Source: Halorussus sp. MSC15.2
GTDB taxonomy: Archaea > Halobacteriota > Halobacteria > Halobacteriales > Haladaptataceae
Direction of reading: 5' to 3'
NCBI RefSeq assembly: GCF_010747475.1
Contig: NZ_VSLZ01000005.1
Location: forward strand, 186,001-250,000
DNA length: 64,000 nucleotides
Shown here: positions 1 through 64,000 of the stretch, in pieces
How positions within the stretch are numbered: position 1 is the stretch's first letter
Layout: each line of letters starts with the position of its first letter
Program-made: the position numbers and the translations under genes
Notes under the pieces: generated by a model
Database searches by the model: none
Told to the model about the DNA's origin: nothing
The model's input: the letters and a program-made list of their open reading frames with translations, nothing else

Positions 1-1
1 C

Positions 2-304
2 CCGATGGTGGAGGCCATCGAGCAAATCGGTTCGCAGTGGCGACTCGTCGTACTCTCCGACCTGCACGGCGAAGGCGAGAAGCGGTTCAACGAACTCGAA
101 CGCTCGACCGGCGCGAGTTCCCGGACGCTCTCGCGGGTCCTCGACGATTTGGAGGAGGCCGAACTCGTGAACCGCCGCGTCGAGGACAGGCCCATCGCCA
201 CCTACTACAGTCTGACCGAGAAGAGCCGCGGTCTCTGCCCGGTCTTCGACGAACTCGAAGGCTGGGCCGACGAGTGGCTCGACGTCCCGCAGACCGACGA
301 CTGA
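2..304 (+). CDS. HxlR-family winged-helix transcriptional regulator, 5' end cut by window
   Basis: HxlR-type DNA-binding regulator. The visible part covers almost the whole winged helix: an [15 protein letters not shown] helix, the recognition region [17 protein letters not shown] and the wing with [13 protein letters not shown], then a C-terminal dimerisation helix ending WADEWLDV. The first in-frame ATG is at 5, but the codon before it is CCG (Pro). HxlR proteins normally have a Cys-Pro dipeptide just before this VEAIEQIG region, so the true start most likely lies left of the window. Target genes are unknown; the next gene, pyrE, starts 70 nt downstream on the same strand. Confidence 0.85.
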
Positions 305-374
305 GTCGTCACCACCGCGCTCGCCCGACCCAAACGAAACTGCTTATCACTCCCGCCGCCCCGACTCTCCGACG

Positions 375-896
375 ATGACGAACGAGGAACTCATCGCGGC
401 GCTCCGGGACGCGGACGCGGTCAAGTACGGCGAGTTCGAACTCTCCCACGGCGGCACGAGCGACTACTACGTGGACAAGTACCTCTTCGAGACCGACCCC
501 CACTGTCTCGAACTGATAGCTCGCGCGTTCGCCGAGCGGGTCGGCGAGAAGAAACTCGCGGGCGTCGCGCTCGGCGGGGTCCCGCTCGTCGCAGTCACCA
601 GCGTCGAGACCGGCAACCCCTACGTCATCGCCCGGAAACAGCAGAAGGACTACGGCACGGCCAATCTCGTCGAGGGGCGACTGACCGAGGGCGAGGAGGT
701 CGTCGTCCTCGAAGACATCGCGACGACCGGTCAGAGCGCCGCCGACGCCGTGGAGGCCCTTCGAGACGCGGGCGCGACGGTGAACCGCGTCCTCGTCGTG
801 GTGGACCGCGAGGAGGGCGCGACCGAGAATCTCGCGGAGTACGACGTGGAACTCGAATCGCTGCTGACCGCGACCGAACTGCTCGACGCCGAATAG
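375..896 (+). CDS. pyrE: Orotate phosphoribosyltransferase
   Basis: Transfers phosphoribosyl from PRPP to orotate to give OMP, the fifth step of de novo pyrimidine synthesis, in the cytosol. The 173-residue length is normal for the family. The PRPP-binding loop [14 protein letters not shown] lies near residues 110-123, and a [19 protein letters not shown] stretch near the N-terminus matches the OPRT substrate region. The ATG at 375 is the first good start and gives the expected N-terminus. It corresponds to the functional OPRT of Haloferax (pyrE2 there), as opposed to the HTH-containing paralogue that follows at 1091. Confidence 0.93.
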
Positions 897-1090
897 ACTG
901 CTCGACACCGAGTAGCCGCGTTCGCCCGTCACGCAGTAGTTGTGCCCGCTCGACACCGAACGACCGCGTTGGCGCTCGGTCGTCGCTCTCGATTGCACGA
1001 AGACGCACAACCACGATTACGCAGTCCTGCCGTGATTCTCCCGCCCGACTATCGTGTTATTCAAGTTCGTGGAATACATCGGACGGGGAT

Positions 1091-1807
1091 ATGAACCGCG
1101 CAGAGAAGGCGACCCTCCAATTGCAGGCGGTCGCCGTGCTACGGATGCTGAAGGAGACCCGGACCTACGACGAACTCGCCGAGGTGACGGGGCTTCCGGC
1201 GGGCGACCTGAACCGCTACGTCAACGGTCACGTCCTACCGAGCGTCGATAGGGCGCGAGACATCGTCGGCGGCGTCGGCCGGGACGAACTCGCCGCGGAA
1301 CTGGAGGCCCGAATTCGGGTGGACGAGGAAGGCTACGTGGACAACTCCGACGTGGTCTTCGACCAGTCGTTCCTCGACCTCGTTGCCCCCGTCGCCGCAG
1401 AGACGTTCGACTTCGAACGGCCCGACGTGGTGTTGACCGCTGCCACCGACGGCATCACCCTCGGCGCGGCGATGGCGGGGTACTTCGACGCCCGCGTCGC
1501 CTACGCCAAGAAGTCCAAGGAGACCGCGGTCGAGGAGTTCATCGAGTCGCGCCAGCGCCTTCAGTCGGGCATCGAACTTACGTACTACCTCCCGGCGTCC
1601 TCCATCGGTTCGGGAGAGACCGTGTTGGTCGTGGACGACCTCATCCGGTCGGGCGAGACTCAAGAACTACTGCTCGACATCGTGGACCGCGCGGACGCCC
1701 GCGTGGGTGGGGTTTTCGCCCTCATCGCGGCCGGAGACGAGGGACTGGACCGCGCGAAGGGTCGGACCGACGCCCCGGTCGGGGCGCTGACGACGTTCGA
1801 GGAGTAG
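1091..1807 (+). CDS. gfcR: GfcR-type transcriptional regulator (HTH plus phosphoribosyltransferase-like domain)
   Basis: DNA-binding protein with an N-terminal helix-turn-helix (about residues 8-60, including RTYDELAEVTGLPAGDLNRY) fused to a type I phosphoribosyltransferase fold with the PRPP-loop-like VLVVDDLIRSGETQELL near residues 177-193. In Haloferax the orthologue, formerly annotated pyrE1, is the GfcR regulator of sugar catabolism genes and is not the pyrimidine enzyme. The 238-residue length fits that subfamily. A TATA-like TTATTCAAG sits about 30 nt before the ATG, suggesting a leaderless or nearly leaderless mRNA. A residual phosphoribosyl-binding effector role is inference. Confidence 0.85.
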   Translation: MNRAEKATLQLQAVAVLRMLKETRTYDELAEVTGLPAGDLNRYVNGHVLPSVDRARDIVGGVGRDELAAELEARIRVDEEGYVDNSDVVFDQSFLDLVAPVAAETFDFERPDVVLTAATDGITLGAAMAGYFDARVAYAKKSKETAVEEFIESRQRLQSGIELTYYLPASSIGSGETVLVVDDLIRSGETQELLLDIVDRADARVGGVFALIAAGDEGLDRAKGRTDAPVGALTTFEE

Positions 1808-1941
1808 TTACCGGTCGGACTCCGGGATTCAACCGAGGCGAGAGCGCGTTACTGAAATTGCAAGTAGTCGCTCGGACATCCTCTATTTATGCACGCCTAT
1901 GAGTTAATCTCGTTTTTCTCACGTCTACACCCGACAATTAA

Positions 1942-1955
1942 TGCACGATTGTGCA
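1942..1955. promoter_or_regulatory. Perfect inverted repeat upstream of the NCS2 permease, candidate operator
   Basis: TGCAC-GATT-GTGCA is a perfect 5-bp palindrome with a 4-bp spacer. It lies 23 bp before the TATA-like box of the permease gene. The position, just upstream of the basal promoter, suits an activator or a purine-responsive repressor. A related half site, TGCACGCCTATG, occurs near 1890. The factor that binds is unknown. Confidence 0.35.
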
Positions 1956-1978
1956 CCTATGTAGAACTGCGATGGGAA

Positions 1979-1988
1979 TACTTAAGTA
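1979..1988 (+). promoter_or_regulatory. TATA-like box for the NCS2 permease
   Basis: TACTTAAGTA lies 30 nt before the ATG at 2019, the spacing expected for an archaeal promoter that makes a leaderless or very short-leader transcript. Confidence 0.5.
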
Positions 1989-2018
1989 CGCTTTCGAGAC
2001 TATGCCCAGTCGTGCAAC

Positions 2019-3497
2019 ATGGGGATTGAAGAAACAAGCGACTCCCGCTCCGACTCGGGCGACTCCGGCGCGCTCGCGGAGTACTTCGGCTTCGAAGAAC
2101 ACGGTACAGACCTTCGGACGGAGATTCTGGCGGGCCTGACGACATTCCTGACGATGAGTTACATCGTCGTGGTCAACCCGGCCATCCTCTCGGAGGCGAT
2201 TCAACCGGCAGGTGTCGGTCCCGGCCGGACGTTCCAGATGCTCGCGGTCGTGACGCTCATCTCGGCGGCGGTAGCGACGCTGACGATGGCGTTCTACGCG
2301 AACCGGCCGTTCGCGCAAGCGCCGGGACTCGGACTGAACGCCTTCTTCGCGTTCACGGTCGTCGGCGCGCTCGGCGTCCCGTGGCAGACCGCGCTCGCCG
2401 CGGTCGTGGTCGAGGGCATCGTCTTCATCGCCTTGACCGCAGTCGGGGCGCGCGAGTACATCATCAAACTCTTTCCCGAACCCGTGAAACTCGCGGTCGG
2501 TGCGGGTATCGGACTCTTCCTCGCCATCATCGGACTCGAAGAGATGCGCGTCGTGGCGGGCGACGCCTCGACGTTCCTCACCTTCAACCCGGTGTTCGCG
2601 TCCGACCCGGTGGCCATCGTCTCGGTCGTCGGACTGTTCGTCACGCTCGCACTCTACGCCCGCGGTCTCCGCGGGTCTATCGTCCTCGGTATCATCCTGA
2701 CCAGTCTCATGGGCTACGCCGCGAGCGCGCTCGGTTACTCGGCGTTCCCCGCCGACCAAGCCCCGCCCGGGGTCACGCTCAAGGGTCCGATAGCGCTCGC
2801 ACCGAGCGTCTCGGCGACCTACGACGCCGCGGCCTACAACATCGCGCCGTTGGCGGGCGCGTTCATCACGGGACTCCAGAACATCGAGAGTTTCTCGTTC
2901 GCGCTGGTCGTCTTCACGTTCTTCTTCGTGGACTTCTTCGACACCGCGGGCACCCTCACGGGCGTCTCGCAGGCCGCGGGCTTCCTCGACGAAGACGGCA
3001 ACCTCCCTGACATCGACAGACCCCTGATGGCCGACGCGGTCGGCACCACGGTCGGCGGGATGCTCGGGACCTCGACGGTCACGACCTACATCGAATCCTC
3101 GACCGGCGTCGAAGAGGGCGGCCGCACCGGCATGACCGCGCTCGTGGTCGGCCTGCTCTTCCTCGCCTCGCTGGCGGTGGTCCCGCTCGCGACCGCCGTG
3201 CCGACCTACGCGTCACACCTCGTGCTGGTCGTCATCGGCGTCGTGATGCTACGGAACGTGGTCGAAATCGCGTGGGACGACCTGACGTACGCCATCCCCG
3301 CGGGTATGACCATCTTGATTATGCCGTTCACGTTCTCCATCGCGTACGGCATCGCCGCGGGCATCGTCTCCTACCCCATCGTCAAACTCGCCGCGGGTGA
3401 AGCCGAGGATACCCGACCCGGCCACTGGGTGCTGGCGGCTGCGTTCGTCGTCTACTTCTTCGTCCGGACGAGCGGGCTACTCCAAGGGAACGTCTGA
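2019..3497 (+). CDS. NCS2-family purine (adenine/guanine/hypoxanthine-type) permease
   Basis: Polytopic inner-membrane permease of 492 residues. The hallmark TFLTMSYIVVVNPAILSEA near residues 43-61 is typical of the AzgA/PbuG branch of NCS2, which carries adenine, guanine or hypoxanthine with protons. Further family signatures are APGLGLNAFFAF near residue 100, FFFVDFFDTAGTLTG near residue 303 and a GTSTVTTYIESSTGVEEGGRTG segment near residue 350. About 12-14 membrane segments are visible. It is monocistronic with its own TATA box and an upstream palindrome. The exact substrate is inferred from subfamily motifs. Confidence 0.88.
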   Translation: MGIEETSDSRSDSGDSGALAEYFGFEEHGTDLRTEILAGLTTFLTMSYIVVVNPAILSEAIQPAGVGPGRTFQMLAVVTLISAAVATLTMAFYANRPFAQAPGLGLNAFFAFTVVGALGVPWQTALAAVVVEGIVFIALTAVGAREYIIKLFPEPVKLAVGAGIGLFLAIIGLEEMRVVAGDASTFLTFNPVFASDPVAIVSVVGLFVTLALYARGLRGSIVLGIILTSLMGYAASALGYSAFPADQAPPGVTLKGPIALAPSVSATYDAAAYNIAPLAGAFITGLQNIESFSFALVVFTFFFVDFFDTAGTLTGVSQAAGFLDEDGNLPDIDRPLMADAVGTTVGGMLGTSTVTTYIESSTGVEEGGRTGMTALVVGLLFLASLAVVPLATAVPTYASHLVLVVIGVVMLRNVVEIAWDDLTYAIPAGMTILIMPFTFSIAYGIAAGIVSYPIVKLAAGEAEDTRPGHWVLAAAFVVYFFVRTSGLLQGNV

Positions 3498-3662
3498 GTT
3501 CCGCGGGTCGCCGCGTCTCGCGGTTTCTCATTCTCCTCGCCGTTTTTACTCGGAGTTCTCTGGTTCGTAGTCCCTCGACGGTTCACCGTCGTTTTCGGCT
3601 TTTGCGTCCTCGCTCACCGTAGAAACGCTTATCTCGTCAGATGTCGATTATCGTATGCGACG

Positions 3663-3956
3663 ATGGACGAACCAGATATCACCGGACCGGGAGAGGAGCC
3701 GATAGCGAGCATCTACTACGCCGACGAAGAGGCGACGAAAGTCGACGCCGCGTTCGTCATCGAGGACTGGGACTGGGTGGTCGGGTTCGACCAAGTCGCC
3801 ACCGACGAGTACGACTACGTCTCGATTCCGGTGGAGAGGGTCATCGGCGTGATGTCGCCGGAGTACACCACGTTCACGCGGAATGGACGCCGGGTGACGG
3901 GGTACGGCGTCGGCGACGAGGAGGTCGAATCGTTCGCCGACCGACTGCCGGTCTGA
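3663..3956 (+). CDS. Hypothetical acidic protein, 97 aa
   Basis: No family recognised. The product is strongly acidic, with no signal peptide or membrane segment, and contains the pairs EDWDWVVGF and EYDYVSIPVERVIGV, suggesting a small beta-rich domain. A TATA-like CTTATC lies about 33 nt before the ATG at 3663. The ORF has haloarchaeal codon usage and ends 71 nt before the next gene on the same strand. A cytosolic location is inferred from the lack of hydrophobic segments. Confidence 0.6.
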   Translation: MDEPDITGPGEEPIASIYYADEEATKVDAAFVIEDWDWVVGFDQVATDEYDYVSIPVERVIGVMSPEYTTFTRNGRRVTGYGVGDEEVESFADRLPV

Positions 3957-4027
3957 TACCGTTCGACGAACGACGACAGGCGGTAGAGGCCCCCAGTTTT
4001 AATCGGGTCGCTTTCGTCGGAGACGAC

Positions 4028-5431
4028 ATGAATCTCCCCAGTCGTCCGATTCCCCGCCGGTGGTTGGTCCGAGGCGCGGTCGCGCTCGTCGTCCTCGCGC
4101 TGGTCGCGCCCGCGGCGATTTCGGGCGCGACGTACCTCGTGACGACCGACGACCCGACGAACCTCCGGGCGTCGGTGGACGACCCAGCGAACGGCACGAC
4201 CGTCATCTCGATTCAGGGGTTCCACTTTCAAGGGATGGCCAACGCCAACAAGCCGGCGCGCCTCGTCGCGGTCGGTCCCCGCGGGGGCGTGAAGTGGGTC
4301 CACAACGGGTCGGGGTTCGACGCGCGGTGGTTCTACGACGTGGACCCACTGGAAAACCGCAACCTGCTCGTGACCGCGACGACGCCGAACGCGACGCTCG
4401 TCTACGAACTGAACCCCGAGACCCAAGAGCGCGTCTGGACCGAGCGCCTCCCCATCCACGACACCCACGACGTGGACCGAATCAACGGCGACCAGTTGCT
4501 CGTCGCCAACATGCGCGCCCCCGACCGCGACGACCGCATCTTCGTCTACAACACGACGACCGACGAGACCGTCTGGGAGTGGCGGTTCGAGAATCACGGC
4601 TACTCCAAGTCGGGCGGCGGCGGCGCGAACGACTGGACCCACGTCAACGACGTGGACAAAATCGGCGAGGGCGAGTATCTGGTCTCGCCGCGGAACTTCG
4701 ACCAAGTAATCGTCGTGAACCGCTCGACGGACAGCGTCACGATGCGACTGGGCAGCGACGGCGACCACGCCACCCTGTACGAACAGCACAACCCCCAGTA
4801 CCTCGAAAGCGAGAACGGGACGCCCACGGTCCTCGTGGCCGACAGCGAGAACGACCGCGTCGTGGAGTACGCGCGAAACGACTCCGGCGGGTGGACTCGA
4901 ACGTGGAGCGTCGGGACGAGAGGTCTCAACTGGCCGCGGGACGCCGACCGCCTGCCGAACGGCAACACGCTGGTCACTGACACCATGCACCACCGAGTCT
5001 TCGAGACGACGCCGACCGGCGAAGTCGTCTGGGAGTTCCACGCGCCGTGGGCACCCTACGACGCCGAGCGCATCACCTACGGCGACGAACCGGGCGGCCC
5101 GACCGCGCGCGACATGGGAGAGACGGGCGAGTACAACCTCAGCGGAAGCGGTCTGAAGGTCGGGGGCGACACCAAGACGGTGTCGTTCTGGCTGGCCGAG
5201 GCGTTCGACGGGACGCCGGTGGACGGGCAGGCAGACGACTTCGCCCGCCTCTGGGCGCACGTCACGCCGTGGATTCGGCCCGTCTGGATGACCAGTTGGG
5301 AGTTCCTCGGCGCGATTCTGGCAGGTGGAGTGGTTCTCGCGTGGGGTCTCGGCGAGGCGGTGTACCAGCGGCGGCGCATTCGGAGCGGGGTTTCCGGGTT
5401 CGCCAGTCGAGTCCGGCGAGTGACCGAGTGA
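4028..5431 (+). CDS. Arylsulfotransferase (ASST)-like beta-propeller membrane protein
   Basis: 467-residue protein with an N-terminal membrane segment (about 11-33), a large external domain and a second hydrophobic segment near the C-terminus (EFLGAILAGGVVLAWGLGEA). The middle shows propeller-like repeats, each with an HD/HN...D pattern and NxLLVxxxxxN strands: HDTHDVDRINGDQLLVANMR, WTHVNDVDKIGEGEYLVSPR, HNPQYLE...VLVADSENDRVVEY and NWPRDADRLPNGNTLVTDTM. This resembles the bacterial arylsulfate sulfotransferase fold. The frame is open to 3641, but the ATG at 4028 is chosen because the signal/membrane segment begins there. Whether sulfotransfer activity is retained is unknown. Confidence 0.7.
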   Translation: MNLPSRPIPRRWLVRGAVALVVLALVAPAAISGATYLVTTDDPTNLRASVDDPANGTTVISIQGFHFQGMANANKPARLVAVGPRGGVKWVHNGSGFDARWFYDVDPLENRNLLVTATTPNATLVYELNPETQERVWTERLPIHDTHDVDRINGDQLLVANMRAPDRDDRIFVYNTTTDETVWEWRFENHGYSKSGGGGANDWTHVNDVDKIGEGEYLVSPRNFDQVIVVNRSTDSVTMRLGSDGDHATLYEQHNPQYLESENGTPTVLVADSENDRVVEYARNDSGGWTRTWSVGTRGLNWPRDADRLPNGNTLVTDTMHHRVFETTPTGEVVWEFHAPWAPYDAERITYGDEPGGPTARDMGETGEYNLSGSGLKVGGDTKTVSFWLAEAFDGTPVDGQADDFARLWAHVTPWIRPVWMTSWEFLGAILAGGVVLAWGLGEAVYQRRRIRSGVSGFASRVRRVTE

Positions 5432-5763
5432 GGAGTTCGTCCCTCTCTCGCGCTCCGTGACCCTCGCGCCCGGTTCGACGCCGGTTTCTGTCCGGCACGT
5501 GCGGACGCGGCCCTCGTGGCCGCGTCCATCCGCGTGAGGGACGAGCGAGCAACGCGAGCGAGGAGGTTGGGGAGGCGTGAGGTCTGCGGTCGCGGTGCGG
5601 TTGCGGTACTCATTGGTGTCGGTAGTAGCTAGCGCTGACGGTCTTCCCATATCCCGTCTCGACAGCAGCAGTCGCTCCCCCAACACAAGTCCGGCACTCG
5701 CAGTTCGCGTCACGCGCTTCCGGCACCACCACGTTCTTCCCGGTAAAGCGACTACCCACACAC
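5432..5763. other. Intergenic stretch with a perfect hairpin, no gene seen
   Basis: This 332-nt spacer has no convincing coding frame. It contains a perfect 10-bp stem at 5503-5512 / 5518-5527 (GGACGCGGCC, loop CTCGT, GGCCGCGTCC) 72 nt after the upstream stop codon. There is no T-tract after it, so it is not a classical archaeal terminator. Just beyond is a purine-rich GAGCGAGCAACGCGAGCGAG spacer. Confidence 0.5.
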
Positions 5764-6021
5764 ATGGCGAACCTCGAACTGTACGAACTCGACGGCTGTC
5801 CGTACTGCGCAAAAGTCGTAGACAAACTCGACGAACTCGACCTCGACTACGAGTCTCACATGGTTCCCTCGGCCCACTCCGAGCGCGACGAGGTCGAGGA
5901 GGTCAGCGGCCAGACGGGCGTGCCCGTGCTGGTCGATAAGGAGAACGGCGTCGAAGGGATGCCCGAGAGCGACGACATCGTGGAGTACCTCGACGAGGAG
6001 TACGGCAGCGGCGCGGCCTAA
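5764..6021 (+). CDS. Glutaredoxin-family thiol-disulfide protein
   Basis: 85-residue single-domain thioredoxin fold. The redox motif CPYC is at residues 12-15 after a beta strand (ANLELYELDG), the cis-proline motif GVPVLVD follows near residue 51, and ESDDIVEYLDEEYG forms the C-terminal helix, all typical of glutaredoxins. It is cytosolic and probably reduces protein disulfides or bacillithiol/gamma-glutamylcysteine-type adducts; haloarchaea use gamma-Glu-Cys as low-molecular-weight thiol (family knowledge). It is monocistronic; the ATG follows CACACAC directly. Confidence 0.88.
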   Translation: MANLELYELDGCPYCAKVVDKLDELDLDYESHMVPSAHSERDEVEEVSGQTGVPVLVDKENGVEGMPESDDIVEYLDEEYGSGAA

Positions 6022-6189
6022 GTCGCTGTCACGTCGGAACTGACGCCACACCCGAGATTTTTTACGGCAGAATCAGTTCGACGGTAGAGCATCGGCTACT
6101 GGGTCGAATCGACTCCGGTGTCGCAATCGACTCGCGCGTCAGAAGTACTCCGCGTTAGAATCGAAATCGAGGAGGCGACTGCCGACCGC

Positions 6190-7149
6190 TCAGGCCGGTT
6201 TCTCGCCGCGCTCCCGAATCAGCTTCCGCAGTTCGTCGGGGTCGTCGATGTCCTCCAGTTCCTCGCGCTCGACCAGTCCGGTGCCGTCCACGCTGTCGCG
6301 CTTGGCCTCGTCCACGAAGTAGACCGAGCGCGTCCGGGCGACTTCGCCGATGGAGGACATGATGCGGGCGCGCTTCTCGGCGGCCTTGGTGAACGCCGAG
6401 TGGCCCGTCAGGACGTTCTCGTGGCTGTCCTCGTCCTCGCTGACCGTCTTGAACGGCGCGCGAATTGTCGGGTGGACCTCGAACCCGGCGCGGGTCAGCA
6501 CGGTGACGATGCGCTCGTCGTCGCTCTCGGGTTCGGGGTCCTCCGGCGTCGGGTCGCCCTCGCGGACCTCGTCGGCCCCGTCGAGGACGTCCACGGGGCT
6601 GGTGAGGTCGCCCTCGAACATCTCTTCGAGTTCGAGCGCCACCTCCACGGTGGCGTTCATACCGTCCTCGTACTTCGAGACGGTGCGCCGCGAGACGCCG
6701 AGTTCGGAGGCCAGACGGCCGAGGCTCCAGTCGCGGTCCTCGCGCTCGTCACGCAGTACGTCGCCGTCGATGTTGACGTAGAGACCGCCGGGCGCGGCGT
6801 AGACCAGCGGTGCCATTCCTTCGACGAACAGTTCTAACGCGGTGTCGGGGTTCAGGACCGGAACGCCGTGTCGGAAGTAAACGACACCCGGCTCTAAGTC
6901 CTCGTCGCGGGTCCGGAGACCGACGACGACGGGGGTCGCGTTGAGGTAATCCCCGAGCCGCCGCATCTCCAGCCCTGTCTCGTCGTCGAATGCGTCTACG
7001 TTCGCCAAGATTTTCAGCAAGAGCAGGTCGCGGCCGCGCCGCGCGGCCACGTCGAAGCTCTTGGGTCGAATCGCGCACCGGTCGCTTACGAGAAACCCCG
7101 CGTCTTCCAGCATCGCGGTCACGTTCCCGACCAGTGCAGACCGGGACAT
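6190..7149 (-). CDS. Archaeal HTH regulator of the COG1395 family
   Basis: 319-residue cytosolic protein. The N-terminal two thirds resemble the archaeal COG1395 domain ([18 protein letters not shown]..., [19 protein letters not shown]), a nuclease-like fold of unknown function. It is followed by a Cro/C1-type HTH near residues 140-195 ([20 protein letters not shown]) and a second copy of the N-terminal-like domain at the C-terminus. Homologues are annotated as putative HTH-type transcriptional regulators. It is divergent from tiaS, with 149 nt between the starts. Regulated genes are unknown. Confidence 0.8.
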
Positions 7150-7298
7150 ACCCCAATGTAAGTGATTCCCCTATAAATGCGTTGTGCTGAGGCTAACCCG
7201 CCGACTGCTTGCGATTGGCCGGGTAGCGAGCGATAGCTTGATAAAGGAAGCCGCGGCGCTCCGAAAGTCGTTAATCCGACACGCGCCTACGTCCGGTA

Positions 7299-8618
7299 GT
7301 GACAGTCATCGGCGTCGACGACACGGATTCGCGGGAGCGCGGGATGTGTACGACCTACCTCGCGGCCCGAATCGGCGAGCGCGTCGCGGAGTCCGCCGAG
7401 GTGGAGCGTAAGCTACTGGTACGGCTCAACCCAGCCGTCGAACACAAGACGCGCGGGAACGCCGCGCTCGCCGTCCACACCGACGCCGACCCGGACGAGG
7501 CCTTCGAAATCGCCCGCGAGGAGGTCGCCACCGTCGCCGAGACCGACGACCCGAGGACGAACCCCGGACTCGTCGTCGCGCCGGGCGACCCGGCCGACGT
7601 TCCGGAATCGGTCGCCGAGTTCGCCCGCGACGCGGTCCGGGACCACCTCGCGGTCGAGGCCGCCGAGGAGCGAATCGAAACCGCAGGTTACCGCGCCGCC
7701 GGGTGGAAGATGGGCCGCGGGAAAATCGGTGCCTTGGCGGCGGTCGGCGCGTGGTCGGCCTTCGGCGGACCGGGTGATGCGAGTGGCGGCCCCGACGCCG
7801 CGAGTGGCGACCCGGGCGGCGACTGGACCTACGAGTGCATCTCTTACCGCGACCCCGAACGCGTCGGGACGCCGCGCGAGGTGGACGCCGAATCTGTCTT
7901 CGAGGCCGCGACGGCAGCTTACCCCGAGGCGTGGGACACCGTGGACCGCGAGACCGGCGAACTCGTCTGCGTCCCGCACACGCCCGGTCCCATCCTCCAC
8001 GGCGTCCGGGGCGACGACCCCGAGGTCGTGCGCGAGGTCGCCGCGGCCATCGAGAGCGAATCGGTGTCGCGGCGGGCGCTGTTCGTGACGAATCAGGGAA
8101 CCGACGCACACCTCCGGGACGGCGACCTCTCGGCGGTCGAGGACGGCCGGGCCTACCGCGTGACGGGGACGGTCGCCGAGGAACCCGAGACCCGGCGCGG
8201 CGGTCACGTCTTCCTCTCGCTCGAAAGCAGGGGAGAGACCTTGAGATGCGCCGCCTTCGAACCGACCAAGCGCTTCCGCGACCGGGTGCGCGACCTCCGA
8301 CCCGGCGACCGAATCACGGCCTGCGGAGAGGTGTCGGACGGGACCCTCAAACTGGAGAAGTTCGCCGCGCGCGACCTGAACGCCACCGAACTCGTCACGC
8401 CGGACTGCCCGGACTGCGGCCGGTCGATGGAGAGCGCCGGGGCCGGACAGGGCTACCGGTGTCGGGACTGTAAGACGAGGGCGGACGGGAAAGTCGAGCG
8501 CGAGGTAGAGCGGGAGTTAGAGGAGGGGTGGTACGAGGTGCCCCCGGAGGCGCGGCGGCACATCGCCAAACCGCTGGTTCGGGGCGGGTTTGACGCGCCG
8601 ATTCACCCCGAGAAGTAG
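7299..8618 (+). CDS. tiaS: tRNA(Ile2) 2-agmatinylcytidine synthetase
   Basis: Modifies C34 of the CAU anticodon of tRNA-Ile2 with agmatine and ATP so that it reads AUA; an archaeal-specific and usually essential enzyme. GTG start at 7299, giving VTVIGVDDTDSRERGMCTTY, the conserved TiaS N-terminus. An OB-fold region lies near residues 285-360 and a zinc ribbon CPDCGRSMES...CRDCKT near residues 370-395. Between the GRGKIGALAA segment and WTYECISYR lies a Gly/Asp/Ala/Ser insert built on a 21-bp tandem repeat. The gene is convergent with, and directly abuts, the Nudix gene. Confidence 0.9.
   Translation: MTVIGVDDTDSRERGMCTTYLAARIGERVAESAEVERKLLVRLNPAVEHKTRGNAALAVHTDADPDEAFEIAREEVATVAETDDPRTNPGLVVAPGDPADVPESVAEFARDAVRDHLAVEAAEERIETAGYRAAGWKMGRGKIGALAAVGAWSAFGGPGDASGGPDAASGDPGGDWTYECISYRDPERVGTPREVDAESVFEAATAAYPEAWDTVDRETGELVCVPHTPGPILHGVRGDDPEVVREVAAAIESESVSRRALFVTNQGTDAHLRDGDLSAVEDGRAYRVTGTVAEEPETRRGGHVFLSLESRGETLRCAAFEPTKRFRDRVRDLRPGDRITACGEVSDGTLKLEKFAARDLNATELVTPDCPDCGRSMESAGAGQGYRCRDCKTRADGKVEREVERELEEGWYEVPPEARRHIAKPLVRGGFDAPIHPEK
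7768..7817 (+). repeat. In-frame 21-bp tandem repeat within tiaS
   Basis: GCGAGTGGCG recurs at 7779 and 7800, exactly 21 bp apart, within two imperfect 21-bp units. They encode a flexible Gly-Asp-Ala-Ser stretch that is extra relative to the compact form expected for TiaS, and the frame is kept. Confidence 0.5.
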
Positions 8619-9143
8619 CTACTCGAACTGCCGCCAGGCCTTCTCGAAGCGCTGGCCGTGGGGCGGGTGGAACACCTCGCCGCCGTCGCCGAACGACTCC
8701 GGCGTGAACCACTCGACGGCCGAGACCTCCGGCCCCGGGTGGGGGTCGCCCGCGGTGTCCGCTCGCCGAACCCCGAACCCGACGGAGACGACGCGCTTGC
8801 CCTCGAACGGCGCGGCCGAGAACGTGTCGAGCAGTGTCAGGTCCTCGGGAGCGACGCGGACGCCGGTCTCCTCGCGGAGTTCGCGGGCCGCGCCCTCCCG
8901 CGGCGACTCCGCCAGTTCGAGGTGACCGCCGGAGACGGTCCACTCCCCGATTCCCGGTTCCACCGCGCGCTCGGTCAGCAACACGCCCTCCGCGCCGACG
9001 ACTGCGACTCCGGCGGTCGGAACCGGATTCCGCCAGACGACGCGCTCACAGTCAGGGCAGAACTGGCGTTCGCGGCCCTCAATTTCGCGCCCGGTCAGGT
9101 CCGCGCCGCAGTACGGGCAGAAGTTCGCTGGATAGGTCGTCAC
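8619..9143 (-). CDS. Nudix hydrolase with N-terminal zinc ribbon
   Basis: 174 residues. The N-terminal zinc ribbon CPYCGADL...CPDCERVVW (about 9-41) resembles that of NudC-type NADH pyrophosphatases and archaeal relatives. The Nudix box GHLELAESPREGAARELREE lies near residues 73-92, followed by TGV, with the catalytic REEtG glutamates present. It hydrolyses a nucleoside diphosphate linked to another group; the substrate is not deducible. It is 14 nt from thrC on the same strand, so probably co-transcribed. Confidence 0.85.
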   Translation of the reverse strand: MTTYPANFCPYCGADLTGREIEGRERQFCPDCERVVWRNPVPTAGVAVVGAEGVLLTERAVEPGIGEWTVSGGHLELAESPREGAARELREETGVRVAPEDLTLLDTFSAAPFEGKRVVSVGFGVRRADTAGDPHPGPEVSAVEWFTPESFGDGGEVFHPPHGQRFEKAWRQFE

Positions 9144-9156
9144 GAGTAGTCACCAC

Positions 9157-10356
9157 TCACGACTTCAGTCCGCTCCCCGTCAGCGGCACGACAACGTCGT
9201 CGTCCGGGTCGAGGACCCCGCGCTCGCGGTAGGCGTCGAGCGCGGCGGGCGCGACGGCGGAGGTCGGTTCGACGTAGAATCCGCCGCGGTGCAGGCGGTC
9301 GAGCGCGTCCGCCACGGGAGCGGCGTCGAGCGCGATAGCGTCGCCGTCCGTGGCGTCGATGGCGTCGAGAATCTGGTCCTCTCTGGCGGGGTCGAGAATC
9401 TGGATGCCGTCGGCCACGTCGTTGCTCGCGCCCGTCTCGCTGTCTCGCGGGTCGTTCCTCCCCGCTCCACTGTTCGAGGCGCTTTGCGCCTCGCTTCCGT
9501 GGAGTTGCTCGGCGACGGGCGCGTATCCGGCGGCCTGCGCGCCGAGCAGGCGCGGCATCCGGTCGGTCCACCCCGCCTCCTTCAGCGCGCGGAAGCCGCG
9601 ATAGGCACCGAGGAAGAGCGTGCCGTGGCCCAGCGGCGTGACCACGGCGTCAGGGACCTCCCAGTCGCGCTGGGCCGCGACTTCGAAGGCGAACGTCGCG
9701 GTGCCCGCGAAGAAGGCCGGATTCCACGCGTGACTGGCGTACCAGCCCGCTTCGTCGGCAGATTCGACGGCCTCGACGCAGGCCTCGGTCACGTCCTGCC
9801 GCGTGCCCTCGACGCGGACGGGGGTCGCGCCGACGCGCTCGATGGCCGCGAGTTTGGACTCCTTGACCTCGGCCGGGACGTAGATGTCGGCGTCGATACC
9901 GGCGCGGGCGGCGTACTGCGCGATGGCCGCCCCGGCGTTGCCCGAGGAGTCTTCGACGACTTTCTCGACGCCCAACTCGGCGGCCCGCGAGAGGGTCGCG
10001 GTCGCGCCGCGGTCCTTGAAACTCCCCGAGGGGAAGACGTACTCCAGTTTGAACTGGACGTTCGCGCCCCAGTCGGGAGAGTCGGCGGGGTCCGACGCGG
10101 GACCGGAGGTGTCCCGTAGCGGCGTGAACCCCTCTCCGAGCGTGACCTGCCGGGAGACCGGCAAGAACTCCTCGAAGGTCCAGAGTCCCCTTCGGGTGTC
10201 TAATTCGCCAAAATCGGGCGCGGACCCCTCGGGGAGCGGTCGGTCGGCGAACTCCAGCGGGTGCCCGCAGTCACACCGCCACGGTTCCTCCGGTCCGGCG
10301 TCGTAGATTCGGCCGCAGTCGGGGCAGGTGAGGTCGGACGGCGAATCACCGGCCAT
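9157..10356 (-). CDS. thrC: Threonine synthase
   Basis: PLP enzyme converting O-phosphohomoserine to threonine. 399 residues. An N-terminal zinc ribbon CPDCGRIYD...CDCGHPL (residues 11-33) is common in archaeal ThrC. The PLP lysine is in SFKDRGA (K114), the phosphate-cup equivalent is SSGNAGAAIAQYAA, and PLTGSG lies near the C-terminus. Around residues 288-314 there is a polar insert (EAQSASNSGAGRNDPRDSE) whose DNA contains a perfect palindrome. It is followed after 14 nt by the Nudix gene and preceded by the AstE-like gene with a 3-nt gap, suggesting an operon. Confidence 0.9.
   Translation of the reverse strand: MAGDSPSDLTCPDCGRIYDAGPEEPWRCDCGHPLEFADRPLPEGSAPDFGELDTRRGLWTFEEFLPVSRQVTLGEGFTPLRDTSGPASDPADSPDWGANVQFKLEYVFPSGSFKDRGATATLSRAAELGVEKVVEDSSGNAGAAIAQYAARAGIDADIYVPAEVKESKLAAIERVGATPVRVEGTRQDVTEACVEAVESADEAGWYASHAWNPAFFAGTATFAFEVAAQRDWEVPDAVVTPLGHGTLFLGAYRGFRALKEAGWTDRMPRLLGAQAAGYAPVAEQLHGSEAQSASNSGAGRNDPRDSETGASNDVADGIQILDPAREDQILDAIDATDGDAIALDAAPVADALDRLHRGGFYVEPTSAVAPAALDAYRERGVLDPDDDVVVPLTGSGLKS
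9476..9492. repeat. Palindrome inside the thrC coding sequence
   Basis: GAGGCGC-TTT-GCGCCTC is a perfect 7-bp inverted repeat with a 3-nt loop, lying inside a polar, low-complexity protein insert of thrC. It resembles intergenic spacer hairpins more than coding DNA. Confidence 0.55.
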
Positions 10357-10359
10357 GGC

Positions 10360-11316
10360 TCAGAACTCGTCTACGTTGGTGCCGACCGAACAGACGTACT
10401 CGCCGGTCGCGACCTGCGGCAGTCGGCGCGAGCGCCAGAAGAGACCGGAGTCGTCGGCGGTCACCTCGGCTTTCAACTGGCCGAAGGGGTCGGTCACCTC
10501 GAATATCACGTCGCCGACCGTCACCGCGTCGCCGAGGTCCTTCCGGAACCGGACGAGACCGCCGCAGGGCGACCCGTATCGGTCGAAGCCGGTGGCGCGA
10601 GTCTGGCGTTCGAGGTCCACGTCACCGTCGAGGAATCCGTAGTAGCGAAGGACGTTGAACACGCCCTCGACGCCGTACTGGATGCTCTCCTCGTCCCACC
10701 CGATGCAACCGCCGAGTTCGGGGTCCACGGTCGGGATGCCCTCGTCCGGGCCGACGCGGGCGAGTTGGCCCTCGGGTCCCTTCTGGTCGAGGACGTGGCC
10801 GCATCCGAACACCTTGGCGAGTTCGAGACACTCGTCGTGGAGGCGGTGGCGCTGGCCGCACCGCACCCGGACCTCGTTGAGCATCCGACTCGTCGAACCC
10901 TGATGCAGGTCAAGAATCAGGTCCGCGCGCGACGCCGCCTCGAAGGTGGCCGCCGAGATGCGCTCGCTGGACGTCCCCGACTCGTCGCCGGGGTAGGTGC
11001 GATTCATCTTGGTGTCGTCGATGGGGTTGCGGTGTTCGGCCACCTGGAACGCGTGGTAGTTGACGATGCCGACCACGAGAACCGTCCCCGAGAGGTCCTC
11101 CGGCGGAATCTGGGGGACCACCCGCTGAATCACGCCGAGTCCGTTCAGTTCGTCGCCGTCGCTGACCGCCTGAACGTACAGCGTCGGGCCGTCTTCCGCT
11201 CCGTTTACCACCGCGACGGGGAGACCGAAGTCGCTTCCGTCGCGCGTTTCACCCACCTGCAACCGCCCGGTATCTATCTCCCCGGGGGCCGCACTCGCCG
11301 TTCCGAGCGTCTTCAT
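10360..11316 (-). CDS. AstE/aspartoacylase-superfamily zinc-carboxypeptidase-like protein
   Basis: 318 residues of the succinylglutamate desuccinylase/aspartoacylase (M14-like) family. The DLHQGS motif near residue 136 contributes a zinc ligand, TKMNRTYPGD is the family arginine/asparagine segment, and a C-terminal biotinyl-lipoyl-like beta domain (DAVTVGDVIFEVTDPFGQLK) closes the protein. The first zinc motif, normally xHGdE, reads SDGDELNG, with Asp53 in place of His. The substrate is unknown; members cleave amide bonds of N-acylated or peptide-like compounds. It sits 3 nt upstream of thrC on the same strand. Confidence 0.75.
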   Translation of the reverse strand: MKTLGTASAAPGEIDTGRLQVGETRDGSDFGLPVAVVNGAEDGPTLYVQAVSDGDELNGLGVIQRVVPQIPPEDLSGTVLVVGIVNYHAFQVAEHRNPIDDTKMNRTYPGDESGTSSERISAATFEAASRADLILDLHQGSTSRMLNEVRVRCGQRHRLHDECLELAKVFGCGHVLDQKGPEGQLARVGPDEGIPTVDPELGGCIGWDEESIQYGVEGVFNVLRYYGFLDGDVDLERQTRATGFDRYGSPCGGLVRFRKDLGDAVTVGDVIFEVTDPFGQLKAEVTADDSGLFWRSRRLPQVATGEYVCSVGTNVDEF

Positions 11317-11541
11317 TACCCATAACGGACGGCTACACGCCCTTTAGCGGTTCGGTCTCGGCGAACGCGTACCAGTTCCCCCGAGCGTTTTGCCGACTGC
11401 TTTCGACCACTCCCGGCGACCGACCGCTGTCGGACCGGTCGGACCCGTCTCCATCCCCGTCCTCTGGAGGGAACCGCCCGCGCATCGGTAAGCGACCAGT
11501 GGTTCCCAAGAACTTATGTATTCGGCGCGAACCGTCGGATT

Positions 11542-12501
11542 ATGGACAGACGTGATTTCCTGCGTGCGAGCGGTGTCGTCACCGCGTCGTCGTTGGCCGG
11601 TTGTGCCGGTATGCTAAACGGTGCTCAACCGGAGAAAGCAGGAAACCGAATCACCGCAGCCGAGGAGAAGATATCGAAGAACTCGAAGGAGTTGAACGAA
11701 ATCCAGTCGAAGGTAGAGAGCGACGACGAGGAGGTCCCCGACGAGTTCGACCCCTCGTCGGTCACGGCCCGCGTCGAGAAAGCGAACGTGAAACTGGACG
11801 AGGCCGAGGAGTACGCCACCGACGAACAGCAGTCGTACGTCGATACGCTTCGGAAGGTCGGCGAGTACCAGAAGAAGCGGGCCAAGTTGTACGAGGACCA
11901 CGTTACACTCCGGAACAAGATTACGACCGTCAATACGTACGTACAGAGCGACCGATACGACACGGCGCTGGAGAAGGTAACCGAAGCGAAGTCGCTGTTG
12001 GGCGAGGTGCGAACGCACACCGACGAGTTGGAGAGCGCGCTCGGCGACATCGACAGTGACGCGCTGAGCGAGAGCGACCGGATAACCTACGACGCCATCG
12101 AGACCGACCTCTCGACGTTCCGCGACCGCCTCGACCTCGTCGAGACGATGCTCGACGGGTTCGCGCCGATGATAAAGGGGATACAAGACTTCATGCCAGC
12201 CCTCGAAGCATACAAGAACGGGCAGTACGCCGACGCCGCCGAGCAACTCGCCGAGGCCGAGACCCACTTCGAGACGGCCGACGCGAAGTTCCGGGAACTC
12301 GAAAACGCCGACACCGACCTCGGTGGCATCGAGACCGACGTCGCCAAGATAACGTGTTACACCGGCGTGCTGACGGACGGGGCACGGCTGTTCAAGGAGA
12401 GCGCGACGGCCGCGAAGAACGGCGACAAGGAACTCGCCCGACAGAAGGCCAAGGAGGCACAGACCGAACTGAACAAATGTAGTTTCGACTCCTCGTCCTG
12501 A
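11542..12501 (+). CDS. Tat-exported lipoprotein with coiled-coil body, function unknown
   Basis: 319 residues. MDRRDFLRASG is a twin-arginine signal and LAGC at residues 18-21 is the lipobox, so the protein should be folded in the cytosol, exported by Tat and anchored by a lipid on Cys21. The rest is almost entirely charged alpha helix with heptad-like spacing (RITAAEEKISKNSKELNEIQ, AADAAEQLAEAETHFETADA-type repeats) and three further isolated Cys. A TATA-like TTATGTATTC is about 28 nt upstream. No enzymatic motif is seen; a structural or scaffold role at the cell surface is inference. Confidence 0.75.
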   Translation: MDRRDFLRASGVVTASSLAGCAGMLNGAQPEKAGNRITAAEEKISKNSKELNEIQSKVESDDEEVPDEFDPSSVTARVEKANVKLDEAEEYATDEQQSYVDTLRKVGEYQKKRAKLYEDHVTLRNKITTVNTYVQSDRYDTALEKVTEAKSLLGEVRTHTDELESALGDIDSDALSESDRITYDAIETDLSTFRDRLDLVETMLDGFAPMIKGIQDFMPALEAYKNGQYADAAEQLAEAETHFETADAKFRELENADTDLGGIETDVAKITCYTGVLTDGARLFKESATAAKNGDKELARQKAKEAQTELNKCSFDSSS

Positions 12502-12659
12502 CCGTCTCTCGCGCTCTCGGCCGCGTTCGCTGCGGAACGCGCTTCCCTCAAGTGTAGTTCGATAGCCGCGATACTGTTCGAGAACTGCAGTACGAGCAAG
12601 CCGGACTGGTTTTCGAACCTATTTACCTGCCGGGCTGATACGTCCAGAGAGTCACGGCC

Positions 12660-13919
12660 ATGTTCGACTCGTTCGCCGGCCTCCGGGAGTTCGACCGCGC
12701 GGTCTTCGTCGTGGCCGCGGCGCGGTTCGTCAACGTCCTCGGTTCGGGAATCGTCTATCCCTTCGCAACCCTCTACTTCTACGGCGAAGTCGGTATCCCG
12801 TTCACGCTCGTCGGGACCGGCCTGTTCGCCAACAGCGTGGCGACAGCGGGCGGTACCCTCGTCGGGGGCTACCTCGCGGACCGGTACGGTCGCAAGCCCG
12901 TGATGGTGGCGAGCATGGCGCTCTCGGCCCCGACGCTGGCGGCCTACGCGCTCGTAACCAGCGCGCCGACGTTCGTCGCCGTCGCCGCCGCGGCCGGACT
13001 CGCGGCCGGACTGTTCGCCCCGGCGAGTCAGGCGATGGTCGCCGACCTGACGCCCGACGCCGACCGCGAGCAGGCCTACGGACTGCTGAAGGTCGCCAGC
13101 AACGCCGGGTTCGGGTCGGGGTTCGTCGTCGGCGGCCTGCTCTACGGCGTCGCCCACACCGCCGTCTTCGTCGCCGACGGCCTGACCAGTGGCGTCGTCG
13201 CCGTCCTGCTCGCGGTCGCGCTCCCGCGCGTTTCGGGGGCGACTGAAGGCGAAGCCGACTCCGAGGCAGTCGAGTCGTCGCTGGCCGCGACGCTCCGAGA
13301 GTGGAGTCGCGCGGTCACGCAGCCGACGATTCTGGCGCTCGCGGTTCTCAACGTCGGGTTCGCAGTCGCCTACGCCCAGATGCGGAGCACGGTCCCGGTG
13401 TTCGCCGAGCAGGCGTTCGGCCTGACCAGCGAGCAGTTAGGGACGCTCTACGTGCTGAATCCGCTGGTCATCGTCGTCTTCCAGATGCCAGTGGTATCGT
13501 GGGTCCGGTCGTGGCGGCGGACGCGCGGACTAGCGCTCTCGGCGGTGTTCTGGGCGGCCAGTTTCGTCACCATCGTGCTCGCCCACGGCGCGCCCGTCCT
13601 CGTCGGCGTCGGACTGGTCGGGGCGTTCCTCGTCCTCCGAACAGTCGGCGAGATTCTGCACGCGCCGCTGATTACGGCGCTGGCGAGCGACGTGGGCACC
13701 GTCGAAGAGCGCGGGTCACAGCTCTCGGTGCTGGAAATCGCCAAGCGACTCGGCTTCGGTATCGGCCCGGTCGTCGGCGGAGCGTTCTTCGACTACGGCG
13801 TCGAGGCGCTGCTGTGGCCCGCGCTGGTCGGGATGAGTCTCCTGCTCGGCGTCGGCGTGCTGTCGCTGGAACGGCGGGTCTCTCCGGCGGCGAACGGTCG
13901 AGGTGAGGCGGCGGACTGA
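12660..13919 (+). CDS. Major facilitator superfamily transporter
   Basis: 419 residues with 12 predicted membrane segments. The MFS signature between segments 2 and 3, GGYLADRYGRKPVMV, lies near residues 67-81, and a degenerate second copy (SWVRSWRRTRGLALS) between segments 8 and 9. Acidic loops and drug-exporter-like architecture resemble multidrug or sugar efflux families, but the substrate cannot be set. It stands alone, with TATA-like TATTTACC about 38 nt before the ATG. Confidence 0.85.
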   Translation: MFDSFAGLREFDRAVFVVAAARFVNVLGSGIVYPFATLYFYGEVGIPFTLVGTGLFANSVATAGGTLVGGYLADRYGRKPVMVASMALSAPTLAAYALVTSAPTFVAVAAAAGLAAGLFAPASQAMVADLTPDADREQAYGLLKVASNAGFGSGFVVGGLLYGVAHTAVFVADGLTSGVVAVLLAVALPRVSGATEGEADSEAVESSLAATLREWSRAVTQPTILALAVLNVGFAVAYAQMRSTVPVFAEQAFGLTSEQLGTLYVLNPLVIVVFQMPVVSWVRSWRRTRGLALSAVFWAASFVTIVLAHGAPVLVGVGLVGAFLVLRTVGEILHAPLITALASDVGTVEERGSQLSVLEIAKRLGFGIGPVVGGAFFDYGVEALLWPALVGMSLLLGVGVLSLERRVSPAANGRGEAAD

Positions 13920-13963
13920 GGTTCTACGGAGTTGTTGGTGCTAGTACCCCGAATTGGTTAGTA

Positions 13964-14260
13964 TCACTTCTGCTGATTTCGGAGGTAGTAGACGGTTCCC
14001 GCAATTGCGGGGGCGACTACCGCAACGAGGTAATACGATACTGAGAGACCGTCAGTCTCTCCGGCGTGGGTTCGCATGAAGAACAAGAGTAAACCTCCGA
14101 GAATTAGGTTTGCGACGATTATGTCTACGAACATGCCAGTAGAATAGCTAGAGATTATCGTAGCGACGATAGTGTGTAAAACAACAGTGATTATGACTCC
14201 ACGAAGAGCGTTAGTCTCTTTTTGAGTTTCTTGTTGACTCTCGCACCTATCCGCGCTCAT
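13964..14260 (-). CDS. Small three-segment membrane protein in an AT-rich patch
   Basis: 98 residues with a polar N-terminus containing QQETQKETN, then three hydrophobic segments (about 21-38, 44-61 and 73-91). No family recognised. Its codons use A/T at third positions far more than the neighbours, and the surrounding 550 bp (13,920-14,470) is AT-rich, so it may have been acquired. It faces the next gene divergently. Confidence 0.55.
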   Translation of the reverse strand: MSADRCESQQETQKETNALRGVIITVVLHTIVATIISSYSTGMFVDIIVANLILGGLLLFFMRTHAGETDGLSVSYYLVAVVAPAIAGTVYYLRNQQK

Positions 14261-14468
14261 AGCGTAGGTCTTTTGCGAGCCGTTTTGAATAGAGAATTTC
14301 TTTCCGCTTTCCAGAACATAGTCATCTCCTCCTTACGTCATTTCTCTTCTACTAATATACATCTTCACATTTTCACAGTACGAAATATGTTTTACATGTT
14401 TGATATTGTTGAAGGTGCATGTAGAACAGATAGTAGACGAGGTATTAGAACAATTGTGGCAAACCGCT

Positions 14469-14768
14469 ATGCCTTTCATCCGGCCGTTCCAACGTCCTAA
14501 CGTGTCCGGAAACGTCCCCGAGCGCCCGAGAGCGAACTTCGTGGCGGCGCTGAACGTCCGGCGGAACGCCGTGCGCGGGTTCGCCTTCAGTCTGCTGTTC
14601 ACGGCGGCAGTTCTCGTGTTGTTCGTCTTCCTGCCGGGGACGCGGCGGCCGACGCCGTACTATCTGGCGCTCGGGTTCGTGCTCGTCGCGTCGTTGGGGT
14701 CGCTGGCGACGACGGTGCTGACGCTGGTGTCGGCGTATCGGTTGGCGAAGGACACCGACCTCGATTAG
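14469..14768 (+). CDS. Two-segment membrane protein, 99 aa
   Basis: The product has a basic N-terminus (PFQRPNVSGNVPERPRANFV), then two hydrophobic segments (about 37-56 and 66-89) and a short acidic tail. The ATG at 14469 is chosen: the frame is open to a TTG at 14400, but the extra 23 residues are coded by AT-rich DNA with no similarity in character. It resembles small haloarchaeal DUF proteins of two transmembrane helices; function unknown. Confidence 0.55.
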   Translation: MPFIRPFQRPNVSGNVPERPRANFVAALNVRRNAVRGFAFSLLFTAAVLVLFVFLPGTRRPTPYYLALGFVLVASLGSLATTVLTLVSAYRLAKDTDLD

Positions 14769-14838
14769 TCGCCCGGTAGATTGGGTCGTAGAGCGCGGTG
14801 AAGGTCAGTATCGCCGGTTCCGTGCCAGAGCAACGCAG

Positions 14839-16056
14839 TTATTCTGCCGAGTACTCGGTCCCGGTCAGTTCACCCAGACGTTCCGCGCCCGAGCGGGTGC
14901 CCTTGGCGATGAACACGTCGCCCGCCCGGAGTTTCGTGGTCGGGCCGGGTTGGATGACCCACTCGCGTTCGCCGTCTCTGGAGCGCCGAACCGCGATGAC
15001 TCGCATCCCGGTCTCGGTCTTGACTTCTCGGTCGCCCAGCGTCACACCGTCGAACTCGCTGCCGGGGGCGACCGTCTGGCGGACGATGACCTCGTCGCTC
15101 TCCTCGACGGCCTGTTCCACGACGGGATGAGTGCCGAGGCCGCGGAGGACGCCCTCGCTGATTTCGACCGCGGCGTCGCTGATGACCTCCGTCGCGTTGG
15201 CGAGGTGGACGAGTCCCCGGAGCGAGATGGGGTCCTCGACGCGGGCCGCCGCGCGGAAGGTCCACGCCTCGAATCTGGACTGGAGGGCGTCCACCTCGGC
15301 TTCGAGTTCGACCACTTCCTCGGCGACTTCGGCGCTGTCGAAGAGGACGCTCCCGTACGCGAGGTCCACCGCGAGTTCGCTGATGTTCTTCATCAGCACG
15401 ATGGAGTCCACGGCGCGTTCGAGGTCCTCGATGTTCGGTTCGGGCGGTTCTGGCGGCTCGTAGCGTTCGCCGGTCGCGCGCAGGTACACGTCGGCGATGC
15501 CCTCGTCGGGACCGCGGAGCAGGACGGTGTCCCCGGCGTCGAGCGCGGTGGTTCGGTCGGGGTTCGTTATCCAGTCGTCCGCGCGCCGGATGGCGATGAC
15601 GCGCACGCCGGTCTCGGTTTCCATATTCAGGTCCCCGAGCGTCCGGCCCGCCAGTTCGGAGTCGGCGGCGACTTCGGCGCGGACGAGCGTCTCGACCGCT
15701 TCGGGGAGCGCGGCCCGCATCGCGTCGGGCAGGCCGATGTCCTCCAGCACGACCTTGGCGATGTCGCCCGCGGCGTCGCTTATCTTCTCGGCCGCGCCGA
15801 CCACGCCGAGGACCGGAGCCAACTGCTCGGCGTCCTCCGGGCTTCTGGCGGCCATCAGCAGGCTCATCCGGGCCTGTAGCTGGAGGACGTCCATCCGGGC
15901 CTCGAGTTCCAGCACCTCGCGAGCGATGTCGTCGCTCCCGTTGAGCACCGCGGAGAACGAGAGGTCGATGAGGAGTTCGGCGGTGTCTTTCATCTCCGAC
16001 AGCACCGCTTTGACGCTGACGGGTTCGTACTCGACATCGCCGCCGGACGGTTCCAT
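14839..16056 (-). CDS. PhoU/TrkA-C tandem-domain protein, potassium-channel regulator type
   Basis: 405 residues made of two similar halves, each a PhoU-like helical domain followed by a TrkA-C (RCK_C) beta domain. Matching landmarks are KDTAELLIDLSFSAVLNGSD versus KNISELAVDLAYGSVLFDSA, and ETETGVRVIAIRRADDW (about 163-179) versus KTETGMRVIAVRRSRDG (about 357-373). RCK_C domains bind ligands and gate K+ channels or transporters, and such proteins accompany K+ or other ion channels. It is cytosolic, with no channel gene adjacent, so the partner is unknown. Confidence 0.8.
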   Translation of the reverse strand: MEPSGGDVEYEPVSVKAVLSEMKDTAELLIDLSFSAVLNGSDDIAREVLELEARMDVLQLQARMSLLMAARSPEDAEQLAPVLGVVGAAEKISDAAGDIAKVVLEDIGLPDAMRAALPEAVETLVRAEVAADSELAGRTLGDLNMETETGVRVIAIRRADDWITNPDRTTALDAGDTVLLRGPDEGIADVYLRATGERYEPPEPPEPNIEDLERAVDSIVLMKNISELAVDLAYGSVLFDSAEVAEEVVELEAEVDALQSRFEAWTFRAAARVEDPISLRGLVHLANATEVISDAAVEISEGVLRGLGTHPVVEQAVEESDEVIVRQTVAPGSEFDGVTLGDREVKTETGMRVIAVRRSRDGEREWVIQPGPTTKLRAGDVFIAKGTRSGAERLGELTGTEYSAE

Positions 16057-16169
16057 ACGACGACGTTGTGCGCCTCCAGATAAAAACGTTCGTAGGGTTT
16101 TGGATGGGAATCCGGCGAGACCGAAACGAAAGATAATCCTTTTCCGGTCTTGCCGAGAAGTATCAGGGT

Positions 16170-17309
16170 ATGTCAGAAGAGGTCAAGAGAGGGCTGGAGG
16201 GCGTCGTCGTCGCAGAGTCAGGACTCAGCTTCATCAATGGCGACGAAGGTCGCCTCATCTACCGCGGATACGAAATCGAAGACCTCGCCCGGAACGCGAG
16301 CTACGAGGAGGTGCTCTACCTGCTCTGGCACGGCGAACTCCCCACACGTGACGAACTCGCCGACTTCTCCGAGTCGATGGCCGAGGAGCGGGAACTCGAC
16401 GAGGACGTGCTCGAAACCGTCCGAAAGCTCGCCGAGGCCGACGAACAGCCGATGGCCGCGGTCCGGACCGCTGTGTCGATGCTCTCGGCCTACGACCCCG
16501 AGGACGCCGACGCCGAACCGACCGACCGCGAAGTCAACCTCCGGAAGGGGCGGCGCATCACCGCGAAGGTCCCGACCCTCGTCGCGGCGTTCAAGCGCAT
16601 CCGGAACGGTAACGACCCGGTCGAACCCCGAGAGGACCTCGGCCACGCCGAGAACTTCCTCTACATGCTCAACGGCGAGGAACCCGACGAGGTGCTGGCC
16701 GAGACGTTCGACATGGCGCTGGTTCTCCACGCCGACCACGGCCTGAACGCCTCGACGTTCTCCTCGATGGTCACGTCCTCCACGCTCTCGGACCTCCACA
16801 GCGCCATCACGAGCGCGGTCGGCACCCTCGCCGGACCGCTCCACGGCGGCGCGAACGCGAACGTGATGAAGATGCTGAAGGAGATAGACGAGAGCGGCAA
16901 GGGCACCAAGACGTGGGTGGACGACGCCCTCGACCGCGGCGACCGCATCATGGGCTTCGGCCACCGCGTCTACAACGTCAAGGACCCCCGCGCCAAGATT
17001 CTCGGCGAGAAGAGCGAGGAACTCGGTGAGGCCGCGGGCGACACGAAGTGGTACGAGATGTCGGTCGAAATTGAGGAGTACATGCGAGACGAAAAGGGTC
17101 TCGCGCCGAACGTGGACTTCTACTCGGCCTCGACCTACTACCAGATGGGCATCCCCATCGACCTCTACACCCCCATCTTCGCCATGTCGCGGGTCGGCGG
17201 ATGGATAGGTCACGTGCTGGAGCAGTACGACGACAACCGCCTGATTCGACCGCGCGCGAAGTACACCGGGTCGAAGCAGGAGGACTGGGTCCCCATCGAC
17301 GAGCGGTAG
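16170..17309 (+). CDS. citZ: Citrate synthase
   Basis: Condenses acetyl-CoA with oxaloacetate at the TCA-cycle entry. The 379-residue length matches the dimeric type II short form of archaea and Gram-positives. Active-site histidines are visible in HADHGLNAST, GPLHGGAN and FGHRVYNVKDPRA, and the catalytic aspartate in NVDFYSASTYYQMGIP. An N-terminal FINGDEGRLIYRGYEIEDLA is typical. The ATG at 16170 follows a TATA-like ATAATCCTTTTCC. Confidence 0.95.
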   Translation: MSEEVKRGLEGVVVAESGLSFINGDEGRLIYRGYEIEDLARNASYEEVLYLLWHGELPTRDELADFSESMAEERELDEDVLETVRKLAEADEQPMAAVRTAVSMLSAYDPEDADAEPTDREVNLRKGRRITAKVPTLVAAFKRIRNGNDPVEPREDLGHAENFLYMLNGEEPDEVLAETFDMALVLHADHGLNASTFSSMVTSSTLSDLHSAITSAVGTLAGPLHGGANANVMKMLKEIDESGKGTKTWVDDALDRGDRIMGFGHRVYNVKDPRAKILGEKSEELGEAAGDTKWYEMSVEIEEYMRDEKGLAPNVDFYSASTYYQMGIPIDLYTPIFAMSRVGGWIGHVLEQYDDNRLIRPRAKYTGSKQEDWVPIDER

Positions 17310-17388
17310 AATCGTAACCGTCGTCGCCTTTTCTTTCGCGGTTATCGAGTCGTCTAACCCCGGCACTCCAGAGCAAGTCGGGTATTCT

Positions 17389-17706
17389 TCACGACGGTCC
17401 TTCGACGCTCCCTCGCTCTTCCATCATCGCGGCCCACCCGCCCAGCGGAATCTCGCCGCCTCGACGAGGAGCGACCAGACGAAGTAGAGAAAGATGCCCG
17501 CGTAGACCGCCTCGACGCCGAAGTCGAGACGGACGCCGAACAGCCACGAGAACCCGACGATGAAACCGAACATCCCCGTGGTCCGCGCGACGAAGGGCGT
17601 CTTGGTGTCGCTCGCACCCTGCAAGGCCCCCGAGAAGACGACGTAGAGGACGAGGAACGGCGAGGCCAGACCGTAGACGCGGGCGAACTCCGCCGGTGGC
17701 GGTTTG
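17389..17706 (-). pseudogene. C-terminal remnant of a MATE-family exporter, frameshifted
   Basis: Reading on the minus strand from about 17706, the frame gives FARVYGLASPFLVLYVVFSG and GASDTKTPFVARTTGMFG, then three hydrophobic stretches, the last about 90 residues of a MATE transporter. The frame hits TGA at 17424-17426, but a +1 frame continues as GGWAAMMEERGSVEGPS to a stop at 17389-17391, which looks like the original C-terminus. So there is one frameshift plus loss of roughly the first three quarters of the gene. An intact MATE gene is at 56227-57624. Confidence 0.75.
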
Positions 17707-17777
17707 AGTGTACCGGAACGAGCGAGTCCGAAGGTCAGTCGGGAAGACGTTAGGTAGTCTCCGACGGAGGACCGTAC

Positions 17778-18170
17778 ATGGACGTCTTCGTCTACGGAAC
17801 GCTGACCGACCCCGAGCGAGTCGCGAGCGTCGTCTCGGCGTACGAGTTTCTCGCCGAGGCGACCCTGCACGGTCTCCACCGCGTCGACGGGAGGTACCCA
17901 ACGCTCGCGCCCGGCGGAACAGTGTCCGGGCGCGTCCTCCGCACGCAGGAAGTCGAAGCGCTAGACGCGTACGAAGGTGTCGAGACCGGACTGTACGTCC
18001 GGGTGTCGGTTCCGCGGGACACCCCCGAAAGCGACGCGGCGGTCGCCGTCTACGTCGGCGACCCGAACTCGCTCGGAGCGGACGCCGAGTGGCCGGGCCG
18101 GGGGTCGTTCCCGGAGCGAGTCCGACGCTTCGTCCGCGAGAACGAGGTCGTCGTCCGCACGCGCGAGTGA
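17778..18170 (+). CDS. Gamma-glutamylcyclotransferase-like (AIG2/GGCT) protein
   Basis: 130 residues. The N-terminal MDVFVYGTLTDPERV is the classic YGTL substrate loop of the GGCT/AIG2 fold, and EVEALDAYEGVETGLYVRV contains the catalytic glutamate region (LDAYEGV) followed by the family's Y-x-R strand. The likely role is release of 5-oxoproline from gamma-glutamyl amines; the true substrate is unknown. It may relate to gamma-Glu-Cys turnover in haloarchaea (inference). The gene starts about 70 nt from the MATE remnant, whose lost 5' part would have occupied this space. Confidence 0.85.
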   Translation: MDVFVYGTLTDPERVASVVSAYEFLAEATLHGLHRVDGRYPTLAPGGTVSGRVLRTQEVEALDAYEGVETGLYVRVSVPRDTPESDAAVAVYVGDPNSLGADAEWPGRGSFPERVRRFVRENEVVVRTRE

Positions 18171-18485
18171 GCGAAACGGCCGTCAGCTTTACGTCTGACA
18201 ATTACGTGTGCCGCCCGTCAGACATCCAGCCTGCGCCGACGCTGTCTTGCGATTTTTACTTTCACTCCGTCCACCGGGGGTTTAAGTGTCTGCCGCGATA
18301 TGCATCAACTGCGCGTCACACGCTTCGCGCCCACTTCCCCCCTTTCCCCCCTGTTACAACGCCGGAGAGTACCGACCGTCGGCAGTCGATGGTCCTGAGA
18401 GAGGTCGATACGCAGGCGCTCAGCGTCCGGTGGTCCGAGGTGGAGTTGATAAAGGATTAAACAGATACCGGGAGTAGTTCACGGC
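18171..18485. other. Intergenic region with inverted repeat and ilvA promoter
   Basis: 315 nt with no convincing gene. An inverted repeat GTCTGAC (18193-18199) / GTCAGAC (18217-18223) follows the GGCT stop. A TTTAAGTG element is near 18291. The likely ilvA promoter is GATAAAGGATTAAAC at about 18449-18463, 23-37 nt before the ATG at 18486. Confidence 0.4.
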
Positions 18486-19697
18486 ATGATTGACCTCTCG
18501 GACGTTCTCGACGCCCGGGTGCGTGTCGAGGAGACCGCCCGGCGGACGCCGCTGGACTACTCGCACACGTTCTCGGACATGACCGGCGCGGAGGTCCACC
18601 TGAAACTGGAGACGTTCCAGCGCACGGGGTCGTTCAAGATTCGGGGCGCGACCAACCGCATCGCGACACTCTCCGAGGAGGAGAAGTCCGCGGGCGTCGT
18701 CACCGCCAGTGCGGGCAACCACGCGCAGGGCGTCGCGCTGGCCGCGACCAAGAGCGGCGTGGACTCGACCATCGTGATGCCGGAGAACGCGCCCATCTCG
18801 AAGATAAAGGCGACCCGCGACTACGGCGCGACGGTCGTCCTCCACGGCGACGACTACGACGAGGCGTCCGAGAAGGCCCACGAGATAGAGCGCGAGAAGG
18901 GTCGTACGTACGTCCACGCCTTCGACGACGAGATGGTGATGGCCGGACAGGGGACCATCGGTCTCGAAATCGTCGAAGACCTCCCGGAACTGGACACCGT
19001 AGTCGTCCCCATCGGCGGCGGCGGGCTAATCGCGGGCGTCGCGACCGCCATCAAACAGCAGAAACCCGAGGCCAGAATCGTCGGTGTGCAGGCCGAAGGC
19101 GCGTCGAGCGCGGCCCAATCGCTCCGGAAGGGCGAGGTCCACACGCTCGCCTCGGTGGACACCATCGCCGACGGCATCGCCACGCGGAGCGTCGGCGGGA
19201 AGACGTTCGAGGTCATCGACGAACGCGTGGACGAGGTCGTCACGGTCTCGGACTCCGAAATCGCCGTTGCGGTCACCCACCTGCTCGAACGCGCCAAGAC
19301 GCTCGTGGAGGGTGCTGGCGCGGTCCCGCTGGCGGCGCTCCTCTCGAACGCCATCGAGTACGACGAGGACGAGGTTATCGTCCCGGTCCTCTCGGGCGGC
19401 AACATCGACATGAACACCCTCACGACGGTGGTCATGCGCGGACTGGTCGAGACCGGCCGATACGTGAAGATTCGGACCGTCCTTAAGGACCGACCGGGCG
19501 CGCTCGACGACCTCATCGACGTCATCTCCGGCCAGCGGGCGAACATCTACGGTATCCAGCACGACCGCACCTCCAGAGACATCGCGATGAACGCCGCGGA
19601 GGTCGAGTTAGACCTCGAAACTCGCGGTCCCGACCACGTCGAGACCCTGCTCTCGGCGCTCCGGGAGGAAGGGTTCGACGTCGAGCTACTGGCGTAG
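18486..19697 (+). CDS. ilvA: Threonine ammonia-lyase with C-terminal ACT domain
   Basis: PLP enzyme deaminating threonine (and serine) to 2-oxobutyrate via 2-aminocrotonate, feeding isoleucine synthesis. 403 residues. The PLP lysine is K51 in RTGSFKIRGATNR, followed by SAGNHAQGVALAA and the glycine-rich phosphate loop PIGGGGLIAG near residue 180. The C-terminal 75 residues (VKIRTVLKDRPGALDDLIDV) form an ACT domain, suggesting allosteric amino-acid control. The partner gene ridA follows 45 nt downstream. A second paralogue is at 48187-49404. Confidence 0.92.
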   Translation: MIDLSDVLDARVRVEETARRTPLDYSHTFSDMTGAEVHLKLETFQRTGSFKIRGATNRIATLSEEEKSAGVVTASAGNHAQGVALAATKSGVDSTIVMPENAPISKIKATRDYGATVVLHGDDYDEASEKAHEIEREKGRTYVHAFDDEMVMAGQGTIGLEIVEDLPELDTVVVPIGGGGLIAGVATAIKQQKPEARIVGVQAEGASSAAQSLRKGEVHTLASVDTIADGIATRSVGGKTFEVIDERVDEVVTVSDSEIAVAVTHLLERAKTLVEGAGAVPLAALLSNAIEYDEDEVIVPVLSGGNIDMNTLTTVVMRGLVETGRYVKIRTVLKDRPGALDDLIDVISGQRANIYGIQHDRTSRDIAMNAAEVELDLETRGPDHVETLLSALREEGFDVELLA

Positions 19698-19742
19698 GAC
19701 GCTCTCGCCTACACTTAAGTTACCGGACCCGAACAAACTGGT

Positions 19743-20123
19743 ATGAAGCGAATCATCAGCACGCAGGACGCGCCCGAGGCGGTCGGCGCGTACAGTCAGG
19801 CGACGACCAACGGCGACATGGTGTTCACGGCGGGCCAGATTCCGATGACGCCCGACGGCGACCTGCTGGACGACGAGGAGATAGCGGTCCAGACCCGCCA
19901 GAGTCTAGAGAACGTCAAGGCCATCCTCGAAGAGGAGGGTCTGACGATGCAGAACGTGCTGAAGGTCACGGTGTTCCTCGACGACATCGACGACTTCGAC
20001 GAGATGAACGAGGCCTACAAGGAGTACTTCCAAGACAATCCGCCCGCCCGGAGCGCGGTGGAAGCGGGCAACCTCCCGAAGGGCGTCGGCGTCGAAATCG
20101 AGGCCATCGCCACCAACGACTGA
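19743..20123 (+). CDS. ridA: RidA-family enamine/imine deaminase
   Basis: 126-residue YjgF/RidA protein that hydrolyses reactive 2-aminoacrylate/2-aminocrotonate released by PLP enzymes such as IlvA. Signatures are APEAVGAYSQATTNGDMVF at the N-terminus, a V-x-T-x-x-S-L-like helix QTRQSLENVKAILEEEGL, and PPARSAVEAGNLPKGVGVEIE with the catalytic arginine (R of PPARSAV) and terminal EIEAIA. It lies directly downstream of ilvA on the same strand, a functional pair. A TATA-like CTTAAGTT sits about 25 nt before its ATG, so it may also have its own promoter. Confidence 0.93.
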   Translation: MKRIISTQDAPEAVGAYSQATTNGDMVFTAGQIPMTPDGDLLDDEEIAVQTRQSLENVKAILEEEGLTMQNVLKVTVFLDDIDDFDEMNEAYKEYFQDNPPARSAVEAGNLPKGVGVEIEAIATND

Positions 20124-20142
20124 GACGGGACGCCGAGTACCC

Positions 20143-20355
20143 GTGACCCTCCGAGAAATCGTCGTGCGACCTCGCGTGAAGGCCAGCGTCCTCTGGGGAC
20201 TGGTCGGCGTCCTCGCCTTTCTGGTCGCCCTTCAGGCGTACGAACTGGCGACGGGGTATCGCTACTCCCCGACGGTCAAAGCGGGTGCGGCCCTCGTCGT
20301 CGGCGTCGGCGCGACGGGGCTGTCGTATCTGGCCGAAGAACGGCTGTTCGGGTAG
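20143..20355 (+). CDS. Small two-segment membrane protein, 70 aa
   Basis: GTG start at 20143, 19 nt after the ridA stop, so probably in the ilvA-ridA transcript. A basic N-terminus (LREIVVRPRVKAS) is followed by two hydrophobic segments (about 15-35 and 46-61). No family recognised; function unknown. Confidence 0.55.
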   Translation: MTLREIVVRPRVKASVLWGLVGVLAFLVALQAYELATGYRYSPTVKAGAALVVGVGATGLSYLAEERLFG

Positions 20356-20553
20356 GACGGCGTTCCGAGTGCGGACCCCGGTGGGCCGTAATTCTTCGAC
20401 AACCGTCCGTTCGGTAGCCGTAGTTGCGCAGTCCCCTCGGGAACCGGGCGTGACACGCGGCGCGATGCCGACGACCGGTCCGGGCGTGCGCGTCGGGAGT
20501 CGGCCGACGCGAAGGGAAGGGTTTAAGCGCCGGACGGAACTACGTTCGGCCGG

Positions 20554-20635
20554 GCCGGGATGGCCGAATGGCAAAGCGCACGCCTGGAAAGCGTGTCCCC
20601 TTACGGGGTTCTGGGTTCAAATCCCAGTCCCGGCG
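20554..20635 (+). tRNA. tRNA-Ser, anticodon GGA
   Basis: The acceptor stem GCCGGGA (20554-20560) pairs perfectly with TCCCGGC (20628-20634), with discriminator G at 20635. The anticodon loop CTGGAAA contains GGA. A long variable arm (TCCCCTTACGGGG region) marks it as a class II tRNA, consistent with Ser. The T arm is CTGGGTTCAAATCCCAG. CCA is not encoded. The last 22 nt of the gene plus one more base are repeated downstream at 20778-20800. Confidence 0.95.
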
Positions 20636-20637
20636 TA

Positions 20638-20695
20638 TTTTCCTACGAACGACACGGTGAGCGCCTCGTGCGCTCGCATCACTGTGAGTAGGAAA
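20638..20695. repeat. Large imperfect palindrome just after tRNA-Ser
   Basis: Outer arms TTTCCTAC and GTAGGAAA, then CACGGTGA / TCACTGTG, then GAGCG / CGCTC enclose a short loop. Together they make a 58-nt imperfect hairpin that could fold in DNA or in a read-through RNA. It lies between the tRNA and the repeated tRNA 3' end. Confidence 0.5.
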
Positions 20696-20777
20696 TCGAT
20701 ATCGGACGGGAGTTTCACCCCTGTCAGTCGCACGCCCGCGCAGGGAGCGAGGCGAGTGAGCAGGAACGTCTGACTCC

Positions 20778-20800
20778 GGTTCAAATCCCAGTCCCGGCGT
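20778..20800 (+). repeat. Direct repeat of the tRNA-Ser 3' end, att-like site
   Basis: An exact 23-bp copy of 20614-20636 (starts GGTTCAAATCCCAG, ends CCCGGCGT), 164 bp downstream in the same orientation. Duplication of a tRNA 3' end is the footprint left by tyrosine-integrase elements that use tRNA genes as attB. The interval has no integrase, so if it was an element, it has been almost entirely lost. Confidence 0.6.
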
Positions 20801-20860
20801 TTTCGAGCGAGTTATCGACGCCGAGTCCCATCTTCGGTAGTGTCGGGAGGCTCTTTTGCG

Positions 20861-20879
20861 GCGACCGAACAGCGGTCGC
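20861..20879. repeat. Short perfect hairpin
   Basis: GCGACCG-AACAG-CGGTCGC is a perfect 7-bp stem with a 5-nt loop, preceded by CTCTTTT. It lies in the 250-nt spacer between the att-like repeat and the next gene, in which no gene is seen. Confidence 0.4.
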
Positions 20880-21057
20880 GTGAGAGATGTGGTCGGTCGA
20901 TGCTGAGAGCGACCTGAGAGCCACTTCGTGTATCTGCATCCGCTAAATTCCACCACCCACAAAGCCTATTATTAACACGTCAATTGTACAACATGCTGCC
21001 CCTGTCGCAGGCGACACGTCGAACCGCCCGACAACTGTGGCAGAATGGTCCCCAACC

Positions 21058-21600
21058 ATGTCAGAAAACTACCGACACAACTCTACCATCGCGACCACCG
21101 GCGAAAGCGTATCGGTCAAAGACTATAGCCAGTTCCTCTGGTTCGAGGAGAGCGACGACGAAATCCAGTACCTCAAGAACCTCGATAGTAGCGGTTCGTC
21201 CAGTTGGCAGTTCAAGTCCGACACCGTTGCGTACGGTGATACCGTCGAGTTGCCGAGCAAATTGAACGGCATCGACGGCCACTACGTCGACGGCGACACT
21301 ATCGGATTTCGCTATCTGGCGGACGGAGGAATGGAGCAGGTCTTCGAACACGACTCCGTAATCGTCCAGTCCGGCGACCAACTCTCCATTCCGTCGGAAA
21401 CGCTTCCCCTGTTTTACGAGGACAGCGAGGACCGCTTCCACTATCTCGGAGCCTACAACAGCGGCTCGACGACGTACACGTTCAAATCTGACACCGTCGG
21501 ATACGGTGACACGATTACGTTACCGTTCGACGCCGGATGCGTCGACGGGAAACTCGTCAACGACGGTGACTCCGTGGAACTCTACTACGTCGAACAGTAG
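21058..21600 (+). CDS. Hypothetical protein with an internal duplication
   Basis: 180 residues from the ATG at 21058 (MSENYRHNST); the frame is also open from a GTG at 21037. The body is two related halves of about 75 residues: both contain FKSDTVxYGDTxxLP, then a (I/V)DG-(Y/K)(V/L)xDGDxxxxxY pattern, preceded by F-x-E(E/D)S-(D/E)D-x(I/F)-x-YL. It has no signal peptide, one Cys, and an acidic beta-rich composition. No known family recognised. It lies immediately downstream of the tRNA-Ser repeat region, so it may be cargo left by the lost element. Confidence 0.65.
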   Translation: MSENYRHNSTIATTGESVSVKDYSQFLWFEESDDEIQYLKNLDSSGSSSWQFKSDTVAYGDTVELPSKLNGIDGHYVDGDTIGFRYLADGGMEQVFEHDSVIVQSGDQLSIPSETLPLFYEDSEDRFHYLGAYNSGSTTYTFKSDTVGYGDTITLPFDAGCVDGKLVNDGDSVELYYVEQ

Positions 21601-21641
21601 GTAGCGGAGTCGCGATAATCAGTGAACGCCGACACCGTGGT

Positions 21642-22259
21642 TCACTCCCGCCTCCAATATTTTGTGCCCGCAAGGAGAAGTAGAGCGCCCGCGAGGAGGA
21701 ACCCCCACGGTGTGAACCGGTCCGTTGCATCGAAGGGGAGAGCGACCTCCGTTCCGTCTCGGAACACGTCCCCGTCAGTGTCGCTCGCAGTCGGGTCGAG
21801 ATTCAGCGTAAGTTCGCGAGCGTCGCGAACACCGTCGTCGTCAGTGTCTCCGGTCGTCGGATTCGTCCCCAGAGACAGCTCTCGCTGGTCGGTCAGTCGG
21901 TCCACATCGGTATCGCGCTCGCTCGGGTCCGTCGGGAGCGCCATCTCGTGGCCATCGAGTAGCCCGTCGTTGTCCGTGTCGGCGAGACCGGGGTCTGTGC
22001 CATGGCGTTCAAGTTCGGCTCTGTCCGTGAGTTCGTCACCGTCGTCGTCGGCCTCGACAGGATTCGTGTGGAACTCGTGGACCTCACGGCCGTCACTCAG
22101 CCCATCTCCGTCGGTGTCCCGTTCGTTCGGGTTGGTCTGGTAGTCGTGTTCCGATTCGTCGTTCAACCCGTCTCCGTCGCTATCGGTGGCCATCGCCGTG
22201 CCGGGAACCGCCAGTAGAACGAGCAGACACATCCCCAGAGCAGAAATCCTGTCAATCAT
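21642..22259 (-). CDS. Secreted, membrane-anchored thrombospondin-type-3 calcium-repeat protein
   Basis: 205 residues. A signal peptide (MIDRISALGMCLLVLLAVPG, cut near TAMA) leads to seven acidic repeats of the DxDxDGLxDxxE type (for example DSDGDGLNDESE, DTDGDGLSDGRE, DTDNDGLLDGHE), spaced by TNPxxxD-like linkers. This is the TSP3 calcium-binding pattern. A C-terminal hydrophobic segment (WGFLLAGALLLLAGTKYW) followed by RRE anchors it, with the repeats outside the cell. Repeats 3, 5 and 7 lack some ligand residues (DGDEL, DVDRL, DGDVF). A Ca2+-rigidified surface stalk is a reasonable inference. Confidence 0.8.
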   Translation of the reverse strand: MIDRISALGMCLLVLLAVPGTAMATDSDGDGLNDESEHDYQTNPNERDTDGDGLSDGREVHEFHTNPVEADDDGDELTDRAELERHGTDPGLADTDNDGLLDGHEMALPTDPSERDTDVDRLTDQRELSLGTNPTTGDTDDDGVRDARELTLNLDPTASDTDGDVFRDGTEVALPFDATDRFTPWGFLLAGALLLLAGTKYWRRE

Positions 22260-22365
22260 ACGCTACGAATCTGTGAGCGCGTACAAAAAGCATTGTGGCC
22301 CCCTCGGAGGGCAAAGACCCGGTAGGAGACCGGAATGAGGAGAGACGTGGACAGTCCGAACGCGT

Positions 22366-22704
22366 TCAGAGCAGCGTCACCAGCGCGGCGACGCCGAACC
22401 CGACCAGTCCGATGGCGTAGAACAGCAGACCCGCACCGAGCGGGTCGTCGGACTCTCGCGGGGCGAACACGCCGTCGCTGCCCTCGCTCAGTCCGTGGGC
22501 GGACCCCGCGGGATTGCCGCCCGACATCGGGGCACCGCCGCCGTCGAGGGCGGACCGTCCGATGAGGAGCAGACCGACGGCGATAGTCACCAGTATCGCG
22601 TACGGTCCCACGGGGTTCGGGAGGAGGTACGCGACGCCGACCGTTCCGCCTCCGAACAAAATCGTGTACTGGCCGAGGAATCGGGCGAAGAACTCCCAAT
22701 CCAT
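22366..22704 (-). CDS. Hypothetical membrane protein, 112 aa
   Basis: Three hydrophobic segments (about 9-29, 32-49 and 90-111) flank a Gly/Ser-rich, soluble loop (DGGGAPMSGGNPAGSAHGLS). No family recognised. It is monocistronic, located between the TSP3 protein and phoU, all on the minus strand, with a 120-nt gap from phoU. Confidence 0.6.
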   Translation of the reverse strand: MDWEFFARFLGQYTILFGGGTVGVAYLLPNPVGPYAILVTIAVGLLLIGRSALDGGGAPMSGGNPAGSAHGLSEGSDGVFAPRESDDPLGAGLLFYAIGLVGFGVAALVTLL

Positions 22705-22824
22705 ACCTGTGGTTCGCCAGACACTTACATAATCCTTTCTCCGGACGTGTCGCGGCGGAATGGTGCCGGAAACGCCGAATCGTTCGAGGTCGGCCGAACC
22801 GAAAGAGGTGAAAGCGAGACGTAG

Positions 22825-23856
22825 CTACGGCGTGCGAAGGCCCATCTTGAGCGCCCGCCGGGCGACCGTACCGCCGTGGTCGGCCGTCCGGTCCAGCGCC
22901 TCCAGTACCAGTGCCGCGTAGTAGGGGTCCGCCTCGCTCGCGTCGAACGAAGGGCGCGCCAGTAAGTCGAACTCCTCGGCGAGCGTCTCGCGCTGGTCGA
23001 GCGCGTCGTACGCGGTCTCGGGCGCGCGGCCGTCGATGGTCGCCTCGACCGCTCGCTCGACCACCCGCCGAGAGCGCCGGGCGTAGTCGGACAGTTGGGA
23101 CTCGGCCGCTCCGGTCGGCGGGGCGTCCAGTTCCAGCGCGACGGTCGCGACGCGCTCGGCGGCCGACGCGACGCCTTCGAGTTCGCGGGCGATGGCGTAG
23201 TAGTCCAGCGCCGTGCGGCGGTCCACGTCCGGACGGTTCGGGCCTCGCGGCAGGCCGACGCGGCGCTCGACGCACCGATTGACGAACGCGAACTGGCGGT
23301 CCACGTCGTCGGGTTGCCGGAGGACCTCGCGGGCGCGGTCGTCGTCACCGTCGAGGAGGGCGCTCGTCGCGTTGCGGTGCATCGAGAGCGCGACGTAGCG
23401 CAGGTTCAGCACCGTCTGGCCGATGGAGAGACTCCCGGAGCGTCGCATGCTTCGGAAGGCGACGCTGTCGGTCGATTCGTCGGCGACCTCCAGTCCGATG
23501 AGGTCGTTTCCGGCGGTGGTCATCGCCCGGCGCTCGGCCGACGTGAATCGGTCGTCCGTGCGGAGCGTGAAGCGGTCCTCGCCCGCGACGTAGAGGGCGT
23601 ACACCACCCACTGGAGTCGGTCGCCCGACAGGTGGCCGACCGACACGTCGGGGGCGTCGGTCCCGTCGCCGCGTTCGCACGTCCGGAGTATCAGCGTCCC
23701 GTCCTCGTGGGGGTAGAGGTAGACCTCGTTTCCGGCTTCGAGACCGTGGTCGGTCGCCCAGCCTTTCGGGAGCGACACGGTGAACGACGACCCGCCGACC
23801 GACTGCACCTTCCGGGAGATTTCGGTGTCGGTTGTCGAACTGCTCATCGGAGTCAC
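22825..23856 (-). CDS. phoU: AbrB-PhoU phosphate regulatory protein
   Basis: 343 residues. An N-terminal SpoVT/AbrB-type DNA-binding domain ([21 protein letters not shown], with [19 protein letters not shown] after it) is followed by a long helical PhoU-like part. Archaeal proteins of this form are thought to control phosphate uptake genes directly. It is the last gene of pstS-pstC-pstA-pstB-phoU and overlaps pstB by 4 nt, so translation is probably coupled. It is cytosolic; feedback on the pst promoter is inference. Confidence 0.85.
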
Positions 23857-24851
23857 CCGAACTTCCCGGTGATGTAGTCCTCGACGCGCTGGCTGTTGGG
23901 GTTCTCGAATATCTGGTCGGTCTCGCCGTACTCGACCAGTTCGCCGCCGGTGAGGAAGACGGCGGTCTGGTCGGAGATGCGGGCGGCCTGTTGCATGTTG
24001 TGCGTGACGATGACGACCGTGTAGTCCTCCGAGAGGTCGTCGATGAGGTCCTCGATTTTGGCGGTGGCGATGGGGTCCAAGGCGGAGGCGGGTTCGTCCA
24101 TCAGGATGACTTCCGGGTCCACCGCGAGGCAGCGCGCGATACAGAGGCGCTGTTGTTGGCCGCCCGAGAGACCGAGCGCGTTGTCGTCGAGTCGGTCGCT
24201 GACCTCGTCCCAGAGCGCCGCCTGCCGCAGCGAGCGCTCGACCAGTTCGTCTTCCTTCTCGTCGTCGGCCCGGCCGAGGAGCCTATCGAGCAGTCCGTCG
24301 TCGATGTCACCGTGTTTGCGCGGGCCGTAGGCGATGTTGTCTCGGATGGACTTCGGGAAGGGGTTTGGCGCTTGGAACACCATGCCGACGCGCTTGCGGA
24401 GTTCCACGAGGTTTACACCGTCTTGATAAATCTCCTCGCCGTCGATTTCGACCGACCCCTCGACTCGCGCCGAGTTGATGCGGTCGTTCATCCGGTTCAG
24501 ACACCGCAGGAACGTCGATTTCCCACAACCGGACGGGCCGACGAGCGCCGTGACGCTGTCCTCGGGGACGTCGATGGAGACGCCTTCGAGCGCGTGGTCG
24601 TCGCCGTAGAACACGTCGAGGTCCTCGACCGAGAGTTTCGGCGCGCCGTCGAACTCGTAGTCGGACCACGCCTCGCGGACCCGTTCCTCGGACTCGCCCG
24701 TCGTGGTGGTCGAAGCGGACGCTGACGCCGATGTCGAAGTTGATGCTGACGCCGGAGACGAGGCCGACGCCGAAACGGTGTCGTCGGCCCGTGGCGACTC
24801 TTCGGTACTGCTGTCGGTTCGGGAGGTGGATGTCGTGGTAGTTTCTGTCAT
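23853..24851 (-). CDS. pstB: Phosphate ABC transporter ATP-binding protein
   Basis: 332 residues. It hydrolyses ATP to power phosphate import through PstC/PstA. Walker A is GPSGCGKS, the signature is [16 protein letters not shown], Walker B is [12 protein letters not shown] and the H-loop is VTHNM. PstB-specific features include RCLNRMND and [11 protein letters not shown]. The ATG at 24851 overlaps pstA by 4 nt and is preferred, although the frame is open much further. The first 55 residues before the ABC domain are an unusual Ser/Thr/Ala tract ([19 protein letters not shown]). Confidence 0.95.
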
Positions 24852-26482
24852 TGTTCGAGCTTTCTGCGGAAGTAGTATCGAGTGGCGATGCCGACCGCGT
24901 AGAACGACAGCACGACCGCCAGCAACACCAGCACCAGACCCCACGCGAAGTTGTCGGGGTTGTCGAGCGACGGTCCCTGCACGCCCGCCGTGACGAGCGC
25001 GTACACCTGATAGGGGAGCGCGCTCGTCGCCTGCAGGAGTTCCGGGTTCGTCACGAACGGCGGGGTCGCGGTGAACTCGAAGCCGCCGATAACGTCGGCG
25101 GTCTGGCTGCCGGGGACGAAGGTGCCGCCCGCCATCGTCAGCAGGATGGGTGCGGTCTCGCCCGCGATGCGGCCGACGCCGAGGATGACGCCCGTGACGA
25201 CGCCGGGGAGCGCGGCGGGGAGGACGACGCTCCGGATGGTCTGCCACTTGGTGACGCCCAGCGCGGCGCTGGCGTCGCGGTACTCGTCGGGGACCGAGAG
25301 CATCGCCTCTCGACCCGTGATGACGACCAGCGGGAGCAGCATGAACCCCAGCGTGAGCATGCCCGAGAGCAGCGACTTCTGCCCGCCGAACCGCGGGACG
25401 AGGAACGCGTAGCCGAACAGTCCGAAGACGATACTGGGCGTGCTCCACAGCCCGTTCGTCGCGATTTCGATGACCTCGGTGAACCGGCCCTCGTCGGCGT
25501 ACTCGCTCAGGAATATCGCCGCGCCGACGCCCAGCGGGACCGCGAACAGCACCGCGCCGACGACCAACCAGACCGTACCGACGATTGCGGGGAGGACGCC
25601 GTCCACGTCGGCCAACAGCGAGACCCCGTTGGTGAGGAACGGCCACGAGACCGGCCAGACGATGGTGTAGCTGACGCCGAAGAGCGCTATCGTCGTCTCC
25701 GGGCCAGCGCCGAACGCGACCGTGACGCCTTCGAACAGCCCCGGCAGCCCTTTGACCGTCACGAACGCGACCAGTCCGACGAGGACGGCGACGATGGCGA
25801 GCGCGTTGAGATAGAGGAGGACGTGAGCGCCGACGTGACGGCCGCGTGCACCGAAGCCGCCGTACGCTTTCGCGGCCGACCAACCGGTGACCAGCGCGCA
25901 GAACTGGACGACAGTCGGGACGACGAAGGCGGGGAACAGCGTCGCTCGGAGCGACCCCAGCGGCCACGACCAGTCCGGACCGATAGTCCCAGTGAGGAAG
26001 ACGAGGCCCGCGAGTATCGCCAGCGCGCCCGCCGGGAGCGTCGAGCCGATGTCCTCGCGCGGAACCACCGTCGTCGCGAACGCGACTCCGGCGGCGAGAA
26101 GCGCGACCGCCAGCCAGCCCGCGGGACCGAGACCGAGCGTCTGGGAACCGACCAGTCCGCCGACGACGAACCAGATTCCGGCGAACGCCGTCGCCGCGAC
26201 CAGTCCGGCGTCGGCCTGCGGGTCCGTCGCGAACGCGCCGACGCGGGACCCGACGCCGAAGCCGACGACCGAGAGACCGAGGAGCGCGAGCAGCGCCCCG
26301 AGTACCGTCGGCATCGGGACGCCGCCGACCGAGTCGGTTATCGCGAGTATCTCGAACTGCGCCGTCAGACCGAGCGCGAACAGCAGCGCCGAGAGACCGA
26401 CCGCGGCGGCCGCGACCCCCTCCAGCGCGGAGGTCCCCTCGCGGACGAGGGTACCGCGGTCGTCCTGCGTGAGGCTACTCAT
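24848..26482 (-). CDS. pstA: Phosphate ABC transporter permease PstA, long form
   Basis: 544 residues, about twice the usual bacterial PstA. The C-terminal half carries the ABC importer permease domain with the EAA-like loop [28 protein letters not shown]. The N-terminal half adds roughly six or seven membrane segments not needed for the core fold, as in other haloarchaeal PstA proteins. It overlaps pstB and pstC by 4 nt each and forms the membrane channel with PstC. Confidence 0.92.
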
Positions 26483-27612
26483 CGGTCGCCACCTCCGAGC
26501 TTCCGGCGCATGCGTTTCTCTATCAGTTGGGAGCCGACGCTGAGGAACAGGACGGTGACGAACAGGACGACGCCGGCCGCGAACAGCGCGTTGAACTGGA
26601 GACCGTGGGCGTTGCCGTACCGGGCGGCGATGAGCGACGTGAGGGTCTCGTACCCGTAGAAGACGTTGTAAATCGGGTCGGGGAGCGCCGGGCTGTTACG
26701 GAGCATCACCGTCGCGGCCATCGTCTCGCCGATGGCCCGGCCGACGCCCAGCAAGACGGCGGCCGAGACCCCGGAGAACGCGGCCGGGAGGGTTATCGAC
26801 GACATCGTCTGCCAGTCGGTCGTCCCGAGCGCGAGCGACCCGCTCTTCATCGACTCGGGCACGCTGTTGAGGGCGTCCTCGGCCACCGAGACGACCGTCG
26901 GGAGCGACATCAGGCCCACCACGATGCCGACGAAGAGGTACGTCCCCTGTCCGACGAGTTCGAACTGGTCGCTCGCCCACGGACTGAGAATCGTGAACCC
27001 GATGAAGCCGTAGACGATGGAGGGAATCCCGGCCAGAATCTCGACGCCGGGTTTGACGAGTTCGCGGACCGTCGGCGGAGCGACTTCGCTGATGAACAGC
27101 GCGGCCGCGACGCCGAGCGGTCCGGCGACGAGCGTCGCGATGAGGGTCACCACGACCGTCCCGTGAATCATCGGGACCAACGAGAACTGTTCGGTCGTCA
27201 CCGGGTCCCAGACGGTCCCGGTGAACAGTCCCAGACCGGGGACGCCCACGCCGTACACCTCCACGGTCGCGTACTCGAAGACTGGCCACGCTTCCGCGAA
27301 GATGAACACCGTGATGAGTCCCAGAATCAGGAGCGTCGAGACGGTCATCGTCAGCGTGAGCGCGTGTGCGGTCGTCGCTTGGTGGCGCAACCAGCCGTAG
27401 CCGACGGCGAGCAGGAACGTGAGGAACGCCACCACCGTCAGGGGCGAGGTCACGATGAATCCGACGAACGTGGCCAGCAGCGCCAGCGACCCCACGGTAC
27501 CGGCCGCGAGCGCGGTTCTCTCGGTGTCTTCGACGAACGTGCGGGCTTCGGTCAGCTTTCGCTGGAACGCCTCGCGTACGCCAGTCCAGTCAGCTTCAGT
27601 CACGGATGCCAT
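26479..27612 (-). CDS. pstC: Phosphate ABC transporter permease PstC
   Basis: 377 residues from the ATG at 27612 (MASVTEADWTGVREAF); a GTG at 27660 is possible but would put 16 odd residues ahead. Several membrane segments are visible. The EAA-like loop is SGSLALGTTDWQTMSSITLPA with GVGRAIGETMA, characteristic of PstC. It overlaps pstA by 4 nt and lies 167 nt downstream of pstS; that gap may reduce expression relative to pstS, as in other pst operons (inference). Confidence 0.93.
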   Translation of the reverse strand: MASVTEADWTGVREAFQRKLTEARTFVEDTERTALAAGTVGSLALLATFVGFIVTSPLTVVAFLTFLLAVGYGWLRHQATTAHALTLTMTVSTLLILGLITVFIFAEAWPVFEYATVEVYGVGVPGLGLFTGTVWDPVTTEQFSLVPMIHGTVVVTLIATLVAGPLGVAAALFISEVAPPTVRELVKPGVEILAGIPSIVYGFIGFTILSPWASDQFELVGQGTYLFVGIVVGLMSLPTVVSVAEDALNSVPESMKSGSLALGTTDWQTMSSITLPAAFSGVSAAVLLGVGRAIGETMAATVMLRNSPALPDPIYNVFYGYETLTSLIAARYGNAHGLQFNALFAAGVVLFVTVLFLSVGSQLIEKRMRRKLGGGDR

Positions 27613-27779
27613 TTTGTGTAGTGTCGGTAGTGTAATCGAAAACGGAACGCGGAAAGTCACACCGGCGGCGAGTCACGCTGTCGGCCGTCGTTTCGGAGGG
27701 ACCCGGCGACGTGCGTCGCAGGCCGCGTCGCGCGTTCCGGATACGTCGGTTCCCGTAGAGCGACGGCCGACAGTGTCCC

Positions 27780-28979
27780 CTACGCTTGGTCGGGGAGTTT
27801 CGCCTTCTCCTTCTCGATGTCCTTCGTCGGGAGCGGGATGTAGTTGTTCGCCTCGACGAACACCTTCTGGCCGAACGTCGTCAGGAACATGTTGATGAAC
27901 GCGGCCTCGCGCTTGTCCACCCCGTTGGGGTGTTCGTCGGTCTTCTTCGTGTACATGTGGAGGTCCCGGTTGAGCGGATAGTCGCTGTCGAAGATGGTGT
28001 GATTCGCGCTCTTGTCCGGTTTGTACGTCGTGCCGTCGAACTCGATGGCGATGGGCTTGACCTGCTTGCCGGTGAACGCCAGCGCCATGTACGCGATGGC
28101 ACCCTCGTTCTGCTGGACGACGGTCTTGACCTGCTGGTTCTGACCCTTCCGGGTGTCCACGCCCGGCATCGGGGCGTCGGCGGAACCGAGCATGTTGAGA
28201 CGGAACGCGGTGTCGGTCCCCGACCCTTCGGCGCGGCCGACGCAGTAGATTTCCTTGTCGGGACCGCCGACCTGCTTCCAGTTGGTAATCTTGTTCTGGT
28301 AGATTTTCTTAATCTGCTTGCCGGTGAGTTTCTGGACCCCGGCGTCCCAGATGTCCTTGCTCACGACGACCGGTTGGCCGTCGCGGCCGACGACGTGGTC
28401 GACGTAGTTCTCCTTCGCTTTCTTCTCGCTGATGCCGAGTTCGGCCGTGATGGGACCCGAGGAGTTGCCGATGTCCACGAGACCGTCGCGGACCGACTTA
28501 CACCCGGTCCCGGAGTGGCTCAGGCCGACCGTCGTGGGGAACGGCGGGTTCGCCTGCTTGCCGGTAGCCTCGAACCCGTAGAGGCCCGCGAAGTAGTCGG
28601 CGAGACGCTTGTCGGTCTGAATCTCGTCCCATCCGGGGACGGTTCCCTCGCTGGACGACCCCCAGTACTCGCCGTCGCTCGGCGGCGCGTTGGAGTTCCA
28701 GTACGAACTGCCCTTGTTCGAGATGGGGTACACCGTCGAGGACCCCTCGGCGCTGAGCATCGACGTGTCCATCCCGCCGGACTGCTGGGTCTCCTCGCTC
28801 TGGGTGGTCTCGTTTCCGGAGTCGCCCCCGGTGTCGTCGGTACCCGACGTGGTCGTGTCGGGACTGTCGTTCGAACTCCCCGAGCAACCGGCGAGCGCGG
28901 TCGTCGCACCTGCACCAGACGCGAGCAGGAACATCCGGCGCGATACGTCGTCGGACTGTCGGCCTTGGTCGGACGTCAT
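27780..28979 (-). CDS. pstS: Phosphate-binding lipoprotein PstS
   Basis: 399 residues. The Tat signal SRRMFLLASG (about 13-22) is followed by lipobox LAGC (Cys32) and a Ser/Thr/Asp/Gly linker, then the phosphate-binding domain. MLSAEGSSTVYPISNKGS contains the SS-T phosphate loop, DIGNSSGPI follows, and GRAEGSGTDTAFRLNM supplies the second loop. The lipid-anchored protein binds phosphate outside the cell and delivers it to PstCA. First gene of the operon. Confidence 0.94.
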   Translation of the reverse strand: MTSDQGRQSDDVSRRMFLLASGAGATTALAGCSGSSNDSPDTTTSGTDDTGGDSGNETTQSEETQQSGGMDTSMLSAEGSSTVYPISNKGSSYWNSNAPPSDGEYWGSSSEGTVPGWDEIQTDKRLADYFAGLYGFEATGKQANPPFPTTVGLSHSGTGCKSVRDGLVDIGNSSGPITAELGISEKKAKENYVDHVVGRDGQPVVVSKDIWDAGVQKLTGKQIKKIYQNKITNWKQVGGPDKEIYCVGRAEGSGTDTAFRLNMLGSADAPMPGVDTRKGQNQQVKTVVQQNEGAIAYMALAFTGKQVKPIAIEFDGTTYKPDKSANHTIFDSDYPLNRDLHMYTKKTDEHPNGVDKREAAFINMFLTTFGQKVFVEANNYIPLPTKDIEKEKAKLPDQA

Positions 28980-29012
28980 CAGGTAATGAGACCCCGAACT
29001 AGATTAAGTAGG

Positions 29013-29020
29013 CTTATAAT
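29013..29020 (-). promoter_or_regulatory. TATA box of the pst operon
   Basis: On the minus strand this reads ATTATAAG, 33 nt before the pstS ATG, compatible with a very short leader. The flanking sequence is AT-rich (TATATTCTGAA upstream), giving room for a phosphate-responsive regulator such as the AbrB-PhoU protein encoded in the operon. Confidence 0.55.
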
Positions 29021-29385
29021 TTCAGAATATATCGACACAGGCCGGTAATAGCTGACACATCGAGGCCTGTGTGAAAGTGACCCATAGAGATTCTACATAG
29101 CTCTCCGGACGCGTCCTTACTCTCGGCCGACGAAACAACGAGTGCTGTCGGACAGGGCGGCCCCATGTTCCACCCGACTGCCCCATAACGAGGAGGTCCG
29201 CGGTCGAACCGACCCGGTCGAACCGAGCCTCAGCGTATAAACCCCCGCGAAGTAACAGGCCGTGGCGGCGGCGGTTCTTTGAGAACTATTCCCAGATGTT
29301 CGCGCGGTACCGAGTTTCTGCGCGTCGATTTCCGGAACGGAAGTGCGACGTTACTCCGTGTTACCAATTCGCTTGGAAGAAAGGG

Positions 29386-29393
29386 TTTATATA
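29386..29393 (+). promoter_or_regulatory. TATA box of the thermosome gene
   Basis: TTTATATA lies 28 nt before the ATG at 29422, preceded by purine-rich GGAAGAAAGGG that could act as a BRE. The strong consensus match suits a highly expressed, heat-inducible chaperonin gene. Confidence 0.65.
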
Positions 29394-29421
29394 GAAGCAC
29401 AATCATATCTTCGGTTGTACT

Positions 29422-31080
<1,659 letters not shown>

Positions 31081-31098
31081 GTTCGGCCACCACCGAAC
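31081..31098 (+). terminator. Hairpin immediately after the thermosome stop
   Basis: GTTCGG-CCACCA-CCGAAC forms a perfect 6-bp stem starting on the base after TAA. There is no T-run, so termination is only a suggestion; it may stabilise the mRNA 3' end. Confidence 0.3.
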
Positions 31099-31288
31099 TT
31101 CGTAGACCGTCGATTTGAACTCGACGCCTCCCGCCGCACCGTCCGACGCAACGTCGAACTGTCCGCATATTTTCGACCGAGTTCCTGCTTCTTCCGAGCC
31201 GATTCCACCGCTCTCGTTCCGCGCAGCAATCTTGCGCGATTCGATGGTTTTAGGTACTTTATAGTGCGGGCGGTCGAATCTCTCTCGT

Positions 31289-32290
31289 ATGGAGACGCTC
31301 CTGCTCAATCGGGACGCCGTAGACGAGAACACGCAGATGGAGGAAGTCATCCGGGCCATCGAGGATGCGTTCGCCGCGTACGCTCGCGGAGACGCCCAGA
31401 TGCCCGCGAAGTCCTACATCGACCTGCCCCAGTACAACGGGGACTTCCGGTCGATGCCCGCCTACCTCGAAGCCGAGGACTGGGACGCCGCAGGTATCAA
31501 GTGGGTCAACGTCCACCCCGACAACCCCGAGGACTACGACCTGCCGACCGTGATGGGCACGATGGTCTACTCGAACCCCGAGAACGCCTTCCCGCTGGCC
31601 ATCATGGACGGCACCGAGTTGACGATGAAGCGGACCGGCGCGGCCGCCGCCGTCGCCACCGACCACCTCGCGGTCGAGGACGCCACCACGATGGGCGTCA
31701 TCGGCGCTGGCGTCCAGTCGTACACCCAGTTGGAGGCCATCTCGAAGGTCCGCCCCATCGAGGAGGTCGTCGTCAGCGACCTCGACGAGGAGCGCGTCGC
31801 GGACTTCATCGCGTACTTCGAGGACGAGTTCGACGTTCGCGCCGGGTCCATCGAGGAGGCCGCCCAGTGCGACGTGCTCTCGACGGTGACGCCGGTCGAA
31901 GACCCCATCGTCTCGCGCGAGGCCATCGGCGAACACACCCACGTCAACGCCATGGGTGCCGACGCCGAGGGCAAGCACGAACTCGCCGACGAGATTCTGC
32001 TCGACTCGAAACTGGTCATCGACGACCACGCCCAGACCACTCACTCGGGCGAAATCAACGTCCCGTACCACGAGGGCGTCCTGACCGACGACGACATCTA
32101 CGGCGAACTCGGCGACATCGTGGTCGGTGACATCGAGGGCCGAACAGACGAGGACGGCATCACGGTGTTCGACTCCACCGGTCTCGCCATTCAGGACGTC
32201 GCTGCCGCTCACGTCGTCTACGAACACGCCGACGACAACGACAACGGCTACCCCTTCGACCTCATCGGCACCGAGACCGAGACCAAGTAA
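31289..32290 (+). CDS. Ornithine cyclodeaminase/mu-crystallin family (alanine dehydrogenase-like) protein
   Basis: 333 residues, cytosolic NAD(P)-binding fold. Characteristic elements are the N-terminal AYARGDAQMPAKSYIDLP (substrate region with the conserved Lys), GIKWVNVHPDNP, the Rossmann loop GVIGAGVQSYTQLEAI near residue 136 and VNAMGADAEGKHEL. The family includes ornithine cyclodeaminase and archaeal alanine dehydrogenase; the sequence does not decide between them. The ATG at 31289 has a TATA-like CTTTATAGTG about 27 nt upstream. Confidence 0.85.
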   Translation: METLLLNRDAVDENTQMEEVIRAIEDAFAAYARGDAQMPAKSYIDLPQYNGDFRSMPAYLEAEDWDAAGIKWVNVHPDNPEDYDLPTVMGTMVYSNPENAFPLAIMDGTELTMKRTGAAAAVATDHLAVEDATTMGVIGAGVQSYTQLEAISKVRPIEEVVVSDLDEERVADFIAYFEDEFDVRAGSIEEAAQCDVLSTVTPVEDPIVSREAIGEHTHVNAMGADAEGKHELADEILLDSKLVIDDHAQTTHSGEINVPYHEGVLTDDDIYGELGDIVVGDIEGRTDEDGITVFDSTGLAIQDVAAAHVVYEHADDNDNGYPFDLIGTETETK

Positions 32291-32296
32291 TCGCCG

Positions 32297-32548
32297 TCAG
32301 CGAACTCGGTCGGTCGGCGCTTTGCGAGCGAAGTACCCCGTGATTTTCGAGACGACCCAGACGATGACGATGAACGGGAGAAACGGAATCAACAGCACCA
32401 CGAGACCCAGAAAGTACGCGATACCGATGGTCGTCATCTCGGCGTCCGGTCGGCCGCGATAACTCGGCGTGACCGTCCGAACCACCTTCTTCACCGGTTC
32501 GGGCACTGCACCCTCGCCTCCCGCCCCGTCGGAGGACCCCTCACTCAT
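32297..32548 (-). CDS. Small haloarchaeal membrane protein, 83 aa
   Basis: A Gly/Ser/Glu N-terminus and the basic stretch KKVVRTVTPSYRGRPDAEMT precede one long hydrophobic region (about 41-68, possibly a hairpin), then a KITGYFARKAPTDRVR basic tail. Similar short proteins are widespread in haloarchaea as DUFs; function unknown. It is convergent with the cyclodeaminase-like gene, 6 nt apart. Confidence 0.65.
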   Translation of the reverse strand: MSEGSSDGAGGEGAVPEPVKKVVRTVTPSYRGRPDAEMTTIGIAYFLGLVVLLIPFLPFIVIVWVVSKITGYFARKAPTDRVR

Positions 32549-32617
32549 GACTGACGTATCGACGACCGGCGGGATAAGCGTTTGCGACCGTCCTGTCGCG
32601 TTCGGGACCCACTCGAC

Positions 32618-32860
32618 TCACAGCAAGTCGTCCCGGAGGTACGCCTCGTCGCCCTGCACGCCGGAGAACGCCGACGCCGGAATCGTGTACTGGTCGTCGC
32701 TGCGGTCCCAGTCGAGTTGCCGCATCACGTCCTCCGGGACGTCGTTCCAGTTCGGGTCCACGTAGGCGGTGTCGCCGACGACGTCGGTGATGGTTGCGAT
32801 GCGCTGGTTGCTGTTGACGACGGCCTTCCCCTCGTCGTCGTCGGAGAGTTCCGGAGCCAT
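32618..32860 (-). CDS. PRC-barrel-like small protein, copy 1 of a tandem pair
   Basis: 80 residues from the ATG at 32860. Begins MAPELSDDDEGKAVVNSNQR and continues IATITDVVGDTAYVDPNWND, a short beta-barrel-like pattern similar to PRC-barrel domains. The paralogue at 33009-33254 is about half identical and has the same layout (ELSDDDxGKxVV, TxTDVxxGTAYVDPxWxxVPED, LRxDL near the end). Cytosolic; role unknown. Confidence 0.6.
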   Translation of the reverse strand: MAPELSDDDEGKAVVNSNQRIATITDVVGDTAYVDPNWNDVPEDVMRQLDWDRSDDQYTIPASAFSGVQGDEAYLRDDLL

Positions 32861-33008
32861 GGACGAGACGATACGACCACCGCGGGCAAAACGTCGGTGG
32901 CCGATTACCGCCTCCGTCTGGCGATTAGCAGATGCGGCCAAAGGGCTACTCGTCGATGGTCGATACCCGTCGGCGTCTCGGTAGGAGCCAACTCCAGTCG
33001 GCGTCTCG

Positions 33009-33254
33009 CTACGGAATCAAATCCTCGCGGAGTCGGACCTGACTGTTCTGAATCGCGGTTACCTCGTCCTCGTCGATGGTGTGGTGGTCGTCGCCCTCCT
33101 CCCAGTCGAGCGCGTCGCGCAGGTCCTCGGGAACGTGGTCCCAGTCGGGGTCCACGTAGGCGGTTCCGCTCCGTACGTCGGTGACGGTCCCGATTCGCTC
33201 GGTGTCGCTCACGACGGTCTTGCCGCGGTCGTCGTCGGAGAGTTCCGCAGTCAT
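33009..33254 (-). CDS. PRC-barrel-like small protein, copy 2 of a tandem pair
   Basis: 81 residues from the ATG at 33254 (MTAELSDDDRGKTVVSDTER). It shares its layout with the copy at 32618-32860 over the whole length. The region 35-68 nt before each ATG is also related (TCGGTGGCCGA...CGCC/GTCTCCGTC..GGCGATT at 32894 and 33289), so the duplication took in the promoter. Function unknown. Confidence 0.6.
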   Translation of the reverse strand: MTAELSDDDRGKTVVSDTERIGTVTDVRSGTAYVDPDWDHVPEDLRDALDWEEGDDHHTIDEDEVTAIQNSQVRLREDLIP

Positions 33255-33377
33255 AGCGGCGAGCAATTCGGTCGCTCCAATCAAAGTCTCGGTGGCCGAC
33301 CGCCGTCTCCGTCGGGCGATTCTGCGTCGAAAAGGTGTAGCGGACGAACGGGAGCCGTCCGCGGCGCGGCCGTCGTG

Positions 33378-33986
33378 CTACGCCGCCTTCGGTTCGTCCG
33401 TGGTCCGGACCTCGGGCGTCATCTCGTGGGACAGCGCCATCAGGTTGAACACCGGAGAGCGGCGCACCCCCTCGCGGAGCGTCTCGGCGTCCTCGTCGGT
33501 GAGGTCCGGACCGCTCACGTCGATGTCTATCTCGAAATTGTCGTAGGTCTCGTCGGACCGTTCGGTCCCGTGGACGCCGAAGAGCACCCGCGGGTCGAGG
33601 TCGACTCCGACCGTGGTTTCGAGTCCGTCGAGGTCGATGTCGTTCTCCATCGCCACGATGCCGACGGTGGCGTTGATGCACCCGGTGAGTCCGGCCAGCG
33701 CGACCTCGACGGGTTCCGGCCGGTCGGCCGGGTCGACGAACCCCGCGTCGGCTTCGACCTCCTTGTGCGCGCCGAGTTGGAACGTGAACTCGCGGGTCTC
33801 CCGCCGGATGTCTTCGCCGCCGTACTTGTACGCGTCGAGTTTCGCCAGCGTGTGCATCGCTCGTCCCTCGGCGACGCCGCGAGCACCGAGTCCGAGCATC
33901 GCTTCGTCGGGTTTTTTGGTCATGTTCTCGACGAACGTGCCGTACTGTTCCAGGTTCACTCCGTGTTCGATGGTCTCGTGGGCCAT
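33378..33986 (-). CDS. OsmC-family protein with one of the two redox cysteines missing
   Basis: 202 residues. OsmC/Ohr proteins reduce organic hydroperoxides using two conserved cysteines. The first is present in VALAGLTGCINATVGI (Cys103), but the motif that normally reads CPV carries Ser177 instead (RRSPVFNLMA). Residues FGVHGTE and FEIDIDVSGPDL fit the fold. Loss of the second Cys occurs in non-peroxidase members of the family, so peroxide activity is doubtful. Cytosolic. Confidence 0.8.
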   Translation of the reverse strand: MAHETIEHGVNLEQYGTFVENMTKKPDEAMLGLGARGVAEGRAMHTLAKLDAYKYGGEDIRRETREFTFQLGAHKEVEADAGFVDPADRPEPVEVALAGLTGCINATVGIVAMENDIDLDGLETTVGVDLDPRVLFGVHGTERSDETYDNFEIDIDVSGPDLTDEDAETLREGVRRSPVFNLMALSHEMTPEVRTTDEPKAA

Positions 33987-34025
33987 GAGAGAGGGTACAC
34001 CGGTAGAAACCTTAGCTACTTTTCA

Positions 34026-34805
34026 TTACGTGATAGGATGTCCGCGAGTAACCCTCTCGCTTTCGCGACCTGAACGATGACACGACCGGGGAGAACGCCA
34101 TCCCGGCGAGCAGTCGGCGAGTAGCACGTCGGCGACCTGTCGGTCGGACCGACTGGTGTTGAAACGTTGCGGTACTGTCCGCGTGTCAGGCCATCTCGGG
34201 AGCGAGTTCACCGAGGCAGTGCGCGACCGACTTCGGGACGCTCTCGCCGAGCGACAGGCGGTTGGTCGCGGTCGAACTGGGGTGATGAGTGCAGCATCAC
34301 TCCCCGAAGTCCGGTCGTCCGACCGTCCCGGACCGAGGAAGGGGCGCACGCCGAGACCGTAGACGAGGCCGTACGAGAGCGCGAGCGCCAGTACGTACGC
34401 GAGACCGAACCCGAGAATCGGCTCCGACGGCGTCGCACCGAACAGGTCCAACAGACGCGGCACGCCGAACGGGAGCAGGAAGCCGAGGACCAGCATCGTG
34501 ACGACAACCTCGATGCGCCGGTCGTGGGCGTCCTGCGAGTCGGTAGTGCCCGGCGCGGGCGAACGTGCTCGGACCCACAGCGCCCCGGCGAGGAACGCCG
34601 CGACGACGAAACCAGCGAACGCCCACGAGAGGTCGAGCGACATCGCCGTCCGGGTGGTTCGGAGGTACCACACGACCGCCAGAAAGCCGAGTAGGAAGAC
34701 GTACGCGCCGGTTATCGCCCACTGGAACCCGCCGACGAGCGCGACCGCGAGCGCCGACCGGGCGGTCGCCTCGACCGGCGAGTCGTCCCCGTCGGAGTCG
34801 AACAT
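34026..34805 (-). CDS. Four-segment membrane protein with an aberrant C-terminal tail
   Basis: The first 170 residues contain four hydrophobic segments (about 19-47, 58-77, 99-119 and 131-152), preceded by an acidic N-terminus (MFDSDGDDSPVEAT). After GPGRSDDRTSGSD the remaining 90 or so residues are Arg/Ser/Pro-rich and unlike haloarchaeal protein (RPRPTACRSARASRSRSR), as expected if a frameshift removed the normal stop. A neighbouring frame reads RPDFGE then stop at 34297-34299. The real 3' end may therefore be near 34297. Family not recognised. Confidence 0.5.
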   Translation of the reverse strand: MFDSDGDDSPVEATARSALAVALVGGFQWAITGAYVFLLGFLAVVWYLRTTRTAMSLDLSWAFAGFVVAAFLAGALWVRARSPAPGTTDSQDAHDRRIEVVVTMLVLGFLLPFGVPRLLDLFGATPSEPILGFGLAYVLALALSYGLVYGLGVRPFLGPGRSDDRTSGSDAALITPVRPRPTACRSARASRSRSRTASVNSLPRWPDTRTVPQRFNTSRSDRQVADVLLADCSPGWRSPRSCHRSGRESERVTRGHPIT

Positions 34806-34862
34806 ACCGGCCCAACGGCGTGGCAGAGAAAAAGCGTTGTCGGCGCGGCGCTGTCGGGACGG

Positions 34863-35315
34863 CTACTCCAGCGCGACCAGTTCGTCGTCGAGCATGTCGC
34901 CCAACACGTCGCGGGCGTGACCGTCGGGGTCCACGCCGTCGTAGACCGCCTTCACCTCGCCGTCGGCCAGGACGAAGGTGGTGCGCGCGGCCGCACCGCT
35001 CGAGGTATCGACGCCGAAGGCGTCGGCGATGTCGCTCTCGGGGTCGGCCAACAGGTCGAACCGTATCTCGTACTTCTCGGCGAACTCCTCGTGGCTCTCG
35101 ACGTCGTCGGTCGAGACGCCGAAGACCGAGACCCCGGCGTCGTGATAGCTCTCCAGTTCCCGGTCGAACTGCTCGGCCTCGGTGGTGCAACCGGGCGTGT
35201 CGTCTCGCGGGTAGAAGTACAGCACCGTCGGCTCCGAGAAGTCGAGTTCCACGGTTTCGCCGCGCTGGTTCCGGGCCTCGACCGTCGGTGCCTCGTCGCC
35301 GGTTTCGAGCGTCAT
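34863..35315 (-). CDS. bcp: Bcp/PrxQ-type peroxiredoxin, single-cysteine form
   Basis: 150-residue thiol peroxidase. The peroxidatic Cys43 is in YPRDDTPGCTTEAEQF. Bcp proteins of the two-Cys kind have the resolving Cys five residues later, but that position is Ala/Glu here and no other Cys exists in the protein, so an external thiol must complete the cycle. VFGVSTDDVESHEEFAEKY and the C-terminal TTFVLADGEV are typical. It lies between a membrane protein and hsp20 on the same strand. Confidence 0.92.
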   Translation of the reverse strand: MTLETGDEAPTVEARNQRGETVELDFSEPTVLYFYPRDDTPGCTTEAEQFDRELESYHDAGVSVFGVSTDDVESHEEFAEKYEIRFDLLADPESDIADAFGVDTSSGAAARTTFVLADGEVKAVYDGVDPDGHARDVLGDMLDDELVALE

Positions 35316-35353
35316 AGCAGTGAGTTACGGACGGGACCGGAAGGCGTTTGCGC

Positions 35354-35803
35354 TTAACTGATGTCGATGCGGTGAGACTCTCCCTCTTGCGCTCCCATCT
35401 TGGGCAACGTCACCGTCAGCACGCCGTTCTGGAACTGGGCGGAGACGTTCTCCTCGTCCACCTCCTCGGGGAGCGTCACCGACCGACTCACCGACTGGTG
35501 GCGGCGCTCCTTCCGGATGTATCGGCCGTCGTCGCCGTCGCCCTCCTCGGACCCCTCGGACTTCTCGGCCTGAATCTGGAGCGTCTCCCCGCGGAGCATC
35601 ACGTCGATGTCCTCCTTGGTGTAGCCGGGGAGGTCCGCGGTGACGACCAACTCGTCGCCGCGGTCGGCCACGTCCACGGCCGCGCCGCCCCGTCCGCCGG
35701 TCAACTCGCTCATTCCCGAACCGCCCATCGACTCCTCGACCTGACGGCTCATGCGGTTCATCATCTCCTCTATCTCCTTGAACGGATTCCTACGTCCTGA
35801 CAT
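35354..35803 (-). CDS. Hsp20/alpha-crystallin small heat-shock protein
   Basis: 149 residues from the ATG at 35803. The N-terminal segment MSGRRNPFKEIEEMMNRMSR is followed by the alpha-crystallin domain: AAVDVADRGDELVVTADLPG (about 56-75), YTKEDIDVMLRGETLQIQAE, and FQNGVLTVTLPK with the conserved A-x-x-x-NGVL-x-V-x-LPK motif. It is an ATP-independent holdase forming oligomers in the cytosol. It lies 38 nt upstream of bcp on the same strand, so the two are probably co-expressed. Confidence 0.92.
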   Translation of the reverse strand: MSGRRNPFKEIEEMMNRMSRQVEESMGGSGMSELTGGRGGAAVDVADRGDELVVTADLPGYTKEDIDVMLRGETLQIQAEKSEGSEEGDGDDGRYIRKERRHQSVSRSVTLPEEVDEENVSAQFQNGVLTVTLPKMGAQEGESHRIDIS

Positions 35804-35963
35804 TGTGTCCCCCGGGCGTTCGGTCGCCCGGTCGGAACTGCGACGCCACACTCCTTAAAAATTCAGTCGGCGCCGCTCGTCTCGACGACGTATTTTCGCA
35901 CCGAGAACGCGACTGCGGTCCTTCGACGGAGACGGTCTCGCCTCCAGAGTTAACACCTCGCTC

Positions 35964-36773
35964 TCAGACGACATGTTCCGTGTCGTAGGACCCCAACTTC
36001 CGGACCCAGCCTTTCTCCGCAATCTCCTCGATGTCCGCGATGGCCGCCTGCGCGCGGTCCTCGTAGAGTCCGGCCTCGAAGTCGATGTGGAACACGTAAT
36101 CGCCGAGTCGCTCGCCGCTCGGCCGCGATTCGACCCGCGTCAGGTTGATGTCGCGGTCGGCGAACGGTTCGAGGAGTTCGAGCAGGAGTCCGGGGTAGTT
36201 GGCGTTCGGGTAGACCACCAGCGAGGACTTGCCGCCCGCGTCCGACCGCTCGTGGGTGGGCGCGATGACGAGGAATCGCGTGGCGTTCGAAGTCCGGTCC
36301 TGAATCCCTTCGGCGATAACTCGGAGGTCGTCGCCCTCGTGAGCGTTGGCCGGGTGACCGATACCGGCTACGTCCGGGTTCTCGCGGGCGTGTTCGACGC
36401 CGCGCGCGGTACTGGCGACGGCTTCGAGTTCGACGTCGGGGTACTCGGAGTCGAGGTAGCTACGGCACTGCGCGAGCGCCTGAGAGTGGCTGGCGACGAC
36501 CGAGAAGTCCTCGCCCCGAGCGAGCAACGCGTGCCGGATTGGAGTGACGATTTCCTGCACGGCGGCGACCTCTCGGTCGGTCAGCGCGTCGAGCGTCTCG
36601 GTGACGCTCCCCTCGATGCTGTTCTCGATGGGGACGACGCCGCGGTCGAACTCGCCGTCGGCCACCGCCTCCACGATGGCGGTGACGGACTCGCGGAAGT
36701 CCACGTCGTCGGTGACTGCGCTGGCCGCCCGATGGGAGTAGGTGCCCTCTGGACCGAGCGTGACTGCTTGCAT
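35964..36773 (-). CDS. pheA: Prephenate dehydratase
   Basis: 269 residues from the ATG at 36773 (MQAVTLGPEGTYSH). It converts prephenate to phenylpyruvate in phenylalanine synthesis. The PDT domain has VVPIENSIEGSVTETLDAL near residue 60 and the catalytic Thr-rich region RTSNATRFLVIAP near residue 167. A C-terminal ACT domain (SSLVVYPNANYPGLLLELL, then the signature ESRPSGERLGDYVFHIDFE) gives Phe feedback. The first 13 codons plus about 45 bp upstream recur, diverged, at 42201-42290 fused to the end of lpdA. Confidence 0.93.
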   Translation of the reverse strand: MQAVTLGPEGTYSHRAASAVTDDVDFRESVTAIVEAVADGEFDRGVVPIENSIEGSVTETLDALTDREVAAVQEIVTPIRHALLARGEDFSVVASHSQALAQCRSYLDSEYPDVELEAVASTARGVEHARENPDVAGIGHPANAHEGDDLRVIAEGIQDRTSNATRFLVIAPTHERSDAGGKSSLVVYPNANYPGLLLELLEPFADRDINLTRVESRPSGERLGDYVFHIDFEAGLYEDRAQAAIADIEEIAEKGWVRKLGSYDTEHVV

Positions 36774-36952
36774 GTGGTGGTTGTTTCGAGGAAACGGATA
36801 AAAGCCCGTCGGGTGTGACAGATTTCCGTGAGCGACGAGCGCCGGATGGACCCACTGTAAGACCGCGGTCGAGGACCCGAGAAGTCTGGGGTCCGATGCT
36901 GTGGCGGGCGAGACCTGTCGCATTCCGGACCCGAAACGCAGGGGTCGGCGAG

Positions 36953-37162
36953 TCACTCTCCGCCGAGTCGGAACGTCCGCCGCCGGACGTACCCGCAACT
37001 CGGACAGAGGTGGCGGTACTGGACGCGGTCGCCCGTGGTCTCGGCCACCCACCGACCGTCGGCGTCTTCGTATCGGCACTTCGGACAGACGAGGTCCGTC
37101 TCCTCGAAGCGCGACCGGAGTCGCTCGAAGGGGGAACGTCCGCCGTTTCTGGAGTGGGACAT
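36953..37162 (-). CDS. HVO_0649-type small zinc-finger protein
   Basis: 69 residues from the ATG at 37162. Two CxxC pairs, LVCPKCRYEDADGRW and RHLCPSCGYVRRRTF, form a single zinc ribbon after a basic/amphipathic helix SPFERLRSRFEETD. It matches the HVO_0649 class of very small haloarchaeal zinc-finger proteins. A role in nucleic-acid or protein binding is likely but undefined. It is the last ordinary core-type gene before the accessory island. Confidence 0.8.
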   Translation of the reverse strand: MSHSRNGGRSPFERLRSRFEETDLVCPKCRYEDADGRWVAETTGDRVQYRHLCPSCGYVRRRTFRLGGE

Positions 37163-37319
37163 GTTTTGTTGTACGGTATCAATTGGCATAGTTCCTTGGT
37201 AGGAGTGGGGCCACCGCTTTTTGACTTCGGTTATACTACCGACTCTGCGGCGAAATTCTGTCTGTCAGGCATAATTATTAGATAGTAAATAAATTGTCAG
37301 TGTGCGAGAAAAACAGCCC

Positions 37320-38243
37320 ATGGGTATAATTGAAACCACTTCGCTGACAAAACGCTATGGCGATGTAACCGCCATCGAGGACCTCCATCTTACGGTGAGG
37401 AAAGGCGAAGCGTTCGGATTCCTTGGTCCAAACGGCGCAGGCAAATCCACCACTATCAACATCCTTCTCGGATTTCTCGAGCCGTCGAGCGGGAGTGCGT
37501 GCGTGTTGGGCCACGACGTGCAGACCGAATCGAAAGCATTGCGTCGGCGTATCGGAGTAGTTCCGGAGGGCACGAGCGTCTACGAACAACTGACGGGACG
37601 AAAGCACGTCGAGTTAGCGACCCGGATGAAGAACTGCGACGACGACCCCGAGGACCGCCTGCGCTACGTCGGACTCGACCCCGAGGACTGGGACCGGAGA
37701 GCGGGGGACTACTCGAAAGGGATGCGCCAGCGACTCTCACTGGCGATGGGGCTGGTGGGAAATCCCGACCTCCTAATTCTGGACGAACCGACGTCAGGTC
37801 TCGACCCGAACGGGATGCAGGACGTGCGTGATATTATACGCGAGCAAACAGACGCTGGGCGGACAGTGTTTATGTCGAGTCATCTCCTCGCAGAAGTCGA
37901 GTCTGTCTGCAAGCGGGTCGGCATCATGAACGATGGCGAGTTGGTAACTGTAGACGAGGTAGACCGACTCCGTGAGACGGCAGTCGGCGACGCGGACGTG
38001 AAACTCAGCGTCGAAGCGGTTCCCGACGAACTCGACTTGACCGCAATAGAAGGAGTGACCGACGTGACGATAGCGGATTCGACGATTCGCGTGGCCTGCT
38101 CGAAGCGCGACACGAAAATGGCCGTCATCAGACACGTAGATCAGATAGCGACCGTAACCGACGTCGTTGCGGAGGACATCTCGCTCGAAGCCGTCTTCGA
38201 GACTTACACCGAGGACAGACGGATAGTGGAGGAATCGGCATGA
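37320..38243 (+). CDS. ABC transporter ATP-binding protein, island pair 1
   Basis: 307 residues from the ATG at 37320; a GTG at 37302 is also in frame. Walker A GPNGAGKST, signature YSKGMRQRLSLAMGL, Walker B LLILDEPTSGLDPNG and H-loop SSHLLAEVESVCKRVG mark an ABC-2/NatA-DrrA-type exporter ATPase, followed by the C-terminal domain usual in this type. It overlaps its permease by 4 nt. The preceding 60 bp are AT-rich with TATA-like TTATTAGATAG. It is closely related to the ATPase at 39293-40222. The cargo is unknown; the island's cysteine-rich peptides are candidates. Confidence 0.9.
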   Translation: MGIIETTSLTKRYGDVTAIEDLHLTVRKGEAFGFLGPNGAGKSTTINILLGFLEPSSGSACVLGHDVQTESKALRRRIGVVPEGTSVYEQLTGRKHVELATRMKNCDDDPEDRLRYVGLDPEDWDRRAGDYSKGMRQRLSLAMGLVGNPDLLILDEPTSGLDPNGMQDVRDIIREQTDAGRTVFMSSHLLAEVESVCKRVGIMNDGELVTVDEVDRLRETAVGDADVKLSVEAVPDELDLTAIEGVTDVTIADSTIRVACSKRDTKMAVIRHVDQIATVTDVVAEDISLEAVFETYTEDRRIVEESA

Positions 38244-39073
38244 GTATCAGTGACGTCGTCCGAACGGACCTGAGCGTCCTCAGGCGTTCGAAGCTCTCAT
38301 GGGCGGTCCTCACTGTTCTCCTGTTCTCTACTGCGGGGGCGTTCTATCGGTCGATAAATCGAACACCGGTCGGGACGGCCGAGAAGGGCATCACCGCAAT
38401 CGCGTACGGTGCGATGATTGTGATTCCAATCACGGCCCTCGTTGCTTCTGCGTTCGCTATCGCTGCGGAGCGCGAGAACGGAACGATACGGTTCCTCCTC
38501 GGCTTCCCGAACGAACGAGTCGAGGTCGTTCTCGGAAAAGTTCTGTCTCGGGCTATCCTCGTCAACGGCGGACTCGCGCTCGGATTTCTCGCTGTCGCAC
38601 TATTAGCGGTCGTCGGGGCTGACAGACCCCGACTTATCACGGTCGGCCAGTTCGCACTCTTGACGATGTTGTTCGCCACCTCCTACGTCGGTCTCGCGGT
38701 GGGAATCTCCGCCGGAGTAACGACCCAGATACGCGCAATCGGGGGGACTATAGTGGCGTACCTCTTTTGGAGCATCTTCTGGCTTCCCGGTTTCCCCTAC
38801 TCGGTCGCGGTGTACGTAGAGAATCTTTTAGCAAAGATAGTCGGACACGAACTCGGTCGGACGACCGTCGTACACATCGAGGTTCTCAATCCACCGACGG
38901 CCTACATGCAGACGGTACAGGTTTTGGGACCGTCGTTCGAGGAGTTCTCGAGGGGGTCATCGATGGCGAGCGCACTCGTCGAGCCGAGCGTCGCCATCGG
39001 GTCGCTCGTGGCGTGGACCGTCCTGCCGCTCGCGTTCGGCTACTGGCGGTTCAGAGCCGCCGAGATAAACTAA
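38240..39073 (+). CDS. ABC-2-type permease, island pair 1
   Basis: 277 residues with six hydrophobic segments (about 21-36, 54-75, 106-129, 138-160, 172-188 and 253-270). Signature region AIAAERENGTIRFLLGFPNERVEVVLGK is the ABC-2 amphipathic segment. It overlaps the ATPase gene by 4 nt and should form an exporter with it. The paralogue at 40219-41040 has the same layout (AKEREQGNIRFLLSFPNDRR). A copy of the lpdA 3' end begins 15 nt after its stop. Confidence 0.88.
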   Translation: MSISDVVRTDLSVLRRSKLSWAVLTVLLFSTAGAFYRSINRTPVGTAEKGITAIAYGAMIVIPITALVASAFAIAAERENGTIRFLLGFPNERVEVVLGKVLSRAILVNGGLALGFLAVALLAVVGADRPRLITVGQFALLTMLFATSYVGLAVGISAGVTTQIRAIGGTIVAYLFWSIFWLPGFPYSVAVYVENLLAKIVGHELGRTTVVHIEVLNPPTAYMQTVQVLGPSFEEFSRGSSMASALVEPSVAIGSLVAWTVLPLAFGYWRFRAAEIN

Positions 39074-39087
39074 ATAGGAATTTTCGG

Positions 39088-39123
39088 TTATCGATTCAGC
39101 GTGTGAATCGCGTGCCCGAGTGC
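39088..39123 (-). pseudogene. Fragment of the lpdA 3' end, 11 codons plus stop
   Basis: On the minus strand this reads ALGHAIHTLNR followed by TAA, exactly the C-terminus of the intact LpdA at 44654. A 26-bp core (39095-39120) is identical to 41965-41990 and 44661-44686. The flanking differences (GCA/GCG, AAT/AAC, CGA/CGC) are synonymous. Sequence beyond 39124 is unrelated to lpdA. This is the third lpdA end in the island. Confidence 0.7.
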
Positions 39124-39292
39124 TGTATCAAAACGGCTTTCCACGACTCAGGTTTGAACATAGTTTGGTTCCCATCTCCGAGAAACAGTCGTATCGTCAT
39201 GTTTCAAGGTCACGTTCTGTATTGCCGAGAACCCGACGATACGACGAACGCCATAATAAGATACTTAAGATAATAATTAGAAATTAATCACG

Positions 39293-40222
39293 ATGGCTGC
39301 TATCGAGACTTCGGGCTTGACGAAACACTACGGCGATATCGTCGCCGTCGATGATTTAGATTTGGTCGTTGAAGAAGGTGAAGCATTTGGATTTCTTGGT
39401 CCGAACGGGGCCGGTAAGTCAACGACTATTGATTTGCTTCTGGGTTTTCTGACACCGACTCGTGGGAACGCGGAGATACTAGGCCACGACGTAGAATCAG
39501 AATCAAAGACAGTTCGAGAGCAACTCGGTGTCCTTCCCGAAGGAGCCAGCACCTACAGTAATCTAACAGGAATAGAACACGTGGATTTAGCAATTGAGAT
39601 GAAAGGCGGTGCTGACGAGACTGAAGAGTTGTTGGAGTACGTCGGACTATCACCGGAAGATTGGGACCGTCCCGTCGGTGGCTACTCGAAAGGGATGCGC
39701 CAACGTCTCGCACTCGGGATGGCACTGGTCGGCGACCCCGAGATGCTACTTCTCGACGAACCATCCAGTGGACTGGACCCTTCCGGGATACGTGATATTC
39801 GGAATATCATCGAGGATCAGGTCGACGCGGGACGAACTGTTTTTTTCTCCAGCCACATTCTTTCGGAAGTAGAGTCTGTCTGTGAACGGGTTGGAATTAT
39901 GCGGGACGGGACGCTCGTCACTGTAGACGAGGTCGAAAAACTTCGTGCGGCAACTGTCGGCGATGCGGAAATCAAACTCCGTGTTGAGACTGTTCCTAAC
40001 CGCCTCAATCTCTCGAATATCGATAACGTGAGTGACGTGAGGACGAAGAACGATACGATTCGTGCGACCTGTTCGACGCCGTCCGCGAAAATCAGCGTGA
40101 TTAATCAGGTGGACGAAGAAGTGGAAATTACAGATGTCGTAGCTGAGGATACTTCTCTCGAAACAGTGTTCAATACGTACGTGCAGAACGGCCGGTCGGA
40201 AGCAACGGGGGACTCGCCATGA
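39293..40222 (+). CDS. ABC transporter ATP-binding protein, island pair 2
   Basis: 309 residues. Walker A GPNGAGKST, signature YSKGMRQRLALGMAL, Walker B MLLLDEPSSGLDPSG and H-loop SSHILSEVESVCERVG. It is similar throughout to the ATPase at 37320-38243, including the C-terminal domain (TVDEVEKLRAATVGDAEIKL vs TVDEVDRLRETAVGDADVKL). Codons are more AT-rich than in pair 1. A TATA-like CTTAAGATAATAAT precedes the ATG by about 20-33 nt. It overlaps its permease by 4 nt. Confidence 0.9.
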   Translation: MAAIETSGLTKHYGDIVAVDDLDLVVEEGEAFGFLGPNGAGKSTTIDLLLGFLTPTRGNAEILGHDVESESKTVREQLGVLPEGASTYSNLTGIEHVDLAIEMKGGADETEELLEYVGLSPEDWDRPVGGYSKGMRQRLALGMALVGDPEMLLLDEPSSGLDPSGIRDIRNIIEDQVDAGRTVFFSSHILSEVESVCERVGIMRDGTLVTVDEVEKLRAATVGDAEIKLRVETVPNRLNLSNIDNVSDVRTKNDTIRATCSTPSAKISVINQVDEEVEITDVVAEDTSLETVFNTYVQNGRSEATGDSP

Positions 40223-41040
40223 GCGTCAGGTTAATCCTCCGGCAAGACCTGCTGGCGCTACGTCGAACGAAACTAGTGTGGGCAGTACTACTCTTCTGTC
40301 CGTTACTCGTATTTGGAGGATTTTATGCAGTGGTTAGTAACCAAACAGGTACTAATCAAACGGTTCTTCTCGGCCTTCTCGGAATAGTTTTCCCGATACT
40401 GGTGTTCGTCCCGATGCTCTCGTTGGTGGTCTCGGCCTTCTCGATAGCGAAAGAACGGGAACAGGGAAACATCCGGTTTTTACTTTCGTTTCCCAACGAC
40501 CGACGGGAGGTCGTCCTCGGGAAATTTTGTTCTCGAAGTTTGCTGACCGCCGGCGGTTTACTGGTAGGGTTCGTTCTGGCTACGCTACTTTCCGTATTCC
40601 TTACTGGTACTCTGAATATCGGGATGTTCCTGACCTTCTCGGTGTTGACGCTTCTCCTTATGACGTCCTACGTTAGTATCGCTACCGGTATTTCCGCCAC
40701 TGTGACTACCCAGTCGCGTGCGATAGTCGCATCGATAGGAGCGTACCTCGTCTGGAACGTCTTCTGGATTCCCGCTGTCCCGAACTCGATTCCGTCACTT
40801 CTAGAGCAACATTTCGGTCTTTCCAATTCTTCACTGATACTCTTAAGGATGGGTAGCCCATCGAACGCGTACCTTCAGTCGATACAGTACGTCTCTCCGA
40901 GAACTGAGAAGTTAGTAGAAACTATGTCGGCGGGGTCTGAATTGGGCTCTCCGTTGGTCGCGGTAAGTATGCTCATCGTCTGGTCCGTGCTTCCACTCGT
41001 ACTGGGATATTGGCAGTTCCAGAAGGCAGACATATCCTAA
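40219..41040 (+). CDS. ABC-2-type permease, island pair 2
   Basis: 273 residues with six hydrophobic segments, with the conserved AKEREQGNIRFLLSFPNDRR segment after segment 2. It is the same architecture as the permease at 38240-39073. It overlaps its ATPase gene by 4 nt and is followed 178 nt later by the 16-Cys precursor on the same strand, which may be its export substrate or the target of its immunity function (inference). Confidence 0.88.
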   Translation: MSVRLILRQDLLALRRTKLVWAVLLFCPLLVFGGFYAVVSNQTGTNQTVLLGLLGIVFPILVFVPMLSLVVSAFSIAKEREQGNIRFLLSFPNDRREVVLGKFCSRSLLTAGGLLVGFVLATLLSVFLTGTLNIGMFLTFSVLTLLLMTSYVSIATGISATVTTQSRAIVASIGAYLVWNVFWIPAVPNSIPSLLEQHFGLSNSSLILLRMGSPSNAYLQSIQYVSPRTEKLVETMSAGSELGSPLVAVSMLIVWSVLPLVLGYWQFQKADIS

Positions 41041-41175
41041 CTTTACGACTCTTAATTCATTGTTGATATTGGGATACGTTTCCAATATATTACAGCCATA
41101 ATATCCAATACAGTGCAATATACTCAAATTACCACTCCCACACACACCATCAAATGATTAGAATTAAGTTCTTCT

Positions 41176-41183
41176 ATTATAAT
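41176..41183 (+). promoter_or_regulatory. TATA-like box of the 16-Cys precursor gene
   Basis: ATTATAAT lies 35 nt before the TTG start at 41219. The whole 41041-41218 spacer is AT-rich and holds no gene. Confidence 0.45.
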
Positions 41184-41218
41184 CAGGTTTACAAATATCC
41201 AAGAAAAACCGAAGTGGA

Positions 41219-41848
41219 TTGGATCGACGCCAGATGCTAAAAGAATCTGCCGCCGGCGCGCTCGTCGCGTTTGGGGGTACGACTGCCGCTAGTGCCAAAC
41301 AGGACGTTGGACTCACGAAAACCGAAGAGGAGGCCGTCATCGAGGAGTACAAAGACGCGGCAATGGTTCGAGAAGCAGTGCACGAGCAAACGGACCTACT
41401 GAAGGAACTCGAAGCAGATGGTGTTCTCGACGAACAGACCATCGACGATCTCGAGGAACTGAGCGAACCCTCCGACAACGTCGGGGAGCACGTGACCGCC
41501 TACCGACACGGCTACCGGCACACGCCACGAATCAAGATTTTCCGTCGCGTAGACGCCGGATTCCTGTCGCTCTCCGTCTTCCCGGAGGAGGACACCGCTC
41601 ACGCTACGCTGAACCCCGTCGAAAATGGTGAGCCGCTCGGTAAGGACCACCTCGTGAAATACGGAAGTATGCCGGAACCAGACCCGGACGGATGTGTCGA
41701 TCCGGGGCACTGTCAGGATTGTTCCGATTGTTCCGAAGAGTGTTGTGCGCGGGACCCTCAGGGCGACTGTACCCAGTGGTGTACTCAGTGTGACTGCGAT
41801 TGTGTCTGCTGTGACTGTGGTGTCCTCTGTAGTAGCTACTGCGCATAA
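41219..41848 (+). CDS. Tat-exported precursor with a 16-cysteine C-terminal tail
   Basis: 209 residues. TTG start at 41219 is chosen because it gives the twin-arginine signal MDRRQMLKESAAGALVAFGG; no ATG upstream keeps the frame. A signal cleavage site near AASA/KQ is likely. Residues 30-155 are acidic and helical/beta with no cysteine. From residue 159 the tail holds 16 Cys in 51 residues, including EECC, CDCDCVCCDC and CSSYC. The layout (Tat signal, propeptide, Cys-rich end) is that of halocin C8-type preproproteins, but the Cys spacing is denser, so metal binding is the alternative. It stands alone downstream of ABC pair 2. Confidence 0.75.
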   Translation: MDRRQMLKESAAGALVAFGGTTAASAKQDVGLTKTEEEAVIEEYKDAAMVREAVHEQTDLLKELEADGVLDEQTIDDLEELSEPSDNVGEHVTAYRHGYRHTPRIKIFRRVDAGFLSLSVFPEEDTAHATLNPVENGEPLGKDHLVKYGSMPEPDPDGCVDPGHCQDCSDCSEECCARDPQGDCTQWCTQCDCDCVCCDCGVLCSSYCA

Positions 41849-41957
41849 CTAAGAGCAAAGACGGGTCGAGAACTGCGCTACGGAGTAGCCTCGTAGCGTC
41901 TACCGGCCGACCCTTCGGTCGGTTTTACTAGTCACAGAGTGGATACGTAGAGTCGCT

Positions 41958-42243
41958 CTAACGGTTCAGCGTGTGAATCGCGTGCCCGAGCGCGTTTTCG
42001 GCGGCCTCCATCACGGCCTCCGAGAGCGTCGGGTGGGTGTGAATCGTCGCGGCCACATCCTCCAGCGTCGCGCCCATCTCGATAGCCAGACCGAGTTCGG
42101 CAATCAGTTCGAAGGCCTCCGGTCCCACAATCTGCGCGCCGAGCAGGAAGCCGCTGGGTTCGTCCGCGACGATGCGGACGAAGCCGTCGGCGTGGCCGGT
42201 GGAGTAGGTCCCCTCCGGACCGAGCGTGACTGCTTCTATACGT
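41958..42243 (-). pseudogene. Chimeric remnant: first 13 codons of pheA fused in frame to the last 80 codons of lpdA
   Basis: On the minus strand, 42239-42201 encodes IEAVTLGPEGTYS, the PheA N-terminus with its ATG changed to ATA. At 42200 it passes in frame to TGHADGFVRIVADEPSGF... and ends ALGHAIHTLNR with TAG at 41958-41960. The lpdA part (41961-42200) matches 44657-44896 with about 18 differences in 240 nt, all synonymous except V-to-I and S-to-F. The pheA part matches 36735-36773 at 35 of 39 positions and continues into the pheA upstream DNA to about 42288. With no start codon it is probably not translated. Confidence 0.8.
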
Positions 42244-42387
42244 TTTCTGTTTCGCGGAGGGGTGAAAAGAGCAGTGGCTGTGACAGAACTTTAGCAAGGG
42301 ATAAAGTGATTTGAACCACGCTGCCGGAATTCTCCTGTACGAATAGAAATAGTAGTATGTTCTACACGCACCCATCTAATAGTTAGG

Positions 42388-42395
42388 TTTAATAA
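42388..42395 (+). promoter_or_regulatory. TATA-like box of the halocin-like gene
   Basis: TTTAATAA lies 25 nt before the ATG at 42421 in very AT-rich DNA; a leaderless transcript is likely. The stretch 42290-42387 upstream holds no gene. Confidence 0.5.
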
Positions 42396-42420
42396 CAATT
42401 ATATCATTATATAATATGAA

Positions 42421-43266
42421 ATGGAAGACGAAAATCAGTCAAAGAGAGAAGAGTCAAAGAACAAAGCGTCAATCACCCGACGAGGAGTCCTTGGGGTATT
42501 AGGTGCAACCGCTGGTGCAACCGTTAGCTCAGGATTTACTAAACCGGTTTCTGCAGACTCTGTAGATATAACCGATCTCCGGGGTTCAGTAAGAACGCTG
42601 TTTGAAGAAGTGGGAGAACCAGCAATCGTTAACCAAAATGTGAATGTTTATCATGGTGATTTTACCCTGAAGGTTATTCGATTCGAAACCAAAGTCGGTG
42701 CCATCACTCACCGAGAGGTTCTTAATTCGAAAGTTGAAAAGTTCGATCGGGGGGACACGTCCACAGGATTCGAACTAAAGGACCTTACTGAAGAGATTCA
42801 GCGAAAGCTCCCCACTCGGTTCAATAGCGTCCCCATAGGAGTTGAACTCCACATGAAGGTGGAAAATAATGGAATGAGTCTCAGCACTACCGTAACTGAG
42901 AAAGAACAGGAACAACTGTCAAATTTTGTCGATACTGGTGAATTTATTGCACGACACACTGATGGCTCCTACTTCATCAGGACTGCGGACGGCAATGTGT
43001 TCAAAGTTTCTAGTGAGACAGATCGGCCAAACATAAGACAACCTTCGGTCGAAGAAGTCGCAAGCGAGCAAATTAACGCAGATGCATGCTTCGATTGTGG
43101 TACTAATGCTCCCGAATGTGCTAGTAATTGTTTCAATGCTTGTGCCTTTGTCATTGGAAATGGCGATCCCCTGCATTGCGGTGAATGTATTGCCCAACAC
43201 TGCGTGGGTTTAGACGTAAAAGCCTGCGCAAAATGCATCGCTAGCCTGCCAGAATCTATTCGATAA
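42421..43266 (+). CDS. Halocin C8-like Tat-exported preproprotein
   Basis: 281 residues. The Tat signal is SITRRGVLGVLGATAGATVS (17-36). Residues 47-220 form a soluble pro-domain (FEEVGEPAIVNQNVNVYHGD, VELHMKVENNGMSLSTTVTE) without Cys. The last 59 residues carry ten cysteines at 223, 226, 233, 237, 241, 253, 256, 261, 269 and 272. Halocin C8, a haloarchaeal antimicrobial peptide with ten cysteines, is cut from the C-terminus of a similar preproprotein whose N-terminal part gives immunity (known for that system). Antimicrobial function here is inferred. Codons are notably AT-rich, unlike core genes. Its 3' end overlaps the convergent LolA-like gene by 11 nt. Confidence 0.75.
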   Translation: MEDENQSKREESKNKASITRRGVLGVLGATAGATVSSGFTKPVSADSVDITDLRGSVRTLFEEVGEPAIVNQNVNVYHGDFTLKVIRFETKVGAITHREVLNSKVEKFDRGDTSTGFELKDLTEEIQRKLPTRFNSVPIGVELHMKVENNGMSLSTTVTEKEQEQLSNFVDTGEFIARHTDGSYFIRTADGNVFKVSSETDRPNIRQPSVEEVASEQINADACFDCGTNAPECASNCFNACAFVIGNGDPLHCGECIAQHCVGLDVKACAKCIASLPESIR

Positions 43267-44002
43267 ACGGTTTTCTACGTACCTCTTTTGCGTTTTCGGG
43301 AGGAGTAAACTTGAAGAGAGAGCAATCAATCTCGATGTTAAATTCAACCTCCTCAAACGTTTTCATGAGGAAGTACACCCCGTCCGGAACATCCCCGAGT
43401 GAATCTGTCTGCAACAGTGGCATCTCTTGGATGTTGGCCCGTGCCTCCTCCTTGATGGGGAACCAGTATTCGTCGTCTATCCACAGAGTTATGTACTCGT
43501 ATCCTCGGTAGAGGGAATCCGCGTCCGCTGTCGGTCGAAACGACAGGACGTGTGTCTCTCGACCTGCGACGGTCTCCCTCCCATCGTACGTCACGTCGAA
43601 GTTCGATTTGGGAGAGGACCCAATTAACGTCGCGTCCGTGTTGGGATTAGGTCGACCCTCGGCCGGGTCGAAATCGAGACTGTGATACTTTTTCGCTTCA
43701 CGGTCATACAGTATCACTCCATCTCGATTCTGTATCATGAGATCTACGCCCTCGAATTCAGGCGTCGGGTCGTGCGTGACGCCAAGGTCGAAATCGAACT
43801 CGTCGACGGTTTCCACGGACAGTTGTTCGTTGCGAGTTCTGTTCGGAAGATCCTCCCACAGTTCAAGTCGGACCGTTCTCAGGCCGCCACCGTATTTTTC
43901 GGTTTTTCGTTTCGTCCCGTGAATGGTGTCCGGCAAATTGTCCGTGGCCTGGAGTTCGTCGAGGATTTCCTCGACTGAAGGCGTATCCTCATTCGTGGTC
44001 AT
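43256..44002 (-). CDS. LolA/LppX-like protein without signal peptide
   Basis: 248 residues from the ATG at 44002; a GTG at 44011 is the alternative. It has the beta-rich LolA-like pattern: RTVRLELWEDLPNRTRNEQL, DLMIQNRDGVILYDREAKKY, ETVAGRETHVLSFRP, YITLWIDDEYWFPIKEEA and a final EIDCSLFKFTPPENAKEVRR. Most haloarchaeal members are exported lipoproteins; this one starts with acidic TTNEDTPSVEEILDELQATD and has no signal, so it should stay in the cytosol. It is convergent with the halocin-like gene and overlaps it, suggesting linked function (immunity or maturation), which is inference. TATA-like TTTATATA at 44039-44046 on the minus strand. Confidence 0.7.
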   Translation of the reverse strand: MTTNEDTPSVEEILDELQATDNLPDTIHGTKRKTEKYGGGLRTVRLELWEDLPNRTRNEQLSVETVDEFDFDLGVTHDPTPEFEGVDLMIQNRDGVILYDREAKKYHSLDFDPAEGRPNPNTDATLIGSSPKSNFDVTYDGRETVAGRETHVLSFRPTADADSLYRGYEYITLWIDDEYWFPIKEEARANIQEMPLLQTDSLGDVPDGVYFLMKTFEEVEFNIEIDCSLFKFTPPENAKEVRRKPFIE

Positions 44003-44085
44003 GGCTTCCACATCGTCCTACAGTTAAGTAGATACACATATATAAAACGCGGTCGAGATGTGTCGGGGCTACCGCTATCGGTTCA

Positions 44086-44259
44086 TCAGTGGATACTGTT
44101 ACCACAACTGCATCCGCAACAGTACCCGCGGCCGCTCTGATCCTTGAGTCAATCATCACCGCTACCGCACCCGCCCCAGCACCCACATCCGTCACCGCTC
44201 CGTATCCTTGTCCATATCAGACCACCTAGAGGTATGTGATAGTTACTTACAGGAGGGTA
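44086..44259 (-). other. Cys/Gly-coding segments, possible remnant of another peptide gene
   Basis: In one minus-strand frame, 44259-44149 ends with SGDGCGCWGGCGSGDD and TGA. The same frame continues from 44148 to 44086 with GRGYCCGCSCGNSIH and another TGA. Seven cysteines within about 35 codons next to two Cys-rich precursor genes is notable, but there is no start codon in the frame and the upstream stop is TAA at 44260-44262. It may be a decayed third Cys-rich tail, or chance. Confidence 0.25.
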
Positions 44260-44312
44260 TTAGAAACCTATAGGTGTCTTTAGAGGAGCAATCCCGCGAA
44301 GGAGACGGTTGA

Positions 44313-44420
44313 TTACTCCAGTTCGCCCGACTCCCCGTCGTCCATCGACTCGGTGGCCTCGAGGCCGGAGAACGCACCGCTGGCGACCGCGGCGTCGAAC
44401 TCGTGGGGCGGTCCGCCGAG
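44313..44420 (-). pseudogene. C-terminal fragment of an unidentified protein
   Basis: Minus-strand reading gives LGGPPHEFDAAVASGAFSG, then LEATESMDDGESGELE and a TAA at 44313-44315. Haloarchaeal codon use and acidic ending look like a genuine C-terminus; AAVASGAFSGLEATES resembles the last helix of FAD-dependent amine-oxidase-like proteins, but this is a weak resemblance. It stops abruptly where the livF remnant begins. Confidence 0.45.
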
Positions 44421-44578
44421 ACGGGACTGTGGTGCTGATGGTCGGGCAGAACGTCAAGGCCGGACTCCGCATCGCCGACCGAGGCTACGTCCTCGACGTG
44501 GGTGAGAACCGCCACGAGGAATCGGTAAACGAATTCCTCGACAGCGAAAGGGTTCGAGACGCCTACCTCGGGAAGTGA
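44420..44578 (+). pseudogene. C-terminal fragment of a branched-chain amino acid ABC ATPase (LivF-like)
   Basis: The frame reads DGTVVLMVGQNVKAGLRIAD, then RGYVLDVGENRHEESVNEFL and ends ERVRDAYLGK. That is the end of LivF: H-loop region VEQN (here VGQN), IADRGYVLD and the terminal YLGK. All upstream domains (Walker A, signature, Walker B) are missing; the open frame before 44420 is unrelated Arg-rich sequence. Confidence 0.7.
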
Positions 44579-44653
44579 CGCTATCGAACCCTTCTACCGT
44601 CTCGGCGAAACACGGAGAACGACGAAATGATGGGAAGGGTCGCCTAGGGAAGT

Positions 44654-46078
44654 TCAGCGGTTCAGCGTGTGAATCGCGTGCCCGAGCGCGTTCTCGGCGG
44701 CCTCCATCACGGCCTCCGAGAGCGTCGGGTGGGTGTGAATCGTCGCCGCGACGTCCTCCAGCGTCGCGCCCATCTCAATGGCGAGTCCGAGTTCCGCGAC
44801 GAGTTCGGAGGCCTCCGGTCCCACAATCTGCGCGCCGAGCAGGAAACCACTGGGTTCGTCCGCGACGATGCGGACGAAGCCGTCGGCGTGGCCCGTCGTG
44901 AGCGCGCGGCCCGACGCGTTGAACGGGAACTTGCCGACGGTGGGTTCGAAGCCCTCCTCCTCGGCCTCCGCTTCGGTCATGCCGACCGTGCCGATTTCGG
45001 GGTCGGTGAACACCGCGGCGGGGACCGCCTGATAGTCCAGCGCCGAGGGTTCGCCCGCGACGACCTCCGCGGCGACCTGCCCCTCCTTGCTGGCCACGTG
45101 CGCGAGCATCGGCTCGCCGGACACGTCACCGATGGCGTGGATGTGCTCGACGTTCGTCCGCGCACGGTCGTCGGTCGGGATGAAACCGTTCTCGTCGGTC
45201 TCGACGCCCGCGTTGTCGAGTTCGAGCGTGTCGGTGACGGGTTCGCGGCCGACCGCGACCAGCACCTTCTCCGCGCCGAACTCCGAGACCTCGCCGTCCT
45301 CGTCCTCGGTCCGGACGGTGATGCCGTCGCCCGACTCCTCCCACCCGCTGGCGGCCTCGCCGAAGTGGAAGTCGATGCCCAGTTCCTCCGCCTTCTTCTT
45401 GACGGGGCGCGCGAGGTCGTCCTCGTAGCCCGGAAGGACCGAGTCGAGCATCTCGACTATCGTCACGTCGGTACCCAACTTGGCGAAGACGCCCGCGAGT
45501 TCCATGCCGATGTAGCCCGCGCCGACGATGACGAGGCTCTCGGGCACCTCCTCCAGTGCGAGCGCCTGCCGGGAGTCGAGTACGGGGTCGTCGCCGAAGT
45601 CGAAGCCGGGCACTTCGATGGGGCGACTTCCAGTCGAAACGATGGCGTGTTCGAACTTGACCGTCTCGGAACCCTGCCCGCCGCCGCTGTGGACGACGCG
45701 GGCCTTGTTCTCGTCGGCGAACTCCGCGCGGCCCTCCATCAGTTCGACGCCGTTGGCCTTGGCGAGTTTCTCGACGCCGCCCGTGAGTTGGTCCACGACG
45801 CCGTCCTTCCAGCCGACCATCTCGCTCATCTCCACCTCGGGGTCGGCGTAGATGCCCATTTCCTCGGCGTGGCCTGCCTCGTGGGCGAGGTCCGACGCCG
45901 TAATCATCGCCTTCGAGGGGATGCAACCGTAGTTGAGGCAGGTCCCGCCGTAGGCGTCCTTCTCCACGAGGGTCACGTCGAGGTCCAACTGGCCCGCGCG
46001 AATCGCGGCGACGTAGCCGCCCGGTCCCGCGCCGATTACCAACACGTCCGTTCCCGTCGAGATGTCTCCGACGACCAT
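44654..46078 (-). CDS. lpdA: Dihydrolipoamide dehydrogenase (E3)
   Basis: 474 residues from the ATG at 46078 (MVVGDISTGTDVLVIGAGPG). FAD enzyme that reoxidises dihydrolipoyl groups of E2 with NAD+. The redox disulfide is GGTCLNYGCIPSK, the FAD site GAGPGGYVAA, the NAD site IVGAGYIGMELAGVFAKLG, FAD-ribityl HAIGDVSGEPMLAH, and the C-terminal dimer interface HTHPTLSEAVMEAA with the active-site His. Its last codons recur at 39088 and 41958. It is in the same direction as the E1/E2 genes but 3.4 kb downstream of E2. Confidence 0.96.
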   Translation of the reverse strand: MVVGDISTGTDVLVIGAGPGGYVAAIRAGQLDLDVTLVEKDAYGGTCLNYGCIPSKAMITASDLAHEAGHAEEMGIYADPEVEMSEMVGWKDGVVDQLTGGVEKLAKANGVELMEGRAEFADENKARVVHSGGGQGSETVKFEHAIVSTGSRPIEVPGFDFGDDPVLDSRQALALEEVPESLVIVGAGYIGMELAGVFAKLGTDVTIVEMLDSVLPGYEDDLARPVKKKAEELGIDFHFGEAASGWEESGDGITVRTEDEDGEVSEFGAEKVLVAVGREPVTDTLELDNAGVETDENGFIPTDDRARTNVEHIHAIGDVSGEPMLAHVASKEGQVAAEVVAGEPSALDYQAVPAAVFTDPEIGTVGMTEAEAEEEGFEPTVGKFPFNASGRALTTGHADGFVRIVADEPSGFLLGAQIVGPEASELVAELGLAIEMGATLEDVAATIHTHPTLSEAVMEAAENALGHAIHTLNR

Positions 46079-46148
46079 ATGTTCGGTAAATCGGGCTTGG
46101 TGGTGAAAAATCAGGTGGATTTTGCGGCGAGATTGGATTGGTAACGTT

Positions 46149-46676
46149 TCACGCGGGGTCGTCGGGGAGGGCGTCGGCGACGCTTTCGACCGGCGCGTAG
46201 TAGCCGCGCTGGTCGCGCCAGACGTCGAGCCACTCGTCCGCGGTTTCGACGGACAGTTCGTTTCTGACGACACCGTTAACGAGCAAACCGATAGAGCCCG
46301 TTTTCGAGACGCCGAGTTCGTCTGCGAGCCGGCGAGCATCCATGTCGTCGGAGACGAACGTCCCGTCTACGAGTTGAGCCGTCACGAGGACTTCAGTCTC
46401 TCCTCGGTCAAGTCGCTGAAGCTCTTCGGAGAACTCGTGGTGGTCGAGAATACCACGTCCAGGATGAAGGAGGTCTATTTTGTCGCATTGGACGGCAGCG
46501 AGGGCTGAACCGAGAAATGGATAACCCTCGTCGACGCCGCGCTGGAGTTCCTGCTCAACCGCCGCTGCCGTTGCTAATCCGGAGAACGTGTCGGTGAGCC
46601 ATGATATAGCGTCGGAACTAGCGAAGTTACTGAGCACCGTCGCGTCGAGGACGAGCGGCTTCCGCTTCTCTCTCAT
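46149..46676 (-). CDS. PIN-domain toxin-like protein partnered with UPF0175
   Basis: 175 residues. LVLDATVLSNFASSDAISWL supplies the first acidic residue of a PIN nuclease (D11), ELQRGVDEGYP the Glu, and LDRGETEVLVTA plus FVSDDMDARRLADELGV the remaining acidic residues, with GSIGLLVNGV after them. This is the DUF3368-like PIN form that pairs with UPF0175 proteins. The expected role is a ribonuclease toxin. It overlaps the upstream antitoxin gene by 4 nt. Confidence 0.8.
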   Translation of the reverse strand: MREKRKPLVLDATVLSNFASSDAISWLTDTFSGLATAAAVEQELQRGVDEGYPFLGSALAAVQCDKIDLLHPGRGILDHHEFSEELQRLDRGETEVLVTAQLVDGTFVSDDMDARRLADELGVSKTGSIGLLVNGVVRNELSVETADEWLDVWRDQRGYYAPVESVADALPDDPA

Positions 46677-46903
46677 TCGAGGTCCAAGGCGACGTCAACT
46701 TCGTCTTCCAACTCCTCGTCGCTCTGCGGACCGAGGCGCAGTTCGACGCCCGCATCCTCCAGTATCTCCTGCATCTCCCACCGGGACACGTTGGCGCGTT
46801 CGGCGGCCCTGCCGAGGCTGATTTCACCGAGCGCGTACAGACCGATGGTCTCGGCGAGTTCGCTGGCGTCCTCGGCTTGGGCGCGTCGTCGGTCGGAAGC
46901 CAT
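46673..46903 (-). CDS. UPF0175-family antitoxin
   Basis: 76 residues. AETIGLYALGEISLGRAAER and ANVSRWEMQEILEDAGVELR are the UPF0175 helix-turn-helix-like motifs (growth phase/antitoxin family), and the acidic tail EELEDEVDVALDLE probably contacts the toxin. First gene of the pair, overlapping the PIN gene by 4 nt. It likely represses its own promoter, as typical for such antitoxins (family knowledge). Confidence 0.8.
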   Translation of the reverse strand: MASDRRRAQAEDASELAETIGLYALGEISLGRAAERANVSRWEMQEILEDAGVELRLGPQSDEELEDEVDVALDLE

Positions 46904-46975
46904 CTACTCGAAAGTGGGCCGTCTTCACTTATGAATCTGTGGCAGGACCTAGAGTTCTTACCTGTCGGGCGCGCA

Positions 46976-48118
46976 TTACTCAGGAGTCTCCGTTTCGTAC
47001 ACCGCATCAGCAAGCGCGTTCCGGTGAACCTCGTTCGGCCCGCCTGCAATCGTCAGGAGGCGGGCGTCGCGGAGGTAGCGCTCGACGTGGTGGTCGGTCG
47101 TGTACCCCTTCCCGCCGTGGAGTTGCATCGCGTCGTTCGCGTTCTCGACCGCGGCCTCGGTCGCGTGAATCTTCGCTGCGGCGAACTCCCGACGCACGTC
47201 CTCGCCGCGGTCGGCGCGGTCGGCGGCCCGGAGCGTCAGCAGACGGGCGGCGTCGGCGCGCTGGGCCATCTTCGCCACGGTCCACCGGACGCCCTGAAAC
47301 GACCCGATTGACTGGTCGAACTGCTCGCGCTCGTCGGTGTACGCCGCAGTGTCTTCGAGCGCCGCGCGGGCGATGCCGACCCCGCGGGCCGCGACGTTCA
47401 CGCCGGTGTGAATCTTACCGCGCTGGACGTACGCCTCACCCTCCCCGCCGACGAGGTTCTCGCCGGGCACGCGCACGTCGGAGAGTCTGACCCGCGGCGA
47501 TTTCACGTTGCGCGCGCCGAGGGTCTCCCACACCTCCTCGACCTCGAACTCCTCGGTTGGGACGAGGAACGCGCTGATGTTGTGGGGCGCGTCGGCGTCG
47601 GGACCAGTCTTCGCGTAGGTGAGGACGACGTCGGCGTGCTGGAAGTTGGTGACCCACTGCTTGTGACCGTCGATGACCCACTCATCACCTGCCCGTTCGG
47701 CGGTAGTCTCCATCTCCAGTTTGTTCGCGCCGGCGTTCGCCTCGCTGAGGCCGAGCGCGCCCACCGTCTCGAAGGTCGCCATCTCGGGCAGGTACTCCTC
47801 GCGCTGGGCGTCGGTCCCGAACCGTTCGATGACTGTCGCGACGCCCAGATTGAGCGCCAGCGCGCTGGCGACGGTCATCATCGCCGCCGCGAGTTCCTCG
47901 GTGAGAACGACGAGTTCGACCACTCCATCGCCGCGGCCGCCGTACTCCTCCGGGAGCGTGATGCCCGCGTACCCCCGGTCGCCGAGTTCGGCCATGACGT
48001 CGCCGGGGTACTCCTCGTTTCGGTCGAGTTCGATGGCGCGCGGGCGAATCTCGGACTCGGCGAACTCGCGCACGTCCTCGCGGAGCGCTCGCTGGTCTTC
48101 CGTCAGACGGAACGGCAT
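46976..48118 (-). CDS. Acyl-CoA dehydrogenase
   Basis: 380 residues from the ATG at 48118 (MPFRLTEDQRALREDVREFA). FAD enzyme for alpha-beta dehydrogenation of acyl-CoA. Typical segments are GYAGITLPEEYGGRG, the signature ALGLSEANAGAN (about 123-134), HKQWVTNFQHAD, NDAMQLHGGKGYTTDHHVER, and AGGPNEVHRNALAD at the end. The catalytic base is not assignable with certainty from reading alone. It lies between ilvA2 and the toxin-antitoxin pair, near E1/E2 genes, so a branched-chain acyl-CoA role is plausible inference. Confidence 0.9.
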   Translation of the reverse strand: MPFRLTEDQRALREDVREFAESEIRPRAIELDRNEEYPGDVMAELGDRGYAGITLPEEYGGRGDGVVELVVLTEELAAAMMTVASALALNLGVATVIERFGTDAQREEYLPEMATFETVGALGLSEANAGANKLEMETTAERAGDEWVIDGHKQWVTNFQHADVVLTYAKTGPDADAPHNISAFLVPTEEFEVEEVWETLGARNVKSPRVRLSDVRVPGENLVGGEGEAYVQRGKIHTGVNVAARGVGIARAALEDTAAYTDEREQFDQSIGSFQGVRWTVAKMAQRADAARLLTLRAADRADRGEDVRREFAAAKIHATEAAVENANDAMQLHGGKGYTTDHHVERYLRDARLLTIAGGPNEVHRNALADAVYETETPE

Positions 48119-48186
48119 GCGACGACCGACGACGGGGAGCAAGTAATAGGTTCCTCAGCGGGAGTCGGCAGCTACCCCGGCGTCGG

Positions 48187-49404
48187 TCACGCCACGCGTT
48201 CGACTTCGTACCCGGCGTCTCTGACCTTCTCGATGATTTTCTCGGCGTGGCCGGTCCCGCTCGTGACGACCTGAAACACGAGGTAGGCCTCGCCGACCCG
48301 GAGGTCGTCCACCGCGCGGTCGTGGCGGACCGTCCGGATGTTCGCGCCGGTGTCGGCGATGATGCCCGAGAGCGTCGTCATCTCGCCGGGTTCGTCCTCG
48401 ATGCGGACTCGGAGGCGCATCAACTGGCTCCGCTCGGTGAGCGCCTGCGTCAGGACGGTCTGGAGCATCGAGATGTCGATGTTGCCGCCCGAGAGAATCG
48501 GAACGACCGTCTCGCCCGTCACGTCGAGGTCCTCGGAGAGGACCGCGGCGACCGACGACGCGCCCGCGGCCTCGACCAACTGCTTGGCGCGTTCGAGCAG
48601 GAGGAGTTCCGCGCGGGCGATTTCGTCGTCGGTGACCGTGACGACCTCGTCCACGTGTTCCTGAATGAGACCGAGCGTCAACTCCGAGATGCCGCCCGTG
48701 GCGATGCCGTCCGCGATGGTCGTCGGAGAGTCGATGGAAGCCGGGATGCCTTTGTCGAGGCTCTCGGGGACCGTCGCGGCCTGCTCGGCCTGTACGCCCA
48801 CGACGCGGACGTCCGGGTCGAGTTCGGCCAGCGCCGCGCTGACGCCGCCGATGAGACCCCCGCCGCCGATGGGGACGACCACGGTGTCGGTCTCCGGCAT
48901 CTGCTCGTGGATTTCGATGCCGATGGTGCCCTGCCCCGCGACGATGGCCGGGTCGTCGTAGGCGTGGACGAACTCGGTGTCGTCGGCCTCCGTCAGCGAC
49001 TGGGCGTACTCCATCGCGGCCCGGAAGTCCTCGCCCCGCAACTCCACGTCCGCGCCGTAGCCGCGAGTGGCCTCGACCTTCGCCTGCGGCGCGTTCTCGG
49101 GCATCACGATGGTCGAGTCGATGCCGGTCTTCGTCGCGGCCAGCGCGACGCCCTGCGCGTGGTTGCCTGCGCTCGCGGCCACGACCCGGTTCGCGGTGCC
49201 GCGCTCGGCGACCTGCTGGAGTTTGTTGTACGCACCGCGGGTCTTGAACGACCCTGTGCGCTGGAGGTGCTCCATCTTCAGGTGGACCTCCGCGCCGGTC
49301 ATCTCGCTCAGCGACCGACTTCGCTCGATGTCGGTGCGCTGGACGACCGTCTCGTCGAAGCGCTCGCGCGCAGTTTCGATGTCGGACAGGGTAACGTCGG
49401 TCAT
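48187..49404 (-). CDS. Threonine/serine ammonia-lyase paralogue with ACT domain
   Basis: 405 residues. PLP lysine K54 in RTGSFKTRGAYNK, SAGNHAQGVALAATKTGIDS, and PIGGGGLIGG phosphate loop. C-terminal ACT domain MRLRVRIEDEPGEMTTLSGI. Related throughout to IlvA at 18486-19697 (the PLP core MTGAEVHLK...RTGSFK matches closely), so the window has two copies. No ridA follows this one. Whether it is biosynthetic, catabolic or serine-directed is not clear. It ends 68 nt before the acyl-CoA dehydrogenase and follows E2 by 66 nt on the same strand. Confidence 0.9.
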   Translation of the reverse strand: MTDVTLSDIETARERFDETVVQRTDIERSRSLSEMTGAEVHLKMEHLQRTGSFKTRGAYNKLQQVAERGTANRVVAASAGNHAQGVALAATKTGIDSTIVMPENAPQAKVEATRGYGADVELRGEDFRAAMEYAQSLTEADDTEFVHAYDDPAIVAGQGTIGIEIHEQMPETDTVVVPIGGGGLIGGVSAALAELDPDVRVVGVQAEQAATVPESLDKGIPASIDSPTTIADGIATGGISELTLGLIQEHVDEVVTVTDDEIARAELLLLERAKQLVEAAGASSVAAVLSEDLDVTGETVVPILSGGNIDISMLQTVLTQALTERSQLMRLRVRIEDEPGEMTTLSGIIADTGANIRTVRHDRAVDDLRVGEAYLVFQVVTSGTGHAEKIIEKVRDAGYEVERVA

Positions 49405-49470
49405 TGTGGTGGTGTTCGAGGAGTGGTGTCAGTTTCTCGGCGACGCGACGGTGAAAGGGAGAGGAGTTCG

Positions 49471-51051
49471 CTACTCCAACAGCAGGAGTTCGGGGTTCTC
49501 GACGTACTCGATGAACGTGTTGGCGAACGCCGCGGCGTCGGCCCCGTCCACGATGCGGTGGTCGATGGTCAGCGAGATGGGCAGCGTGTGCTTGGCCACG
49601 ACCTCGCCGTCCTCGACGACCGGGCGCTGTTTCAACTCGCCGATGCCGAGGATGGCCGCCTCGGGGTAGTTGAGGATGGGCGTGGCGTACTCGCCGCCGA
49701 TGGCGCCGAAGTTGGTGACGCTGAACGTCGAACCCTGCAACTCGTCGCGCGAGATGGAGCGGTCGCGGGCCTTCTGGACCAGTTCGTTGACCTCGCTGGA
49801 TATCTGGAGCAGACCCTTCCCGTCCACGTCGTCCACGACCGGGACCATCAGTCCGGCGTCGGTCGCGGTCGCCACGCCGACGTTGTAGTAGTTCTTGCGC
49901 AGGATTTCGCCGGCCTCCTCGTCAAGTTCGGCGTTCAGTTTGGGGTGTTGCTTGAGCGACGCGACGACCGCCTTCATGACGAACGGCATGTACGTGAGGC
50001 GGATGCCCCGCTCCTCCGCCCGGGGCTTGAGTCGCTCGCGCGTCTCGACGAGCGCGTCCACGACCGCGGTGTCGTGGTGGGTGACGTGGGGCGCGGTGTA
50101 CTTCGACTGCGACATCGCGTCGCCGATGGTCTTGCGGACGCCTTTGTACTGGATGCGCTCGACTCGCTCGCCAGCGGGCGTCTGGGCGGCAGTCTCGGCT
50201 TGGGACTGCTGGGCCTGCCGCTGGGCCTCGGCGTACTGCATCACGGCTTCGCTGGTGACGAACGCCTCGCCGTCACGCTGTTCGGTCGCGGGCACCGCGT
50301 TCAGGTCCACGCCCTGTTCCTCGGCGATGCGCCGGGTCGCGGGCGCGGCCAGCGTCCGGTCGCGGTCGGCCGACTCGACGGGAGAGGGCGACCCGCCTGC
50401 GCCGGGCGACGGACTGCCGCTGTCGGCGGGGGTTTCCGTCATCTCGGGGCCGCCGGTACTGGCGGACCCGTCCATGGGCGAGGAGACGTCCGGTTCACCG
50501 GGTTCGCCCCCCGCGTCGGCCGACTCCGCGGCGCGTCGCACGTCCTGCTCGGTCACGCGACCGCTCGGACCGGACCCGTCCACTGCGGCGATATCCACGC
50601 CGAGTTCGCGGGCGACGCGGCGCGCGCTCGGAGCGGCGAACACGCGGCCTTCGCCGGTCGAGACTTCCTCGGCGACCGTCTCCTCGGTCGCGTCGCCCTG
50701 CGTGGTCGCCTGCTCGGTCTCGCTGCCGGACGCCTCGGCTTCCGCGGCCCCGGCGTCGGCCTCCGCGGCTCTCCGTGCTTCGCCCTCCGTCTGGCCCTCT
50801 TCGACCGGTTCACCTTCGACGTCGAAGGTGATGATGACCGAACCGACTTCGACGACTTCGCCCTCTTCGGGGATGATTTCCCGGACCGTCCCATCGACCG
50901 GCGAGGGGACCTCTACGATGGCCTTGTCGGTCTCGACTTCGGCGACGGGTTGGTCCTCGGTGACGGTGTCGCCTTCCTCGACCAGCCAACTGACTATTTC
51001 GCCCTCTGCGACGCCTTCGCCGACGTCTGGCAGCTTGAATTCTCGTACCAT
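49471..51051 (-). CDS. 2-oxoacid dehydrogenase E2, dihydrolipoamide acyltransferase
   Basis: 526 residues. Lipoyl domain with lipoyl-Lys43 in VETDKAIVEV (39-48), then a long Ala/Glu linker. Two peripheral-subunit-binding-like domains follow: AAPSARRVARELGVDIAAV (139-157) and AAPATRRIAEEQGVDLNAV (235-253), each with a GR-x-T-E-x-DV or xFVTSEAV end. The catalytic domain ends with DHRIVDGADAAAF carrying the His and Asp of acyltransferases. It is 3 nt from E1beta. The oxoacid substrate (pyruvate or branched-chain) is not fixed by sequence. Confidence 0.93.
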   Translation of the reverse strand: MVREFKLPDVGEGVAEGEIVSWLVEEGDTVTEDQPVAEVETDKAIVEVPSPVDGTVREIIPEEGEVVEVGSVIITFDVEGEPVEEGQTEGEARRAAEADAGAAEAEASGSETEQATTQGDATEETVAEEVSTGEGRVFAAPSARRVARELGVDIAAVDGSGPSGRVTEQDVRRAAESADAGGEPGEPDVSSPMDGSASTGGPEMTETPADSGSPSPGAGGSPSPVESADRDRTLAAPATRRIAEEQGVDLNAVPATEQRDGEAFVTSEAVMQYAEAQRQAQQSQAETAAQTPAGERVERIQYKGVRKTIGDAMSQSKYTAPHVTHHDTAVVDALVETRERLKPRAEERGIRLTYMPFVMKAVVASLKQHPKLNAELDEEAGEILRKNYYNVGVATATDAGLMVPVVDDVDGKGLLQISSEVNELVQKARDRSISRDELQGSTFSVTNFGAIGGEYATPILNYPEAAILGIGELKQRPVVEDGEVVAKHTLPISLTIDHRIVDGADAAAFANTFIEYVENPELLLLE

Positions 51052-51054
51052 GGT

Positions 51055-52059
51055 TCAGAAGTTCACGGCGTCCCGGATGCCTTCCTTGATGCGGGCGGGT
51101 TCGGGCAGGTAGTAGTCTTCGAGCGCGTACAGCGGGAACGGCGTGTCGAATCCGGTGATGCGCTCGACCGGGGCCTCCTGATACAGCAGGGCCTCCTCTT
51201 GGATGATGGAGCTGATTTCGGCCCCCAGTCCGCCGGACTTCGGTGCTTCGTGGACGACCGCCGCCCGGCCGGTCTTCTTGAACGACTCCACGATGGTCTC
51301 CTCGTCGAGCGGCGAGACGGTCCGGAGGTCCACGACTTCGACGTCGATTTCGCCCTCCAGTTGCTCGGCGGCCTCGACGGTCGGTCGGGTCATCGCGCCC
51401 CACGTGAACACCGAGATGTCCGAGCCTTCCTCGCGGACAGCGGCCTCGCCGATGGGCACCTCGTAGGACTCGGTCGGCACCTCGCCGCGGAACGCCCGGT
51501 AGATGAGTTTCGGTTCGAGGAACATCACCGGGTCGGGGTCGCGGATGGCCGACGTGAGCAGGCCCTTGGTGTCGTACGGGGTGCTCGGGATGACGACCTT
51601 CAGGCCCGGTTGGTGGGCGAAGAACGCCTCGGTCGATTCGGAGTGGTGTTCTGGCGCGCGGATGCCGCCGCCGTAGGGCGCGCGGATGACCATCGGACAG
51701 GTGAACCGGCCGCGGCTACGGGTGCGCATGCGCGCGGCATGGCTCACTATCTGGTCGAAACCGGGGTAGATGAACCCCATGAACTGAATTTCCGGCACCG
51801 GCTTCAGGCCGTAGGTCGCCATGCCGATGGCGGTGCCGATGATGCCGGACTCCGCGAGCGGGGTGTCGATGACCCGGTCCTCGCCGAACTCGTCGTAGAG
51901 GCCCTCGGTCGCGCGGAACACGCCGCCGTTCCGGCCGACATCCTCGCCCATGACGAGGACGTCGTCGTCCTGCTGCATTTCGGTGTACAGTCCGTCTCGA
52001 ACAGCCTGCACTAGCGTGAGGTTCTCGGTCTCCTGCTCTGGTTGTGCTTGTTGGCTCAT
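51055..52059 (-). CDS. 2-oxoacid dehydrogenase E1 beta subunit
   Basis: 334 residues. Begins after a polar start with LTLVQAVRDGLYTEMQQDDD, then VLVMGEDVGRNGGVFRATEG, DTPLAESGIIGTAIGMATYG (TPP-contact Glu in the AESG motif), HHSESTEAFFAHQPGLKVVI and PFPLYALEDYYLPEPARI near the end. It pairs with E1alpha to form the alpha2beta2 decarboxylase. It overlaps no neighbour but has only 3-nt gaps on both sides, indicating one operon. Confidence 0.94.
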   Translation of the reverse strand: MSQQAQPEQETENLTLVQAVRDGLYTEMQQDDDVLVMGEDVGRNGGVFRATEGLYDEFGEDRVIDTPLAESGIIGTAIGMATYGLKPVPEIQFMGFIYPGFDQIVSHAARMRTRSRGRFTCPMVIRAPYGGGIRAPEHHSESTEAFFAHQPGLKVVIPSTPYDTKGLLTSAIRDPDPVMFLEPKLIYRAFRGEVPTESYEVPIGEAAVREEGSDISVFTWGAMTRPTVEAAEQLEGEIDVEVVDLRTVSPLDEETIVESFKKTGRAAVVHEAPKSGGLGAEISSIIQEEALLYQEAPVERITGFDTPFPLYALEDYYLPEPARIKEGIRDAVNF

Positions 52060-52062
52060 TGG

Positions 52063-53184
52063 TCAGTCCTCCAGAAGTGCGTCGTCGCCGTACTGTTCTC
52101 GAATCCCCTCAAACCAGTCGCGCTGTTCGCGGAGGTGCCGGGGCATGTCGGCGTAGACGTGCGCGAATATCTCCTCGGGGTCGGGTCGCTCGACCGCTTC
52201 CGCCGCGTCGATGGCGTCCGCGACCTCTTGCTCAACCTCTTCCTCGATGGTCTCGACCGTCTCGTCGTCGAGGACGCCGCGGTCGCGCAGGAACGATTCG
52301 AGTCGCGGGATGGGGTCCTTCTGCTTCCAGCGCTCGACCTCGTCGTCGTCGCGATAGACGGAGGGGTCGTCGGCCGTGGTGTGGGCACCGTAGCGGTACT
52401 GGACGGCCTCGATGAGAGTCGGCCGGAGGTCGTCCTCGTCGGGGTTCTTGGCCTTCTCGACGGCGTCCTTCGTCGCTTTGTACACCGCGAGGGGGTCCAT
52501 TCCATCGACCTGCACGCCCTCGAAGCCGTACGCCTGCGCCTTCTGGGCGATGGTCTCCGAGGCGGTCTGGCGCTCGCGCGGCACCGAGATTGCCCACTGA
52601 TTGTTGTTACAGAAGAAGACGGTGGGCGTGTCGAAGACGCCAGCGAAGTTCAGTCCCTCGTGGAAGTCACCCTCGCTGGTCGCACCGTCGCCGAAGTAGC
52701 AGAGGAAGGCGCTCTCCTCGCCCTTCAGCTTCGAAGCCCACGCCGCGCCGGTCGCGTGGGGAATCTGGGTGGCGATGGGGACGGCGACGGTGAAGATGTT
52801 GGCGTCGTCGGGGACGGCGTTGCCCTGCTCGTGGCCCATCCAGTACAGCAGGGTCTGCTTCAGCGACAGGCCGCGGACGAGCGCCGCGCCGTGCTCGCGG
52901 TAGCTCGGAAACATCCAGTCGTCGTCCGCCAACGCGTGAGCGCTGCCGATTTGCGCACCCTCCTGTCCGGAGAGCGGCGGATAGGTTCCCATCCGTCCCT
53001 GCCGGTTGAGCGAGACCGCCCGCTCGTCGAAGTGGCGGATGAGTTTCATCTCGTGGTACATGTCCAACAGCTCCTCGTCGGAGATGTCGGGCACGTCCAC
53101 GCCCTCTACCACGTTACCGTCCTCGTCGAGGACCTGTACGCGGTCCGTCGGGTCTTGGTGTACAATGCTCACGGTCGAACCCAT
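52063..53184 (-). CDS. 2-oxoacid dehydrogenase E1 alpha subunit
   Basis: 373 residues. The TPP motif [20 protein letters not shown] then [11 protein letters not shown] fits the GDG...NN pattern. Other family segments: [33 protein letters not shown] and [20 protein letters not shown]. First gene of the E1alpha-E1beta-E2 operon. Catalyses TPP-dependent decarboxylation of a 2-oxoacid and transfer to E2 lipoyl. ATG at 53184 is close behind a TATA box. Confidence 0.94.
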
Positions 53185-53535
53185 CCTAACATATCGAATA
53201 GGTCACGGGCACGCATTATAGGGTTTTCGTAACTAACTTTCCATAGGTACGATTCTTACGCCACTTTCCCATCAGAATCCTCATTTCCTCCGACCTAAAT
53301 CGGCGGTTTCTACATTTTCTGCGAAAGTAATAGACGTTCGTCTGTTAACGTCCCAATTTTGGAGGACTGGATGGACGAACGGCAAGTCTTGCGCGAACCG
53401 ACGTTCGGTTGCAATTCCACTAGAACCGGTACTCCGAGAACGAAGGCGGAGACGCTACGGAATCGCCCGTAACGGGGAGAAGAACCCACTTAAACCGACG
53501 CACGTCGGGTCTCGCGGGCGTCCTCTCCCGCTCGC
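53185..53535. other. Intergenic region and promoter of the 2-oxoacid dehydrogenase operon
   Basis: 351 nt. A minus-strand TATA box CTATAATG at 53214-53221 lies 29 nt before the E1alpha ATG. The 53222-53420 part is unusually AT-rich for this genome and could carry operators. No gene or RNA is seen. Confidence 0.5.
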
Positions 53536-54474
53536 TCAGACGGAAGCTCTGCGAGCTTCCCTGCGCGCCTGCTCGACAGTCTTGCCGTCCCGGAGGAGCG
53601 CGTCCACGAACAGCTCACCCGCCTTGTACGACGACCGGACCATCGGCCCGCTGGCGCAGTAGAGGAAGTCGAGTTCGTCCTCGGCGACCCGCCGCCACGT
53701 CTCGAACTTCGAGGGGTGGACGTACGTCTCCACGTCGAGGTGGGTCCGCGACGGTTGGAGGTACTGTCCGAGCGTGACGATGTCCACGTCGGTCTCTCGG
53801 AGGTCGCTGAGCGTCTGGTAGACCTCGTGGTCGTACTCGCCGACCCCGAGCATGAGACTGGTCTTCGTGTAGATGTCCGACTCGCGTTCGACCTGTTCGA
53901 GGACCGCGAGGCTCTGGTCGTAGCCCGCGCGGGGGTCTCGAACCGGTTGCTGGAGGCGCTCGACCGTCTCGACGTTGTGGGCGATGACGTCGGGTTCGGC
54001 GTCGATAATCTTCCGGACGAGGTCCTCCTCGCCCCGGAAGTCCGGGATGAGAACCTCTACGAGAATCGAGGGGTCGCGCTCTTTTATCTCCCGAATCGTC
54101 TGGGCGAAGTGGGCCGCGCCCTGCCCCTCCAAGTCGTCGCGGTCCACGGAGGTGAGGACGACGTAGTCGAGACCGATTTCGGCGACGGCGCTCGCTACGT
54201 TCGCGGGTTCGTCGGGGTCCAAGGGCTGGCCGCCCCCGGTGTCCACGTCGCAGAACCCGCAGTTGCGGGTACACTGGTCGCCCATCAGCATGAACGTCGC
54301 AGTGCCTCCGGAGTCGGAGTTCTTCCCGCTCCAGCACTCGCCGAGGTTCGGGCAGTTGGCCTCCTCGCACACGGTGTTGAGGTCGTGGTCTCGCAGGGTC
54401 TGCTTGATACCCGTGAACTCCCGGCCGGATGGCGGTTGCATCTTGAGCCAGTCGGGTTTCCGGCGGCGACTCAT
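53536..54474 (-). CDS. lipA: Lipoyl synthase
   Basis: 312-residue radical-SAM enzyme that inserts two sulfurs into octanoyl-E2. Auxiliary cluster cysteines are in CEEANCPNLGECW; the radical-SAM cluster is CTRNCGFCDVDTG. SVDRDDLEGQGAAHFAQTI, NVETVERLQQPVRDPRAGYD and the terminal GPMVRSSYKAGELF (with the RSSY motif) are classical for LipA. It directly precedes the E1/E2 genes in the direction of transcription, which need lipoylation; a 351-nt gap suggests a separate promoter. Confidence 0.95.
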   Translation of the reverse strand: MSRRRKPDWLKMQPPSGREFTGIKQTLRDHDLNTVCEEANCPNLGECWSGKNSDSGGTATFMLMGDQCTRNCGFCDVDTGGGQPLDPDEPANVASAVAEIGLDYVVLTSVDRDDLEGQGAAHFAQTIREIKERDPSILVEVLIPDFRGEEDLVRKIIDAEPDVIAHNVETVERLQQPVRDPRAGYDQSLAVLEQVERESDIYTKTSLMLGVGEYDHEVYQTLSDLRETDVDIVTLGQYLQPSRTHLDVETYVHPSKFETWRRVAEDELDFLYCASGPMVRSSYKAGELFVDALLRDGKTVEQARREARRASV

Positions 54475-54929
54475 TGGCCGTGTGTTGGACGCGGGTGGTG
54501 AAAAGGGTGGGGTATTCCCGGTTGGCGGTGGGCATTCGGTCGGTTTTGGCGTCTTCGGCTTTGGTTCTCACATCGTCACGTCGCGAACCAATCGATGTGT
54601 CGTTCCGACCGCGAGAAGTAGCGGCGTCGCTCGAAGGTGAAATGAACGACCATCTTCGCCATCCTCGACGGTGACTTCGAACCGCGGCGCGCACGGTAAC
54701 ACCGAGTGAGAACAGTACCTCGTATCCACGAGAATCGGTCAGTGACGTCGAGGTCTCTATACCGATAAGATAGTTAATCGCGGTTCCTCGGTAACGAATC
54801 AATTCGACCCCGAGGCTGACCGAATCAGGGCCGACAGAACTCGGCGGAACGGTCCGGAACCCACGTACGACACCGTTCCGTCGCACTAAGCCCCGAATAA
54901 CAAAGCACGTCAGGTACTTACCCCCGAGC
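54475..54929. other. Intergenic region, no gene seen
   Basis: 455 nt between the divergent lipA and the DUF378-like gene. No convincing coding frame, tRNA or repeat was found. A GATAAGATAGTTAATC element near 54763-54778 is TATA-like. The last part upstream of 54930 has GAATAACAAAGCACG. Confidence 0.45.
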
Positions 54930-55271
54930 ATGAAGACAAACGGACTCGACTGGCTCGCCATCGTTCTGGTCGTCGTGGGGGCGATAACGTGGGGCATCCT
55001 CGGCGTCACCGGACTCACGGGCGAGACCATCAACGTCGTCTCGCTGATACTCGAACCCATCTTCAGGCCCGGTCCGGCACAGACCGTCGAGTATCTCATC
55101 TACGTTCTCGTCGGCGTCTCGGGCATCTACCTGCTCTACACCGCCTACAAGATGGCGCGGGCGAGTCGTCGGACCAGTCGCGAACGACGACGGCGCGACG
55201 CGACGACCAGAACCGACACGACCGCCGATTACACCGACACGGACACCGACAACACGAACACCGAGTCCTAA
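54930..55271 (+). CDS. DUF378-like two-segment membrane protein with polar tail
   Basis: 113 residues. Two hydrophobic segments (about 8-27 and 53-71), with LDWLAIVLVVVGAITWGILG and VEYLIYVLVGVSGIYLLYTA, match the DUF378 pattern of short membrane proteins. The cytosolic-type tail is Arg-rich, then repeats Asp/Thr (TADYTDTDTDNTNTES). Function unknown. Confidence 0.7.
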   Translation: MKTNGLDWLAIVLVVVGAITWGILGVTGLTGETINVVSLILEPIFRPGPAQTVEYLIYVLVGVSGIYLLYTAYKMARASRRTSRERRRRDATTRTDTTADYTDTDTDNTNTES

Positions 55272-55437
55272 GCACCCACCGAGCGTTCTCCCAGAGAGAA
55301 TTACTTCAGGACGAACTGTTCGCGGATAGGCCTGCGGTTCTTCGTCGAAAAACCAGTGACGCCAGCAGTCGGTCGAAACCAAGCGACGTGATGGCGTGTC
55401 ACTCGGCGCAGTTCCTACGCGCACGAAGGCAGGTGAG

Positions 55438-56067
55438 TCACTCCTGTCCGTAACCCTCGAACTTCTCGGCCACCTCGGCCATCTCGTCGGCGCTGAGTTG
55501 GACGGGGTCGCCCATCGCCTTGGCCTGACAGTAGATTCTGGCCGTGTACTCGACGTTGACCGCAGTTTCGAGCGCGTCGTCGGCGTCCTCGCCCGTCGCG
55601 AGTAGACCGTGGTTAGCGAGTAGACACGCCTCGGCGTCGGCGTCTTCCATCGCCGCCACCGCGTTCGCGGCGAGGTCGGCCGTACCGTACGTAGCGTAGT
55701 CTGCGACCGGGACCGTGGTTCCGGCCAGCGCGAGCATGTAGTGGACCGGCGGAATCGGTTCGTGCAGAATCGCCAGCGTCGAGGCCCACGGCGAGTGGGT
55801 GTGAACTATCGCGCCCGTGTCGAACTCGCGGTAGACCGCGCTGTGCATCGGCGTCTCGCTCGACGGGGCCGTCCCGCCCGCGACCTGTTCGCCGTCCAGC
55901 GCGACCACCGGAACGTCTTCGGCGCGGATACGGTCGTAGGCGACGCCCGTCGGTGTAACTGCGAACCGGTCGTCCCGCCGAACGCTCAGATTTCCGGTTC
56001 GGCCGGGCGTGAGACTCGCGAGGTCCGGTGCGCGGGTGGCGACCGCGCGGCGTTCCGCTCCAAGCAT
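55438..56067 (-). CDS. Class II aldolase/adducin-family protein (fuculose-1-phosphate aldolase-like)
   Basis: 209 residues from the ATG at 56067; the frame is open further but only this start gives the family N-terminus LGAERRAVATRAPDLASLTP then GRTGNLSVR. Metal ligands: Glu in PSSETPMHSAVYREF (active-site Glu), HTHSPWAS (two His), and ANHGLLATG (third His). Zn-dependent cleavage or formation of sugar phosphates. Close to FucA/AraD, substrate not fixed; in haloarchaea such enzymes serve pentose or aromatic precursor routes (family knowledge). Confidence 0.85.
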   Translation of the reverse strand: MLGAERRAVATRAPDLASLTPGRTGNLSVRRDDRFAVTPTGVAYDRIRAEDVPVVALDGEQVAGGTAPSSETPMHSAVYREFDTGAIVHTHSPWASTLAILHEPIPPVHYMLALAGTTVPVADYATYGTADLAANAVAAMEDADAEACLLANHGLLATGEDADDALETAVNVEYTARIYCQAKAMGDPVQLSADEMAEVAEKFEGYGQE

Positions 56068-56226
56068 CTCTATTTCGACCGAAGAGGGGTAACTATATAT
56101 TCTACCGGGTAGGAAATTCGACACGTTCGTACGCAAGTGGCATGTCACCATTAGACGTAGACCACGATGCATCGGAAAATTTATCAATGGGACCAGTATG
56201 TTATTAGTATCGGATAAGAGGAAACG

Positions 56227-57624
56227 ATGGTAGACGTTTCGCGAGAGGAAATCACCGACGGTTCGCTCGTTCGCTCTCTGTTGGTTCTCGCAGCGCCGTT
56301 AGTCGTTCAGAATCTGGTAATCGTCGTCCAACAGGTAATCGACACGTTCTGGGTCGGCCGCCTCGGCGAGAACGCCGTCGCGGCAGTCGGCGTGGTGTTC
56401 CCAGTGACAGCATTGCTATTCAGCGTGACTATCGTCCTGATGACCGGGACGCAAGTCGTCGTCTCCCAGCGGGTAGGTGCGGAGGACCTCTCCGGCGGGC
56501 GGCGGACGATGTTCCACGGAGTGACGGCCGCGCTCGCCGTCGGCATCGTCGTCGGCGTGGTCGTCTTCGCCGGGGCAGACGAAATCGTCTCGGCACTCCT
56601 CTCCGGAGAAACGGTGGCTTCGCTCGCGGCCACCTACATCGCGTGGCTCGCCGTCCTGTTCCCGTTCGCGAGCATGAGCGACGCTCTGGAGGGAGGGTTC
56701 ATCGGATGGGGCGACTCGCGGGCGTCGATGTACGGTAACGTCTCCGCCGTCGTCGTCAACGTCGTCCTCGACCCGTTCCTGATTCTCGGGTGGAACCCGT
56801 TTCCGCGACTGGGGATACAGGGCGCTGCGCTGGCCACCGGTATCGGATACACCGCCGGGTTTCTCGTCATGTTCGGCCTGTACTTGCGGGGTCGGGACGG
56901 GTTCACGCTCACCCGGGAGGCCGTCGGGTTCGACCTCGACGAGTACCGCGAAATCGTCGATATCGGTCTGCCGCGCGGCGCGCAGACCGCGGCCAGTCAG
57001 TCGGTCCGAGTGGTCATCATCGCCATCATCTCCGCGGTCGGCGGGGCCGCCGGACTCGCGGCGTACAACCTCGGCGCGCAGGTCGCTACGGTGGCGTTCG
57101 TCCCCGCGCAGGGTCTCATGAGCGCGGCCCAGAGCGTCGTCGGCCAGAACCTCGGTGCCGACCGGCCCGACCGGGCGCGCCGGACCACGTGGGTCGGCGC
57201 GGCCATCGCGGCGGTCGGCCTGACGGCCCTCGGCACGATTCAGTGGGCCGCACCCGAACTCATCGTCACCACCTTCGTGCCGGACATGTCCGCCGAGGCC
57301 GTCGCGCTGAGCGTGGACTACCTCAACATCCTCGTGCTCGGCTACTGGGGTATCGGGGCGATGTACCTGTTCGAGGCCGGGTTCAACGGCGCGGGACGGA
57401 CCAAGGTCAGCTTGGTCGCCGGACTCCTGAAGTACTGGGCGCTCAGACTCCCCATCGCGGCCGTCGGAGCCTACTGGCTCGACTACGGCGTCCACGCCGT
57501 GTTCTGGGCGGTCACCATCTCGAACGTCGTGGCGGCCGTCGCTGCCGGAGCGTACTACTACTACACCACGAACAACGGGATGTTACAGCGGGCCGCGGAG
57601 CAGGCGGCCACGAGTGCGGACTGA
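56227..57624 (+). CDS. MATE-family efflux transporter
   Basis: 465 residues with 12 predicted membrane segments. MATE features are the opening LAAPLVVQNLVIVVQQVIDT, the WVGRLGENAVAAVGVVFPV stretch (segment 1-2) and in the second half RGAQTAASQSVRVVIIAIIS and GAQVATVAFVPAQGLMSAAQ. It is an Na+- or H+-driven exporter of drugs or metabolites; substrate unknown. It is complete, in contrast to the broken MATE gene at 17389-17706. Divergent from the aldolase gene; TATA-like GTTATTAGTAT is about 24-34 nt before the ATG. Confidence 0.9.
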   Translation: MVDVSREEITDGSLVRSLLVLAAPLVVQNLVIVVQQVIDTFWVGRLGENAVAAVGVVFPVTALLFSVTIVLMTGTQVVVSQRVGAEDLSGGRRTMFHGVTAALAVGIVVGVVVFAGADEIVSALLSGETVASLAATYIAWLAVLFPFASMSDALEGGFIGWGDSRASMYGNVSAVVVNVVLDPFLILGWNPFPRLGIQGAALATGIGYTAGFLVMFGLYLRGRDGFTLTREAVGFDLDEYREIVDIGLPRGAQTAASQSVRVVIIAIISAVGGAAGLAAYNLGAQVATVAFVPAQGLMSAAQSVVGQNLGADRPDRARRTTWVGAAIAAVGLTALGTIQWAAPELIVTTFVPDMSAEAVALSVDYLNILVLGYWGIGAMYLFEAGFNGAGRTKVSLVAGLLKYWALRLPIAAVGAYWLDYGVHAVFWAVTISNVVAAVAAGAYYYYTTNNGMLQRAAEQAATSAD

Positions 57625-57647
57625 GTGAATCGGTCTGCGAAAACTGA

Positions 57648-60011
57648 CTACTCTACCTGCACCGTCCGCGAGTCGGTCGCCGGAAGCAGGGGGAGTTCCG
57701 GGAACGCGACTTCTACGACGTACTCCATCTCGTCGTCGGTGCCGCCGAAGACGCCCACCGGAACGGTCTCCTCGCCGTCGAGGTACGTGGACGTCTCGGT
57801 CATCTCGACACCGTTGACCGTCACGCGGACGCCGACCTTCGTGCCGTCCCCCGCGTTTCGGACCGTCACCTCGCGCATGTCGTTCTCGCCGCGGGGGACC
57901 GAGTCGGGGAACGACCCCCACTCGACTTCGACGCGCGGCAGGTCGCGGGCGCTCTCGAGAACCGCCTCCGCGACGCCCGCGGTGAGACCGGCGTCTATCA
58001 GACCGTCCTCGCCCGCCTCGCGGACGTCGGCGGGCGTGGCGATGCCCTCCTTCGCCAACTTGCTCGCCCGGCCCGACCCCACGCCGTCGATGGCGGTCAG
58101 GCCGACCGCGTCGGAACTCACGCCGTGTTCGATGCGGGCCTCGACGCGACTCGCGAGGTTGGCGGCCCTCGGGCGGTCGAACCGTTCGAGGAACGCCCGG
58201 AGCGCCGCGAGCAGTCGGAGCGCGTTCTGGGTGATGACCCACGCGTCGCTCCGGAGTTCGGCGGGCGTCGTGCCCGTCATGGTCGAGCGCAGGATGGCGA
58301 GAATCTTGCGCGCGCCGGGGTCCAAGTCGCCCGCGTTCTGGCCCACCAGCACCGAATCGACCGCCTCGCGCTCGGACTGGCGCGCGCTCACGCTGTCGAA
58401 CTCGGCGGCGTCCGCGACGGTCCGGAGAACGTCCGCCGTCTCGATGTCGTCTCGTTCGGAGAGGTCGCGGAACTCCCCGGCGGTTTCGAGGCGGAGGTAG
58501 AACTTCGAGGCGAGTCTGCCCAGCGGCGTGGCCGAGACCCCGAGGTCGTCCTCGTCGATGTCCACGAAGCCGCGGCGTTTGAGTCTGTCGAGGGCGTCCT
58601 GTACGCGGTCCTTCAAGTCCGCCTGAACGTCGTCGAGGCCGTACTCGTCGGGGTTCGAGCGAGCGCGGACGTCGTAGAACGTGGTTTCGAGCCAGTCCAT
58701 CACGTCGCCGAGGTCCCGGATGGTCCCCATGGCGATTTCGGCGTTGAGGTGCGCGTCCAAGTCCTCCGCCAGTCGGGACTCTATCTCCTTGCCCTCGCGG
58801 AGGAGACGCCGGTACTTGTCGGCCTCCGAGCGGTCGCAGACCACCCAGCCGTAGCCCACGTCGTCGTACTCGGGGCGTCCGGCCCGGCCGAGCATCTGGA
58901 GGATGTCGAGGGGACTCATGTCCACCTCGCCTTCGAGCGGGTCGTGGAGCTTCGTGTCCCGGAGGACGACGCATCTGGCCGGGAGGTTGACGCCCCACGC
59001 CAGCGTGGAGGTCGAGAACAGGAGTTGGACCTTGCCCTGCTTGAACCACTCCTCGACCTTGTCCTTGTCGCCCTTCGAGAGACCTGCGTGGTGGAAGGCC
59101 ACGCCGTCCAGCACCGACTTCCGGAGTGTGTCGTTCTGGAGGTCGTCGGCCTCGTTGTGGAAGTCGTAGTCGCCGCGCGCGCCCATCGGGATGTCGCGCT
59201 CGCCGATTTCGTCGCGGGCCTTCTTGGCGGCCTGTACGGTGTCCTGCCGGGAAGAGACGAAGACGAGCGCCTGCCCGTCGTCGCGGATGTGGGGTTCGGC
59301 GAGGTCCAGCGCGCGGTAGAGCCGCCGGTACTTGTCGGCGAACGAGTTATCGCCGTGGGTGTACGTCTCGACGCCCGAGTGGAGGTCCACCGGGCGGTAG
59401 TCGTCGCCGAACTCGAAGGTCGTCTCGGGCGGCGCGTCGAGCCAGTCGGCCACGTCTTCGACGTTGGGCATCGTGGCCGAGAGCGCGACCACGCGGGGGT
59501 CGGTGAGTCGCCGGAGACGGGAGACCGTGACTTCGAGGACGCTCCCGCGCTTCTCGGAGTCGAGCAAGTGGACCTCGTCGATGACCACGCAGTCCACGTC
59601 CCGGATGAACGCGTAGCGCCGCGAGTCGTGTTTGCGCGTCGCCGAGTCGGTCTTCTCGGGAGTCATCACGAGGATGTCGGCGCGCTCGGCGCGACGGGGG
59701 TTCAGGTCGCGCTCGCCCGTGACGACGTACACCGAGTAGCCCAGTTCCTCGAACCGCTCCCACTCGCTCTCCTTCTCGTTGGTCAGCGCGCGCATCGGCG
59801 CGACGAACAGCGCGGTGCCGCCCGCTTCGAGCGTCCGGCAGATGGCGAGTTCGGCCAGCGCGGTCTTGCCACTGGCAGTCGGTGCGCTCGCCACCACGTT
59901 CTCGTCGGTCTCGAGGAGCGCGTCGACCACCTCTCGCTGCATGTCGTTGAACTCCTCGAACGGGAACACCTCGGCGAACTCGGGGTCGGGGACTGCCTCG
60001 GCGACTTCCAT
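57648..60011 (-). CDS. Ski2/Brr2-like DEAD/DEAH-box helicase
   Basis: 787 residues from the ATG at 60011. Q-like FPFEEFNDMQREVVDALLE, motif I APTASGKT (43-50), Ia APMRALTNEKES, motif II DEVHLLDS, motif III ALSATMPN, motif V STSTLAWGVNLPA and VI QMLGRAGRPEYDD. Then a winged helix, a Sec63/HhH-like region (LTAIDGVGSGRASKLAKEGI) and a C-terminal Ig/FN3-like beta domain (SVPRGENDMREVTVRNAGDG). This is the Brr2-type architecture, related to archaeal Hel308. Unwinds DNA or RNA with ATP; likely in recombination repair or RNA processing (uncertain). Confidence 0.88.
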   Translation of the reverse strand: MEVAEAVPDPEFAEVFPFEEFNDMQREVVDALLETDENVVASAPTASGKTALAELAICRTLEAGGTALFVAPMRALTNEKESEWERFEELGYSVYVVTGERDLNPRRAERADILVMTPEKTDSATRKHDSRRYAFIRDVDCVVIDEVHLLDSEKRGSVLEVTVSRLRRLTDPRVVALSATMPNVEDVADWLDAPPETTFEFGDDYRPVDLHSGVETYTHGDNSFADKYRRLYRALDLAEPHIRDDGQALVFVSSRQDTVQAAKKARDEIGERDIPMGARGDYDFHNEADDLQNDTLRKSVLDGVAFHHAGLSKGDKDKVEEWFKQGKVQLLFSTSTLAWGVNLPARCVVLRDTKLHDPLEGEVDMSPLDILQMLGRAGRPEYDDVGYGWVVCDRSEADKYRRLLREGKEIESRLAEDLDAHLNAEIAMGTIRDLGDVMDWLETTFYDVRARSNPDEYGLDDVQADLKDRVQDALDRLKRRGFVDIDEDDLGVSATPLGRLASKFYLRLETAGEFRDLSERDDIETADVLRTVADAAEFDSVSARQSEREAVDSVLVGQNAGDLDPGARKILAILRSTMTGTTPAELRSDAWVITQNALRLLAALRAFLERFDRPRAANLASRVEARIEHGVSSDAVGLTAIDGVGSGRASKLAKEGIATPADVREAGEDGLIDAGLTAGVAEAVLESARDLPRVEVEWGSFPDSVPRGENDMREVTVRNAGDGTKVGVRVTVNGVEMTETSTYLDGEETVPVGVFGGTDDEMEYVVEVAFPELPLLPATDSRTVQVE

Positions 60012-60132
60012 CGTTCGTCTCAGGGGGACGGGGGAGGAAAGGCGTTTCTCTATCGGAACGAACAGGACGCGAGTCGGAAATCGACTGCTCCGAGCGGTCC
60101 CGCTCACAACCGGAAACTGCCGAGCGAGCGAC

Positions 60133-60780
60133 CTACTCGTCCAGCAGTATCTCGCGCAACTCCGCGGGCGACGCCGCGACGGCGTCGGCCGCCGAGAGGT
60201 CCAACTCCTCGTCGGACTGGTTCCGATACCCCACGGCTCGCATCCCCGACGCCTTCGCCGACTTCACGCCGTTGGTGGAGTCCTCGACCGCGACGCAGTC
60301 CTCCGGACCCACGCCGACCTGCTCGGCGGCGTACTCGTAGACGTCGGGTTCGGGCTTGCTCTTCCCGTCTATCTCCTCGGCGCTGATTATCCGGTCGAAC
60401 GCCTCGCGGAGGTCGAATCGGTCGAGCATGCGGTCTATCCAATCGTGGGGCGACGACGAGACCAGCGCGACCGTTCGGCCGTCCTCGCGGAGGTCGGCGA
60501 GCAGTTCTTCGAAGCCCTCCTGCAGCGCGACCTTCTCGCCGTAGATGTCGCGGGCCGCCTCCTCGTAACTGGCGACGAACTCGTCCTTGCTGGCGGTCAT
60601 CTCGTTGCGCTCTTCGAGGTAGTCGTATATCTCCCGGAAGTTCATCCCGGTCGTCTCGCTCGTGTCGGGCGTCCCCTCCACCGCGGCGGGGAGAATCTCC
60701 TCCTGCTCGATTTCGACCCAGTAGCGTTCGGAGTTCACGATGACGCCGTCCATGTCGAACAGCACAGCCTTCGATTGCAC
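60133..60780 (-). CDS. HAD-superfamily phosphatase, beta-phosphoglucomutase-like
   Basis: 215 residues. Nucleophile Asp9 in LFDMDGVIVNSERYW, motif II Ser in VALVSSSPHDWI, Lys in DGKSKPEPDVY (motif III), and motif IV CVAVEDSTNGVKSAKASGMR. The helical cap between residues 15 and 85 places it in subfamily IA. Substrate (sugar phosphate or other) not fixed. Cytosolic; 121 nt downstream of the helicase start region on the same strand. Confidence 0.88.
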   Translation of the reverse strand: MQSKAVLFDMDGVIVNSERYWVEIEQEEILPAAVEGTPDTSETTGMNFREIYDYLEERNEMTASKDEFVASYEEAARDIYGEKVALQEGFEELLADLREDGRTVALVSSSPHDWIDRMLDRFDLREAFDRIISAEEIDGKSKPEPDVYEYAAEQVGVGPEDCVAVEDSTNGVKSAKASGMRAVGYRNQSDEELDLSAADAVAASPAELREILLDE

Positions 60781-60902
60781 GAGGGGAGCGACGACCCGGA
60801 CGGGGATAGGTTTTCCGCGGCGGTTGCGGAACGATATCGTGAGCCACTATCTCCCGAACGTTCACCGACGGGTACGCGCCCGGTCGCGGGAGTGAGCGAC
60901 CG

Positions 60903-61076
60903 TCAGGCGTCCTGCCGGCGACGCCACTCGTCGCGGACGGTGGGACCGACGCCGCCGACGCCGATGAGGATAGCCCAAGCCACGGCGCTCGGCGCGCCGA
61001 GCGCATTGGCGGCGAGGAACCCGACGACGGCGACGGTGACTAGTAACGCGGTTTCCTTCGTATCTCGGGAGATCAT
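60903..61076 (-). CDS. 57-residue hydrophobic protein
   Basis: ATG at 61076, TGA at 60903. The product starts MISRDTKETALLVTVAVVGF, has two hydrophobic helices (about 9-28 and 31-44) containing LAANALGAPSAVAWAILIGV, and ends with a basic VRDEWRRRQDA. Third positions are mostly G/C in this frame, as for real haloarchaeal genes, and no other frame competes. Function unknown. Confidence 0.6.
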   Translation of the reverse strand: MISRDTKETALLVTVAVVGFLAANALGAPSAVAWAILIGVGGVGPTVRDEWRRRQDA

Positions 61077-61167
61077 GTCCGATACTCGTCAGTTCGGAAC
61101 AAAAAGGAACCGCCGCCGAGTCCGGCCACGCTAGAGTTTAAGGCCGAAACCGGGACGAACCCCGCTC

Positions 61168-61959
61168 GTGACCGAGACTGTCCACGTCTACGCCGGAACG
61201 TGTACCACGACCTACGCGACGAGCGGGGACACCGAGGAGGAACCGACGCGCCAGCGCGGTCGAGTCGTGGTCGTCCACAAACCCGACGGCACCGTCCTCG
61301 TCCACGACGCCGAAGGGTATCAGCCGGTCGCGTGGCTCACCCGCGCGAACGCGGTCCACCGCGAGACCGACGGCGAAGGCGGGTTCGCGCTCGTCGCCGT
61401 CAAAGACGGGGAGCGCCTCCGCGTCGAGAGCCACGGCAACCCCGACCACGCGCGCCACAGCGCGACCTCAGCGGGCGTCCGCGTCGGGACCTGCCCGGAC
61501 TGCGACGGCGCGCTGGTCCGCGCCCGCGGTTCAGTCACCTGTCTCGACTGCGTCACCGAGTACGGCCTCCCGCGGGACGCCGCGATGCTCGATTCGACCT
61601 GCGACTGCGGCCTGCCCCGGATGGCGGTCGAACGCGGGGCGCGGTTCGAACTCTGCGTGGACCGGGAGTGCGAGGACCTCGACGCCGCGGTGCGCGGGCG
61701 GTTCGACCGGGAGTGGTCGTGTCCCGACTGCGACGGCGACCTCCGGGTCCTGCGCGAACGCACGCTGTTTCTCGGCTGTGAGAACTACCCCGACTGCGAG
61801 GTGACGTTCGCGCTCCCCGACCGCGAGGTGGTGGGAACCTGCGAGTGCGGTCTCCCCCTCGTCCGCAGTGCCACCGACGAGTCGGAGTGCCTCGACCACG
61901 AGTGCGGTGTGGGAGAGAGTCGCGATACGGAAGAAAGCGTAACAGAGAACGAGGACTGA
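61168..61959 (+). CDS. NucS N-terminal-domain-like protein fused to zinc ribbons
   Basis: 263 residues, GTG start at 61168. The N-terminal 85 residues (VHVYAGTCTTTYATSG, RGRVVVVHKPDGTVLVHDAE, GYQPVAWLTR) match the DUF91/NucS N-terminal beta domain that binds DNA. In place of the NucS nuclease domain there are several zinc-ribbon modules: CPDCDGAL...CLDC, CDCGLP...CVDREC, CPDCDGDL...CENYPDCEV and CECGLP...CLDHEC, as in topoisomerase I C-termini. It may bind single-stranded or damaged DNA; nuclease activity is unlikely without the catalytic domain. Confidence 0.8.
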   Translation: MTETVHVYAGTCTTTYATSGDTEEEPTRQRGRVVVVHKPDGTVLVHDAEGYQPVAWLTRANAVHRETDGEGGFALVAVKDGERLRVESHGNPDHARHSATSAGVRVGTCPDCDGALVRARGSVTCLDCVTEYGLPRDAAMLDSTCDCGLPRMAVERGARFELCVDRECEDLDAAVRGRFDREWSCPDCDGDLRVLRERTLFLGCENYPDCEVTFALPDREVVGTCECGLPLVRSATDESECLDHECGVGESRDTEESVTENED

Positions 61960-61980
61960 CGGAACGGCGGTATACCGGAG

Positions 61981-62715
61981 CTAGCTCCGCGTCGAGTCGA
62001 TTCGGAAGCCGCGGAACCCGTCGGTCCCGGCCCAAACGACCAGACCGACCGCCGCGGCCGAGAGCGCGAGTCCCGACTTCAACGTTCCCGCCGTCGCGAA
62101 CGCGACACCGCCGAGGGCCGTCGAGAGCGCCAGCGCTCGCGTCGGCCGCCGGTCGGTGAGCCGAACCGCCGCGACCAGAAACAGGACACCGACGGTGACG
62201 CCGACCGCCACGTCCACCACGTAGTGAACCCCGAGCACGACCCTCGACGCCGCGACCAGCGCGGTCAGTACCCCCGCGACGGCAAGTCGGCGGTTCCGGT
62301 CCCAGACGTCGAGTACGAGCGCCGCGCCGCCGTAGACCACAGTCGTCTTCAGCGCGTGACCGCTCGGGAAACCGTACCCGTCGCCGGTCACCATGGACTC
62401 GTACGCCGCGCGTCCCAGTTCGGGAATCCACGCTGGCGGCGTCGCCGTGGCGGCTCCCGGCGGACGCGGAAGCGCGAAGAAATGCTTGAGAACGGCCGTC
62501 AGCGAGTACGCGCCGAGGGTGAGCGCGAGCAGGTAGACGCAGTCGCTCGCGGGGGAGTCCGTGAGCGACCGGTATCGGGCCCCCAGCACGAAGACGGCAC
62601 AGACGCCGAGCAACACGAACCACATGTCGCCGAGTTGCGTGACGAGTCCGGCGACCGCGGTCACCGCTTCCGGGAGCCGCGAGACGAACTCGGTCTCGCC
62701 GATTCCGCGTGTCAT
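61981..62715 (-). CDS. PAP2-family membrane phosphatase
   Basis: 244 residues with about six membrane segments. The three phosphatase motifs are KHFFALPRPP (K-x6-RP, about 77-86), FPSGH with catalytic His (about 115-119) and SRVVLGVHYVVDV (SR-x5-H-x3-D, with second His). It dephosphorylates lipid or isoprenoid phosphates on the outer face of the membrane; substrate unknown. Convergent with the NucS-like gene. Confidence 0.85.
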   Translation of the reverse strand: MTRGIGETEFVSRLPEAVTAVAGLVTQLGDMWFVLLGVCAVFVLGARYRSLTDSPASDCVYLLALTLGAYSLTAVLKHFFALPRPPGAATATPPAWIPELGRAAYESMVTGDGYGFPSGHALKTTVVYGGAALVLDVWDRNRRLAVAGVLTALVAASRVVLGVHYVVDVAVGVTVGVLFLVAAVRLTDRRPTRALALSTALGGVAFATAGTLKSGLALSAAAVGLVVWAGTDGFRGFRIDSTRS

Positions 62716-62851
62716 ACGTCAGCTCCAGACAGGAGAAACGCATAAACGTTCGGATAGAACGAGTCGCGGAAGGGGCTCCGGCGACTCGGCGGTTCGGCGG
62801 TGCCACCGAAACACCGGAGGCCATTTGACGCCGCGAACCGGAACGACGACC

Positions 62852-63925
62852 ATGAACGGACGCCTGCGTGACGACGAGGTGGTGGTCGGCGGCGACGCCC
62901 GCCAGCGCTACTACGACTCCAGCGGGTACGGCCGTCCGCTCGGGGGGCAGGAAATCGCGCTCTCGCGGGTCGAAGCCGCCTACCTGCTGTTCAAGGGCGA
63001 CATCGACAGCGTCGTGCGAACTGGGTCGGCGAGTCGGGGCGAGTCGGACGACGAGGAGATGGGATTCCGGGAGTTCCTCGCCGACGCGGGCGGGGAAATT
63101 GTCGCCCGGTTTCTGGTGTACGCCGACCTGCGTGACCGGGGGTTCTACCTCTCGCCCGACCGCGAGGGGTGGGTAGACGCCCCGCGGTCGAACGACGACT
63201 TCGTGGTCTACCCCCGCGGCAAGGGACCGTGGGACGACTCGGTGCTCTACCGAATCCGGGTCGTGGGCGAACGCGCGGACGTACCCGCGGAGGAGTTGGG
63301 CGACGCGGTACTGGCGGTCGTGGACGAGGAGAGCGAGATTACCTACCTCGAAACCGACGAGGCCGACCTGCGCGGGAGTTCCGGCACCGACCTCCCGCAC
63401 GGGGTCGCCGCCGACCTGCTCGACGACCGAGTGTTACTCTGGGACCCGCCAGCGGGCCTCCACGAGCGAGGGTTCTACGGCCAACCGCTCGACGCGCGCG
63501 ACGGCGACCGGAATCGGTCGGGCATCCTCCAGTTGTCGCTGGTCGAGGCGGCCTACCTCGCCCGCGAGGGAGTACTCTCGCTGGACGCCGGGACGGTCCG
63601 CGAGCGCGGCCGGACGGTCGAGGGAAGACGGTTCGACCGCCGACTCCGAGTCTACCGGGCGCTCCGCGAGCGCGGTATCGTACCCAAAACCGGGTTCAAG
63701 TTCGGCGCGGACTTCCGAACGTACGCCGACGTGGAATCGGTGGACGACCTCGGTCACTCCGAGTGTCTGGTACGGGTGCTCCCGGCCGACCACGTCTTCT
63801 CGCCGCGGGACCTCTCGCTCGACGTGCGACTCGCTCACGGGGTCCGAAAACGGATGATTTTTGCGCTCGTAGGCCCCAACGAACAGATAACCGATTGGAT
63901 TTCCGTGAGTCGATTGACACCATGA
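62852..63925 (+). CDS. endA: tRNA-splicing endonuclease, two-repeat form
   Basis: 357 residues from the ATG at 62852. It cuts tRNA introns at bulge-helix-bulge motifs. The protein is two EndA-like units in tandem: unit 1 has VEAAYLLFKGDIDSVV and YADLRDRGFYLSPDREG, unit 2 has VEAAYLAREGVLSL and YRALRERGIVPKTGFKFGAD. Catalytic residues in unit 2 are expected in FRTYADVES, HSECLVRVL and AHGVRKRMIFALV (Tyr, His, Lys). It is the haloarchaeal homodimer type. Overlaps the next gene by 4 nt. Confidence 0.93.
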   Translation: MNGRLRDDEVVVGGDARQRYYDSSGYGRPLGGQEIALSRVEAAYLLFKGDIDSVVRTGSASRGESDDEEMGFREFLADAGGEIVARFLVYADLRDRGFYLSPDREGWVDAPRSNDDFVVYPRGKGPWDDSVLYRIRVVGERADVPAEELGDAVLAVVDEESEITYLETDEADLRGSSGTDLPHGVAADLLDDRVLLWDPPAGLHERGFYGQPLDARDGDRNRSGILQLSLVEAAYLAREGVLSLDAGTVRERGRTVEGRRFDRRLRVYRALRERGIVPKTGFKFGADFRTYADVESVDDLGHSECLVRVLPADHVFSPRDLSLDVRLAHGVRKRMIFALVGPNEQITDWISVSRLTP

Positions 63926-64000
63926 CACGAGACACAGACAGCGGTCGCGAGGACGGGACAGACAGCACGACGGCGGAACCACTGCCAGACGAGCTTTCCG
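63922..64000 (+). CDS. Start of a gene, probably tryptophanyl-tRNA synthetase, cut by window
   Basis: The ATG at 63922 overlaps the endA stop in an ATGA. Only the first 26 codons are visible: MTRDTDSGREDGTDSTTAEP then LPDELS, an acidic disordered N-terminus without diagnostic motif. In haloarchaea endA is often directly followed by trpS with translational coupling, so trpS is suggested by context only. Confidence 0.45.
   Translation, partial: MTRDTDSGREDGTDSTTAEPLPDELS

Follow-up and report, generated by a model that had tools for sequence, protein, structure and literature searches.

Duplicated lpdA gene ends in a Halorussus genomic island are probably scars of recombination

Downstream of lpdA, the dihydrolipoyl dehydrogenase gene of Halorussus sp. 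MSC15.2, the 3′ end of the gene recurs twice within an island of unrelated genes. The question raised by this arrangement is whether the gene end serves as the attachment site of an integrating element, as had been proposed from the letters of the DNA (the sequence-only reading), or whether the repeats arose in another way. The locus was analysed in a window of 64,000 nt, which is the whole stretch of DNA considered here.

The repeat itself was borne out. The 26-mer described earlier as identical at three places and in the same orientation matches exactly at 39095-39120, 41965-41990 and 44661-44686, on one strand, and these three sites, all within the window, are the only exact ones in the 4.4-Mb genome. 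Allowing up to three mismatches added no match, whether within the window (shuffle mean 0.00) or across the entire 4.4-Mb genome (control pattern 0). A chance origin of the repeat is excluded. The start-to-start spacings of the copies are 2870 and 2696, in agreement with the blocks of about 2.9 and 2.7 kb with different cargo that had been reported, and blocks A and B do carry unrelated cargo.

The features of the locus are listed in Table 1. On the minus strand, lpdA is followed by block A (the genes for a LolA-like protein and Cys-rich protein 1), by a pheA start joined to a 242-bp lpdA end (copy 2), by block B (Cys-rich protein 2, a permease and an ATPase), by a 36-bp lpdA end (copy 3), by block C (a permease and an ATPase), and finally by a Zn-ribbon-like ORF and pheA. 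The inner boundary of the island is at 37203, from which the ordinary resident arrangement is found; in G004, which is the sister of the window genome (G000) in a tree of lpdA nt 1-1041, the resident part starts ~80 bp past lpdA. Because copy 2 is joined to a pheA start, and pheA follows lpdA in relatives, the island is read as a stack of head-to-tail lpdA-pheA intervals.

Table 1. Features of the lpdA-pheA region of the window, in order of position
Feature	Coordinates	Strand	Remarks
Intact pheA (prephenate dehydratase), resident downstream flank	35964..36773	-	Pfam PDT + ACT
Resident Zn-ribbon-like ORF (~36954-37190) and pheA upstream region	36799..37203	-	87% to sister G004
ABC ATPase, block C (DrrA-like)	37320..38243	+	Pfam ABC_tran; 61% to block B ATPase
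ABC-2 permease, block C	38240..39073	+	Pfam ABC2_membrane_2
lpdA 3′ remnant, copy 3: last 11 codons and TAA	39088..39123	-	36 bp, exact 26-mer
ABC ATPase, block B (DrrA-like)	39293..40222	+	Pfam ABC_tran; best NCBIfam drrA, below cut-off
ABC-2 permease, block B	40219..41040	+	Pfam ABC2_membrane_2
Secreted-type Cys-rich-tail protein 2, 209 aa, block B	41219..41848	+	53-54% homologues in G019
lpdA 3′ remnant, copy 2: last 80 codons and TAG	41958..42200	-	93% to native
pheA 5′ remnant: 13 codons (42201-42239) and upstream region	42201..42287	-	38/39 nt with G003 allele
Secreted-type Cys-rich-tail protein 1, 281 aa, block A	42421..43266	+	43% homologue, G011 same interval
LolA-like protein gene, block A	43256..44011	-	weak Pfam LolA_like, E 3.9e-5, under curated cut-off
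Intact lpdA (dihydrolipoyl dehydrogenase)	44654..46078	-	Pfam Pyr_redox_2 / Pyr_redox_dim

The repeats are not constant in length (242 bp for copy 2 versus 36 bp for copy 3), and the three ends differ in their stop codons, which are TGA in native lpdA, TAG in copy 2 and TAA in copy 3; similarity stops at the stop codon. Copy 2 had been taken for 26 bp. It extends over 239-242 bp, aligns with native lpdA over 239 bp ungapped (93%), and has a 5′ fragment of pheA attached, both of which had been missed. At 42200/42201 the pheA sequence directly precedes copy 2 on the minus strand, with no gap; the piece comprises 39 coding nt, which share the reading frame of the lpdA codons in copy 2, and ~48 bp of upstream region or promoter. 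The remnant is dead, since its start codon has changed from ATG to ATA. The fused pheA start agrees at 38 of 39 nt with the allele of G003, a member of Halorussus, versus 35 of 39 with the host's own pheA; judged from these matches, the remnant is allelic and not self-derived. The junction reads TACTCC/ACCGGCC (the slash marks the join), and ~ACCGG occurs both in the pheA alleles and in lpdA, shifted by one base in the available alleles.

Copy 2 contains four changes that are absent from all relatives, one of which is at codon positions 1-2. If copy 2 had been dead since the split of G000 and G004, roughly eight changes would be expected at these positions, a rough estimate that assumes ~5% third-position change per lineage since that split. 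The single unique change at positions 1-2 argues that copy 2 belonged to a functional gene until recently. The grouping of copy 2 with G004 in the tree is weak (0.69 / 56).

It is apparent that native lpdA is itself a mosaic. Over the last 240 nt, pairwise differences number 17 between copy 2 and native lpdA, 15 between copy 2 and G004, and 23 between native lpdA and G004. The informative sites are clustered. At sites up to index 89, native lpdA and copy 2 are united at nine, against three; from index 95, copy 2 sides with G004 at nine sites and native lpdA with copy 2 at one. The breakpoint lies between 44807 and 44801 (permutation p 0.014). Over index 93-120 (28 bp), copy 2 is identical to G004 at 28/28 positions, and native lpdA differs at eight and is nearest to G010 and G001. 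The final ~150 bp of native lpdA (44654 to ~44804) thus look imported, and not like the sister-species allele. The sequence after the native stop resembles that of G005 (88-93% over ~1.4 kb). On the simplest reading of these alleles, copy 2 would be the resident end, now displaced, and the last ~150 bp of native lpdA would have arrived with block A.

Near nt 1062, the share of third positions at which native lpdA diverges from that of G004 steps up from 10% to 31%, more sharply than in any other of 120 genus pairs. Faster divergence of the lpdA 3′ end is seen genus-wide, with a median ratio of ~1.36 over nt 1041-1422. The lpdA of G004 itself looks recombinant near its 3′ end (nt 1041-1182 and ~1226-1271), and part of the divergence step between the two genomes therefore belongs to G004.

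Copy 3 reads GCA CTC GGG CAC GCG ATT CAC ACG CTG AAT CGA TAA on the minus strand, which specifies ALGHAIHTLNR and a stop; all of its coding differences from native lpdA are synonymous, and its earlier description as the last 11 LpdA residues, synonymously altered and with their own stop, was accurate. A pheA remnant adjoining copy 3 was looked for, and none was seen. Among relatives, G001, G023 and G024 tie at two differences each from the 36 bp; the CGA-TAA ending is frequent in genomes of the sister genus, and none of the sampled members of the host genus has it. The tie and the distribution of this ending are too little to decide on a donor, and copy 3 is too short for an origin to be assigned. 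An earlier addition like that behind copy 2 probably left copy 3 as its scar, and may have proceeded in the same way.

In the 20 relatives examined, lpdA and pheA are neighbours, 0.12-2.4 kb apart, in 16; G016 and three sister-genus genomes depart from this pattern. The neighbourhood is found in nearly all relatives of the same genus, and the genes of the interval differ in most of them. The lpdA-pheA interval is a hot spot of variable cargo in Halorussus, and in G005, G011 and G001 it holds block A cargo. Conservation of the region downstream of lpdA, free of insertions, had been named as an outcome that would speak against an attachment site. The interval is highly variable, yet its variation in relatives leaves no lpdA repeat. 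The interval of G008 and G006 (L037, L038) contains, as judged by eye, a PIN-domain-like toxin gene with a small gene upstream of it; a PIN-like gene pair is also situated upstream of lpdA in the window, at 46149-46900.

With regard to the cargo, the LolA-like gene is present in the same interval of G005 (91%), G001 and G011. In G001 (L041) two LolA-like genes lie in tandem, which suggests repeated gain or duplication there. A C-terminal remnant of Cys-rich protein 1 was found in the lpdA-pheA interval of G005, and the LolA-like/Cys-rich 1 pair occurs at another locus of that genome too. G019, which belongs to a sister genus, has two tandem homologues of Cys-rich protein 2 directly downstream of lpdA (L157, 3272-4741), with no lpdA repeat at that locus; the association of lpdA with Cys-rich cargo extends across genera. 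Homologues of Cys-rich protein 2 adjoin a DrrA-like ABC ATPase twice in G250, and a weak homologue adjoins a DrrA-like ATPase at another site in the window genome. The permeases of blocks B and C are mutual best hits (42-44%). Neither Cys-rich protein has a family in Pfam or NCBIfam, and BLAST revealed no similarity between the two. Membership of the halocins or another named family was considered, and no model in Pfam or NCBIfam matched. The layout of these proteins (a twin-arginine-like signal, a domain and a Cys-rich tail, with an exporter) suggests a putative secreted peptide, and both are candidates for new haloarchaeal secreted peptide families.

The proposal that the lpdA end acts as an attachment site has a known counterpart. 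In the case of the e14 prophage in icd, an incoming, mostly synonymous variant replaces the 3′ end of the host gene, and the old end is displaced distally. Applied to lpdA, elements with an attP that restores the gene would have inserted serially at its 3′ end and later lost their integrases. The location of the repeats at the exact gene end, their synonymous changes and own stops, and the imported-like end of native lpdA all favour such integration, and the replacement of the lpdA 3′ end by a mostly synonymous incoming variant, with distal displacement of the old end, does resemble e14/icd. To that extent the proposed restoration of the gene holds; the integrating element is not supported. 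In a survey of 102 haloarchaeal lpdA loci, including that of the window (95 with at least 2 kb downstream), a duplicated terminus was found in 0/101 of the others; the other matches were few, 16-27 bp in length, short of the gene end and mostly upstream. A search of the genome with PF00589 (Phage_integrase) gave eight matches, none of them on the 255-kb contig C5 that carries the locus, and the earlier statement that no integrase gene is present is upheld for tyrosine integrases. The ORFs of the island are of ABC, Cys-rich and LolA-like types, a degenerate lpdA terminus was found in none of the viral contigs, and the region had no match in phage records. In the absence of lpdA-end duplication elsewhere, of a tyrosine integrase on the contig, and of viral or phage matches, the variable interval is not the product of a recurrent attachment site. 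The repeat lengths of 242 and 36 bp, and the pheA piece on the longer copy, which an att core would not carry, also disfavour an att core. Unlike e14/icd, the lpdA island lacks a tyrosine integrase, phage genes, a constant core and recurrence elsewhere. Integration of this type is strongly disfavoured and must be considered very improbable, and the lpdA-end repeats are probably scars of recombination rather than the landing sites of a virus-like integrating element.

The explanation that most probably applies is that imported DNA was added by homologous recombination within lpdA together with one microhomology join, and that the old gene end was thereby displaced. Intervals from other haloarchaea would have been added side by side, without replacing each other. 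As we infer the order of events, the latest import would have consisted of an lpdA 3′ end, the block A cargo and a pheA start. A homologous crossover may have occurred inside the resident lpdA near nt 1272-1278; on the other side, pheA would have been joined through microhomology (~ACCGG) into the resident lpdA, 80 codons before its stop. Such an event would leave lpdA intact, its end imported, and beyond it new cargo and a broken pheA start; the resident end would now lie 2.7 kb away as copy 2. A site-specific recombinase would be unnecessary. One crossover and one microhomology join would suffice for block A. Mating, transformation or a circle would each be compatible as the route of import; no donor genome was found. 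The circle constitutes a variant of this explanation and does not exclude it: a molecule of lpdA 3′ end, block A and pheA 5′ end, closed by microhomology, would have been inserted in the manner of Campbell by one lpdA crossover. A single homologous crossover would give the observed order, and the breakpoint inside the repeated segment fits. Against it, no plasmid or circular relative with block A was found, the plasmid matches listed showing only the ABC ATPase. This variant is regarded as possible, though less than even in probability. A plasmid origin was considered and rejected; among the plasmid matches listed, only the ABC ATPase appeared (~66-70%).

The pheA 5′-lpdA 3′ junction is also what a tandem duplication of the lpdA-pheA interval in place would give, with the cargo diverging or being replaced later, and the two ABC pairs are close relatives (61% for the ATPases, 42-44% for the permeases, which are mutual best hits). 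However, the cargo of block A is unrelated to that of block B, the allele of the pheA piece differs from the host's own pheA, copy 2 has the sister allele where native lpdA has another, and the divergence between blocks B and C is too great for an event as young as copy 2. Duplication in place is thus unlikely, and recent self-duplication is ruled out by the alleles of the pheA piece and copy 2. A broader suggestion, in which haloarchaea preferentially use the lpdA end as a landing pad without an integrase and accrete there, through recombination, cassettes of secreted Cys-rich proteins and ABC transporters, the 242-bp direct repeats allowing block A to be lost reversibly as a circle, is offered as speculation and is quite unlikely as a whole.

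Addition by recombination in lpdA may be compared with two known processes. Homology-facilitated illegitimate recombination has been described in natural transformation of bacteria. The lpdA island resembles it in having one homologous anchor (lpdA, with its internal mosaic breakpoint, p 0.014) and what may be a join at short microhomology (~ACCGG, with the shift of one base), and differs from it in that the host is an archaeon and a short segment of resident lpdA may have been duplicated, not deleted. Flexible genomic islands of the replacement kind are exchanged by homologous recombination, with substitution peaks at their borders, in organisms that include Haloquadratum walsbyi (Lopez-Perez et al. 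2014, PMC4033161). Like those islands (PMC4033161), the lpdA island has conserved flanks with different, lineage-specific cargo, a mostly synonymous rise in divergence at its boundary, to which G004 contributes part, and no dedicated recombinase. Unlike them (PMC4033161), its intervals were apparently added in tandem, with fossil gene ends left behind and none replaced, and its cargo consists of secreted-type Cys-rich proteins and ABC transporters.

These results serve as a warning that gene-end repeats at the borders of an island are not, on their own, evidence for an attachment site. They also draw attention to cargo families, namely secreted-type Cys-rich proteins accompanied by ABC or LolA-like partners, that are outside the families of Pfam and NCBIfam. 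The mechanism proposed here would be an ordinary one, but its record is unusually readable, since the displaced end, the imported end and the broken neighbouring gene are all legible. The lpdA-pheA interval would thus provide a fossil record of an archaeal chromosomal hot spot that gathers cargo without a mobile-element enzyme.

Follow-up and report, generated by a model that had tools for sequence, protein, structure and literature searches.

The gene at positions 41,219 to 41,848 of the window (the whole 64,000-nucleotide stretch of Halorussus sp. MSC15.2 DNA analysed here) probably encodes a halocin-like antagonistic pre-pro-peptide that is exported by the Tat route, is locked by disulfides in its C-terminal tail and belongs to a producer protected by a pump; we put the probability of this reading at roughly 0.6. 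As judged from the relatives compared below, the interpretation of the tails as disulfide-bonded peptides is strongly supported for the family as a whole, and an antagonist role is moderately supported. The features discussed are collected in Table 1.

Table 1. Features at and around the Cys-tail gene (window positions)
Feature	Position	Strand	Basis
pheA, one flank of the insertion site	35964..36773	-	ORF list, flank comparison
Second ABC ATPase without adjoining precursor; shares 61% identity with the DrrA-type ATPase	37302..38243	+	Domain and own-genome search
Second ABC-2 permease	38240..39073	+	Pfam/NCBIfam matches
Scar of 32 nt, copied from the lpd 3′ end	39092..39123	.	Sequence comparison
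DrrA-type ABC ATPase, same cassette as the precursor	39293..40222	+	Pfam/NCBIfam matches
ABC-2 permease (PF12679; weak MutG match)	40219..41040	+	Pfam/NCBIfam matches
ATA codon where relatives have an ATG start; probable lost start	41195..41197	+	Comparison with L057
Cys-tail precursor	41219..41848	+	209 aa, TTG start, TAA stop (ORF list; relatives)
Twin-arginine codons (RRQMLK), Tat-like signal	41225..41230	+	More than 90% of 49 aligned members have RR
Leader domain, conserved (roughly residues 28-152)	41300..41674	+	Alignments A1, A3 and A5
Probable mature peptide: Cys-rich tail with 16 Cys (residues 159-209)	41693..41845	+	Tail more conserved than leader in comparison with L159
Terminator-like hairpin, then a T run, downstream of the precursor	41902..41919	+	Consensus match only
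Chimeric scar: lpd 3′ copy (41962-42200, 93%) and pheA 5′ copy (42201-42287, 75%)	41962..42287	.	Sequence comparison
P0004, separate Tat precursor, 10-Cys C-terminus, next cassette	42421..43266	+	Leader unrelated to that of the family
Partner of P0004, LolA-like by a subthreshold match	43256..44011	-	Same site in L230, L238 and L241
lpd, other flank of the insertion site	44654..46339	-	ORF list, flank comparison

As the original prediction had claimed, 16 cysteines lie within the last 51 residues of the precursor, which has none elsewhere. The spacings that the prediction named (EECC, CDCDCVCCDC and CSSYC) are all found in a tail that is dense in CxC and CC pairs and ends in YCA. At the background Cys frequency of 0.74%, taken from 1,201 neighbouring non-family genes, the chance of at least 16 cysteines in 51 residues is 4e-22. 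The twin arginines are residues 3 and 4, and they do require a non-ATG start, as had also been proposed, since the first in-frame ATG (41234) comes after them. The precursor belongs to no Pfam or NCBIfam family; it gave only weak matches below the cut-offs, some of them to Tat-signal models. An AlphaFold model of the window protein from the single sequence had a mean pLDDT of 38.6 and was left out of fold searches.

A search with this one protein in its own genome detected two paralogues (E 1.2e-9 and 4.2e-7), and a leader-only profile built from the three was positive in 19 of 28 genomes sampled from the taxonomic family. With 49 rows, a second such profile matched seven times in the window genome, which thus has at least seven paralogues. 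Across the order, 197 of the 392 genomes sampled were positive at E <=1e-5, many of these being weak (E 1e-5 to 1e-8) and perhaps matches to the Tat signal, so that loci were fetched only for the stronger ones. The first search supplied 53 loci and the second 60, which make 114 with the window. These loci contain 124 full-leader members from eight haloarchaeal families (f1, f3-f9), kept from 132 profile matches because they reach model position 135 with E <1e-8; 8 of the 57 first matches were excluded from alignments A2 and A3 for uncertain starts or odd tails. The members share one layout, with an RR signal (twin arginines in >90% of the 49 members aligned), then a leader of some 120-150 aa with a VxPE...YA end and a C-terminal tail mostly of 6-22 Cys. 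Across subfamilies the tails have nothing in common in sequence except cysteine, and the Cys spacing varies widely. The window precursor itself shows the leader match in A3 and A5 followed by the Cys-rich tail, its own protein being in the seed. Its closest relatives, matched at E <1e-100, are two genes in genome G250 and a tandem pair in G002; with the window gene they are the five closest members.

Scans of genome contigs with the window protein alone and with A5 yielded zero relatives, as did tblastn of plasmids with the window protein, L064 and L071; the same plasmid search with L052 matched two Halorussus plasmids. The leader profile gave nothing convincing against the PDB (best E 0.014, mostly signal-region matches). 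No established role was found for the homologous family, and no description of it was found in the literature searched, although Makarova et al. 2019, who reportedly listed archaeal peptide-toxin candidates, may include parts of it. Several variants were seen along the way. One paralogue (L050, 5926-6555, minus strand; L056, 6007-6606, plus strand) has a 10-Cys tail of 23 residues that is identical in a second species; from reading the neighbouring ORFs, it presumably lies between dnaJ and dnaK (seen in L003). A 99-codon frame in L100 (7955-8254, plus strand) has RR and an 8-Cys C-terminus without the leader domain and may be a short precursor, and in L084 (5750-6541, minus strand) the Cys-rich tail is out of frame with the leader, probably a frameshifted member.

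The number of cysteines bears most directly on the chemistry of the tails. It is even in 118 of the 123 Cys-bearing tails and, with one member per 35%-identity cluster, even in 60 and odd in 3 (nominal p 5e-15, a guide only, as are all parity p values here, the sequences being related). When cysteines are counted over the entire mature part, 116 members are even and 7 odd; in the control, non-family genes of the same loci with at least 6 Cys, 56 are even and 57 odd. Related pairs differ by 0, 2, 4 or 6 cysteines and never by an odd number. Counts of 6, 10, 14 and 18 are as frequent as multiples of four (44 clusters with 2-mod-4 and 37 with 0-mod-4 counts among 85 clusters at 40% identity), which argues against a number set by repeated four-Cys metal sites as in a metallothionein. 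The five odd tails are those of L086 (11), L172 (7), the second ORF of L098 (5), L200 (3) and the first ORF of L089 (1); the members with few cysteines include L177 (2) and L190 (4). Because the counts are even and 2-mod-4 is as common as 0-mod-4, pairing into disulfides is favoured over metal binding. Of the two options first offered for the tail, a disulfide-bonded secreted peptide and an exported metal-binding tail, the former gains support from the RR signal, Cys parity and the conservation of tails between orthologues, and the latter is disfavoured.

A comparison of 48 pairs of relatives whose leaders share at least 45% identity indicates that orthologous tails are as conserved as the leaders or more so. 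The window precursor and L159 share 49% identity in the leader and 76% in the tail, and the corresponding values with L153 are 53% and 67%. Tandem paralogues often carry differing tails on similar leaders, as in the L057 pair (leader 61%, tail 36% identity), the L189 pair and also L201/L089. Since orthologues retain their tails and tandem paralogues often differ, these patterns suggest that selection acts on the tail as the product and that leaders exchange their tails. Directly 5′ of the first tail cysteine, the motif [VIMLF][STED][TVIPASL]Q occurs in 28 of the 119 members with at least 5 tail Cys, about 2.5 being expected from shuffles or from elsewhere in the leader, for a pattern that was picked after inspection of the alignment. 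This junction motif may be a processing site. It is absent from the window tail, and the relative L159 has VEPQ at that position.

The known system that comes closest is halocin C8, a peptide with 10 Cys. The window precursor resembles it in having similar length, a Tat signal, a long N-terminal part and a Cys-rich C-terminal peptide, all at the level of sequence, and differs in its shorter tail with 16 Cys and CxC and CC pairs. Sequences are known for few archaeal antimicrobial peptides. The excerpted source calls halocin C8 the best known one, and its Tat-exported 283-aa precursor ProC8 gives a 76-aa C-terminal peptide and HalI (PMC11509114). The window precursor did not match the halocin C8 domain model (TIGR04449 halocin_C8_dom) at E up to 1. 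In its genome this model detected only C4:191504 and, weakly, C2:371423, and no similarity was found between the family leader and that of the TIGR04449 gene of this genome; in the halocin C8 family the immunity protein HalI corresponds to the N-terminal part. In this TIGR04449 relative (L103, 1495-2148, minus strand) the tail begins after SPQNC, which resembles the junction motif. The genome also encodes a large RR protein whose end is weakly C8-like (L121, 4138-6228, plus strand).

Extracellular activation has also been described in haloarchaea: according to excerpts of one study, the protease HlyR4 activates the HalH4 precursor to a C-terminal fragment outside the cell, and HapP releases its N-terminus (PMC12893001). 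The likeness is that of a secreted precursor converted by an extracellular serine protease into an active fragment, a comparison made by description only; the excerpted text does not present halocin H4/HlyR4 and HapP as Cys-tail peptides (PMC12893001). Archalan class II lanthipeptides of Halorussus salinus are likewise Cys-containing ribosomal peptides, from the same genus, but that study, as excerpted, sought precursors of <100 aa beside lanM, whereas the window precursor has 209 aa and a Tat signal (PMC10105419). A lanthipeptide was rejected as an explanation: there is no lanM or LanC-like gene nearby, and PF05147 (LanC-like) occurs in the window genome only on other contigs, at C3:567985 and C6:144948.

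Beside the precursor stands an ATPase with an ABC-2 permease, an arrangement like that of the LanFEG/MutG immunity transporters and DrrAB next to a peptide gene. Unlike LanFEG/MutG, the window pump scores below all NCBIfam cut-offs (drrA subfamily E about 1e-70; permease against the lantibiotic-immunity MutG E 1.9e-6) and has no lanthionine machinery nearby. A search for such tails paired with ABC-2 exporters had been proposed; the pairing holds for the window gene and both G250 relatives and fails for the family at large. In the window, the ATPase/permease pair lies upstream in the same island; in both G250 genes (L153 and L159), an ABC ATPase follows 15-16 bp downstream and then a permease-sized ORF, Pfam confirming both ATPases and the L153 permease. 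The tandem pair in G002 has no pump within 6 kb, so that a pump shares the operon or island with the precursor in three of the five closest members. Elsewhere, a pump is 82-125 bp away in L051 and L058 and 1.5 kb away in L053. A general linkage was rejected: a close pump within 3 kb is found at 8 of the 114 loci (seven by gene calls, plus L053), about 2 being expected from 10 close ATPases per 4.4 Mb. A further 17 loci, taken around ATPases and halocin C8 matches (L105-L121), are all absent from the 114 full-member loci. Because the precursor bears a Tat signal and needs no pump for its export, self-protection is more likely than export as the role of the pump.

The gene belongs to an island between pheA and lpd, which we take, from reading them, to be prephenate dehydratase-like and dihydrolipoyl dehydrogenase-like genes. 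Among 17 other Halorussus genomes, 15 have the two 0.1-2.4 kb apart, and for L237 and L243 the 11 kb fetched contained no pheA. The distance in the window is 7.9 kb, and GC content drops from about 0.65 to 0.50-0.55. Because the scars consist of lpd 3′ and pheA 5′ fragments, the island can be read as a series of cassettes added successively by recombination at the flanks: a pump, a pump with the Cys-tail gene, and P0004 with its LolA-like gene. The P0004 leader was rejected as a family homologue, its match covering mainly the signal region. The P0004/LolA pair occupies this site in G011 as well (L238); in G020 (L230) LolA is 90% identical and P0004 is reduced to its C-terminal ~44 aa, and in G015 (L241) there are two LolA copies, with P0004 absent. 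Retention of the LolA-like gene in these last two genomes, where the precursor is no longer intact, would suit an immunity gene.

Taken as a pathway, the preferred reading would proceed as follows. The Tat-type signal would direct export of the precursor, whose leader of ~120 aa may hold it inactive or export-competent. An extracellular protease, perhaps of the halolysin type as for HalH4, would then free the ~50-residue tail; cleavage near residue 155, as anticipated in the original prediction, is plausible. The 16 cysteines would form eight disulfides, giving a very stable, acidic peptide. Like halocin C8, this peptide would most likely target related haloarchaea, and the producer would be protected by the ABC-2 pump or pumps nearby.

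Two other partners recur beside family members. A secreted protein, HExxH-like in L154, degenerate in L063 and with a weak match to Hvo_1808, lies at a median of 13 bp from members in nine loci (L063, L064, L066, L154, L157, L168, L183, L194 and L210) and is a candidate processing enzyme or target. A prenyl-synthase-like protein is present in 11 copies in 10 of the 392 genomes, and seven copies adjoin family members (L160, L161, L164, L169, L175, L182 and L187; alignment A4), L161 having been recognised only through the partner search. It has no Pfam match; its profile matches nonaprenyl diphosphate synthase in the PDB (E 1.1e-6), and its alignment has DDxxD, an invariant Gln before a degenerate second motif and an invariant Asp in that region. 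Among the same 119 members as above, 8 of 9 tails beside this gene and 3 of 110 other tails end in Trp (Fisher p 2e-9). A DDxxD enzyme with invariant Gln beside Trp-ending tails recalls ComQ/ComX and PalQ, although these precursors are Tat-exported and predicted to be disulfide-rich. According to an excerpted source, all characterised trans-IDS-like transferases act on Trp and have in common a Gln ahead of the second Asp motif; PalQ requires a terminal Trp (PMC13290415). It is thus possible that this subset comprises archaeal Trp-prenylated peptides. The window gene is outside the subset: its genome has no match to A4 at E up to 1e-15, and its tail lacks a terminal Trp. Near the same enzyme gene, L218 (G248:C2, 632-1375, minus strand) has a different Tat protein that ends in NNSWI, and no Cys-tail precursor was seen in the short flanks of three further enzyme copies (L219-L221).

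The start of the window copy deserves separate attention. The N-terminus of L057:6664-7293 (M-S-R-Q-N-N-N-G-L-S-R-R) aligns with I-S-K-K-N-R-S-G-L-D-R-R in the window, this first L057 copy starting with ATG TCC, in place of which ATA TCC stands at 41195 in the window. In the other L057 copy (G002) a stop follows the ATG immediately (ATG TAA), and L153 and L159 have an in-frame ATG upstream of RR. Because ATA occupies the position of the relatives' ATG, the TTG at 41219, the best canonical start at present, is probably a second-best one adopted after loss of the ancestral ATG. This loss makes expression of the window gene uncertain, and the producing strain may now express it poorly.

Other explanations fit parts of these data. 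The tails could be secreted signals, that is, pheromones in the form of strain- or species-specific sets of stable peptides, some prenylated like ComX; the ComQ/PalQ-like enzyme with its Trp-ending tails and the several paralogues per genome agree with this, but no receptor or two-component partner is prominent among the recurrent neighbours listed and the window genome lacks the enzyme, and we consider it unlikely. Disulfide-rich peptides are often protease inhibitors, and the closeness of the HExxH-like protein would suit disulfide-held tails that are exported inhibitors, binders or surface decoration and not antagonists; at the window, where that partner is absent and the ABC-2 pump fits self-protection better, such a role appears quite unlikely. 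The lost ATG and the chimeric scars would both be expected if the window gene were a silent, decaying remnant of cassette turnover, the reading of the family being unaffected. With the frame, the 16 cysteines and the leader all intact and conserved at 51-57% identity with relatives, we regard decay as improbable. The dense CxC and CC pairs of the window tail would be at home in an exported metallothionein-like metal-binding tail, which the cysteine counts, the widely differing spacings and the unusual nature of an exported metallothionein render scarcely credible.

The halocin-like antagonist therefore remains our preferred reading of the window gene, and the find extends beyond this single gene to the whole family, in which export, tail exchange and probable oxidation are seen again and again in eight haloarchaeal families. 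More tentatively, and at somewhat less than even odds, the members may constitute a conotoxin-like superfamily of haloarchaea, with one Tat leader, exchanged disulfide-locked tails of 6-22 Cys, several members per genome and cassettes carrying class-specific partners (pump, HExxH-like or ComQ/PalQ-like). The 124 precursors found by the leader profile, with their parity rule, form a candidate list for synthesis and assay. If the reading of the prenyltransferase subset is true, a prenyl mass is predicted on the terminal Trp, and these would be the first archaeal tryptophan-prenylated, disulfide-rich secreted peptides.

Follow-up and report, generated by a model that had tools for sequence, protein, structure and literature searches.

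A Tat-type precursor with a ten-cysteine tail beside lpdA in Halorussus and its possible antimicrobial role

As judged by its pro-domain profile and by a tail of 10–12 cysteines with a shared cysteine framework, the preproprotein described here is a member of a family of haloarchaeal precursors that is defined in this work and termed family A. Its gene lies in the window (the whole stretch of 64,000 nucleotides from Halorussus sp. MSC15.2 that was analyzed), in a mobile, AT-rich setting beside lpdA, and is paired with a convergent gene for a LolA-like protein (Table 1). By analogy with halocin C8, the preproprotein is read, with moderate confidence, as the precursor of an antimicrobial peptide that would be secreted, rich in cysteines, and halocin C8-like in its action. 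Family A is unnamed, although a survey of antimicrobials from archaea, published in mBio in 2019, may list it.

Table 1. Features of the pheA–lpdA interval in the window
Feature	Position	Strand	Basis or remark
Second ABC-2 ATPase	37302..38243	+	61% identical to the other ATPase
Second ABC-2 permease	38240..39073	+	model matches
Third copy of the lpdA 3′ end, 35 nt	39089..39123	.	sequence repeat
ABC-2 transporter ATPase	39293..40222	+	pairs of this kind found next to family B genes elsewhere
ABC-2 permease	40219..41040	+	weak MutG-type lantibiotic-immunity similarity
Family B Cys-tail preproprotein, 209 aa, 16 tail Cys	41219..41848	+	TTG start as listed; relatives
Duplicated lpdA 3′ end (~240 nt, 93%) fused to pheA 5′ end (58 nt, 81%)	41959..42258	.	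junction of cargo modules
Preproprotein gene (family A), 281 aa	42421..43266	+	ORF with ATG start; supported by relatives
Tat-type signal peptide, residues 1–46	42421..42558	+	TIGR01409 below threshold; invariant RR
Cys-free pro-domain, residues 47–222, conserved across family A	42559..43086	+	profile link to 28 other members
Ten-Cys tail, residues 223–281, presumed mature peptide	43087..43263	+	Cys count, alignment
LolA-like gene, 248–251 aa, signal-less, candidate immunity protein	43256..44011	-	convergent; weak PF17131 match
lpdA (dihydrolipoyl dehydrogenase), bordering the cargo site	44654..46339	-	TIGR01350; true start probably further in

Anatomy and distribution of family A

The sequence-only reading had described a Tat signal, a cysteine-free pro-domain, and ten cysteines in the final 59 residues, which is borne out by the reading frame and by the relatives. 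All ten cysteines fall between residues 223 and 272, with a spacing of 2,6,3,3,11,2,4,7,2, and residues 1–222 contain none. The Tat signal fits residues 18–45 (SITRRGVLGVLG...VSA-DS), with cleavage likely to occur after VSA. The NCBIfam Tat model TIGR01409 scores 12.6 bits, which is below its cut-off of 16.7, and the RR pair is invariant across 35 relatives. Apart from this subthreshold signal, no fitting family was found in Pfam, NCBIfam, or PHROGs, and an Rfam scan of 36–47 kb gave no match. Two Halorussus orthologs, one of them from Halorussus amylolyticus YC93, are 44% identical to the preproprotein over the full length. Since both have kept ten cysteines, and since more than 30 full-length relatives retain the Tat signal, the pro-domain, and a tail with 10–12 cysteines, the layout is not due to chance.

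Full-length relatives are patchily distributed and were found in 33 of 392 genomes of the same order as the source (profile search, E < 1e-15); weaker profile matches mostly covered the Tat signal only. The model used for this count included the other Cys-tail protein encoded in the window, and family A was then rebuilt without that protein, giving 31 aligned members and 39 genes in the loci examined. The conserved pro-domain comprises about 170 residues. The tails diverge while their cysteine framework stays constant, and many of them are hydrophobic, glycine-rich, and nearly chargeless. Paralogs are often arranged in tandem or present in multiple copies per genome (G241, G388, G260, G355, G020, and the window's own genome). 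One plasmid-borne relative occurs in Halocatena salina. A viral origin of the family was considered and rejected, as there was no PHROGs match and no relative on a viral contig with the patterns used.

Of the 39 family A genes, 15 have a small ORF with two to four transmembrane segments within 400 nt, as do 25 of 137 control genes; bacteriocin immunity proteins are commonly of this type. The comparison is rough because the control genes were ORFs picked by length and acidity. Separately, a membrane protein that carries the motif QPEYTGENRC, or a close variant, is encoded near family A genes in four genomes (L024, L088, L091, and L098); the two of these proteins that were scanned matched no Pfam family above the cut-off.

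Relation to halocin C8

Halocin C8 serves as the standard case among the few halocins whose sequence is known. Its 283-aa precursor ProC8 is exported by the Tat pathway and yields the immunity part HalI and a 76-aa peptide (PMC11509114). The bioactive C-terminal fragment is freed via N-terminal cleavage by an unidentified protease (PMC12893001). Tat export, a cysteine-free pro-domain, a C-terminal ten-cysteine peptide, and a length of about 280 aa are shared by both precursors, and the earlier description as halocin C8-like is therefore upheld for cysteine number and architecture. As had also been noted from the sequence, the order of the cysteine spacings differs (2,7,3,7,13,7,8,8,5 in a halocin C8 tail from L031). 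The tail in the window is less hydrophobic than that of halocin C8, with a GRAVY of 0.38 compared to 0.93.

The description does not extend to family membership, which was rejected. TIGR04449 (halocin_C8_dom, cut-off 24 bits) gave no hit to the preproprotein at E up to 10 and none among 35 members of family A when E up to 1 was allowed (0/9 in a smaller set). The same model, as a positive control, recognizes C8 proteins in 53 of the 392 haloarchaeal genomes, the window's own included. When family A was compared with halocin C8 by hhalign, only the Tat signals aligned (P 96), and neither the pro-domain (HalI, P 0.3) nor the tail (P 0.1) showed detectable similarity. In contrast, in the positive control, the window subgroup is recognizably related to the 28 other family A members in both its pro-domain (P 99, E 5e-18) and its tail (E 1.5e-4). 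These comparisons also argue against a true halocin C8 member that has drifted past recognition by the model. Such drift, which would account for the common layout, the ten cysteines, and the nearly equal first three spacings (2,6,3 and 2,7,3), was already disfavored and is very unlikely. The preproprotein would thus, at most, work like halocin C8. The antimicrobial reading is weakened by the lack of any link to proven halocins in the TIGR04449 scans and profile–profile comparisons, and by the lower GRAVY of the tail.

Genes of both kinds do meet in the same genomes. In G020 and in G122, a true halocin C8-model gene has a family A gene as a neighbor at a distance of no more than about 10 kb. 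On contig C4 of the window's own genome (L106: 6499-7279, minus strand), a halocin C8 domain scores 40.6 bits, with the Tat start and the tail in different frames; as read from these frames, it is a frameshifted or misassembled prohalocin.

The cargo site beside lpdA

The preproprotein gene sits within a low-GC stretch of about 37.0–44.6 kb that reaches from pheA to lpdA. Its GC content is 0.46 in a window of 0.642, and its GC3 is 0.40 compared to 0.86 in lpdA, which confirms the AT-rich codon use noticed earlier, and it forms part of the mobile cargo at this site. lpdA is present in 18/18 Halorussus genomes, with pheA found close by in 16, and the interval between the two varies in content among Halorussus and is unusually long in the window. 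The partial lpdA copies starting at 39089 and 41959 look like those left by repeated recombination or tandem duplication. The site holds a precursor, a remnant, or the LolA-like partner in four Halorussus species. The codon use had been taken as a sign of recent acquisition. By its GC content, the cassette does appear to be foreign in origin, but its recency is doubtful because the same site is occupied in four species and the orthologs are only 44% identical.

The AT-rich composition, the surrounding lpdA and pheA remnants, and a decayed relative in G020 might also be expected if the gene were a non-functional passenger of a decaying island. This is highly improbable, however, given an intact ORF whose pro-domain and cysteine-rich tail are conserved with two orthologs at 44% identity.

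Other gene traces were seen at this site. What appears by eye to be the 3′ remnant of a LivF-type ABC ATPase is found at the lpdA site of both the window (44309-44578, plus strand) and G020 (L021: 8058-8276). Between lpdA and pheA, VapC-like PIN proteins, likewise recognized by eye, are encoded in two other Halorussus genomes (L119: 882-1271 in G025; L121: 975-1325 in G023).

In the window, the site also carries ABC-2 transporters and an unrelated Cys-tail precursor, a member of what is called family B here. This Tat-type protein has 16 cysteines in its last 52 residues. With a limit of E 0.001, relatives were found in 24/362 genomes, other genera included; some matches among them cover the Tat signal only. 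Homology of family B to family A was rejected by profile comparison; an earlier strong score arose from the inclusion of the family B protein in the model. Directly behind two family B genes in G250 come an ABC-2 ATPase and permease, and a family B gene in the window's own genome is divergent from an ABC-2 pair. In G002, a genome from a different genus within the same taxonomic family, two family B genes stand directly behind lpdA (L143: 6772-7404 and 7609-8241). The 3′ side of lpdA would thus seem to take up cargo of this kind in at least two genera. Both ATPase–permease pairs of the window score with models of LanFEG/DrrAB-type lantibiotic immunity transporters, but all scores are below the NCBIfam cut-offs, and the pairs adjoin the family B gene rather than the family A gene.

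The LolA-like partner and the proposed function

Unlike halocin C8, the precursor in the window has a separate LolA-like neighbor, whose gene and the preproprotein gene overlap at their 3′ ends. The protein matches PF17131 (LolA_like) with E 4e-5 and 23.8 bits (gathering cut-off 30), and a close relative in G012 exceeds the DUF2092 cut-off. Its C-terminal LolA-like region is shared with the LolA-like/DUF2092 lipoproteins of haloarchaea (PF17131, PF09865). It differs from them in that it has neither signal peptide nor lipobox, in its length (~240–250 aa compared to mostly 360–450), and in its tie to the Cys-tail gene in the window subgroup. LolA-like relatives elsewhere are mostly lipoprotein-sized or unlinked, and no Cys-tail gene is present within 1.5 kb of the more distant ones in G012 and G091.

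Each intact precursor gene of the window subgroup (3/3) is paired with a convergent LolA-like gene that lacks a signal peptide, at two genomic sites: in the window, at the same site in H. amylolyticus, and at another site in G020, that is, at three intact loci in one genus. Such a partner was rejected as a general feature of family A, since among the loci examined it occurs only with this Halorussus subgroup; elsewhere in family A, a small membrane ORF is often the neighbor instead. At the lpdA site of G020, a LolA-like gene that is 91% identical has stayed open beside a precursor remnant of 44–45 codons, in which one tail cysteine is replaced by arginine. Between the window copy and the G020 copy, dN/dS amounts to 0.41; this value hints mildly at constraint and also covers the time before the precursor was lost. 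G015 carries two LolA-like genes and no precursor at its lpdA site.

The copies without a precursor in G015 and G020 suggest a role in immunity. The pattern would fit an immunity gene that outlasts a lost weapon, with a Tat chaperone as a possible alternative. Provided that the precursor is antimicrobial, the LolA-like protein is given a slightly less than even chance of being the immunity factor. The sequence-only reading had offered the pro-domain as a possible immunity protein, and the LolA-like neighbor is at least as good a candidate.

Alternatively, the tail could belong to a secreted signaling or surface peptide for cell–cell recognition, with the LolA-like protein as a maturation factor. 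Multiple paralogs and fast divergence suit recognition systems as well, and a LolA-like protein that has no signal peptide might act as a Tat chaperone. However, the survival of this gene after the precursor is better explained by immunity than by a chaperone, and small membrane proteins and ABC-2 transporters are typical of immunity, which makes a recognition peptide unlikely.

The CxxC and CxxxC motifs of the tail could also bind metal, which weakens the antimicrobial reading. The protein would then be a Tat-exported metal-binding protein of the copper-storage or metallothionein type with a permanent pro-domain. Many such motifs are present, and the family B tails, with up to 22 cysteines and many acidic residues, look metallothionein-like. 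AlphaFold models of both proteins from two-sequence alignments were uninformative (pLDDT 30 and 37); the low-confidence model shows a helical tail, which would suit metal binding. A metal-binding role is nevertheless improbable. No known enzyme or metal-cluster family was found for the tail, and 0/35 relatives match a metal-binding family in Pfam, NCBIfam, or PDB sequences beyond Tat signals and chance. The almost uncharged tails of many relatives, the patchy, duplicated, and mobile distribution, and the absence of noticed metal genes nearby speak against it as well.

The antimicrobial reading draws on the conserved plan of Tat signal, pro-domain, and Cys tail, on its patchy spread and multiple paralogs, and on tails that diverge around a fixed cysteine framework. 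It is further supported by the family A genes near C8-model genes, by the small membrane ORFs, and by the LolA-like pairing and its persistence without a precursor. The company at the cargo site, with ABC-2 transporters, a second Cys-tail precursor, and PIN-type genes in other Halorussus, points the same way. By analogy, the precursor would fold in the cytoplasm and exit via Tat, after which an extracellular protease would free the C-terminal 59-residue peptide. The mature peptide, presumably held by five disulfides, would inhibit related haloarchaea. The signal-less LolA-like protein would most likely protect the producer, or escort the precursor, by cytoplasmic binding.

A broader conjecture, which we regard as rather doubtful, is that this weapon plan arose in haloarchaea on three or more occasions from unrelated starting sequences (family A, family B, and halocin C8), and that a distinct means of self-protection goes with each. 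In the window subgroup, a protein with the LolA fold would protect by binding the peptide or the precursor in the cytoplasm, a role that this fold is not known to have.

If family A is antimicrobial, about 8% of the sampled haloarchaeal genomes would carry an unrecognized class of Cys-rich peptide precursors, one that is unmatched in Pfam, NCBIfam, and PHROGs. With a separate partner gene and orphan copies of the LolA-like gene at hand, immunity in this class would be directly testable.
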